From contig VGSJ01000026.1 of assembly GCA_016875015.1 (NCBI GenBank), forward strand, positions 1 through 35,877: DNA of 35,877 bases, read 5' to 3'. Under the pieces are notes generated by a model that was not told the DNA's origin, did not search any database, and saw nothing but the letters and a program-made list of their open reading frames with translations. Source of the stretch: Deltaproteobacteria bacterium. Its GTDB lineage: Bacteria; Desulfobacterota; Desulfobaccia; Desulfobaccales; 0-14-0-80-60-11. Positions 1 to 35,877 of this stretch are shown piece by piece. The stretch's first letter is position 1. Each line of letters begins with the position of its first letter. Made by a program: the position numbers and the translations under genes.

Positions 1-353
1 TGCCGGGGGGGGCGCGGTTCGACAAGGTTGACATCCCGGCCTCACGCATGAAGATCAACCTGGCGCGCATCCTCAAGGAAGAAGGGTTTATTAAAAACTA
101 CAAGGTCATCAAAGATAATCGCCAGGGCATCCTGCGAGTCTACCTCAGATATGCCGACCATCAGCAACCGCTCATCCAGGGGTTGAAACGGGTCAGCAAA
201 CCCGGGCGCCGGGTGTACACCGGCCATGCCGAGCTTCCCAAAGTGCGGGGAGGCCTGGGGGTGGCGGTCATTTCGACCTCCCAGGGGGTCATCACCGACC
301 GCCAGGCCCGCAAGCTGAACGTGGGCGGCGAGGTCTTGTGCGAGATCTGGTAA
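1..353 (+). CDS. rpsH: 30S ribosomal protein S8 (5' end cut by window edge)
   Basis: S8 binds the central domain of 16S rRNA and is a primary assembly protein of the small subunit. The reading frame is open from base 3 and reads [16 protein letters not shown] before the first internal Met at 48, which matches the S8 N-terminal region, so the true start lies upstream of the window. The C-terminal half shows the S8 signatures [18 protein letters not shown] and [16 protein letters not shown]. It is the first gene of the spc cluster seen here, ending 10 bases before rplF. The missing N-terminus is about 15 residues judging from the usual length of about 132 residues. Confidence 0.97.
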
Positions 354-363
354 GGGTAAGCAT

Positions 364-903
364 ATGAGCCGCATTGGCAAGAAACCGGTGCCTTTGCCCC
401 AAGGGGTGAAGGTAAAGATGGAAGATGGGAAGTTGATGGTCACCGGACCCCGGGGGACCCTGACCCAGCTCATGCCTCCCAGGGTCAAAGTCAACATCGG
501 GGGCCAGGAGATTACGCTGGAACCCCAGGATGACGGCCGGCTGAGCCGGTCCTATTGGGGTCTGGCCCGCACCCTGGTGGCCAACATGGTCACCGGGACC
601 ACCGAGGGGTTCACCCGGGTCCTGGAACTGGTGGGCACCGGCTACAAGGTGGAAGCCAAGGGCGACACCCTGGTGTTCAATTTGGGGTATTCCAACCCCG
701 TGGCGTTTCCCCTGCCCACAGGGATCACGGCCAAGGTGGAAAAGGCCAACCGCATCGAATTCTCGGGCGCCAACAAGGAGGTTCTGGGACAGACGGTGGC
801 GGTGATTCGGAGGCTGCGGCCACCCGACCCGTATAAAGGCAAGGGGATCAGGTATGCCGGCGAAGTGATACGGCGCAAGGTGGGCAAGTCCGGCGGCCGT
901 TAA
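364..903 (+). CDS. rplF: 50S ribosomal protein L6
   Basis: L6 is a two-domain protein of the large subunit near the sarcin-ricin loop and factor-binding site. The 179-residue product has the normal bacterial length. It begins [12 protein letters not shown] and carries the C-terminal signature [19 protein letters not shown] followed by the basic tail [10 protein letters not shown]. The ATG at 364 follows rpsH by 10 bases, and rplR starts 14 bases after its stop, the standard spc order S8-L6-L18. Identity is secure from both sequence motifs and position. Confidence 0.98.
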
Positions 904-917
904 AGGAGAATGGTGAC

Positions 918-1274
918 ATGAATCCCAAGGAAGCGGCGCGGCTGAAACGGAAAAAGCGGATTAAAAAGAAAATCGGGGGCGGGGAGCGATTCCGTCTCTC
1001 GGTCTTCCGCAGTTGCAAACATATTTATGCGCAGATTGTCGACGATGGCAAGGGCCAGACGCTGGCGGCGGCTTCCACCTTGAGCGGGGAGTTGAAGGAC
1101 CATCTGGGCGGTTTAAAGAAAACCGACGCGGCCAAGGCCGTGGGCAAGCTCCTGGCGGCCAAGGCCAAGGCCCAGGGAATTGACAAAGTAGTGTTCGACC
1201 GTAACGGGTTTCTCTACCACGGCCGGGTGAAGGCCGTGGCGGATAGTTGCCGGGAAAACGGCCTGGAATTTTAG
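918..1274 (+). CDS. rplR: 50S ribosomal protein L18
   Basis: L18 binds 5S rRNA in the central protuberance. The 118-residue product is of normal length, with the basic N-terminus [12 protein letters not shown], the core [18 protein letters not shown] and the C-terminal [19 protein letters not shown]. An AAAGGAGAA ribosome-binding site precedes the ATG. The oddity is its end: the TAG stop at 1272-1274 overlaps the first unit of a 7-bp tandem repeat array (1273-1321) that fills part of an unusually long spacer before rpsE. In most genomes these two genes are nearly contiguous. Confidence 0.98.
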
Positions 1275-1321
1275 CTGTCAGCTATCAGCAGTCAGCTTTC
1301 AGCAGTCAGCTTTCAGCTAAA
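1273..1321. repeat. Left heptad repeat array, rplR-rpsE spacer
   Basis: Seven consecutive 7-bp units follow the pattern AGCNNTC: AGCTGTC, AGCTATC, AGCAGTC, AGCTTTC, AGCAGTC, AGCTTTC, then the degenerate AGCTAAA. The array begins inside the TAG stop codon of rplR. It is mirrored in opposite orientation by a second array at 1401-1428, about 80 bases away, so the pair forms a long imperfect inverted repeat. The layout recalls short tandemly repeated heptamers known from other bacteria, but no named family is assigned. Confidence 0.85.
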
Positions 1322-1400
1322 GCATTGGGGAACGCGATTGGCTACTAAGCAATTGAGAGGTACCAGGGACCCGGGAAAAGAGACTAATTTTTTTTTAAGA

Positions 1401-1428
1401 AGCTGATAGCTGATAGCTGACAGCTGTA
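1401..1428. repeat. Right heptad repeat array, rplR-rpsE spacer
   Basis: Four 7-bp units (AGCTGAT, AGCTGAT, AGCTGAC, AGCTGTA) are the inverted counterpart of the array at 1273-1321. Read on the minus strand they give units ending in ATCAGCT and GTCAGCT. The array stops just before the GGAGGT ribosome-binding site of rpsE, so the translation signal of that gene is left intact. A run of nine or more T (about 1387-1396) lies just upstream. Confidence 0.85.
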
Positions 1429-1442
1429 TTTCGGAGGTAAGC

Positions 1443-1940
1443 TTGTTCGAGTCAGAGGGAACTGAGCAGTTAACCGATAAGGTGGTGAGCATCAATCGCG
1501 TCGCCAAGGTGGTCAAGGGCGGGCGTCGCTTTCGCTTCAGCGCCATTGTGGTGGTAGGCGACGGCGCCGGGCGCGTGGGTGCGGGTCTGGGCAAGGCCCA
1601 CGAAGTGCCCGAAGCCATCCGCAAGGCGGTGGAGCAGGCCAAGAAGTCCATGATCACGGTCCCCATCCTCAACAGCACCATTCCCTATACGGTGATTGGT
1701 GAGTTCGGGGCCGGCCGGGTCCTCTTGAAACCGGCCTCGGAAGGCACCGGCGTCATCGCCGGCGGCCCCGTGCGGGCGGTGGTGGAAGTGGCGGGCATCA
1801 AGAACGTCCTCACCAAGTGCTTGGGCTCCCACAACCCGCACAACGCGGTGAAAGCCACCATGGTGGCCTTGCAGATGCTGTCGTCCCCGGAGGACGTGGC
1901 GGCCCGGCGCAACCGGCCGCTGGCGGAGATTCTGGGATAG
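1443..1940 (+). CDS. rpsE: 30S ribosomal protein S5
   Basis: S5 lines the mRNA entry channel and contributes to decoding accuracy. The 165-residue product has the S5 double-stranded RNA-binding part ([22 protein letters not shown]), the glycine-rich stretch [23 protein letters not shown], and the C-terminal domain [32 protein letters not shown]. The start is a TTG at 1443, chosen because GGAGGT lies five bases upstream and the family N-terminus begins shortly after. Its TAG stop at 1938-1940 forms the start of another heptad repeat array. Both flanking spacers are far longer than is usual for this operon. Confidence 0.97.
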
Positions 1941-1959
1941 CGGTTAGCAGTTAGCTGTA
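1938..1959. repeat. Left heptad repeat array, rpsE-rpmD spacer
   Basis: Three 7-bp units, TAGCGGT, TAGCAGT and TAGCTGT, begin exactly at the TAG stop codon of rpsE. The inverted counterpart is at 2155-2182. Together they bracket about 195 bases with no gene. The unit sequence differs from the rplR-rpsE array, but the 7-bp period, the AGC core, the inverted arrangement and the stop-codon overlap are the same. Confidence 0.8.
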
Positions 1960-2021
1960 ATGACATACAAGGTTATCATACAAAACTGGTTATGGGCTGT
2001 CAGCTACAACAAAGGAGAGAA

Positions 2022-2040
2022 CACAGGCTGGAAGCCTGTG
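2022..2040. repeat. Dispersed short palindrome (CACAGGCT type)
   Basis: Perfect 8-bp arms CACAGGCT and AGCCTGTG enclose the loop GGA, followed by CCAC. The same pattern (CACAGGYT, 3-base loop, matching arm, then GCCAC) recurs at 23990-24010, so it is a dispersed element and not a terminator specific to rpsE. There is no T-run after the stem. It sits inside the insert bracketed by the heptad arrays. Confidence 0.75.
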
Positions 2041-2154
2041 CCACTAGGACTTTTGTCTATACATGCGCCCGAGGCATGACCATTGGCCCCAATTTTGGGT
2101 GTCGAAGCAGCTTGGTCCAACCATGGCAAATGTGTGGTAACCTCTATTGTCATT

Positions 2155-2182
2155 ACCGCTAACCGCTAACTGCTAACTGCTA
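2155..2182. repeat. Right heptad repeat array, rpsE-rpmD spacer
   Basis: Four 7-bp units (ACCGCTA, ACCGCTA, ACTGCTA, ACTGCTA) are the reverse complement of the TAGCGGT/TAGCAGT units at 1938-1959. The array runs straight into the AAGGA ribosome-binding site of rpmD. Confidence 0.8.
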
Positions 2183-2192
2183 AGGAAAAAAT

Positions 2193-2381
2193 ATGTTCCT
2201 TGAAATAACCTTAAAGAAAAGTCCCATCGGCCGGCCGCCGAAGCACCGTCTGACCGTGAAGACTCTGGGGCTGACCCGCTTACAGAAAACGGTGCGGCAC
2301 CGGGAAACCCCTGCGATTTTGGGGATGGTGCGCCAGGTGGAGCATCTCCTCCAGGTGCGGCAGATCCCCGAAGGAGAATAG
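2193..2381 (+). CDS. rpmD: 50S ribosomal protein L30
   Basis: L30 is a small large-subunit protein that many bacteria carry between S5 and L15. The 62-residue product shows the L30 signature: [19 protein letters not shown], then [35 protein letters not shown]. The ATG at 2193 follows an AAGGA motif directly downstream of a heptad repeat array, and rplO begins three bases after its stop. Length and order fit the family. Confidence 0.95.
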
Positions 2382-2384
2382 CAG

Positions 2385-2825
2385 ATGCGCCTTTCTGAAC
2401 TTTCGCCCAGCCCGGGGTCCAAGCACAAAAAGAAACGGGTCGGCCGCGGCCCCGGTTCGGGCTGGGGCAAAACCGCGGGTCGAGGCTTCAAAGGCCAGAA
2501 CTCCCGCGCCGGGGGCGGCATTAAGCCGGGATTTGAAGGCGGCCAGATGCCCCTGGTACGGCGGATTCCCAAGCGGGGCTTCACCAACATCTTCCGGCTG
2601 ACGTGGACCATCGTCAATCTGCGGGACCTCAACCGGTTTCCGGCGGAGGCGGTAGTGGATCAAGAGGCCTTAAGGGAAGCCGGCCTGGTGAAAAGCCGGG
2701 TGAAGCGGATCAAGCTTCTGGGCCAGGGAGAGGTGACCGTGCCCCTGGTGGTCAAGGTGCAGGCGGTGAGTTCCCAGGCCCGGAGCCGGATCGAAGCAGC
2801 CGGAGGGCGGGTGGAGGTCATATAG
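2385..2825 (+). CDS. rplO: 50S ribosomal protein L15
   Basis: L15 is a late-assembly protein of the large subunit. The 146-residue product has the glycine- and basic-rich N-terminal extension ([36 protein letters not shown]), the [15 protein letters not shown] core and the C-terminal fold ending [19 protein letters not shown] precedes the ATG. The stop codon is immediately followed by the GTG of secY, so the two are likely translationally coupled. Confidence 0.98.
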
Positions 2826-4133
2826 GTGTCCGCGTTCTCCAGCATTGCCAAGATTCCGGAACTGAAGCGCCGCATCATCTTTACCCTGTTGATTCTGGCG
2901 GTATACCGTCTGGGCTGCCAGGTCCCCACCCCGGGGATCGATGCGGATGCCCTGATGAAGTTTTTTGCGGCCCAACGGGGGACGATTTTCGGGTTATTCG
3001 ACATGTTTTCCGGCGGCGCCCTGGAGCGTCTGAGCGTCTTTGCCCTGGGGATCATGCCTTATATCAGCGCCGCCATCATCATCGAACTCCTCAAGGTGGT
3101 GATCCCGGGTCTGGAAAAGCTCTATAAAGAGGGGGAGTCTGGCCAGAAAAAGATCAAGCAGTACACCCGGTACGGCACCATAGCCATCGCGGCCGTCCAG
3201 GGGATCGGGATTGCCGTGGGGCTGGAGACCATGACCGCCGGCGCCGGCCACCAGACGGTGGTTTTGCATCCCGGCTGGGCCTTCCGCCTGATGACCGTGC
3301 TCACCCTGACCTCGGGCACGGCGTTCATTATGTGGCTGGGGGAAATGATCACCGAGCGGGGCATCGGCAACGGCATCTCGCTCATCATCTTTGCCGGGAT
3401 CGTGGCCCGGATGCCCTCTGCCATGATCCAGACGGTGGAGTTGATGAAGACCGGGGAGATCATGCCGGTCCTCATAATCATTCTGATGGTGGCGATGGTG
3501 TTGGTGGTGGGTTTCATCGTCTTTGTGGAGCGGGGCCAGCGGCGTATTCAGGTACAGTACGCCCGCCGGGTGGTGGGGCGCAAAATGTACGGCGGCCAGA
3601 CCACCTTCCTGCCCCTGAAGGTGAACACCGCCGGCGTCATCCCCCCCATCTTCGCGTCGTCGCTTTTGATGTTTCCGGCCACGGTGGGCAGTTTCATTCA
3701 CAATGACTGGGTGAAATGGGCCGCGGACGCCATGTCTCCGGGGGGCGGGGTTCACGATTTAGTCTATGTAGCCCTCATCGTCTTTTTCTGCTATTTCTAC
3801 ACCGCGGTGACCTTTAACCCGGTGGATGTGGCGGATAATTTGAGAAAATGGGGCGGCTATGTTCCGGGTCTGCGGCCGGGGAAACCCACCGCGGAATATA
3901 TCGACCGCATCCTGACCCGCATCACTCTGGGGGGCGCCATTTACGTGTCGGCAGTATGCGTGCTGCCCTCCATGCTGATCCAGGAGTTTAATGTGCCTTT
4001 TTATTTCGGGGGTACGGCCCTGCTGATCGTAGTCGGGGTGGCCATGGACACCATGAGCCAGATCGAATCGCATCTGCTCACCCGCCACTACGAGGGGTTC
4101 ACGAAAAAGCGTATGAGCCGGGTACGGCGTTGA
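2826..4133 (+). CDS. secY: Preprotein translocase channel subunit SecY
   Basis: SecY forms the protein-conducting pore in the inner membrane with SecE and SecG. The 435-residue product has the usual length and about ten hydrophobic segments. Family signatures include the N-terminal KIPELKRRIIFTLLILAVYRLG, the plug-domain region IFGLFDMFSGGALERLSVFALGIMPYISA, the ITERGIGNGISLIIFAGI stretch and the cytoplasmic loop RRIQVQYARRVVGRKMYGG. The GTG start at 2826 abuts the rplO stop and has GGAGGT about eight bases upstream. The position between L15 and Adk is standard. Confidence 0.98.
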   Translation: MSAFSSIAKIPELKRRIIFTLLILAVYRLGCQVPTPGIDADALMKFFAAQRGTIFGLFDMFSGGALERLSVFALGIMPYISAAIIIELLKVVIPGLEKLYKEGESGQKKIKQYTRYGTIAIAAVQGIGIAVGLETMTAGAGHQTVVLHPGWAFRLMTVLTLTSGTAFIMWLGEMITERGIGNGISLIIFAGIVARMPSAMIQTVELMKTGEIMPVLIIILMVAMVLVVGFIVFVERGQRRIQVQYARRVVGRKMYGGQTTFLPLKVNTAGVIPPIFASSLLMFPATVGSFIHNDWVKWAADAMSPGGGVHDLVYVALIVFFCYFYTAVTFNPVDVADNLRKWGGYVPGLRPGKPTAEYIDRILTRITLGGAIYVSAVCVLPSMLIQEFNVPFYFGGTALLIVVGVAMDTMSQIESHLLTRHYEGFTKKRMSRVRR

Positions 4134-4152
4134 TCTCAAGAAGGAGGAAGTT

Positions 4153-4833
4153 ATGAATCTGATCCTGTTGGGCGGGCCAGGCGCGGGCAAAGGCACGCAA
4201 GCCAAAAAACTCATCGACAAGTTCCATATCCCCCAGATCTCCACCGGCGACATCCTCCGGGCGGCAGTGAAGGAAGGGACGGAAATGGGCAAGAAGGCCA
4301 AGGAATGCATGGATGCCGGGAAACTGGTGCCCGATGAAGTAGTCATCGGTATCATCAAAGACCGGCTGGCGCAGGCGGATTGCAAAAAGGGATTCATCCT
4401 GGACGGTTTTCCCCGGACGGTGCCCCAGGCCGAAGCCCTGGACAAGGTGCTAGTGGGGTTGGGTACCAAGATCGACCACGTGGTCAGCATCGACGTGGAC
4501 GAAGAAGCGCTGGTGGTTCGCCTCACCGGGCGGCGCACCTGCAAAAGTGCGGCCTGCGGCCAGATGTTTCACATCAAGTTCACCCCCGCCAAGAAAGAAG
4601 GGGTGTGCGACAAGTGCGGCGGCGAGCTCTATCAGCGGGACGACGACAACGAAGCCACGGTGCGCAACCGGCTGGCGACTTACAATCAGGCTACCGCGCC
4701 CCTGATCGGCTACTACGGCGCCAAACATCTGGTGCGGCCCATTAAGGGCGTGGGGGGTATCGACGACATCTTTAACCAGATCGTCGGCATCGTTTCGGCG
4801 GGAACCGGCAGCAGTTGCAGCTGCAAGCACTAA
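4153..4833 (+). CDS. adk: Adenylate kinase with zinc-type LID
   Basis: Adenylate kinase interconverts ATP+AMP and 2 ADP in the cytoplasm. The P-loop GGPGAGKGT is at residues 7-15, the AMP-binding part begins ISTGDILRAAV, and FILDGFPRT is at 81-89. The LID carries four cysteines at 130, 135, 152 and 155, as in zinc-binding adenylate kinases, but the first pair is spaced CX4C where CX2C is usual. The C-terminus ends in a small Cys-rich tail (SSCSCKH) not typical of the family. An AAGGAGGAAG ribosome-binding site precedes the ATG. The secY-adk-map order is common. Confidence 0.97.
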   Translation: MNLILLGGPGAGKGTQAKKLIDKFHIPQISTGDILRAAVKEGTEMGKKAKECMDAGKLVPDEVVIGIIKDRLAQADCKKGFILDGFPRTVPQAEALDKVLVGLGTKIDHVVSIDVDEEALVVRLTGRRTCKSAACGQMFHIKFTPAKKEGVCDKCGGELYQRDDDNEATVRNRLATYNQATAPLIGYYGAKHLVRPIKGVGGIDDIFNQIVGIVSAGTGSSCSCKH

Positions 4834-4898
4834 AGCCTTCCGGCGGCGCTCTTGGCATGTGGTAATCTCACGCCAAGACGCCGAGGCGCAACGGTTTT

Positions 4899-5645
4899 AT
4901 GATACTGTTAAAATCCCTCCAGGAAATCGCCAAGATGGAGAAGGCCAACCGCATCGTGGCCGAAATCCTGGAGGGGGTGAAAGAAAAGGTCCAACCGGGG
5001 ATTGAAACCCGGGAACTCGATGAACTGGCGGAAGAGATGTGCCGCCAGCGCCAGGTGCAGCCGGCCTTTAAGGGCTATCGGGGCTATCCCCGGTCCATCT
5101 GCGTGTCGGTGAACGAGGAGGTGGTCCACGGGATTCCCGGGCCCCGCCGCCTCAAAGCCGGGGATCTGGTGAGCCTGGATTTCGGGGTGAAGTACGACGG
5201 CTACTACGGGGATGCCGCCATCACCGTGGGCGTGGGGGCAGTAAGCGAAAAAGCCCAGGCCCTGATGGCGGCCACGGAGAAATCCCTGTACGCCGGCATC
5301 GCCGGGGTAAAGGCTGGCAAGCGCCTGTCGGACATTTCTCACGCGGTGCAAACCGTGGTGGAAGACGCCGGGTTCGTGGTCATCCGGGAGTTTGTGGGGC
5401 ACGGCATCGGCCGGTCGCTCCACGAAGACCCGCAGATCCCAAATTTCGGCCCGCCCGATCGGGGGCCGACCATGCAGGTGGGCATGACGTTTGCCATTGA
5501 ACCCATGGCCTCCATGGGCGCCTGGCAGGTGCGGATTTTGCGGGATGGCTGGACCGCGGTCACCCAGGACGGTTCTTGCGCGGCGCATTTTGAACACAGC
5601 GTGGCGTTGACGGAGAACGGCGTCTTGATTTTGAGCCGGCTTTAA
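4899..5645 (+). CDS. map: Methionine aminopeptidase, type I
   Basis: Map removes the initiator methionine from nascent proteins with a dinuclear metal centre. The 248-residue product keeps every expected ligand and catalytic residue: His77, Asp94, Asp105, His168, His175, Glu201 and Glu232, within VVHGIPG, SLDFGVKYDGYYGDAA, GHGIGRSLHEDP, AIEPM and HFEHSVALTENG. It has no N-terminal SH3-like extension, so it is a type Ia enzyme. The ATG at 4899 has only a weak ribosome-binding site. It lies between adk and infA as in many spc/alpha clusters. Confidence 0.97.
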   Translation: MILLKSLQEIAKMEKANRIVAEILEGVKEKVQPGIETRELDELAEEMCRQRQVQPAFKGYRGYPRSICVSVNEEVVHGIPGPRRLKAGDLVSLDFGVKYDGYYGDAAITVGVGAVSEKAQALMAATEKSLYAGIAGVKAGKRLSDISHAVQTVVEDAGFVVIREFVGHGIGRSLHEDPQIPNFGPPDRGPTMQVGMTFAIEPMASMGAWQVRILRDGWTAVTQDGSCAAHFEHSVALTENGVLILSRL

Positions 5646-5690
5646 TTTATCTTCTAATAACCCTTTGAAATAACTATAAAGACACGGTAG

Positions 5691-5909
5691 ATGCCAAAAG
5701 AAGACGCCATTGAAGTAGAAGGGACGGTGGTTGAGCCTCTCCCCAATGCCATGTTCCGGGTGGAATTACCCAACGGGCATAAGGTCCTGGCTCATATTTC
5801 CGGGAAGATGCGGATGCACTACATCAAGATTCTCCCGGGAGATAAGGTTATTTTGGAATTGTCGCCCTATGACCTGAGTCGAGGGCGCATTGTCTACCGG
5901 GTCAGATAG
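5691..5909 (+). CDS. infA: Translation initiation factor IF-1
   Basis: IF-1 binds the A site of the 30S subunit during initiation. The 72-residue product is the exact family length and is an OB-fold protein with the signature [38 protein letters not shown] and the ending [16 protein letters not shown]. It is followed ten bases later by rpmJ, the common infA-rpmJ-rpsM order. Confidence 0.98.
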
Positions 5910-5918
5910 GAAAAAACT

Positions 5919-6032
5919 ATGAAGGTCAGAGCTTCAGTCAAACGGATGTGCGCCAAATGCAAGATTATTCGCCGCAAACGCGTGGTGCGGGTGATCTGTG
6001 AAAATCCCAAGCATAAGCAGCGTCAAGGCTAA
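5919..6032 (+). CDS. rpmJ: 50S ribosomal protein L36
   Basis: L36 is the smallest large-subunit protein. The 37-residue product begins [15 protein letters not shown] and ends NPKHKQRQG. The zinc ligands Cys11, Cys14, Cys27 and His32 are all present, so this is the zinc-binding (C+) form. It sits between infA and rpsM, with 9 bases to the former and 15 to the latter. Confidence 0.97.
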
Positions 6033-6047
6033 AGGGGAGGGAAGGAA

Positions 6048-6422
6048 TTGGCCAGAATCGCCGGGATCGACTTACCCCGAAACAAGAGAATCGAGATCGC
6101 CCTAACCTATATTTTTGGCATCGGGCGCAACACCGCGACACGGGTGCTCCAGGAAGCGAAGGTGGACCCGAGCACCAAGACGTCCGAACTCACCGACGCT
6201 GAAATCACCGGCATCCGCCAGGTGATTGACCATACCTGCAAGGTGGAAGGGGACCTCCGCCGGGAAGTCTCCATGAATATCAAGCGCCTGATGGACCTAG
6301 GGTGCTACCGGGGCCTCAGGCACCGCAGGAGCCTGCCGGTCCGGGGACAGCGGACGCATACGAACGCCCGCACTCGCAAAGGCCCGCGGCGCAGCGTCGT
6401 GGGTAAACGGAAGAAGGCTTAA
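6048..6422 (+). CDS. rpsM: 30S ribosomal protein S13
   Basis: S13 sits in the head of the small subunit and contacts the P-site tRNA and the large subunit. The 124-residue product starts [26 protein letters not shown] and ends with the basic tail around [16 protein letters not shown], both diagnostic. The start is TTG at 6048, chosen because the family N-terminus begins exactly there and GGGAGGGAAGG lies just upstream. It is the second TTG start in this ribosomal cluster, after rpsE. Confidence 0.98.
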
Positions 6423-6431
6423 GGAGAGGCG

Positions 6432-6824
6432 ATGGCCAAAGCGCAGACACGCACCAAGAAGAAAAAAGAAAAGAAGAATATCCCCACGGGGGTGGCTCAT
6501 ATCAAGGCCACGTTCAACAACACTCTGGTGACCATCACCGATCCGGCGGGCAACGTGGTGTCGTGGTCCTCATCGGGGGTTCAGGGGTTCAAGGGCTCCC
6601 GGAAGGGGACGCCCTTTGCGGCCCAGCTGGCGGCCCAGGATGCGGCCCGCAAGGCCATGGACCACGGCATGCGGAATGTGGATGTGTTTGTCAAGGGGCC
6701 GGGCGCAGGCCGGGAGGCAGCCCTCAGGGCCTTACAGGCAGCCGGCCTGAGCGTCAACCTGATTCGGGATGTCAGCCCTATTCCCCACAACGGCTGCCGC
6801 CCCCCCAAACGCCGTCGGGTTTAA
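6432..6824 (+). CDS. rpsK: 30S ribosomal protein S11
   Basis: S11 forms the platform of the 30S subunit near the E site. The 130-residue product shows [47 protein letters not shown] and the C-terminal [18 protein letters not shown], all highly conserved. A lysine-rich N-terminal stretch ([10 protein letters not shown]) precedes the fold. AAGGAG lies upstream of the ATG, nine bases after rpsM. Confidence 0.98.
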
Positions 6825-6842
6825 CTGGAGAGGTGATCGATA

Positions 6843-7469
6843 GTGGCTAGATATGTGGGACCAGATTGCCGGCTTTGCCGCCGGGAGGGGATGCAGCTGT
6901 ATCTCAAGGGGGATCGCTGTTACACGGACAAATGCGCCATCGAGCGGCGTCATTATCCGCCGGGACAGCATGGCCAGCGCCGGAGCAAACTGTCCGACTA
7001 CGGCGCTCAGCTCCGTGAGAAACAAAAGGTGAAACGCATTTATGGCATGTTGGAGAAGCAATTCAGCAGTTATTTTGAAAAGGCCGAACGGCAGAAAGGG
7101 GTTACCGGCACTAACCTGTTGGTTTTCTTGGAACGGCGTTTGGACAACATAGTTTACCGGTTAGGGTTCGCCAACTCTCGGACCCAGGCCCGGCAATTGG
7201 TGCGGCATAACTTTATCACGGTGAACGCCGGTAAGGTAAATCTCCCTTCCTTTCTGGTAAAGACGGGAGATGTCATTCAGGTGACGGAGAAGGGCCGCAA
7301 CCTGCCGTTGATTCGCGATGCCATGGAGGCGGTGGCCAGGCGCGGCTGCCCTGCCTGGCTGGAGTTCAACAAGGAAGAGGCCAAAGGGCGGGTGGTCATG
7401 TTTCCCACGCGGGAAGATATCACCATGCCGATCCAAGAGCATCTCATCGTGGAGCTTTATTCCAAATAG
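6843..7469 (+). CDS. rpsD: 30S ribosomal protein S4 (zinc-type)
   Basis: S4 is a primary 16S rRNA-binding protein and, in some bacteria, the autogenous repressor of this operon. The 208-residue product begins [16 protein letters not shown], with Cys9, Cys12, Cys26 and Cys31 forming the zinc-binding N-terminal motif. The S4 RNA-binding domain follows ([29 protein letters not shown]). The start is GTG at 6843 with GGAGAGGTGAT upstream. Placement between rpsK and rpoA is standard. No S4-binding leader element was examined. Confidence 0.98.
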
Positions 7470-7603
7470 CATCATGATCCTTTATGTTCCCAAAACTCTC
7501 CACGGCGGCCGGCCAGGCGCGGGGGAGACAGATGGTTGGTCATGCCGGCCGAGTCCGGTTAGAATTGCGGGACATAAAAGTCCTAGTAGTTTTCTGAGGA
7601 GCC

Positions 7604-8617
7604 ATGATCTACAAAAATTGGACCGATATTATTAAGCCCAAACGGCTGGAAGTCGATGGTGAGACCCATAACCAGTTTTATGGCAAGTTTGCCTGTGAGC
7701 CCCTGGAACGCGGATTCGGCACCACCCTGGGGAACGCTCTGAGACGGGTCTTGCTGTCCTCCCTGCGGGGATCGGCCATCACTGCGGTCCGCATCAAGGA
7801 CGTCTATCACGAATTTTCGGCCATCCCCGGGGTGTTGGAAGATGTCACCGAGATTCTGCTCAACCTGAAACAGGTGCGTTTGAAGATACTCTCCGAAGGG
7901 GTCAAGATGATGCACCTGGAGGCCAAGAGCCCTGGGGAGCTCAAAGCCGGAGACATCCAGACGGGTGGGATGGTGGAGATCCTCAACCCCGAGCATCACA
8001 TCGCCACGCTGGGGGCGGACGGCGAATTGGTGGTGGAGATGACGGTCAAAACCGGCAAGGGGTTTGTGCCCGCGGAGGCCAATAAAGACGAAGACCAGGC
8101 CATCGGCTATATTCCCCTGGACGCCACCTTCGCTCCGGTGCGCAAGGTCAATTACCTGGTGACCCAGGCCCGGGTGGGGCAGCGGACCGACTATGACAAG
8201 CTGACCCTGGAGGTGTGGACCGACGGCAGCATCAGCCCGGAAAACTCCATCGCTTACGCCTCCAAGATCCTCAAAGAACATTTGAGCATGTTCATCAACT
8301 TCGAAGAGGAACCGGCGGGGCTGGAAGAGAAGTCCACGGATGAGCCGCCGACCTTTAACGAGAACCTTTATCGCAGTGTCAATGAACTGGAGTTGTCGGT
8401 GCGGGCCGCCAACTGTTTGAGGAACGCCACTATCCGCTATATCGGCGAACTGGTCCAGAAGACCGAGCAGGAGATGCTCAAGACCAAGAATTTTGGGCGC
8501 AAATCCCTCAATGAGATCAAAGAGATCCTCATAGAGATGGGGCTGCACCTGGGAATGAAGCTGGAGAGCTTTGTTTCTCCCGATCAGATGCCGGAAAGGA
8601 AGGAAGAGGTCGCATGA
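7604..8617 (+). CDS. rpoA: RNA polymerase subunit alpha
   Basis: The alpha subunit dimerises to nucleate RNA polymerase assembly and contacts promoter UP elements and activators. The 337-residue product has the N-terminal domain ([36 protein letters not shown]), an acidic linker around residue 240, and the C-terminal domain with [31 protein letters not shown] and [29 protein letters not shown] precedes the ATG. A 134-base spacer separates it from rpsD, and its TGA overlaps the ATG of rplQ. Confidence 0.98.
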
Positions 8618-9015
8618 GACACTTAAAGGCTGGTCGGCGCCTGGGCCGGACAACGGAGCATCGCTTGGCCATGCTTCGGAATCTGGTGACCGCGCTGTTG
8701 GAAAGGGAGCGGGTGGAAACCACCCGGGCCAAGGCCAAGGAGGCCCGCCAGTGGGCGGAGAAGGTCATTACCCTGGCTAAACGGGGCGACTTGCACGCCC
8801 GGCGCCTGACCCTGGCGGTGGTGCGCTCCAAGAAGGTGGTGGCCAAACTCTTTGGAGAATTGCGGGAGCGGTATCAGGACCGACCCGGGGGTTATACCCG
8901 GATCATCCCCCTGGGGCTGAGGCTGGGCGATGGGTCCCCCATGTCCATCCTGGAACTGGTGGATCGCCCCGAAACTCTCCCCAAGTCCAAGAAAAAGAAG
9001 GCCGCGGAAGGCTGA
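8614..9015 (+). CDS. rplQ: 50S ribosomal protein L17
   Basis: L17 lies near the peptide exit tunnel. The 133-residue product begins [37 protein letters not shown] and contains [32 protein letters not shown], both family signatures. Its ATG overlaps the TGA of rpoA (ATGA), indicating translational coupling. It is the last gene of the ribosomal cluster; an intrinsic terminator follows about 110 bases later. Confidence 0.98.
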
Positions 9016-9123
9016 GCTTTTTGCCATCGAGGGGGCAGGGGTCTTGTATGAGTATGAGGGCCCCTGTCCCCTCAGGCTGTTCTCGGGGACCGCCACGGGG
9101 CGCGCGCCAAACCCTGGATAACC

Positions 9124-9149
9124 GCCTGGGCCCAGGCCCGGGCTTTTTT
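9124..9149 (+). terminator. Intrinsic terminator of the spc/alpha cluster
   Basis: An 8-bp GC-rich stem (GCCTGGGC with GCCCGGGC, one U-G pair) encloses the loop CCAG and is followed by six T. It lies about 110 bases after the rplQ stop and is the only good terminator seen after the ribosomal genes. Confidence 0.85.
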
Positions 9150-9396
9150 ATGCCCCGGCGCCGGGAGTTTTCGCCTGGGTGGGGCAGCCTGCCGGGCCCA
9201 AAAAGCTTACAGCATAACTGATTAATATTATTAAAAAACTATGGATGAATCTTGTTTGGCGAAAAAAAATGGGTTGACATCCTAATTTTCCTATACTAAG
9301 GTGCAGCAAAATGAATTGGTACTTCTACCTATTTTGGCCTGGGTAAAACTACCATATCGCCCTAAGTACAATTACCTATTACCTAAACCAGAAAGG

Positions 9397-9467
9397 AATG
9401 CTCTGTAGAGGAAACCATTGAGCATTGCCGGCCAAGCGACCGGAGCTAAAAAACGGATTTTAGTTCC
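9397..9467 (+). promoter_or_regulatory. Structured leader of the NlpC/P60 gene (candidate cis-element)
   Basis: Three consecutive hairpins can be drawn: AATGCTC pairing with GAGCATT (9397-9403/9420-9426), CCGG with CCGG (9428-9431/9440-9443), and GGAGCTAAAA with TTTTAGTTCC (9442-9451/9458-9467, one G-U pair). The last two share GG at 9442-9443, so they cannot both form fully, as in a switch. No T-run follows the third stem, so it is not a classical terminator. A TTGACA at 9274-9279 lies upstream without a well-spaced -10. I do not recognise a named riboswitch class. Confidence 0.4.
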
Positions 9468-9501
9468 CTTCAGGATTGTCCCATAACAAAGGAGGTTCTG
9501 G

Positions 9502-10323
9502 ATGGTGAATCGGATATTTTGGAGTGCGGCAATAACCCTGGCGTTAACCTTTTCTCCCAACCTGGCCCTTGCAGTTCCCACCAAGACGACTAAAAAGAAA
9601 TCTTCTAAGCCCCCGGAGAAGGTCGCTAAGAAGAGCAAATCCGTCCAGAGTTCAAGAACGAGTCGTACTAGCTCGTCCCGGAATCGCTCCCAGGAAGTGG
9701 TGGAGTCGTCCATGGTTTCCGGTTATAGCGGGCGGGGAACGGTGACGGAAACCCCGCCGCTGATGAAGGTCACCCCCCAACGGGACGGGAAATTCATGCT
9801 GGAGCCGCTGACTCCCAAGAAGATCCTGAACACCCCGCTTTCCAAGCCGCCCAAGCAAGAGGATGTGAGCGATCGCCGCTCTTCGAACCCTCCCAAATAT
9901 AATACGTCTGAACCCTGGAATTTCTCCGAGTTGATCTTGACCCAGGCCAAAGCCTACCAGAATGCTCCTTACGCCCGGGGGGCTTCTCTGAAGAACGGCT
10001 CGGCCACAGATTGCTCCGGGTTTGTCCAGTTCATTTACCATGGGTTTAAAATAGACCTGCCCCGTTCCAGTGCCGAACAGGCCCAGGTGGGGAAGGTCGT
10101 GACTCGCCAAATGGATTTCTCCAAGATGCTTCCTGGGGATCTGCTTTTCTTCCGCCGGGGCGGCCGGTCCGTGGGACATGCCGGCATCTACCTGGGAGAG
10201 GGAAAAATGATCCACGCCTCCAACCATCGCTACGGAGTGGTCATCACTGACCTGCGGCAGCCATACTACGAAGGGACGTTAGAAGTTGCCAAACGGGTCT
10301 TTGAGGTGAAGTACCCCAATTAG
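9502..10323 (+). CDS. Secreted NlpC/P60 family cell-wall peptidase
   Basis: NlpC/P60 enzymes are cysteine peptidases that cut peptide bonds in peptidoglycan stem peptides. The 273-residue product has an N-terminal signal peptide (residues 1-24, ending LALA), a low-complexity Lys/Ser/Thr/Pro-rich linker of about 110 residues, and the catalytic domain from about residue 142. The triad candidates are Cys171 in ATDCSGF, His226 in VGHAGIY and His238 in MIHAS. GGAGGT lies upstream of the ATG. It is probably monocistronic. The basic, Ser-rich linker may anchor it to the wall or envelope; no SH3 or LysM domain is visible. Confidence 0.9.
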   Translation: MVNRIFWSAAITLALTFSPNLALAVPTKTTKKKSSKPPEKVAKKSKSVQSSRTSRTSSSRNRSQEVVESSMVSGYSGRGTVTETPPLMKVTPQRDGKFMLEPLTPKKILNTPLSKPPKQEDVSDRRSSNPPKYNTSEPWNFSELILTQAKAYQNAPYARGASLKNGSATDCSGFVQFIYHGFKIDLPRSSAEQAQVGKVVTRQMDFSKMLPGDLLFFRRGGRSVGHAGIYLGEGKMIHASNHRYGVVITDLRQPYYEGTLEVAKRVFEVKYPN

Positions 10324-10485
10324 TGTCGGTTTTTCTAAGGAGTTTTCTTCTCAAGCCGCATTATTGCGCCGCAAGTATCTGAGTGAACTGGCCCAGGCCG
10401 GTCTGCCGACTCTGAGGGTTTGGGGGAGGCCAAAGACCGGGTTTCCTGGGCCAGCATCATTTTTACGGCCTTTAAGAGCAATCCC

Positions 10486-10514
10486 TTGATTTATCAGTTT
10501 ATTTTGGATACAAA
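10486..10514 (+). promoter_or_regulatory. Candidate sigma-70 promoter for the amidoligase pair
   Basis: TTGATT and TACAAA are separated by exactly 17 bases in an AT-rich patch, about 85 bases upstream of the amidoligase start. Both hexamers match the consensus at four of six positions. This is the best promoter seen in the 10324-10597 spacer. Confidence 0.4.
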
Positions 10515-10597
10515 TATACATTGTCGTCAGAGGCTGGGCGCCGTCCCCGGGGAGGTGGGACCGGCCAGCCGAAATCAATCATGTGCCGAGGGGGAGG

Positions 10598-11566
10598 ATG
10601 GAGGACAGCGCCTCACTTGAGAATTGGGAAGCGCGCCTGAAAGAGCGCTATCCTATGCTCCGGTATTTCACGACGCGCTCTTTCGGGGTCGAAATCGAGT
10701 TTTTCGGGTTGAAATACAGCGTTTCCGCCGGGGACCGGGAGGTCATTCCCCCTTACAAGATCGTGAACCGCACCCCCGGGGGGGCTCTACTGCCCCAGGA
10801 ATTTCAGCAGCGGGGCATTGTCCTCAACGAGTCTTTTCCCAACGAGTCGCCTTGCGAGGCCTGGTCCTTTGTGCTGGACGACTCCATCAAGGGGGCCGGG
10901 GGGGCTGAACTGGTGAGCCCCGTTCTCTCGGGGGTTAAGGGGCTGACCCAGATCTATCAAGTCATAAATTTACTCCGGGAGTTCCCGGAGATCCTGGTGA
11001 ATGAAACCTGCGGTTTCCACGTCCACCACGGGGTCGACCCGGAGATGTTCGGCAATCGTGAACTCTTCCAACTGCTCAGGATAGTGGCGATATTTGAAAA
11101 TTACATTTATCATTTGCTGCCCGAAAGCCGCCGCGTGGCGGACACCTGCCGGCCCCTGGAAATTGATCTCTATGAGTGGTTTCGGCGTAACGGGTCCATG
11201 CGGCAGGCGCCCCTGGTGAAAAACCTCTGGTATAGCCCCGAGAACCGGGATGACGCCAAGACGCCGCCCCAGCGCCGACTCCATCCCACCCGCTACCACG
11301 GCCTCAATTTGCATTCCTACTGGTATCGGGGGACCGTGGAATTTCGCTATTATCCTTCCGTGCTGGACCAGCCGGAAGAGCTGATGCAGTGGATTATCTT
11401 CACCCAGTTCCTGGTGGAATGGGGCGCCGGGCGGCGGCCGGAACTGGAATATGTTTCCAAGCCCAACAAGTGGTTAAATACGCTTTACAAGATCTACCTG
11501 GGGGCCGGCATGATGGACCAAATCCGGTTTCCCGGAGGATCGGAAGGAAAGAAGGTTGGCCTATGA
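10598..11566 (+). CDS. Putative amidoligase (Amidoligase_2-like, COOH-NH2 ligase fold)
   Basis: Amidoligase_2 proteins share the glutamine synthetase/gamma-glutamylcysteine ligase fold and are predicted to form amide bonds with ATP. The product of about 322 residues shows the family's motif pattern: GVEIEF near residue 30, VLDDSI near 92 with GGAELVSPVL just after, CGFHVHHGVD near 138, and LNLHSYWYRGTVEFRYYP toward the C-terminus. The acidic, His and Arg residues in these motifs would bind metal and ATP. ATG at 10598 was preferred for the purine-rich GAGGGGGAGG just upstream; a GTG at 10583 is possible. Its TGA overlaps the next gene's ATG. The substrate is unknown. Confidence 0.75.
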   Translation: MEDSASLENWEARLKERYPMLRYFTTRSFGVEIEFFGLKYSVSAGDREVIPPYKIVNRTPGGALLPQEFQQRGIVLNESFPNESPCEAWSFVLDDSIKGAGGAELVSPVLSGVKGLTQIYQVINLLREFPEILVNETCGFHVHHGVDPEMFGNRELFQLLRIVAIFENYIYHLLPESRRVADTCRPLEIDLYEWFRRNGSMRQAPLVKNLWYSPENRDDAKTPPQRRLHPTRYHGLNLHSYWYRGTVEFRYYPSVLDQPEELMQWIIFTQFLVEWGAGRRPELEYVSKPNKWLNTLYKIYLGAGMMDQIRFPGGSEGKKVGL

Positions 11567-11925
11567 CCACCACTGGAGTGCAAACCCACGATTTCTTGAT
11601 GCGCTTAACGAAGGCGGAAGATAGCCTGCCGCCGCTGCTGCTGGAACTGGCCGCGGTGATGCGGCGGATGGTGGAGGAGATCGAGCGGCCCCAACTGGCC
11701 GACATCCAGGGCTTGCAGGCGGAATTGCGGCGGTTGATCGGCGACCCTCAGCGTCTGCGGGATATCTGCGGCACCGAGGGCCAGCTCTGCGGCCAATGCC
11801 CTTTTGGGGCGTATCTGCCTTCCGGGTTCCCCCATGCTTCGGAGAAACAGGCCCTGTGCCTGCCCTGGATCGTCATCGTCCACCCCCAGCCCACCGCTCC
11901 CCCTGCTGATCGTTCCGCTCAATAA
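11563..11925 (+). CDS. Hypothetical Cys-containing protein coupled to the amidoligase
   Basis: I do not recognise this 120-residue protein. It overlaps the amidoligase stop codon by four bases (ATGA), so it is almost certainly co-translated with it. The N-terminal two thirds is helical in character (LTKAEDSLPPLLLELAAVMRRMVEEIERPQ, partly coiled-coil-like). It is followed by a Cys/Gly segment with four cysteines in CGTEGQLCGQCPFG and CLPW, then a Pro-rich tail. It could be a partner, a redox or metal-binding protein, or the substrate of the amidoligase. No signal peptide or membrane segment is visible. It converges with the minus-strand gene ending at 11997. Confidence 0.7.
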   Translation: MTTTGVQTHDFLMRLTKAEDSLPPLLLELAAVMRRMVEEIERPQLADIQGLQAELRRLIGDPQRLRDICGTEGQLCGQCPFGAYLPSGFPHASEKQALCLPWIVIVHPQPTAPPADRSAQ

Positions 11926-11996
11926 AGGCAGACCATGGGGGTCTTAGGGGAGCCCCGGGTAATACCAAGTCGCCATCAAACCAGTGGCGCCGGCTT

Positions 11997-12362
11997 TCAG
12001 CCTGTGCCAGCGCCCCGGGTTCCCAGGAAGGCGTGCAGGCTCTGGATCACGGGGGAGGCGGGGTCGGCCGGGAGGTTCCACAGCACGATGAGCATGGCTC
12101 CCATGACGCCATCGCCCCAGGAGCAGCTGCATTTTACGGTGGGGGACAGAACGGGCGGTCCCAGGATTTCCTCGAGGCGGGCGATGAATTCCCGTCCCTG
12201 GGTGGAGGCCGGCACGTTTAAAGAGGCCTGGTCGCGGTAGAGGGTGAGGGAGAATTCCACCTCGTCGTCCGCGTGATCGTCCCGGCGGGCGCGCCCTTCC
12301 ACCATGGCCACCTTGCGGCGCGGTTCCTGGTTATCGATCGCTATGCGCCATTCTTGAGACAC
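11997..12362 (-). CDS. Hypothetical protein A, likely paralogue of the protein encoded at 13442-13858
   Basis: This 121-residue protein is not recognised. The start is a GTG at 12362, chosen because AAGGTGA lies five bases upstream; the open frame extends further but that part is Arg/Ala/Pro-rich and implausible. The core aligns by eye with the product at 13442-13858: an early RR, then EG.A, a middle LE+ILGPP, and a C-terminal GAMLIVLWNLPADPASP against GALLLVEWRFPADGRPA. Two cysteines occur as CSCSW. It is the third gene of a minus-strand operon, 90 bases after the metallo-beta-lactamase/TPR gene. No signal or membrane segment is visible. Confidence 0.65.
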   Translation of the reverse strand: MSQEWRIAIDNQEPRRKVAMVEGRARRDDHADDEVEFSLTLYRDQASLNVPASTQGREFIARLEEILGPPVLSPTVKCSCSWGDGVMGAMLIVLWNLPADPASPVIQSLHAFLGTRGAGTG

Positions 12363-12452
12363 CGGGTCACCTTTATCCGGTCGAGCGGGGCGTGGTGCCG
12401 GAACCCGCCGCGCCGCTCTCGCGGCCAGACGCACCGGCGCCGGGAGGCCGGG

Positions 12453-13445
12453 TCAGATCAGCTCTTTTAACCGGACGGCAAAGCCCGGGAGCTGCAGGGC
12501 CTCTTCCACCTTCCCTAACCCCATCAGGGCGAAGCCTTTCCCCATCACGGCTTCTTCCAGGTCCGGGGCCACCTTCAGGATCCGGTTAAAAACCTCCAGG
12601 GCCTCGTCATAGTGCGAAAGCTCCGTCAGGGTGGTGCCTTTATAGACCAGGGCCTCCATGTTCGCCGGGTCCAGCATCAAAGTCAGATTGTAGCATTCCA
12701 GAGCCTTTTCCGGGCGGCCGGCCTCGCTCAGCATCCGGGCCGCGTCCAGGTAAGGCTGGAGGGGATCTTCCTCCACCCCCTTCCGGGTTTCGATATAGGC
12801 GTTGAGCACGTGGTCGCTGCCGTCCGAGAAAGCCGGCATGCCGTGCCCGGGGAGGAGGAAATCCACCGCATAGGGCACCAGGCGGGCCAGGGAGGCGATT
12901 TGCTGGTTCATATTGCCCAACTGCTTGTCGGCGTCGGACAGGATGTTTTCCGTGGAACTGCTGGGGAACAAGGTATCGCCGGAGAAGAGAATGCGGTTAT
13001 GGTGCTCGTAGAGACAGATGTCACCCTTGGTATGGCCGGGAGTGGGGATGACCTCCAGGAGATGGGGCCCCACCTGGATGCGCTCGCCGCCCCTGAGCAT
13101 CACCACCTGGTCGATGCGGCCGGATTTTTTCATGATCTGCATGAAGGGGACGTTGCGAAAATTGATATACGGCAGGGTGTCCATGTGGCCATAGACTTTG
13201 GGCTTGGACCAATCAAAGATCTCGCCCATCCCCCCCACGTGATCGAAGTGACAGTGGGTGAGGAACAGGTGTTCCAGGAGGGAAATATCGAACTCCTGGC
13301 TCAACTCGTGGAGCATGCCGTAATAGTTGCCGGCGTCGATGAGGGTGCGGCCCTCATCCAGGACATAGACATTGCAGCTCATGCCGGCTTCTTCCACCCA
13401 CCAGATACCTTCAAGCCGTGGGTCGTATTCTCCCAGATGGATCAT
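12453..13445 (-). CDS. Metallo-beta-lactamase fold hydrolase with C-terminal TPR repeats
   Basis: The 330-residue product joins a metallo-beta-lactamase domain (about 1-215) to two or three tetratricopeptide repeats (about 225-325). The metal site is clear: THCHFDHVGG gives His64, His66, Asp68 and His69; a further His lies in PTPGHTKGD and an Asp in FSGDTLF. Glyoxalase II-like hydrolases share this layout. The TPR part (KALECYNLTLMLDPANMEALVYKG, DEALEVFNRILKVAPDLEEAVMGKG) suggests a protein partner, plausibly the adjacent small proteins. ATG at 13445 was chosen for the AGGAGG site upstream. It overlaps the stop of the preceding gene by four bases. Confidence 0.85.
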   Translation of the reverse strand: MIHLGEYDPRLEGIWWVEEAGMSCNVYVLDEGRTLIDAGNYYGMLHELSQEFDISLLEHLFLTHCHFDHVGGMGEIFDWSKPKVYGHMDTLPYINFRNVPFMQIMKKSGRIDQVVMLRGGERIQVGPHLLEVIPTPGHTKGDICLYEHHNRILFSGDTLFPSSSTENILSDADKQLGNMNQQIASLARLVPYAVDFLLPGHGMPAFSDGSDHVLNAYIETRKGVEEDPLQPYLDAARMLSEAGRPEKALECYNLTLMLDPANMEALVYKGTTLTELSHYDEALEVFNRILKVAPDLEEAVMGKGFALMGLGKVEEALQLPGFAVRLKELI

Positions 13446-13858
13446 TGCTCCTCCTGACCTGGTTGTCTGCCCGGGGTCGCACCGGCCAGGGATTGGCCCA
13501 TAATCTCTTCCAGGCGCCGGAGCATGGCCGGGCGCCCGTCGGCCGGGAATCGCCATTCCACCAGCAACAAGGCGCCTTCTTCCTCATCCTGGCGGCCGCC
13601 CACCTGGCTCCGGGGCGGCTCCTCCGGGGGGCCAAGTTGGTCGAACAGATAGTCCAGCAGCCGCTCGCCGTCGAAGTCCCGACTCACTTCCAGGGAGAGA
13701 TAATCCAGGCCCATCACGGCATAAAAGTAGAGGGCATCGTGATAAGGCCGTTCATAGGGCGGGGAGGCGTGGCCTTCCAGAATGAGACGGCGAGGGCGGG
13801 CGTCCCGAAGCAGGATGTGAAATTTCCAGCCTGTCTGCACAGTTGGGATCGTCGGCAT
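13442..13858 (-). CDS. Hypothetical protein B, likely paralogue of the protein encoded at 11997-12362
   Basis: This product of about 138 residues is not recognised. The start chosen is ATG 13858, because a near-consensus promoter lies so close upstream that transcription would begin at or next to this ATG; there is no ribosome-binding site. The frame stays open upstream, but that part is unlikely to be transcribed. The core reads GWKFHILLRDARPRRLILEGHAS, then DQLGPPEEPP, then GALLLVEWRFPADGRPAML. This resembles protein A encoded at 11997-12362 in motif order and spacing. It is the first gene of the operon, overlapping the metallo-beta-lactamase/TPR gene (ATGA). Confidence 0.65.
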   Translation of the reverse strand: MPTIPTVQTGWKFHILLRDARPRRLILEGHASPPYERPYHDALYFYAVMGLDYLSLEVSRDFDGERLLDYLFDQLGPPEEPPRSQVGGRQDEEEGALLLVEWRFPADGRPAMLRRLEEIMGQSLAGATPGRQPGQEEQ

Positions 13859-13865
13859 CGTTTGA

Positions 13866-13894
13866 ATTGTACCCGGTTCGGGACCGGATGTCAA
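13866..13894 (-). promoter_or_regulatory. Strong promoter of the B-MBL/TPR-A operon, predicted leaderless
   Basis: On the minus strand a perfect TTGACA (13889-13894) is followed after exactly 17 bases by TACAAT (13866-13871). Only seven bases separate this -10 from the ATG at 13858, so the transcript should begin at or near the start codon. The spacer contains the short inverted repeat CCGGT-cccga-ACCGG, a possible operator. Confidence 0.75.
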
Positions 13895-14057
13895 TCCGCG
13901 CGGGAGACGCCAGGGATCGGTCTTATCACAACTTGCCATCGAACGGATACTTTGTAGCATTGTCGGGGCCGAAATAGGCGTCGGCCCTCTGGCCGGGCGG
14001 ACACGCAGGTCGCTACGACTCATACGAAGTTGCAGTCAAAAAACTATGAATATTTAT

Positions 14058-14136
14058 GTCATTCTGAACGGAGCGGAGCGGAGTGAAGAATCTCGGCGGC
14101 TTTAAAAGAGAGATTCTTCGCTGCGCTCAGAATGAC
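14058..14136. repeat. Imperfect inverted repeat (GTCATTCTGA type)
   Basis: The left arm (14058-14094) starts GTCATTCTGA and ends GAAGAATCTC; the right arm (14110-14136) starts GAGATTCTTCG and ends TCAGAATGAC. The arms pair over most of their length around a 15-base loop. It resembles intergenic repeats found in many bacterial genomes. No coding potential is visible. Confidence 0.7.
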
Positions 14137-14193
14137 AAAAAATAGTCTTTTGACTGCTCATTGGTATCATTTGATCGCAACGCGGTATGAGCC

Positions 14194-14308
14194 TGCGGCG
14201 CACCAAAGGACCGTGAAAAGTACGGATAAAATGAATGGCGGGCCGGGCCCGCCCTACATTTCTCGTTCCCAAGTACAACTTGGGAACGAGAAATGCGGCG
14301 CACCAAAG
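14194..14308. repeat. Direct repeat TGCGGCGCACCAAAG flanking a perfect palindrome
   Basis: The 15-mer TGCGGCGCACCAAAG occurs at 14194-14208 and again at 14294-14308, exactly 100 bases apart. Between them, abutting the second copy, is a perfect 16-bp stem (14258-14273 with 14279-14294, arm ATTTCTCGTTCCCAAG) around the loop TACAA. The CTCGTTCCCAAG core recurs near 23955-24033. The second copy ends six bases from the stop of the large activase gene, so a transcript from that gene would fold this hairpin. Confidence 0.75.
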
Positions 14309-14313
14309 TAGGC

Positions 14314-17300
14314 TTACCCCTTCCGGGTCTTGAACTGGCGCACCTGGTACATGAAGGCCTCGAGACGGGTGCGGGTGTGGGTCTGTTCCTGACCGTCGTA
14401 GGCCAGATTCAGGAAGGGGATGTTGTCGTGGCGCTCCCTGAAGAGCTTGAACAGGGAGTTGACCACGGTGCCCGGCATGCAGGTAAACGGCATGATGTTC
14501 ACCAGGCCGCAGGCCCCTTTGCGCACGAAGTCATGGGATTTGCCCATGCTCAAGATGGCCTCCCCTTCGAAGGAGGGGTGCAGGTAGTCCTTGGCCATCT
14601 CCAGGGTCTCGGGGATGGAGGGCTCCGTCAGGTTCTTGATGCTGCCGCGGAAGATCTCCTCCAGCCGGTGCTCGTCCTTTTTCTGGACCCGCTCTTCCAG
14701 GCAGACCGTGAGGAGCTCCCGGAAGCGCCGGTTGGCCAGGGCCGAATGCTTGGAATTGTGAGTGACGTAGAGGAGCCACTCGCCGATGGGCGGCATCCAG
14801 ACCTCGCCGCCTAAGGCCTCGATCTCCCGCACCGCGTTCTCGTTGGAGAACTGGTTGGCCCGGGTGTAGATTTCCCCCACCACGCCCACCAAGGGCTTGC
14901 CGCCGTTGAGGCTCAGGGAGACGGCGTCGAAGGTTTGCCGGGCCTCCTTGAGGACCCCGGTCAGGTCGCCCCGGCTCCGCAAGGCATTGAAGACCTTGAG
15001 GAGATAGTGCTCATAGACCTTGTCGGCCTCGCCGGGGATGGACTCGTAGGGCCGGCTCTGTCGGAGTTTCTTTTCCAAAAGGTCGATGGCCACCATGCCG
15101 TTCCAGGCGATTCGGGAGAAGTCGCCGCCCACCAGGCCCACTTCTTTGTACATGTTTTCGTTCTGATCCGGGGAATAGACCGGCATCTGGGGATACCCCA
15201 GGTCGTCCAGCACCATGCGGTGGAAGCGGTGGTACTGGCCGAAGCGGCAGGGGCCGTCGGCCGCGGGCATGAAGAAGGCGCTTTTGTCCGGGTCGAAGTC
15301 CGGGCGCTGCAACAGTTTGGCCAGATCGCCGGTGGTGAGGATGAGGGGGTAGCACTCCTTGCCCGAGGTGAGGCGGCGGCCCAGTTCCAGGGTCTCTTCA
15401 TCCGAGGGCGGCAGGGCTTCGGCCTCGCCGCCGCAGGCCTGGAACGCCGCCACTATGGCCAGGGCCTGGTCGGTCATGGGGGGCAGGTAAATTTTCCGCT
15501 TGAGATTGCCGGTGACCCGGTAACGGTAAGGCGACAGCCGCTCCGGAGCCGGTTCCACCGTGACGTTCTTCAGGCTGTCCAAAAAGGCCTCCAGCCGGGT
15601 AATGGCTCCCACGTCGGAGGAGTGCTCGTCAATCTCGATTTCCAGGTACGGCTTGCCCCGCATGCGGTCCTTAAAGAAGTGCTGGATGAAGGAGTCGGGG
15701 CCGCAGCCGAAATTGGTGATATAAATGCCGTAGAGCCGGGGGTCGTTGCGGATGAGTTCCGCCACCCCCAAAATTTTCTGACCGAAACGCCAGTACATGG
15801 GCTTGATTTCATCCAGCCGGTCCACCTGGTCCATGGGCAAAAAGTCCATGGGCAGGGCCAGCACCCCCAACTGCCGCAGTTTCCGGTGCAGGTTGAGGTT
15901 CATGCCGGGGTCCAGAGCGTTGTAAGGGCGGCCGATGAGGACCATGAGCCGGCTGTCGGGGGGCAAGGAATCCAGAATCTCCCGGCCCCGGGCGTTGAGG
16001 CGGTCATAGTAGGCCTGCTGGGCCGCCTGCCCTTTAAGCATGGCTCGGTGCACCCGGAAGTGGCCCACCCCCAGTTCTTTCCCCAGATCCCGCAGGCCGT
16101 TCCGCAGCCGGCGCTTGCCCCGGCCGAAATAGAGCACCGGGGCCAACATCTTGGCCCCGAACGCCGCGAAATCGATGGACGTGGGCACGGTGTAGGGCAG
16201 AGATTGGACCATGGGACAGACCACCCCGCTGCCGATCTCGGGGTGCGGATGGGGCAGGTCGATGATGCTGGGCAGGAAGATGCGCTTGACCCCGGCCTTT
16301 AAGAGATCCAGGATGTGGCCGTGGGCCACCTTCACCGGGTAGCAGGGCTCCGCCGCCATGGCCTCGGTTCCCTGGTTAATCACCTTCTTGTTGGTCTTGG
16401 GCGAGTAAACCACCGTGAACCCCAGGTCCTCGAAGAAGACCCGGAAAAAGGGGGCGAGTTCCTGAAAGAACATGGTCCGGGGGATGCCGATGGGGCCGCG
16501 TTTCCCTTCTTTGGGAGGCTCTTCGCCGTAGAGCCAGTTTTCCCGCTCCAGGAGCAGGTCCGGCAAATCGTACTGCTTCTGGGCTTTCCCCACTTCGTAT
16601 TTTTCGCACCGGCTGCCGTAGAACAGGGGCTTTTCCCCTTCGATCTTCACCTGGCGGATTTCGCAGTTGTTGGGACAACCGCTGCATTCAAAGGAAGTGA
16701 TCTCATAGTGCCGGTCGGCCAGGTCGAACCCCTTGAACTGGGAGGACTCCCAGTCCCGTTCCCGCATAGACAGGAGCGCGGCGCCGATGGCCCCGGTGAC
16801 GTCGTGGTGGGGCGGCACCGTGATCTTTTTGCCGCAGACCTGCTGGAAAGCGGCGACGATGCCCTGGTTGGCTGCGGTGGCCCCCTGGTAGAAGATGTGG
16901 TTGCCGATGGGGCGGTCTTCCACCACCTTGTTGAGGTAGTTCTGGACGATGGAATACGACAGGCCGGCTACCAGGTCTTCCTTGACCGCGCCCCGCTGCT
17001 GGTGGTGCACCAGGTCGGACTCCATGAACACGGTGCAGCGCTCGCCCAGGCGCACCGGGTTCTTGCCGGCCAGGGCCAGATCGCCGAACTCGCCTCGGAT
17101 GGAAATCCCCAGCTTTTCGGCCTGCTCCTCCAGGTAGGAGCCGGTGCCCGCGGCGCACACCTTGTTCATCATAAAGTCCACGATGGCGCCGTGGGACAGG
17201 CTGATGAACTTGGAGTCCTGGCCGCCGATCTCGAAGATGGTGTCCACGTTGGGGTCGATGGCCGAGGCGGCGGTGGCCTGGGCGGTGATCTCGTTTCTCA

Positions 17301-18483
17301 CCAGGTCGGCGCCGATGAAGTCCCCGGTGAGATAGCGGCCTGAACCGGTGGTGGCCGCGCCCATAATCCGGATGCGATCCCCTAACCTGGCGCCCACCCG
17401 GCGCAGGCCTTCGGTGATGGCCTCCAGGGGCCGGCCCGCGGTCATGAGGTATTCCCGGGCCAGCACCCGCATCTCGGCGTCGATGACCACCACGTTGGTG
17501 CTGATGGAGCCCACGTCGACGCCCAGGTAGCCTTCCACCACCGAGCCGTCCGCCGGCAGGTCGATCACCCGGTAGTCCTCCGGCCCCAAGGCCTGCGGCG
17601 GGTTAAGCCGCGGCAGGCGCCGGGACTGGTCCTCGTCCTTCAGCAGGTGTTCTTTGAGGGGGTTCAGGTCCAGGTGGAAATCAACCGGCGGGTTCTCCCG
17701 GGCCACCAGCACCGCGCCCACGGCCCCCAGGGAGCAGAAGTGGGGGGGGATAATGAGCCCGGCCTCGTCCAGGTTGAGGACCTGGCGGAAGGCCTGGCGC
17801 ACCCCCAGGTTGTGGGCCACGCCGCCCTGGAAGGCCACCGGCGGGGTGAGGGGCTTGCCCTTGGCGATGTTGCTCTTTAAGTTCCGGGCCATGGCCTGGC
17901 AGAGGCCGGCGATGATCTCGTAATCCGGGGTGGCGCCCTGCTGCAGATGGATCATGTCGGTCTTGGCAAAGACGCTGCAGCGGCCGGCCACCCGGGGCGG
18001 GGTGGTTGACTTAAGGGCCAGTTCGCTGAAATCCTCGATGCTATAACCCAGGCGGTGCGCCTGCTGGTCCAGGAAAGAGCCGGTGCCCGCGGCGCACATG
18101 GTGTTCATGGCGAAATCCTCGATGATCAGGTGGCCGTCCTCCTCCCCCACCATGATCATCTTGGCGTCTTCGCCCCCCATGTCGATGATGGTGCGGGCCT
18201 GGGGCGCAAAATGGTGCGTCCCCCGCCCTTGGGCGATGACTTCATTGATGAACCGGCCGCCTAAGATATCCGCCAGGCGCTGGCCCCCCATGCCGGTGCA
18301 GGCCACCAGCCGGCACTGCGTGAGCGGCAATTCCAGGGACTCCAGGAGGTCTAAAGCCGTGCGGGATGGCGCCCCTATGTGGCGGCGGTAAACTTCTTTG
18401 ACCACCTCGCCCTCGGGATTGATGATCACCAGGTTGACGCTTACGGAGCCGACATCCAGCCCCACGTCGAATTTGCCTTGCAT
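14314..18483 (-). CDS. Double acyl-CoA dehydratase activase fused to DUF2229/HgdB-like domains
   Basis: HgdC/BadF-type activases use ATP hydrolysis to inject a low-potential electron into 2-hydroxyacyl-CoA dehydratases or benzoyl-CoA reductases. This 1389-residue protein holds two complete ASKHA modules. The first (about 5-265) has GLDVGS at 8 and the cluster-binding Cys130 (MCAAGTGS) and Cys169. The second (about 318-590) has GVDVGSISTN, Cys443 (VCAAGTGS) and Cys483. A Cys-rich link (FECSGCPNNCEIR) leads into a DUF2229-type region (about 660-900) and an HgdB/D-like C-terminal part. This giant architecture is known in anaerobes, but its substrate is unclear. The upstream radical SAM gene lies 76 bases away. 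Confidence 0.9.
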   Translation of the reverse strand: MQGKFDVGLDVGSVSVNLVIINPEGEVVKEVYRRHIGAPSRTALDLLESLELPLTQCRLVACTGMGGQRLADILGGRFINEVIAQGRGTHHFAPQARTIIDMGGEDAKMIMVGEEDGHLIIEDFAMNTMCAAGTGSFLDQQAHRLGYSIEDFSELALKSTTPPRVAGRCSVFAKTDMIHLQQGATPDYEIIAGLCQAMARNLKSNIAKGKPLTPPVAFQGGVAHNLGVRQAFRQVLNLDEAGLIIPPHFCSLGAVGAVLVARENPPVDFHLDLNPLKEHLLKDEDQSRRLPRLNPPQALGPEDYRVIDLPADGSVVEGYLGVDVGSISTNVVVIDAEMRVLAREYLMTAGRPLEAITEGLRRVGARLGDRIRIMGAATTGSGRYLTGDFIGADLVRNEITAQATAASAIDPNVDTIFEIGGQDSKFISLSHGAIVDFMMNKVCAAGTGSYLEEQAEKLGISIRGEFGDLALAGKNPVRLGERCTVFMESDLVHHQQRGAVKEDLVAGLSYSIVQNYLNKVVEDRPIGNHIFYQGATAANQGIVAAFQQVCGKKITVPPHHDVTGAIGAALLSMRERDWESSQFKGFDLADRHYEITSFECSGCPNNCEIRQVKIEGEKPLFYGSRCEKYEVGKAQKQYDLPDLLLERENWLYGEEPPKEGKRGPIGIPRTMFFQELAPFFRVFFEDLGFTVVYSPKTNKKVINQGTEAMAAEPCYPVKVAHGHILDLLKAGVKRIFLPSIIDLPHPHPEIGSGVVCPMVQSLPYTVPTSIDFAAFGAKMLAPVLYFGRGKRRLRNGLRDLGKELGVGHFRVHRAMLKGQAAQQAYYDRLNARGREILDSLPPDSRLMVLIGRPYNALDPGMNLNLHRKLRQLGVLALPMDFLPMDQVDRLDEIKPMYWRFGQKILGVAELIRNDPRLYGIYITNFGCGPDSFIQHFFKDRMRGKPYLEIEIDEHSSDVGAITRLEAFLDSLKNVTVEPAPERLSPYRYRVTGNLKRKIYLPPMTDQALAIVAAFQACGGEAEALPPSDEETLELGRRLTSGKECYPLILTTGDLAKLLQRPDFDPDKSAFFMPAADGPCRFGQYHRFHRMVLDDLGYPQMPVYSPDQNENMYKEVGLVGGDFSRIAWNGMVAIDLLEKKLRQSRPYESIPGEADKVYEHYLLKVFNALRSRGDLTGVLKEARQTFDAVSLSLNGGKPLVGVVGEIYTRANQFSNENAVREIEALGGEVWMPPIGEWLLYVTHNSKHSALANRRFRELLTVCLEERVQKKDEHRLEEIFRGSIKNLTEPSIPETLEMAKDYLHPSFEGEAILSMGKSHDFVRKGACGLVNIMPFTCMPGTVVNSLFKLFRERHDNIPFLNLAYDGQEQTHTRTRLEAFMYQVRQFKTRKG

Positions 18484-18559
18484 ATTCCGTATCCCCCGAA
18501 TTGCGGATAACTCGTGTCAGAGAAATAATAAATGCCCTGGCGGCAGGGTAGTGCGTCGT

Positions 18560-19480
18560 TCAGGTTGGATGACGGTAAAATTCCTGGTCATGGTGCCGGT
18601 TATGGGAAATGCGGCCCGAGTCCTGGAGGCGTTTCAACCGGGCCTCCACCTGCCCCAAGGGCAGCCCCAAGGCTTGCGCCAGGTCCGGGGCGGTCATGGG
18701 ACGCCGGGCGAGCATTTCCACCAAATCGTCATCCTGACAAGGACCCCCGGCAATATCCGCCCGGGAAAAAGAGGCGATAACCGAAACCGGCCCGCCCAGA
18801 TACACGGCGGCGGCCTTCATCTCCCCGCGGTCCAGGGGCCGGGCCGCGGCTTCCACCACCGGCCGCACCGCGGTGTTAAGCTGGATCTTGTCCGGGGCGA
18901 TTTTTTGTAGAGCCCGGCGCAAGAGGGTCAATTCCTCTTCGGTATCGTTAAGTCCTTTGAGCAGCATGACCTCGAGCCATATCCGGCCCCGGTACTCCCG
19001 GCGGAAGGCCGCCAGGCCGTTGAGCAACGATTCCAGGGAGAGCTCCGGCAACGGCCGGTTGATGGCGCGATAAGTCTCTTCCCGGGCCGCGTCCAGGGAG
19101 GGCAGGACCACGTCCGCCGCGGCCAGCTCCCGGCGCACCTCGGGGAGATACAGGAGGGCCCCGTTGGTGAGCACGGCCACCGGGATCTGGCTCATGGCCT
19201 TGATCTCCCGGATGATGCGGCCCAAGCCCTGATTCAAGGTGGGTTCGCCGGAGCCGGCCAGGGTGATGACATCCGGCCTGACGCCCGGGGCCTTGAGATA
19301 GTCGGCCAGCTCCGAGATCATGGCCTCGGTCTGGTAGGAAAAGCGCTCCCGGGTCTGGCAGGTGGTGGGCCCCACCTCGCAATAGATGCAGTGATAGGGG
19401 CAGGTCTTGGGGGGGATGAGATCCACCCCTAAAGACCGCCCCAGGCGGCGAGACGGAACCGGACCGAACAGGTGGGCCAT
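18560..19480 (-). CDS. Radical SAM protein (COG0731-like) with C-terminal helix-turn-helix
   Basis: Radical SAM enzymes use a [4Fe-4S] cluster to cleave S-adenosylmethionine. The cluster motif is CPYHCIYC (Cys27, Cys31, Cys34), preceded by FGPVPSRRLGRSLGVDLIPPK, which is typical of the group related to archaeal Tyw1-like proteins. GSGEPTLN near residue 97 is the SAM-contact region. The C-terminal 60 residues (RRPMTAPDLAQALGLPLGQVEARLKRLQDSG) look like a winged helix. The ATG sits one base after the stop of the 57-residue gene, so they are translationally coupled. The substrate is unknown; the neighbouring activase suggests a role in anaerobic redox enzyme maturation, which is inference. Confidence 0.85.
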   Translation of the reverse strand: MAHLFGPVPSRRLGRSLGVDLIPPKTCPYHCIYCEVGPTTCQTRERFSYQTEAMISELADYLKAPGVRPDVITLAGSGEPTLNQGLGRIIREIKAMSQIPVAVLTNGALLYLPEVRRELAAADVVLPSLDAAREETYRAINRPLPELSLESLLNGLAAFRREYRGRIWLEVMLLKGLNDTEEELTLLRRALQKIAPDKIQLNTAVRPVVEAAARPLDRGEMKAAAVYLGGPVSVIASFSRADIAGGPCQDDDLVEMLARRPMTAPDLAQALGLPLGQVEARLKRLQDSGRISHNRHHDQEFYRHPT

Positions 19481-19481
19481 A

Positions 19482-19655
19482 TCAGAAACAACCCAGCTGA
19501 CAATGAGAGATTTTTATCTTGAGTTCGTTGAGCAGCTCCCCCAGGTCGTGGCGGGAGAGGCCCAGTTCTTCAGCCAGGCGGAAGGCCGCGGCACAGGCGA
19601 TCTTGCCCTCCGGGGCCGCCGCCTTGATCCTGGCCTTGACGTCTTCTTGCGACAT
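19482..19655 (-). CDS. Small conserved-looking 57-aa protein upstream of the radical SAM gene
   Basis: This 57-residue protein begins MSQEDVKARIKAAAPEGK and ends KIKISHCQLGCF. AGAGGT lies five bases upstream of the ATG at 19655, and its stop is one base from the radical SAM ATG. The middle (IACAAAFRLAEELGLSRHDLGELLNEL) reads like a small helix-turn-helix. The last eight residues carry two cysteines as CQLGC, which could bind a metal or cluster. It may regulate or assist the radical SAM enzyme or the activase. It is too short for most gene finders and may be missed in annotations. Confidence 0.75.
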   Translation of the reverse strand: MSQEDVKARIKAAAPEGKIACAAAFRLAEELGLSRHDLGELLNELKIKISHCQLGCF

Positions 19656-19685
19656 GAGTACCTCTGTAACAAATCTAATCTATAA

Positions 19686-19714
19686 AAAATAGCCCATGAA
19701 AGGGGAAAAATCAA
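19686..19714 (-). promoter_or_regulatory. Candidate promoter of the 57-aa/radical SAM/activase operon
   Basis: On the minus strand TTGATT (19709-19714) and TATTTT (19686-19691) are spaced by 17 bases, giving an expected leader of about 24 bases that contains the AGAGGT ribosome-binding site of the 57-residue gene. Each hexamer matches consensus at four of six positions. Confidence 0.45.
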
Positions 19715-19794
19715 GGGGATGATGCCTCTCGGGCTGGTCGGTGAAACGCAAGGCGCACAGGGCTGAAAACCTGCCATGATCCGGAGATGATGGT

Positions 19795-19936
19795 TTCGTA
19801 AAAAGTCCACAATTCCCTCCCCCTTGATGGGGGAGGGGTCAGGGTGGGGGCGAAATAATCAGCATCTTCCATCGGATATCTTCCCCCTCCCCTTAATCCC
19901 CTCCCACCAGGGGAGGGGAAAAAGACTTTTTACGAA
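19795..19936. repeat. MITE-like element with perfect 13-bp terminal inverted repeats
   Basis: TTCGTAAAAAGTC at 19795-19807 is exactly inverted at 19924-19936, bracketing a 142-bp non-coding segment. Inside are two further GC-rich palindromic blocks built on CCCTCCCC/GGGGAGGG. The right terminal repeat overlaps the end of the tetR gene and supplies its TAA stop. There is no transposase; if mobile, it would depend on one elsewhere. Confidence 0.65.
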
Positions 19937-20514
19937 GTTATCAGAGCTGAGCCGGCCAAAACCCGCCAGCAGGCTTCCACCAGGACCTCCGCCAGGCTGG
20001 TCAGGCTCTGGGTGAGGCGCTGGTAAATCTTAAAGATGGCGACCTGTAAAACGATGCCCAGGACCATGGCCGCGGCCACGTTGGGGTCGCCGGCGGGAAT
20101 CTCGCCCCGGTCCATCCCCGCGGCCAGGACTTCCCGCACCACCTCCACCGGGTTGGGCATCTCAGGGGTTACTTTCTGCAACTGCCCGTGCTGGGCCAGG
20201 AGCAGGTAGCTGAACAGCACGGGGTCCTGGTCGAAGAAGGCGCAGAATTGCCGCACCATGGCGTCCAGTTTGGCCCGTAAAGTCGCCTGACCGGCCTGGA
20301 TGCGGTGGAGTTCCAGGGCAAAGGCGGTATAGTTGCTTATGAACAGCTCCCAGGCCAGGGCGTCTTTGCCGGGATAATGCCGGTACAGGGCGCCTTCGGC
20401 GATCCCGGCCGCGGTCGCGATGTCCCGGATGGTGGCGCCGTCGATGCCCTTTTCCACAAAGAGAGTGAGCGCGGTGCGGGCGATCAACTCTCTGGTTTTG
20501 TTTTTAGGTCGCAT
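19930..20514 (-). CDS. TetR family transcriptional regulator
   Basis: TetR repressors bind DNA through an N-terminal helix-turn-helix and release it on ligand binding. The 194-residue product has the canonical N-terminus RELIARTALTLFVEKGIDGATIRDIATAAGIAEGALYRHYPGKDAL (about 8-53); the rest is a helical ligand domain without assignable specificity. The promoter upstream contains a GTGAGTGA/TCACTCAC palindrome between its -35 and -10, consistent with autorepression. The last residues (ITS) and the stop lie within the right end of the inverted-repeat element at 19795-19936, so the original C-terminus may have been replaced. The length is still normal. Confidence 0.9.
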   Translation of the reverse strand: MRPKNKTRELIARTALTLFVEKGIDGATIRDIATAAGIAEGALYRHYPGKDALAWELFISNYTAFALELHRIQAGQATLRAKLDAMVRQFCAFFDQDPVLFSYLLLAQHGQLQKVTPEMPNPVEVVREVLAAGMDRGEIPAGDPNVAAAMVLGIVLQVAIFKIYQRLTQSLTSLAEVLVEACWRVLAGSALITS

Positions 20515-20613
20515 TTATTCATAAGAGCATTAAATTAGTTAGATTCTGAGTTGTCGCCGGAGGGACAACCCGTTGGGTCGCCCTGCATTCAAGACACTCT
20601 ACTTTTATGCTCC

Positions 20614-20642
20614 ATTTTAAGTGAGTGACTGTTCACTCACAA
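20614..20642 (-). promoter_or_regulatory. tetR promoter with embedded palindromic operator
   Basis: On the minus strand TTGTGA (20637-20642) and TAAAAT (20614-20619) are separated by exactly 17 bases. The perfect inverted repeat GTGAGTGA-ctgt-TCACTCAC (20621-20640) fills the spacer and overlaps the -35. This is the position expected for autorepression by the TetR protein encoded 100 bases downstream. Confidence 0.7.
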
Positions 20643-20699
20643 TATAGGCCGCACCAATCTCTTAGTCAAGCATTTTTTTCCGGCCACTAATACTAAAAT

Positions 20700-20747
20700 T
20701 CGTAGGGCGCGTCTTACGCGCCATTCTTGGTGCGTAAGACGCACGAA
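20700..20747. repeat. Intergenic inverted repeat (CGTCTTACG type)
   Basis: CGCGTCTTACGCG (20708-20720) is followed after about 11 bases by GCGTAAGACGC (20732-20742), making a near-perfect stem. A related fragment (GCGTCCTACGCGCCATT) occurs near 27228-27244. It lies in the spacer between the divergent tetR and reductase genes. A good -10 hexamer (TATAAT, 20810-20815) for the latter is downstream, but without a matching -35. Confidence 0.6.
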
Positions 20748-20872
20748 GGGAAATTACCTTTCTGAACGCAGATTGGTAAAAGGGGTGGGGAGAAAGCCTA
20801 TTCTCCTTATATAATTAACCTTGTAATTAAGGGGTAGTCAAAAAACCATTACCCGCCAGGGAGGTAAGAGAT

Positions 20873-21439
20873 ATGAAAGTGCTGGCCATATCCGGGTCGC
20901 CGCGGCCCCAGGGGAATACCCGGCTGCTTTTAGAAGTTGCCCTCAAAGTGCTGGAGGGCCACGGGATCGCCACGGAATACCTGTCGCTGCATGACAAAGA
21001 CATCCGGCCGTGCCTGGCCTGTATGAAGTGCGCCAAGGACAAGAACCGTTGCGCCCAGGAAGACGATTTTATGCCGGTCTTTGAGGCCATGGCCGCATCC
21101 GACGGGCTCATCGTGGGCTCCCCGGTCTATTTCGGCTCCGCCACCCCCAACCTCATGGCCCTCTTGAACCGGGCCGGTTTCGTGGCCCGTATGGGGGACA
21201 ACCACTTCGCCCGCAAGGTGGGCAGCCCCATCGTGGTGGCCCGCCGGGCCGGGGTCAATTTCACCTATGCCCAGCTCCAGTTATGGTTCTGCATCAGTGG
21301 GATGTTCGTGCCGGGCTCCACTTACTGGCCCATCGCCTACGGCTTAAATCCCGGGGAGGCGGCCAATGATGCCGAGGGTCTCAAGACCATCACCGACCTG
21401 GCGGACAATATGGCCTGGCTGCTGAAGAAGTTGCAGTAG
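20873..21439 (+). CDS. Flavodoxin-fold NAD(P)H-dependent FMN reductase, iron-sulfur flavoprotein type
   Basis: The 188-residue product begins MKVLAISGSPRPQGNTRLLLEVAL, the FMN phosphate-binding loop of this family. A compact cysteine motif follows at Cys47, Cys50, Cys53 and Cys60 (CLACMKC-x6-C), the spacing of [4Fe-4S]-binding iron-sulfur flavoproteins of anaerobes. GSPVYFGSATPNLMALLNRAG near residue 82 is the second FMN loop. Such proteins move electrons from ferredoxin or NAD(P)H, often in detoxification of oxygen species. AGGGAGGTAAG precedes the ATG. The gene is divergent from tetR, so the TetR protein could also control it, which is inference. Confidence 0.88.
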   Translation: MKVLAISGSPRPQGNTRLLLEVALKVLEGHGIATEYLSLHDKDIRPCLACMKCAKDKNRCAQEDDFMPVFEAMAASDGLIVGSPVYFGSATPNLMALLNRAGFVARMGDNHFARKVGSPIVVARRAGVNFTYAQLQLWFCISGMFVPGSTYWPIAYGLNPGEAANDAEGLKTITDLADNMAWLLKKLQ

Positions 21440-21557
21440 GCAATTGCATTGCAGGGGTGCGGCGTGCCGTGCCCCTGGCTGTCTTAGAAGTCATTTCAAA
21501 ACCGATTTTCGGCGTCAGTTTGAATCAACCGAGGGAGCTTAAGTTGGGAAAGAATCA

Positions 21558-21636
21558 CCCCCCTTTTCTAAAGGGGGGCAGGGGGGATTAAATAAGCGAT
21601 TGATAATCCCCCTAAATCCCCCTTTAGGAAAGGGGG
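21558..21636. repeat. Long inverted repeat of G/C runs
   Basis: The left arm 21558-21590 (CCCCCCTTTTCTAAAG, then G-runs ending GGGATTA) pairs with the right arm 21604-21636 (TAATCCCCC through AAAGGGGG). Arms of about 33 bases surround a 13-base loop. It lies between the convergent reductase and RACo-like genes and could stop transcripts from both sides, but there is no clean T-run. A short palindrome of the AGGGGTGCGGCG type lies near 21454-21476. Confidence 0.65.
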
Positions 21637-21736
21637 ACTTAAAAACGCCGTTCCCGGCCATTAACTGGTTGAGAGAACATATTTGCAGCCTAAGATAGGT
21701 TTTGCAATAGGTGCTAAGGTCATGTCTATAGATTGT

Positions 21737-23671
21737 CTAGTCTTGCCCGGCCTTCAGGCGTTCGGTGAGGCTGGGGAAGTATTCCATCTTGGTGTGGGGC
21801 AGAAACAGGGCGGCGATGTATTGGTCCATGAAGCCCGGGGTCTCCGAGAGCTCGAAGTTGGTCATCATGTCCGCCACCCGGCGCTCCTCCTCCAACAGGT
21901 CCCGGGAGAAGGCCAGGAGCGACGCTCCCTGGAGGGAGGCGTTGCCCACGTAGTGGTAGTTTTCCCGGGGCAGATCGGGCAAGAGGCCGATGGTGATGGC
22001 ATTGTCGATGTTGATAAAATTGCCGAAGGCCCCGGCCAGGATCACCTGTTCCAGGTCTTCGAGCTTGAGGCCGACGTTTTCCAGCAGGGTGACGTAGCCG
22101 GCAAACATGGCCCCTTTGGCCCGCATCAGGTTGTCGATATCGGCCTCGCTCAGAGTGATGTCCTGGCCGCTCTGGGTGTCGGGGGCCATGGCCAGGACAA
22201 ATTCCCGGCCCTCGTCGCCCAGGCGGATGCGAGGCGTGTTGAGGTTGTCCCGGAACTTGCCGTTGGGGGAGATGACGTTCGCCTCCATCATGGCCGCCAG
22301 GATGTTGATCAAGCCGGAGCCGCAGATGCCCTTGGGCTTCACCATGTCGATGGTGATAATCATGGGATCGAAAGTCTCGGGATTGAGACTCGCTTCCTCG
22401 ATGGCGCCGGACGCGGCCCGCATGCCGAACTTGATGCCGCCGCCCTCGAACGCCGGTCCGGCGGAGCAGGCGGCGCAGGCCAGCCACTGCTGGTTGCCGA
22501 TGACGATCTCGCCGTTGGTGCCGATATCAATGAACAGGGTCAGCCTGGGGTCTTTGTAGATCCCCGAGGCCAGGACCCCGGCCACAATATCGCCCCCCAC
22601 GTAACTGGACACGGAACTCACCGCATAGATGAACACGTGGTCCGGTACCTCCAGACCCAGGTCCCGGGCCCGGACCGGCGGGAGGTGGCAGGCGGCGGGG
22701 GTGTAGGGGGACAGGCGGATATACTTGGGGTCGATGCCGTAGAACAGATGGGTCATGGTGGTGTTGGCGGCCAACGTGATGTGGGAGATTTCCGTCACCG
22801 GCAGCTGGTGCTTCTTGAGGACCCGGTGCATTACCTGGTTGATGGTGGCGGCCACGGAGCGCTGCAGCTTTTGCAGCCCCTGATCCTTCTGGCTGAAGAC
22901 CATGCGGGTGATGACGTCGTCCCCGTAACTCATCTGGGAGTTGTAATCCGCACCGGTGCCGACGATCTTGCCGGCCGCCAGGTCAAGGATCTGAACCCAG
23001 ACGGTGGTGGTGCCGATGTCAACGGCGATGGCATAGTGGCGCTGAGTGGTATCGCCGGGCTCGACCTGCACGACCCGGGGCTTCCGGGACCGCCGCTGGG
23101 CAAAGTCCAGGGTGGCGGTGACCCGGAAGTTGTCCTCCCGCATCACTTTCGCCAGATGGCGCAGCATGAAGAAATCGCCAGCCAGGCTGTCCAGGCCGTG
23201 CTGACGGGCCAAGCCCTGCTCCAGGCGGGCCAGATCGCAGACATTGTCTGACAGGGAAGGCGGCGGCAGCGCCACGAATTTCTTTTGAAAGGCCGGGTTA
23301 TAAAACCCTGTGGACTTCAAGGCCAAAAGGTCGATGGGGCTGGGGCGCAAGCTCACGCCACCGCGGCGGCGGGTCAGGGTGCGCCGGTCCAGCAAGGACT
23401 CCGGCGGGATGCGGATCACCACGTCGCCGTGGACGAAGCTCTGGCAGGCCTGGCGGTACCCCAGGTCGAACTCCTCGTCGCTGAGCAGCCCGGAACGGGT
23501 GCTCGTGAGGTCCCCGGATTCCGGCAGGACCTTGCATTTGCCGCAGACGCCCTCGCCGCCGCAGGAGGCATTGATGTGGACCCCGGCCAGGAGGGCGGCC
23601 CGCAACAGATTCTCCCCGTCCGCAACCTCGACCGTGATCTCGTATGGCTTGAAGGTGACGTGCTTACCCAA
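21737..23671 (-). CDS. RACo-like reductive activator: 2Fe-2S ferredoxin plus ASKHA ATPase
   Basis: RACo/RamA-type proteins reductively reactivate cob(II)amide cofactors of corrinoid methyltransferases at the cost of ATP. The N-terminal plant-type ferredoxin domain has Cys37, Cys43, Cys46 and Cys76 (CGGEGVCGKC...C). A middle region is followed by the DUF4445 ASKHA domain: AIAVDIGTTTVWVQILDL, FIDIGTNGEIVIGN, GPAFEGGGIKFGMRA, GICGSGLINILAAM and GAFGNFINIDNAITIGLLPD. I prefer a TTG start at 23671, seven bases after AGGA and directly before the ferredoxin fold (about 644 residues). A GTG at 23767 would add 32 unlikely residues. No corrinoid protein gene is adjacent, so its client is unknown. Confidence 0.88.
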   Translation of the reverse strand: MGKHVTFKPYEITVEVADGENLLRAALLAGVHINASCGGEGVCGKCKVLPESGDLTSTRSGLLSDEEFDLGYRQACQSFVHGDVVIRIPPESLLDRRTLTRRRGGVSLRPSPIDLLALKSTGFYNPAFQKKFVALPPPSLSDNVCDLARLEQGLARQHGLDSLAGDFFMLRHLAKVMREDNFRVTATLDFAQRRSRKPRVVQVEPGDTTQRHYAIAVDIGTTTVWVQILDLAAGKIVGTGADYNSQMSYGDDVITRMVFSQKDQGLQKLQRSVAATINQVMHRVLKKHQLPVTEISHITLAANTTMTHLFYGIDPKYIRLSPYTPAACHLPPVRARDLGLEVPDHVFIYAVSSVSSYVGGDIVAGVLASGIYKDPRLTLFIDIGTNGEIVIGNQQWLACAACSAGPAFEGGGIKFGMRAASGAIEEASLNPETFDPMIITIDMVKPKGICGSGLINILAAMMEANVISPNGKFRDNLNTPRIRLGDEGREFVLAMAPDTQSGQDITLSEADIDNLMRAKGAMFAGYVTLLENVGLKLEDLEQVILAGAFGNFINIDNAITIGLLPDLPRENYHYVGNASLQGASLLAFSRDLLEEERRVADMMTNFELSETPGFMDQYIAALFLPHTKMEYFPSLTERLKAGQD

Positions 23672-23954
23672 GATTCGATCCTGTTTGGAGATGAGATGAG
23701 TTGACCCCGGGGGGCAAGGCCAGCCGCAGGGTTTAGGGACTCCAATAACCTCCCGGCATTCTATCACAGGGAAGCGGCGAAAAAAAATGTTAAATGAGTG
23801 GCAGATGGTGCGGGCGCATCCTTCCGGGTCAGGGCCAATGCGGCCAAAAGGCCGAGAATGCCATCCGGGGCCGCGTTTATGGTAAAATCCTCAGGGCCGG
23901 GAAACCGTTCCGGCGGCAGGGGAGGGGTTTAGGGGTGGGTTGCGTATTTTCTCT

Positions 23955-24033
23955 CTGGTTCCCAAGCCCCTGTCCCGAAAAGTTCCACAGCACAGGTTGA
24001 AAACCTGTGCCACCATATCTGCCTGGGAACGAG
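23955..24033. repeat. Nested composite palindrome
   Basis: Outer arms CTGGTTCCCAAGC (23955-23967) and GCCTGGGAACGAG (24021-24033) enclose an inner perfect 9-bp stem GCACAGGTT/AACCTGTGC (23990-23998/24002-24010). The outer core matches the palindrome at 14258-14294, and the inner stem matches the one at 2022-2040. Two dispersed families are thus stacked inside one spacer. Apart from this, the stretch 23672-24163 holds no gene I can support. Confidence 0.7.
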
Positions 24034-24163
24034 AACTGAAAAGCATCGCCGGCGCAATTGTCATTTTGAGAAAATTGCCAAATCCCGCGATGGCAAAAAT
24101 ACCAGACCTTGCACGCCGTTCAGGGTAACAGGTGATAACTGTCCTTGATACCGGGAGGCATCT

Positions 24164-24823
24164 ATGGCCGCAGGGCGCGTCGGCGCGTTGCTTCAAGAGC
24201 TTTACCAACGCTTGTGGGAGGCCTTCGGGCCCCAGAAATGGTGGCCCGGGGACACGCCCTTTGAAGTGGCCGTGGGGGCCATCCTGACCCAGAACACCAA
24301 CTGGGGGAACGTCTCCCGGGCCATCGCGGCGCTCAAAGACCAGGATCTGCTCGCCCCCCAGGCCTTGCACGACCTGCCGGAGACGGAGTTGGCCCGGCTC
24401 ATCCGGCCGGCGGGTTACTATAATGTAAAAGCCAGGCGGCTCAGGAATTTCCTGGATTTCCTGGCGAATCATTACGGGAATTCCATGGCGCAGCTGGCGG
24501 CCGCCGACCTGGCGAGCTTGCGGCCGGCGCTCCTGAGCATCAAGGGGATCGGCCCGGAGACCGCGGACAGTATTTTACTCTACGCCCTTTCTAAACCCAC
24601 CTTTGTCGTTGATGCCTATACTTTCCGCATTCTGAGTCGCCATGGCCTCATTGCCGAGGCCTGCCCCTATGAAGAGTTGCGTCAACTGTTCATGGAGCAT
24701 CTGCCGGCCGAGGTGCCCCTGTACCAGGAATATCACGCTCTACTGGTGCGGCTGGGCAAGGAGTGTTGCCGCCCCCGGCCCCGCTGCGCCACTTGCCTGG
24801 TGGACGGCTGGCCGGCGGCGTAA
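24164..24823 (+). CDS. Endonuclease III-like DNA glycosylase (HhH-GPD, COG2231/MagIII type)
   Basis: HhH-GPD proteins remove damaged bases in base excision repair. The 219-residue product has the helix-hairpin-helix LLSIKGIGPETADSILLYAL (124-142) and the catalytic aspartate Asp150 in FVVDAYTFRIL. The lysine that makes endonuclease III bifunctional is replaced by Glu132 (GIGPET). This is typical of the monofunctional branch containing the 3-methyladenine glycosylase MagIII. Cys201, Cys202, Cys208 and Cys211 near the C-terminus could hold a [4Fe-4S] cluster, although the last cysteine of the classical motif is absent. GGGAGG lies upstream of the ATG. The stop codon lies within a terminator hairpin. 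Confidence 0.85.
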   Translation: MAAGRVGALLQELYQRLWEAFGPQKWWPGDTPFEVAVGAILTQNTNWGNVSRAIAALKDQDLLAPQALHDLPETELARLIRPAGYYNVKARRLRNFLDFLANHYGNSMAQLAAADLASLRPALLSIKGIGPETADSILLYALSKPTFVVDAYTFRILSRHGLIAEACPYEELRQLFMEHLPAEVPLYQEYHALLVRLGKECCRPRPRCATCLVDGWPAA

Positions 24824-24839
24824 AATACGCCGGCTTTTT
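24811..24839 (+). terminator. Intrinsic terminator overlapping the glycosylase stop codon
   Basis: A 7-bp stem GCCGGCG/CGCCGGC (24811-24817/24828-24834) with a 10-base loop is followed by five T. The TAA stop of the glycosylase gene lies in the loop, so terminating ribosomes would cover the hairpin. Confidence 0.75.
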
Positions 24840-24879
24840 GGTACGGGAGTTGCATCAAGAATTGCCGAGGAAGAAAAAT

Positions 24880-25098
24880 ATGGCCTATGTCGGCAAAGAT
24901 GAACATGCTCCTGTCTGGCTGCCCGAATCTCTCCCGGAAGAGATCCTGGCTGAGAGTTTTGTCGAGCTTTTAAACACCGGGGCGGATGTCGAAGCAGCCT
25001 CTGAGCCGGGAGAGTCCAACTTCGGCTTTATCGTGCGAGACTGGTTCGGGCCTTATCTGTTGAGCCCGCCTACCCATTTCCTCCGGGGCCGCTGTTAA
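24880..25098 (+). CDS. Small hypothetical protein, 72 aa
   Basis: This is not recognised. The product begins MAYVGKDEHAPVWLPESLPEEILAESFVELL and ends LLSPPTHFLRGRC; it is acidic with no signal peptide or membrane segment. GAGG lies eight bases upstream of the ATG at 24880. The frame continues open upstream into the preceding gene, but that part has no sensible start. Support for it being real comes from its position between terminators: one closes the previous gene and two follow its own stop, making a self-contained unit. A single terminal cysteine is present. Confidence 0.5.
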   Translation: MAYVGKDEHAPVWLPESLPEEILAESFVELLNTGADVEAASEPGESNFGFIVRDWFGPYLLSPPTHFLRGRC

Positions 25099-25112
25099 CC
25101 CGGAGGGTTTTT
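25097..25112 (+). terminator. Short intrinsic terminator after the 72-aa gene
   Basis: AACCC-GGA-GGGTT followed by three more T, starting inside the TAA stop codon. The stem is only five base pairs, and a stronger terminator follows at 25130. Confidence 0.5.
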
Positions 25113-25129
25113 AAGATAGACAATGAGAG

Positions 25130-25163
25130 AGGTTCCCGGCCCTAAGGGTCGGAAACCTTTTTT
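25130..25163 (+). terminator. Strong intrinsic terminator
   Basis: A long hairpin (GGTT, CCG and CCC paired with GGG, CGG and AACC, with one mismatch and one wobble) runs directly into six T. It isolates the 72-aa gene from the gene at 25299. Confidence 0.8.
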
Positions 25164-25252
25164 ATCTATCTCATTTTTCGCTCCCGCCGCACAATTTTTC
25201 CCCCCTTCCTCTCCGATGATGGTAATATCAATGCACGCCGCGTCGTCTGTCC

Positions 25253-25281
25253 TTGACATTCATAAATTTGAACCTTTTACC
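25253..25281 (+). promoter_or_regulatory. Possible promoter of the 207-aa gene
   Basis: A perfect TTGACA (25253-25258) has TTTACC 17 bases downstream, a weak -10. The predicted start of transcription would leave a leader of only about ten bases before the ATG at 25299, which also lacks a clear ribosome-binding site. Confidence 0.3.
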
Positions 25282-25298
25282 GGGATACGTTCAAAGAC

Positions 25299-25922
25299 AT
25301 GGACATAATCGCCCTGGAACACCACCCTGCGGCAGCCTTGATCGGCTGTTTGAGAAGGGTGCCCTTGCTGGAAAGGACAGATGTCCTGGTTTATGCGCAG
25401 GCGTTGATCAGCCTGGAGCAGATTCACACCAATTGCCTTAACCCCCCGCAGAACTATATCTGGCTGCAGGAATTGCGCAAAACCCAGGAATTGCGCTGGA
25501 GTCTGGCGGCCTGGGGGGTGGACCTGTTCCGGCTCGACGGCTATGTCACCTATACGGTGCGGCTGGCCGGCGGGGAGGAAGTAGTCTACGATCTTTACCC
25601 GCCCATCGTGGAGGAATCCTTCGAGGCCGACGGCACGCTGGCCCTGATCATCAACGACGGCATGCACCGTCTCTATCTGGCCCGGATGGAGTGGGTGGTG
25701 CCGCAGGTGACCTATGTGCGCGGCATTCCCAAGGAATATCCGTATTACGCCTTTCCCCGGCTGGGTGGCTGGGAGGGTCTGGATCTTTTGGCCGATAATC
25801 CCGATCCCCAGCGCTATCTGAAGAAGTGCCACCGAACCCGGGATAATAAGAAACTGTATCGTGACTTTCAGGCGGTGTTTCAGAACGTCGGGCGCTCCCG
25901 GAGCCGCCTCTTGAAGAAATAA
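25299..25922 (+). CDS. Hypothetical protein with ParB/sulfiredoxin-like DGxHR motif
   Basis: This 207-residue protein is not firmly recognised. The centre reads YDLYPPIVEESFEADGTLALIINDGMHRLYLARM (99-130), with Asp120, Gly121, His123 and Arg124 matching the DG.HR motif of the ParB/sulfiredoxin nucleotide-binding fold. A C-terminal part follows (PKEYPYYAFPRLGGWEGLDLL, then KKLYRDFQAVF). In ParB-like domains this motif binds nucleotide and supports CTPase, nuclease or kinase activity. No DNA-binding domain is visible. It follows a strong terminator and precedes the SPFH gene by 112 bases, so it is probably a single-gene unit. Confidence 0.7.
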   Translation: MDIIALEHHPAAALIGCLRRVPLLERTDVLVYAQALISLEQIHTNCLNPPQNYIWLQELRKTQELRWSLAAWGVDLFRLDGYVTYTVRLAGGEEVVYDLYPPIVEESFEADGTLALIINDGMHRLYLARMEWVVPQVTYVRGIPKEYPYYAFPRLGGWEGLDLLADNPDPQRYLKKCHRTRDNKKLYRDFQAVFQNVGRSRSRLLKK

Positions 25923-26034
25923 GGGAAAAAGGCGAAAAGGGGGGGATTTCCCTCCATGCCGCGATTCAGCCATCCCATAAACTGGTTAACCAGCTATCCT
26001 AAGAGCATATCAGGAATAATTAGCGGAGGAATTC

Positions 26035-26736
26035 ATGAGCCTGGTCTTATTGGGAATATTAATTGCCCTGGGTCTCGTGGTCCTGGGGAAGAACGTGCCG
26101 CAATTCCAGAAGTTCCCTCAAATCCGCTTTGTCCTGGCCGTCCTGGTCCTGGCGGTGACGGTGGCGGTGTCCACCGCCAAGGTGGTGCCCCCGGGAAACG
26201 TCGGGGTCCTGATCCTTTTAGGGAAGGTGTACGGCTCCATCCCCGAAGGGGTGCACCTGGTCAACCCCCTGGCCAACATGGTACTCATGAGCGTCCGTAC
26301 CAAGGAGGTTTTCGAGCACGCCGAGGCGCCTTCCAAGGAAGGGCTGAACGTGGCCCTGGAGGTCTCTTGCCTCTATCACCTGAAAGCGTCCGAGGCGGCC
26401 AACGTTTACCGGCAGGTGGGGCCCAACTATGAGGAGGTGGTGGTGGAAGCCATCAACGCCAAGCTGGCCGCGGACCAGCAGGCCCAACAGATGCGCTTCG
26501 TCCTGGACAAAGAACGCCAGGAGGCGGAGCGCAAACGTATCGAAGCCCAGGGCATCCAGGACTTCCAGAGGATCTTCTCCCAGGGGCTGTCCGAGCAACT
26601 GTTGCGCTGGAAGGGGATCGAAACCACCCGGGCCCTGGCCGAATCCCAAAACAGCAAGACCATCATCATCGGGGGGCGGGACGGTCTGCCCTTGATCCTG
26701 AATACCGGACCGGATGGAGGTTCCCCGGGAAAATGA
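26035..26736 (+). CDS. SPFH/prohibitin-like membrane protein with apparent internal in-frame deletion
   Basis: SPFH (band 7) proteins form membrane-anchored oligomers that organise proteases and membrane domains. The 233-residue product has two N-terminal hydrophobic segments (about 1-19 and 30-48), the start of the SPFH domain (VPPGNVGVLILLGKVYGSIPEGVHLVNPLA) and the C-terminal helix AKLAADQQAQQMRFVLDKERQEAERKRIEAQGI. Prohibitin homologues carry roughly 65-75 residues between motifs matching NYEEVVVE (131-138) and AINAKLAADQQAQ (139 on); here they are directly joined. The frame is intact. GGAGGAATTC precedes the ATG, and the stop overlaps the thioredoxin gene start (ATGA). Confidence 0.85.
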   Translation: MSLVLLGILIALGLVVLGKNVPQFQKFPQIRFVLAVLVLAVTVAVSTAKVVPPGNVGVLILLGKVYGSIPEGVHLVNPLANMVLMSVRTKEVFEHAEAPSKEGLNVALEVSCLYHLKASEAANVYRQVGPNYEEVVVEAINAKLAADQQAQQMRFVLDKERQEAERKRIEAQGIQDFQRIFSQGLSEQLLRWKGIETTRALAESQNSKTIIIGGRDGLPLILNTGPDGGSPGK

Positions 26737-27221
26737 TTGACAACCATCAGTTAAGGCTCTATGTAAAGGCTATGAGTCGCGCCCTCAAATCCTTACCGCG
26801 GTCGCTGGTTCTGGCGGCCCTTCTGTCGATGGCATTGGTCTCATCCGAGGCCTGGGCCGGGGCGGTCGCCGATGCCAGCCCCGGCAACCCCGGCCAGACC
26901 CTGGAGGTCAGATCCCTTTTAGTCAAGGGCAAAACCACCCTGATCGATTTCTACAGTCCCTATTGCCCCCCGTGCGTTCAACTGGCCCCACTCCTGGCCC
27001 AACTGGCGAAAAAGCGCCCGGACCTGGCCATAAAGAAAGCCAACATCAACCGGCCGGGAGTCAACGGGATTGACTGGCGCTCGCCCCTGGCCCAGCAGTA
27101 TCAGATCCGGCAGGTGCCGTATTTCATGATTTTCAATCCCCAGGGGCAACTCGTGGCCCAGGGCCGCGATGCCGTGGAGACGGTGGGACGCTGGCTCCGG
27201 GAAGCCGGGTTGATGAAGTAA
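26733..27221 (+). CDS. Periplasmic thioredoxin-like protein (CPPC active site)
   Basis: Thioredoxin-fold proteins exchange thiols and disulfides. The active site is CPPC (Cys78, Cys81) in TTLIDFYSPYCPPCVQLAPLLAQL, and the cis-proline region is IRQVPYFMIFNPQGQLV. A signal peptide is evident (RSLVLAALLSMALVSSEAWA), so the protein acts in the periplasm, possibly membrane-anchored. The ATG at 26733 overlaps the SPFH stop. An internal ATG at 26772 would give a more standard signal peptide and is a real alternative start. The dithiol motif CPPC is unusual compared with CGPC. Coupling to an SPFH gene suggests envelope protein quality control, which is inference. Confidence 0.85.
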   Translation: MIDNHQLRLYVKAMSRALKSLPRSLVLAALLSMALVSSEAWAGAVADASPGNPGQTLEVRSLLVKGKTTLIDFYSPYCPPCVQLAPLLAQLAKKRPDLAIKKANINRPGVNGIDWRSPLAQQYQIRQVPYFMIFNPQGQLVAQGRDAVETVGRWLREAGLMK

Positions 27222-27258
27222 GACCGGTGCGTCCTACGCGCCATTAGCTTATGGCCGC

Positions 27259-27286
27259 GGCGGGCACGGAGGTCCGCCCCACCGGG
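27259..27286. repeat. Dispersed GC-rich repeat, copy 1
   Basis: A 28-base segment beginning GGCGGGCACGGAGG and ending CCCACCGGG recurs with one mismatch at 27945-27972. It lies in the short spacer between the thioredoxin and lipoprotein genes. Confidence 0.7.
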
Positions 27287-27357
27287 TCCAACCCAACTTT
27301 TCATGGGTTATGGGCGGGCCAAAGACACATGAGCAACGGGTTAAGGAGGAAAAGGGC

Positions 27358-27774
27358 ATGAAATGGTCAGGCTGGCGCCGCTTGGCGGCGATAGTGCTCT
27401 TGCTGAGCGGTTTCCTGGGCTGCGCGCTGCCCTCTTCGTCTCAGACTCCCCCGTTGACCGCGGCGGCGGCCCGGCACACCCTGGATAGCTGGAACCCCGG
27501 CTTTTGCAAGGTGGTGGACTTCTATGGATTTTATATATCCGGCGAGAACCCCGCCAACCAGGAAGCCTACGTGCTCATCGCCAACCCCGGCGATAAGGCG
27601 CAGAAACCCGTGGTTTATGCGGCCCGGTTCCAGCTCCTCACCCCCCCGGAGGGCCAGCCGCGCTGGTTTCTCACCAGCCTGGTGACGCACAGCTCGGGGC
27701 TGAGCAAGAGACAGGGCTGGGATAACCTGATCATTCAGGTGAAAGCCCCGCCGCCGGCGGGTGCGGCCAAATAA
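27358..27774 (+). CDS. Putative lipoprotein of unknown function
   Basis: The 138-residue product starts at ATG 27358, chosen because AAGGAGGAAAAGG lies just upstream; the frame is open further upstream. A lipoprotein signal is clear: basic n-region (MKWSGWRRLAA), hydrophobic core, and lipobox FLGC with the modified Cys22. The mature part (WNPGFCKVVDFYGFYISGENPANQEAYVLIANPG, then VYAARFQLLTPPEGQPRWFLTSLV) looks like a small beta-rich domain; I do not recognise the family. It follows the SPFH/thioredoxin pair by 136 bases, separated by a dispersed repeat. Confidence 0.75.
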   Translation: MKWSGWRRLAAIVLLLSGFLGCALPSSSQTPPLTAAAARHTLDSWNPGFCKVVDFYGFYISGENPANQEAYVLIANPGDKAQKPVVYAARFQLLTPPEGQPRWFLTSLVTHSSGLSKRQGWDNLIIQVKAPPPAGAAK

Positions 27775-27912
27775 TCCGGGAATATCGCCGCGATCTGAAA
27801 AAATAGGGGTACGGCGGCGCCGTGCCCCTACAGTTTTTTAGCGTCCTCTCCAGGTCATACCAACGATCATTTCCTCACGGACACAACGAAGCATGAAAAA
27901 ATGGCTGGTGTT

Positions 27913-27972
27913 GGTGGGGCGGCCGTCCCTGGCCGCCTCTGGCTGGCGGGCACGGAGGCCCGCCCCACCGGG
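27913..27972. repeat. Inverted repeat including dispersed GC-rich repeat copy 2
   Basis: The left arm (27913-27937, starting GGTGGGGCGG) pairs imperfectly with 27945-27969 (GGCGGGCACGG to CCCCACC). The right arm is the second copy of the 28-base repeat at 27259-27286. A palindrome of the AGGGGTACGGCGG type also lies near 27805-27830. The gap 27775-28102 contains only such repeats. Confidence 0.65.
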
Positions 27973-28020
27973 ATATTTTCATAAAAAACTGCGGTCATAC
28001 AGGTAATTTATCTTCTGTGG

Positions 28021-28072
28021 GGGCGGACCCGCGTGTCCGCCCGGGGGCGAGGGCGCACACGCGGGTGCGCCC
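28021..28072. repeat. GC-rich inverted repeat with 22-base arms
   Basis: The arms at 28021-28042 (starting GGGCGGACCCGCG) and 28051-28072 (starting GGGCGCACACGCG) are reverse complements with few mismatches, and each arm is itself palindromic. It lies 60 bases after the inverted repeat at 27913-27972. Confidence 0.65.
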
Positions 28073-28102
28073 CTACTCATGAGCTGTCGGCTCACTCCAA
28101 CA

Positions 28103-28180
28103 CTATGAAAAGGAGGGATGATGAGGCTGGCGGGCCACCCTGTCGTCGATGTTTACCCAGAGGTCGCGGATCTCAAGCAT
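28103..28180 (-). pseudogene. Possible 5' remnant of a sufC-like ABC ATPase gene
   Basis: On the minus strand an ATG at 28180, with GAGG five bases upstream, encodes MLEIRDLWVNIDDRV and then diverges to ARQPHHPSFS before a stop (25 codons). The first 15 residues are very like the N-terminus of SufC and related ABC-type ATPases, which normally continue to a Walker A motif. None is present here. A palindromic repeat region begins about 30 bases past the stop, so an insertion, deletion or assembly join could have cut the gene. The similarity is short, so this is tentative. Confidence 0.35.
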
Positions 28181-28195
28181 AAGAACCTCGGACGT

Positions 28196-28228
28196 AACAA
28201 GAAAGCCCCCAAAGCGGACTTTGGGGGC
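28196..28228 (-). terminator. Intrinsic terminator of the 110-aa secreted protein gene
   Basis: On the minus strand the perfect 10-bp stem GCCCCCAAAG/CTTTGGGGGC with a 4-base loop is followed by TTTCTTGTT. It lies 34 bases after the stop of the gene at 28262. Confidence 0.85.
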
Positions 28229-28261
28229 CATCGGCAAACTGAGCTAAGTTGACGAATAGAC

Positions 28262-28594
28262 TTACGGAGCTTCCTTGGTCAGGGACGGCATCGGCGCTAT
28301 CACCGGAGCCTCCTTGGCATATTTCATTCCAAAGGCCCTGGTCTCGAAGGCTTTGGGATTGAAAGCCTTGGTCAGCTCTATTTCTTCCGGGGACAAGATG
28401 CGCACCATGCCATAGGGATCGACTACGGCAAACCGTTCACCTTTAGCCAGGCACGAAGCCACCGTGTCTTCACCCTTCAGCTCTTTCTTGGAGACGCACA
28501 GCAACTTTGCGCTCCCTTGAGCCGTGGCGACGGACGAGACAAAAAACACGGCTACCAGCACCATCAGCAACCCAACCACCACTTTAGACCGCAT
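28262..28594 (-). CDS. Small secreted protein of unknown function
   Basis: The 110-residue product has a signal peptide (MRSKVVVGLLMVLVAVFFVSSVATA, cleavage about residue 25). The mature domain of about 85 residues contains two cysteines (33 and 48), which could form a disulfide, and the segment GERFAVVDPYGMVRILSPEEI. I do not recognise the family. AAGGAGGAAGG precedes the ATG. It has its own promoter (TTGACA/TATTAT upstream) and its own terminator, so it is a monocistronic unit and probably well expressed. Confidence 0.8.
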   Translation of the reverse strand: MRSKVVVGLLMVLVAVFFVSSVATAQGSAKLLCVSKKELKGEDTVASCLAKGERFAVVDPYGMVRILSPEEIELTKAFNPKAFETRAFGMKYAKEAPVIAPMPSLTKEAP

Positions 28595-28685
28595 ACACCT
28601 TCCTCCTTTGCTCTAGGGTTGACACCAGGCTTCTCCCCCCCCAGTGGAGTAAATGAGAAAAAGCCACCAAACTCCTTTCCAGGCC

Positions 28686-28715
28686 ATAATATATGCGCAC
28701 CAGGGAAAATGTCAA
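28686..28715 (-). promoter_or_regulatory. Promoter of the 110-aa secreted protein gene
   Basis: On the minus strand a perfect TTGACA (28710-28715) and TATTAT (28686-28691) are separated by 18 bases; TATATT with 16-base spacing overlaps it. The 5' leader would be about 85 bases. Confidence 0.6.
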
Positions 28716-29171
28716 TATAATTGATGGGCCCTGAAAAAAATTTCGGTGCGGTTCCCTTACCTCCGCCAGGGGGATCAGCCGCCAGCCACGTTAAAGGCCG
28801 ACCCTAAGTAGTTTCTTTTATTATAGCATAACCTCTATAGAAAACAATCAAAGGATTAAAGCAGGGGAACGGGGTTTTTTGCCGCGATCCCCGAGCGCGG
28901 GTTTGGCGCGTCCCGGGCCTGGGAGTCCGGGGGAGAGGCGCCGCGGTCAGGGGGCGGAAGCGCGGCCTGCTCTGATGGCCCTGCCTCGGCGCTTAAATCA
29001 GGCTGATCCCCGGCCCTCAGTTCTCCCCCCGAGGATAGTGCTTCGGATGACGCGGCCCGGTTGCACTGTATGAAAATGATACACTGAAAAAATATCCACC
29101 CTGGGTTGTATAAATATGCAGCGCGGACCTATTTTTTTTTGGACAAGTGCGGAAATTTCGAATAAAGTGTT
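28716..29171. other. Long gene-free stretch upstream of the hmc operon
   Basis: No convincing gene is seen on either strand. An AT-rich patch (28810-28860) is followed by a strongly GC-rich block (about 28880-29060), then AT-rich sequence with a run of ten T (29131-29140). The open frames in the GC-rich block have poor composition and no ribosome-binding site. The stretch may hold hmc promoter elements; TTGGAC with ATAAAG 17 bases downstream (29139-29167) is a weak candidate. Confidence 0.5.
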
Positions 29172-29189
29172 TTGTGACTAATTTCACAG
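29172..29189 (+). promoter_or_regulatory. CRP/FNR-family or Rex-like operator upstream of hmcA
   Basis: TTGTGA-ctaatt-TCACAG contains a perfect TGTGA-N6-TCACA palindrome (29173-29177 and 29184-29188), the CRP-type site also used by HcpR regulators of sulfate reducers. It also matches the NADH-sensing Rex consensus (TTGTGAA-N4-TTCACAA) at 12 of 14 half-site positions. A TATCTT about 30 bases downstream would place the site near -43, as for class II activation. Which protein binds is inference. Confidence 0.6.
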
Positions 29190-29248
29190 GCCCACAACTC
29201 CGCTTGCGGGGTATCTTTCAGCTATTTTATTAGCTAAGGACTTGAGTT

Positions 29249-30913
29249 ATGGTGAAAGGAAGACCACTGCTTCGATGGGCTGGGATCTTGTTGGCGTGCG
29301 CCTCCATCTCATCCGTCTGCATCGAGGCCCGGGGTGAGGGGGAGGCGGCGAAGGCGCCCAAGTCGGGGCGGCCTGACCTGATCAAGATCAACACCTTGGC
29401 CGCGTTCGGAAAGCTTGAGTTGCCGCCGGTCACGTTCTTCCACGACAAGCATACCGAGGTGCTGCTCAAAGAGAAGAAGAACTGCGAGACCTGCCACGCC
29501 GTCAAGGACAGCAGGCTGAGTCTGGCCTATAAAGGCACGGAGACGGCGAAGCCGGCGCAGCTCAAAGACATCTATCATGCGAGCTGCATCGGCTGCCACA
29601 ACGAGACGGCCGCGGCGGGCAAGAAGACCGGCCCGCTGGACGGTTTCTGCCGCTCCTGCCACGATGCTGCGCCCCAGGCCGCGGTGAGGCTGGGCGCCGG
29701 GCTGGACAAGGTCCTGCACTTCCGGCACGTGGACGCGAAGAGCATCGTTGCGAACCCTGCGGGGAAGGACAACTGCGCCAGCTGCCACCATGATTACGAC
29801 AAAAAGGCCAAGAAAACCTTCTATGCCAAGGGCAAGGAGGATACTTGCCGCGCCTGCCACGGGGCCAAGCCGCAGAACGGCGTGTTGAGCCTGGGGCAGG
29901 CCTCGCACCAGCAGTGCGTGCTCTGCCATCTCGATCTCGCCAACAAGGGCGTGAAGCAGACCGGACCGCTCCTCTGCGCCGGCTGTCACAGCGCGTCAGG
30001 CCAGACCCTGGTTGCGAAGAAGAACCAGGCGGCGGTGGCCAAACTTCCGAACCAGGAGGTCCCGCGGCTCAGGCGCGGGCAGCCGGACGCGGCCCTGATC
30101 ACGTACAATCCCAAGGCCGAGAGCGGCAAGGACGTGAAGCCCCTGTTGATGAATCCCGTGGCCTTCGACCACAAGGCCCACGAGAAATACAACAATAGCT
30201 GCCGGGTTTGCCACCATGCGGGCATAGGGTCGTGCGATAAATGCCACACGCTTTCAGGGTCTAAGAAAGGCAAGTTCGTGACCTTCGAGCAAGCCATGCA
30301 CCTCCAGTCGAGCCAGCAGAGCTGCATCGGCTGCCATGCCGCCCGTCAGGCCGCCGCGAACTGCGCCGGCTGCCATAACCGCATGGACAAGTCGCGCCGG
30401 CCTGACGACGCCACGTGCCAGCAGTGCCACCGGCAGCTGCCCGAAGGCATCGGAGCGCGGCGGGCGGCCCTGTTTGCGGACCCGAAGCAGAAATCCGGCG
30501 TCGCCGAGGCCATGCTCAAGAACCGGAACATGAACCCGGGCACTTATGCAGTTGGCGATATCCCGGACAAAGTGGTGATTAAGACCTTGTCCGATAAGTA
30601 CGAACCGGTGGAGATGAATCATCGCGGCCATGTCCAGTCGCTCATGAAGGGCATGCAGGGCAATGCGCTCGCCGAGTACTTCCACCGCGATCCGGGCACG
30701 ATCTGTCAGGGCTGCCACCACCATAGCCCGCCAGCCAAGCAGCCGCCCGGCTGTATTAACTGCCACGGCAAGCAGTTCGCCGCGAAGGAGTCGAATCGTC
30801 CGGCGCTCCAGGCGGCGTTCCACGGGCAGTGCATGAGCTGCCACAAGGATATGGGGCTGGCGAAACCTGCCGCCACGGCGTGCAACGAGTGTCACCAGGA
30901 AAAGCAGCAGTAA
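29249..30913 (+). CDS. hmcA: High-molecular-weight 16-haem cytochrome c, HmcA-type
   Basis: HmcA is the periplasmic electron-collecting subunit of the Hmc complex and takes electrons from hydrogenases via type I cytochrome c3. The 554-residue product has an N-terminal signal peptide and exactly sixteen CXXCH haem-binding motifs, from CETCH near residue 79 to CNECH four residues before the end. The number and length match HmcA of Desulfovibrio. Many additional His residues (for example FFHDKH, FRHVD, FDHKAH and MNHRGH) supply distal ligands. TAAGGA lies eight bases before the ATG. It is the first gene of an operon with hmcB following after 32 bases. Confidence 0.95.
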   Translation: MVKGRPLLRWAGILLACASISSVCIEARGEGEAAKAPKSGRPDLIKINTLAAFGKLELPPVTFFHDKHTEVLLKEKKNCETCHAVKDSRLSLAYKGTETAKPAQLKDIYHASCIGCHNETAAAGKKTGPLDGFCRSCHDAAPQAAVRLGAGLDKVLHFRHVDAKSIVANPAGKDNCASCHHDYDKKAKKTFYAKGKEDTCRACHGAKPQNGVLSLGQASHQQCVLCHLDLANKGVKQTGPLLCAGCHSASGQTLVAKKNQAAVAKLPNQEVPRLRRGQPDAALITYNPKAESGKDVKPLLMNPVAFDHKAHEKYNNSCRVCHHAGIGSCDKCHTLSGSKKGKFVTFEQAMHLQSSQQSCIGCHAARQAAANCAGCHNRMDKSRRPDDATCQQCHRQLPEGIGARRAALFADPKQKSGVAEAMLKNRNMNPGTYAVGDIPDKVVIKTLSDKYEPVEMNHRGHVQSLMKGMQGNALAEYFHRDPGTICQGCHHHSPPAKQPPGCINCHGKQFAAKESNRPALQAAFHGQCMSCHKDMGLAKPAATACNECHQEKQQ

Positions 30914-30945
30914 CCGGCCTTGGGCTGTAGTAAGAGGAGTGTGAA

Positions 30946-32001
30946 ATGTTACGAAGAACGTTTCTTGGCCTGCTTGGAGCCGCAGGAGTGGGTGCTGCTC
31001 TTGGTAAGTCGGCCCACGCCGCTGGCAATAAACAGTTCGCGGGGCATCCCGGGAGCTGCGGCGTGCTGTTCGACGCCACCCGTTGCATCGGCTGCCGCAG
31101 ATGCGAAGCCGGTTGCAACAAGGTCAACGAACTGCCGGCCCCGGCCAGACCTTTCGACGACCTGAGCGTCCTGGACGTGAAGCGGCGGACCGACGCCAAG
31201 ACCTATACCGTGGTCAACCGCTACGACAAGCTCCCGGGCGCGGCGGGCCCGGTCTTCCGCAAGAACCAGTGCCAGCACTGCCTGGAGCCGGCCTGCGCTT
31301 CGGCCTGTTTCGTCCGGGCCTTTACCAAGACCGAGCAAGGCGGGGTCGTTTGGGACGGCTCGGTCTGCGTGGGCTGCCGCTACTGCATGATCGCCTGCCC
31401 GTTTGATATTCCGACCTTCGAGTACGATGAGCCCTTGACCCCCCGGATCATGAAGTGCACCCTGTGTCAGCCGCTGATCATTACGGGCAAGCTGGCGGTG
31501 CCGGGCTGCGTGAGCGCCTGTCCGGTTGAGGCCCTGGTCTATGGCGCCCGGGCCGACCTGCTCAGGATCGCCCGGGAGCGCCTGCGAGCCTTGCCGGGAC
31601 GCTACCGGAACCATATCTACGGCGAACAGGAAATGGGCGGCACGAGCTGGCTCTATCTCTCGGGCGTACCCTTCAAGGCCATCGGCATGCGGGAGGACTT
31701 AGGCATCGTGCCGGCGCCGGAGATGACTTCCGGGGCCCTGGGCGCGGTACCCATCATCGCCGGTCTCTGGCCCGTGCTCTTGACCGGCATCTACGCTGTG
31801 TCCAAGCGCAAGGACAAGATCGCCCACGAAGAGAAGGTCATGGCCGTATCCGAGGCCGTGGCCAAGGCCCAGGAAAAGGCCGAGGCCAATCTCCACCGGG
31901 CCTTGGCCAAAGCCGAGACCGAGAAAAAGTCCGCCATCGAGAAAGAGGTCAAAAAGGCCCTGGAAGAAGCTGCCAAGGCTCAGACCCAGGAGGGCGAATA
32001 A
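30946..32001 (+). CDS. hmcB: HmcB-type ferredoxin subunit with Tat signal and C-terminal coiled coil
   Basis: HmcB is a membrane-anchored iron-sulfur protein linking HmcA to the integral membrane subunits. The N-terminus [19 protein letters not shown] is a twin-arginine signal, placing the protein outside the cytoplasm. Sixteen cysteines form four [4Fe-4S] motifs: 47/50/53/57, 109/112/117/121, 141/144/147/151 and 171/174/188/192. A single hydrophobic segment ([21 protein letters not shown]) precedes a basic KRKDK stop-transfer. The last 65 residues are an Ala/Glu/Lys-rich coiled coil. It ends one base before hmcC. Confidence 0.93.
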
Positions 32002-32002
32002 C

Positions 32003-33229
32003 ATGTCCATCGAAACCCCCGCCGTTAAGAAATCATGGCTCACGCCCTTCAACGTGGTGGTCGGTCTCATTATCCTGATCGGTGCGGTGATTACCGCCCT
32101 GCGCTTCACCAAGGGGCTCGGCGCGGTCACCAACCTCTCCGACAACAACCCCTGGGGCATGTGGATCGCCTTTGACCTGATGTGCGGAGTCGCTTTGGCC
32201 GCCGGCGGCTACACCACCTCCACGGCGGTGTATATCTTCGGACTGAAGCGCTACCATTCCGCGGTCAGGCCCGCGATCCTCACCGCCTTCCTGGGCTACT
32301 CCCTGGTGGGCTTTGCGCTGCTCTACGACGTAGGCCGGCCCTGGCGGCTGCCTTATCCGTTCTTCGTGCAGTCCGGCACCACCTCGGTGCTCTTCGAAGT
32401 GGGCCTGTGCGTCATGCTCTACCTGAGCGTCCTCTTCGTCGAGTGGATGCCGGCCGCCCTCGAACGGCTCGGCTTCAGCAAGATCCGCAACTTCGTCGTC
32501 AAGTTGATCCTGCCCCTGACCATCTTAGGGGTCATCCTCTCCACCATGCACCAGAGTTCCCTCGGGGCCCTGTATCTCATCGCGCCCTCCAAGCTGCACC
32601 CGCTCTGGTACTCGGGCTATCTGCCGGTCTTCTTCTTCGTGTCGAGCATCGCCGCCGGCCTCTCCATGGTCATCTTCGAGGGCACGCTGTCCCACCGCTA
32701 CCTGCACGACAAGATGGATGAAACCTACCTGCGGGAGCACGACGAAGTGACCCTGGGCTTCGGCAAGGGCGCCGCCCTGGTGCTGGCGGGCTACTTTCTG
32801 ATCAAGGTCGTGGGTATCACCATTGATGACAACTGGCACTACCTCGGGACCGGGTACGGGACTTGGTTCCTCGTCGAACTCCTGGGCTTTGTGGCCTTGC
32901 CCTGCTTCCTCTTCGCCTTAGGCGTGCGGGAAAAGAACTTGACGCTCATCCGCGGCGCGGCGGTGCTCACCGTGCTCGGCATCGTGCTCAACCGCTTTAA
33001 CGTTACCCTGGTGGCCTTCAACTGGCAGCTGCCCGCGGCCGAACGCTACTTCCCGAGCTGGATGGAGATTGCCATCTCCCTCTACATCGTGGCGCTGGGG
33101 CTGACGATATTCACCTTTATTTCCAAGAACATGCCCATATTCTACGAGCATCCGAATTTTAAGGAACACGAGCCCCCTGATTTACACGAACACAAGCTCA
33201 AACGCCACCCCCAAACCTTCGGGCACTAA
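32003..33229 (+). CDS. hmcC: HmcC-type integral membrane subunit (NrfD family)
   Basis: NrfD-family proteins are quinone-interacting or proton-translocating membrane subunits of many respiratory complexes. The 408-residue product is strongly hydrophobic, with about ten predicted membrane segments starting FNVVVGLIILIGAVITAL. It contains family landmarks such as NNPWGMWIAFDLMCGVALAAGGYTT and STMHQSSLGALYLIAPSKLHPLWYS. GAGGGCGA lies before the ATG. It is one base from hmcB and 11 bases from hmcD, consistent with tight co-translation. Confidence 0.94.
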   Translation: MSIETPAVKKSWLTPFNVVVGLIILIGAVITALRFTKGLGAVTNLSDNNPWGMWIAFDLMCGVALAAGGYTTSTAVYIFGLKRYHSAVRPAILTAFLGYSLVGFALLYDVGRPWRLPYPFFVQSGTTSVLFEVGLCVMLYLSVLFVEWMPAALERLGFSKIRNFVVKLILPLTILGVILSTMHQSSLGALYLIAPSKLHPLWYSGYLPVFFFVSSIAAGLSMVIFEGTLSHRYLHDKMDETYLREHDEVTLGFGKGAALVLAGYFLIKVVGITIDDNWHYLGTGYGTWFLVELLGFVALPCFLFALGVREKNLTLIRGAAVLTVLGIVLNRFNVTLVAFNWQLPAAERYFPSWMEIAISLYIVALGLTIFTFISKNMPIFYEHPNFKEHEPPDLHEHKLKRHPQTFGH

Positions 33230-33240
33230 GGAAGGAAGCC

Positions 33241-33384
33241 ATGGAAAACAATTTCTACACGCTGCATGATTTCCTGCTCTACACCAAAGGTGCGGCCTAT
33301 TATCTGATGGGCGCGATGCTCCTTGGCATATTCGGCTTCTGGCACTTCATGACCGGCAGGGACGAGGAGAACGACATTAAATAG
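33241..33384 (+). CDS. hmcD: HmcD-type small membrane protein, 47 aa
   Basis: The 47-residue product MENNFYTLHDFLLYTKGAA... has a single transmembrane helix (about 18-36, AYYLMGAMLLGIFGFWHFM) and an acidic tail (DEENDIK). HmcD is the small, functionally undefined subunit of Hmc, and its position between hmcC and hmcE is diagnostic. AAGGAAG precedes the ATG. It is easily missed because of its size. Confidence 0.88.
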   Translation: MENNFYTLHDFLLYTKGAAYYLMGAMLLGIFGFWHFMTGRDEENDIK

Positions 33385-33423
33385 CGCTGAGGGCCGCGAC
33401 GCGGCCTTGCGGAGGAGTCGCAT

Positions 33424-34101
33424 ATGTATCAAGTCATAACTGGTCCCCTACTGTGGCTGTCCTTCGGTATCTGCATCGTCGGGCTGGTCGTGCGGGTGGT
33501 GCGCTATATCCGGGGTCTTGACTGGAAGCTCGACCGCGTGGCCTACAAGGCTCACCCGCTTCAGGGCCTTTGGGGCGCGTTCCGTTCCATAATTTACTGG
33601 CTCGTGCCCTTCGGGTCCTACGGCTGGCGCGCCAAGCCCCTCTACACCCTCACTTTTTTCGCTTTTCATATCGGTCTGGTGGTCACCCCGCTGTTCCTGC
33701 CCGGACATGGGGTCATCATCGACCAGCGTTGGGGCGTGCACTGGCCCACGATCTCCATGGCCTTAGCCGACGTGCTGACCATCACGGTCATCTGCACCAC
33801 GGTCTTCATCGCCCTTCGCCGCATCGGCCTGCCGGAGGTGCGCATCGTCACCACGCTGTATGATTACCTCCTGCTCCTGATCACCGTGGCCCCCTTCGTC
33901 TCCGGCTTTCTGGTGGTGCATCAGTTCGGGGATTACACTTTCTGGCTTTACACGCACATTCTCAGCGGTCAACTCCTGCTCATCGCCATTCCGTTCACCA
34001 AGCTTTATCATATGGTGGGCTTCTTCCTCTCCCGGGGCCAGATCGGCGCCGACTTCGGCATCAAACGCGCCTACAAGGCCAAGGGAGGCTTTGCCTGGTA
34101 A
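33424..34101 (+). CDS. hmcE: HmcE-type cytochrome b subunit (NarI-like)
   Basis: HmcE resembles the gamma subunit of nitrate reductase, a di-haem cytochrome b that exchanges electrons with quinones. The 225-residue product has five hydrophobic segments. Histidines suitably placed in or near them are His82 (FFAFHIG), His95, His178 (YTHIL) and His196 (KLYHMVG), probable haem b ligands. GGAGGAG precedes the ATG. A 121-base spacer with a GCGGGAGG/CTCCCCGC hairpin separates it from hmcF, longer than the other gaps in this operon. Confidence 0.92.
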   Translation: MYQVITGPLLWLSFGICIVGLVVRVVRYIRGLDWKLDRVAYKAHPLQGLWGAFRSIIYWLVPFGSYGWRAKPLYTLTFFAFHIGLVVTPLFLPGHGVIIDQRWGVHWPTISMALADVLTITVICTTVFIALRRIGLPEVRIVTTLYDYLLLLITVAPFVSGFLVVHQFGDYTFWLYTHILSGQLLLIAIPFTKLYHMVGFFLSRGQIGADFGIKRAYKAKGGFAW

Positions 34102-34222
34102 CATGTGGTATACTGGAACAAATAATGTGTAGGGAAATATTCTACAGCATGACCCGCCGATACCGGGAACCTGCGGGAGGCGCTGCTCCCCGCCAAGACC
34201 GGCAAGCAAAGGAGTAAAAATT

Positions 34223-35635
34223 ATGCCGGAAGGAATCCATTGCAACAAGACCCCCATTAATACCAAAGCGCATCTGGATTTAGTGCTCGGTGACAAGGGC
34301 GGCAAGAAATATTATGAAGAGATGAAGCATCTCGATGTCGACACCGAGAAGCTGCGCAGCAGCCTGGACGCCACCTTTAAATCCCGCATGCGCACCTGGC
34401 TGGAAATGTGCGCCCACTGCGGCCTGTGCGGTGACAGTTGCTTTCTTTATCTGGCCAATCGCAAGGACCCGACCCAGGTGCCGTCCTACAAAATTCTGTC
34501 CACCCTGGGCAAGATCGTCAAGGCCAACGGCAAGGTGGACAACGCCCACATGCGCTACTGCATGGATGTCGCCTGGAGCAAATGCACCTGCTGCAACCGC
34601 TGCGGCACCTTCTGTCCTTACGGCATCGACATGGGGGTCATGTTCGGCTACCTGCGGGGGCTATGCTTCGCTCAGGGCTTCGTGCCCTGGGAACTCAAGA
34701 TCGGCTCGGGCATGCACCGCCTCTTCAAAGCCCAGATGGACGTAACTCCTGAAGACTGGGTTGAGACCTGCGAATGGATGGCCGAGGAACAGCAGGATGA
34801 GTGGCCGGGCCTGGAAATCCCCGTGGACAAGGTCGGCGCCGATATCCTCTATACCTGCAACGCCCGGGAGCCCAAGCACTATCCCGAGGACATCGCCGAA
34901 GCCGCCATCCTCTTCCATATTGCCGGCGAAAACTGGACCGTGCCCAGCGAGGGCTGGGAACAGACCTGCTTGACGCTCTTTGCCGGGGACTGGGAAGGCT
35001 GCAAGATGCAGGTCGAAAACGTCTATGGAGCCATCGAGCGGCTCAAACCCAAACGCGTCCTGGGGACGGAATGCGGCCACGCCCACCGCTGCATGGTCAT
35101 TGAAGGGCCCTATTGGGCGGGCCGCAAGGACGGCAGGCCGCCGGCGCCCTATCTGCACTACACGGAGTGGGTCGCCGAGGCCCTGCGCACCGGCAAGATC
35201 AAGATCGACCCGGCCAAGCGGATCAAAGTGCCGGTCACTTTACAAGACTCCTGCAACTACATCCGCAACTACGGACTGGCGGACGTCACCCGGGAGATCA
35301 TGAGCTACCTGGTGGAGCCCGGCTACTTCGTGGAGATGACGCCGAAGCGGGAGCACAACTTCTGCTGCGGCGGCGGCGGCGGCATCAACGGCATCGGCAT
35401 CTACCGGCAGCAGCGCAACGTGGGTTTAAAGGTCAAGCGGGACCAGATCCTGGCTACCGGCTGCAATCTGGTCGTCTCTCCCTGCCACAACTGCTGGGAC
35501 GCGATCCGGGACCTGGAAGAGGTTTACGAACTGGGCCTCAAATGGACCTTCTTGAAGCCCCTGCTCATCAAGATGGCCATCATCCCCGAGCACCTCAAGC
35601 CTAAGGAAGAAGAGGAAGGGGAAGGGGAAGAGTAA
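34223..35635 (+). CDS. hmcF: HmcF-type cytoplasmic iron-sulfur subunit (two CCG domains)
   Basis: HmcF is the cytoplasmic subunit, related to HdrD and the DsrK family, that passes electrons to the sulfate-reduction machinery. The 470-residue product has two [4Fe-4S] motifs: Cys63/66/69/73 ([11 protein letters not shown]) and Cys121/124/127/131 ([11 protein letters not shown]). Two cysteine-rich CCG-type domains follow ([40 protein letters not shown]), which in HdrB-like proteins bind a noncubane cluster. There is no signal peptide. AAAGGAG precedes the ATG. An acidic Glu/Gly tail ends the protein. No intrinsic terminator follows clearly. Confidence 0.94.
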
Positions 35636-35756
35636 GGTCCGCAAGGTGTGACCGCGGTCCGGGAAAATCCGTGTCCTTGCCCCCTGGAAGTTTTTGGGAG
35701 AGGCGGCTTTCATGAAACCTCAACCCCGGTGAATCTGCCGGCAAAGAGATATCGAC

Positions 35757-35877
35757 ATAGGTAGGCCCTTGCGGGCTTTCCCTGTCACACCACCGGGCGT
35801 ACGGGTCCGTACCCGGCGGTTCGGATGGTTAAGCTATCTTTCTGGTGCTAAAGTTGGGAGGCCAAGCGAGATAAAAT
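35757..35877 (-). mobile_element. 3' end of a group II intron (domains V-VI), cut by the window edge
   Basis: Read on the minus strand, 35820-35789 folds as a domain V: a 9-bp lower helix (ACCGCCGGG with CCCGGTGGT, one G-U), a 2-base CG bulge on the 3' side, a 4-bp upper helix (TACG/CGTA) and the loop GACC. GTGTGACAGG follows, then a short hairpin (GCCC-GCAA-GGGC) and CTACCTAT, matching domain VI and the intron end. The reverse transcriptase and the rest of the intron would lie beyond 35877. The exact boundary is uncertain. Confidence 0.55.

Follow-up and report, generated by a model that had tools for sequence, protein, structure and literature searches.

What does a predicted amidoligase do with a small cysteine-containing protein whose start codon lies inside its own stop? 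This is the question raised by the locus studied here, which sits in a window (the whole stretch of DNA analyzed) of 35,877 nucleotides, one contig of a 148-contig assembly. The initial annotation had described an Amidoligase_2-like enzyme "translationally fused" to a 120-residue partner and had proposed a two-gene modification system. Named relatives of the locus come from metagenome-assembled Desulfobaccales, Syntrophobacterales, and Deltaproteobacteria. In the window, a run of ribosomal genes ending with rplQ (L17, 8614-9015) is followed by an NlpC/P60 gene (9502-10323), the amidoligase gene, and the small gene. The pair comprises the following features:

10598 to 11566, forward strand: Amidoligase_2 (PF12224) enzyme, 322 aa, with an alternative GTG start at 10583 (Pfam E 9e-33; motif residues invariant in 13/13)
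11563 to 11566, forward strand: ATGA overlap of the amidoligase stop and the small-gene start (seen in the sequence; kept in 11/13 genomes)
11563 to 11925, forward strand: small lineage-specific protein, 120 aa, with four invariant cysteines (13 homologues, each beside an amidoligase; dN/dS about 0.15-0.44)
11596 to 11769, forward strand: stretch of the small protein predicted to be helical, residues about 12-69 (within a four-helix stretch, 4-69; AlphaFold)
11767 to 11874, forward strand: conserved cysteine-bearing part of the small protein, spanning residues 69-104, with C69, C76, C79, and C99 (cysteines invariant in 13/13)

The amidoligase reading frame runs from the ATG at 10598 to the stop codon at 11564-11566; the GTG at 10583 is possible as a start, yet conservation begins at about the ATG. 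The family assignment was borne out, as the enzyme matches PF12224 with an E-value of 9e-33 and a score of 114.6 bits where the cut-off is 22, over positions 2-243 of the 245 in the profile. The initial annotation had allowed for an enzyme without the conserved residues of its family; we found instead that E32, E34, E104, H141, H143, R232, N237, E248, and R250 are invariant in 13/13 sequences. The ExE, E-V/L-x-SP, HxH, and EFR motifs of PF12224 are intact throughout the lineage (13/13) and in sister sequences, and are visible in canonical members. The gene is under purifying selection (dN/dS about 0.22-0.25). A glutamine-synthetase-like fold would be expected from the family; the AlphaFold model of the enzyme has a mean pLDDT of 37.6, and a search by sequence for a solved relative found none. 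From these alignments, the predicted amidoligase of the window belongs to a distinct, divergent subfamily of Amidoligase_2 that keeps all the family motif residues. Our literature search found no paper testing the function of an Amidoligase_2 enzyme.

The small gene, preceded by a Shine-Dalgarno-like AAGG, starts at the ATG at 11563, and its stop codon ends at 11925. The ATGA overlap proved exact and the 120-residue frame real, with a dN/dS that indicates purifying selection. The overlap couples the two genes, as "translationally fused" implied, but the reading frames are separate and there is no fusion. The two genomes of the 13 that depart from the ATGA arrangement have a 2-nt gap in one case and a 26-nt overlap in the other. 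The adjacency is also conserved: among the 29 genomes of the order, 13 carry both genes, adjacent every time, and none carries one alone, and the only PF12224 matches in the order lie in these same 13 genomes. A scan of the genome_contigs set returned 12 loci for the small protein, 12/12 of them beside an amidoligase. A small protein without homologues, or one unlinked to amidoligases elsewhere, would have spoken against the pair; its 13 homologues are all amidoligase-linked.

The small protein itself is built in two parts. AlphaFold predicts four helices over residues 4-69, with block pLDDT values of 62-79 over residues 11-70; the mean pLDDT for the whole protein is 55, and the cysteine part has no confident model. 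This latter part opens with the CGTEGQLCGQCPFG segment (residues 69-82). The 13 sequences align without difficulty, and the four invariant cysteines fall in the best-conserved stretch, in the pattern CGxxGxLCxxCPFGxYLPxGFxxASxxQxLCLPWIV. D10, K17, and D47 are also invariant (n=13). The initial annotation had asked for conserved Glu, Lys, and Cys residues in this protein, and the four cysteines fit that expectation in 13/13 genomes, but E72 is replaced by Q in one of them. The C-terminal tail is not conserved, its last 16 residues being variable. Searches of Pfam, NCBIfam, PHROGs, and PADLOC gave nothing above cut-off for the small protein, and its PDB matches were at chance level; dynamin (PDB) and VMAP-M0/CCDC85 (Pfam) matches were set aside as chance helical similarity. 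The four cysteines would fit a metal or Fe-S site, and the small protein is a lineage-specific, predicted helical protein that probably binds a metal. A RiPP precursor was considered and rejected: the C-terminal half of the small protein is its best-conserved part, with only the last 16 residues varying freely, and the sole nearby peptidase, NlpC/P60, is unlinked to the pair.

Other neighbors of the pair were examined as potential partners. NlpC/P60, which would have pointed to peptidoglycan modification, was found in 28/29 genomes of the order whether the pair is present or absent, and it was rejected because it adjoins rplQ even where the pair is missing; the upstream NlpC/P60 gene is incidental. 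A defense system was also dismissed, with no PADLOC match, and a scan for promoters and terminators stayed near chance level. Farther downstream, two reverse-strand genes (11997-12434 and 13442-14023) encode proteins without a Pfam family that share 28% identity (E 1e-9); they flank a metallo-beta-lactamase/TPR gene, and this arrangement recurs in most related loci. Beyond them, also on the reverse strand, 14314-18483 encodes a single chain of 1389 aa that combines two stretches of BadF/BcrAD ATPase with a DUF2229 domain.

A partner of another kind emerged from the relatives of the enzyme. The nearest amidoligases outside the lineage, at loci L059, L060, and L061, belong to other families and are 43-44% identical to it; what comes after them is a class II glutamine amidotransferase (GATase), not the small protein. 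When the class of one of these sister amidoligases was searched, 23 such loci were recovered at strong E-values, with a GATase (GATase 1) directly after the amidoligase in 23/23 and a second GATase match within the fetched stretch in 19/23. In the window's order, a profile of GATase 1 detected two GATase genes in tandem in each of the 13 amidoligase-bearing genomes and in 0/16 of the others. In the window's genome, this tandem pair lies at G000:C98:4338-5827 (L139:4338-5827), separate from the amidoligase locus. Across 395 genomes of the phylum, those with full-length GATase matches (E below 1e-69) were the very ten that carry this amidoligase subfamily, the profile having been built from three of those ten; three further genomes gave weak, partial matches only. 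In the amidoligase operon of the window lineage, the position of the GATases is filled by the four-cysteine protein, and the GATases themselves are encoded at a different locus. The initial view of a two-gene modification system is right about the coupled pair, but it is too small, because the relatives' genes adjoin class II GATases and the same GATases stand in tandem at a second locus in every amidoligase-bearing genome of the order (all 13). As the set is co-distributed even when split over two loci, the sequences suggest a functional link between the amidoligase and the GATases beyond adjacency.

The two GATases differ in their predicted activity. Both match GATase_4 (PF13230; cut-off 23), copy 2 with 94.7 bits and copy 1 with 40.2 bits, the latter a match at the level of the fold. 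In the copies read, copy 2 keeps Cys2 and the HIR, HPF, HNG, and Asp motifs and aligns with PDB 1te5, so that the class II catalytic motif (N-terminal Cys, Arg, HNG, Asp) is complete; copy 1 keeps Cys2 alone, and its Arg, HNG, and Asp are lost. Because an apparently active GATase stands beside a degenerate one, the arrangement suggests a heteromeric complex. An identification as EgtC (TIGR03442) was rejected at 44.9 and 20.4 bits against an equivalog cut-off of 218.65. In several genera the GATases adjoin a gene for a P-loop kinase of the CLP1_P type, which at L141, L142, L143, and L144 shares 8 nt with the first GATase; the corresponding place in the window's genome is occupied by a RecQ helicase gene (L139:2097-4307). 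The kinase was rejected as a partner because its distribution differs, most genomes without the module carrying it, and no full-length match was found in the window's own genus.

The small protein is specific to the lineage. In 55 sister-group genomes it was not found, with chance-level matches only (best E 0.01), and plasmids and viral contigs yielded none. In the draw of 395 phylum genomes it is confined to the window's family, apart from one marginal match (G071, E 9.6e-4) to the helical part alone, within a frame of 674 aa, which we attribute to chance resemblance between helices. Neither the pair nor the GATases were found in the seven genomes of the other family in the order. When the amidoligases are placed on a tree, the 13 that are accompanied by the small protein group as a single clade (SH-aLRT 99), and the GATase-associated sequences need one label change only, with weak support (64); the placement of viral and canonical amidoligases is unsure because their branches are long. 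The canonical amidoligases at L046, L049, and L051 are nearly identical although they come from genomes of three different families (end branches 0.004-0.024), and each is accompanied by a middle gene of ~174 aa and a GATase. Because of this near-identity across families, the sequences suggest a recent transfer. On a tree of NlpC/P60 genes from 28 genomes, two changes are needed to account for where the pair occurs, and they can be read as a single gain plus a single loss, with moderate support (86-89) at the forks concerned; since the pattern may amount to that alone, it represents few independent events. The genome that falls within the carrying clade without carrying the pair (G019, 98% complete) has the rplQ-NlpC site and lacks the GATases as well. 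Another genome without the pair and the GATases, G020, adds little, because its NlpC was also not found.

How, then, might the small protein contribute? A ligase resembling glutamine synthetase (GS) activates a carboxylate with ATP and forms an amide, and class II GATases free ammonia from glutamine or hydrolyze a gamma-glutamyl amide. The reading that we favor, with about even confidence, is a glutamine-linked amidoligase pathway, with the small protein serving the amidoligase as its dedicated subunit or adaptor in an accessory role. GATase copy 2 would release ammonia from glutamine or remove a gamma-glutamyl group, and the amidoligase would activate a carboxylate with ATP and make the amide bond. 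Its small partner would bind the amidoligase, probably via the helical part, would probably coordinate a metal, either Zn or Fe-S, through the four cysteines, and may stabilize the enzyme or direct it to its target. We infer the accessory role from its distribution: an accessory subunit is the simplest reading because the small protein is always linked to the ligase where the GATases stand apart, and its absence from the sister group makes it an addition to the core chemistry and not a requirement of it.

The obligate coupling and co-occurrence of the two genes would also suit a protein that is itself the dedicated substrate or carrier, with a side-chain carboxylate or amine being ligated as in LysW, and the small size, the four cysteines, and the invariant D10, K17, and D47 are in keeping with this. 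However, as the sister amidoligases work without such a protein, the core reaction is unlikely to use it as a substrate; moreover, with Q at position 72 in one genome and a C-terminus that is not conserved, there is no conserved Glu to ligate, and no known carrier family is matched. The substrate role put forward at the outset is possible but unsupported, and we regard the substrate or carrier reading as unlikely. An identification as LysW itself was rejected, given the lack of an NCBIfam match and the variable C-terminus. A broader scheme, in which the GS-like amidoligase and the active and degenerate GATases form a new modification system acting on or through a dedicated four-cysteine protein as its carrier or target, with the making and later removal of a protein-bound amide, appears distinctly improbable.

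The position of the four invariant cysteines in the best-conserved part could also point to a sensor of redox state or metal, with an Fe-S cluster or a cysteine pair turning the amidoligase on or off, and the named members of the order to which the relatives belong are anaerobes. Yet no known Fe-S or redox family motif was matched, and a sensor seems rather doubtful. Finally, operon partners can be functionally remote, and the pair might be co-transcribed neighbors with the small protein in an unrelated role. The presence pattern, possibly just one gain and one loss, would allow this, and NlpC/P60 provides a local example of a stable neighbor without a functional link. However, the start/stop overlap in 11/13 genomes, the fact that the two genes are never apart, and their joint absence from G019, inside the carrying clade, leave mere co-transcription very unlikely. 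Returning to the accessory-subunit reading, the GATase link of this amidoligase lineage goes beyond the earlier two-gene view, and it looks as if the two GATases encoded elsewhere complete a modification pathway of four proteins. The fixed partners of this subfamily, an active and a degenerate GATase plus, in one lineage, the four-cysteine protein, offer a small gene set for joint expression.

Among known systems, the LysW amino-group carrier is a small four-cysteine protein that works with a carboxylate-amine ligase. The small protein of the window resembles it in size, in its four cysteines, and in its pairing with a predicted carboxylate-amine ligase. In contrast to LysW, it has no family match and no conserved C-terminal Glu, it has an additional helical N-terminal part, and its ligase is an Amidoligase_2 rather than an ATP-grasp enzyme. 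GATase copy 2 shares the Cys2, HIR, HPF, HNG, and Asp motif of YafJ/EgtC-type class II GATases (PF13230; PDB 1te5), whereas the GATases of the window lineage score far under the EgtC cut-off and copy 1 is without the Arg, HNG, and Asp. Amidoligase_2 (PF12224) corresponds to the GS-like COOH-NH2 ligases described by Iyer et al. (2009; doi 10.1039/b917682a), as cited in PMC4431377 and PMC10580990; the latter, a paper on marine phages, indicates that amidoligase and GATase genes occur in phages as well. The window enzyme is like these ligases in its whole-domain match, its retained motif residues, and its GATase association. It differs in belonging to a divergent subfamily whose GATases form an active/degenerate tandem pair and, in the window lineage, in having these GATases at another locus and a four-cysteine protein coupled to the ligase.
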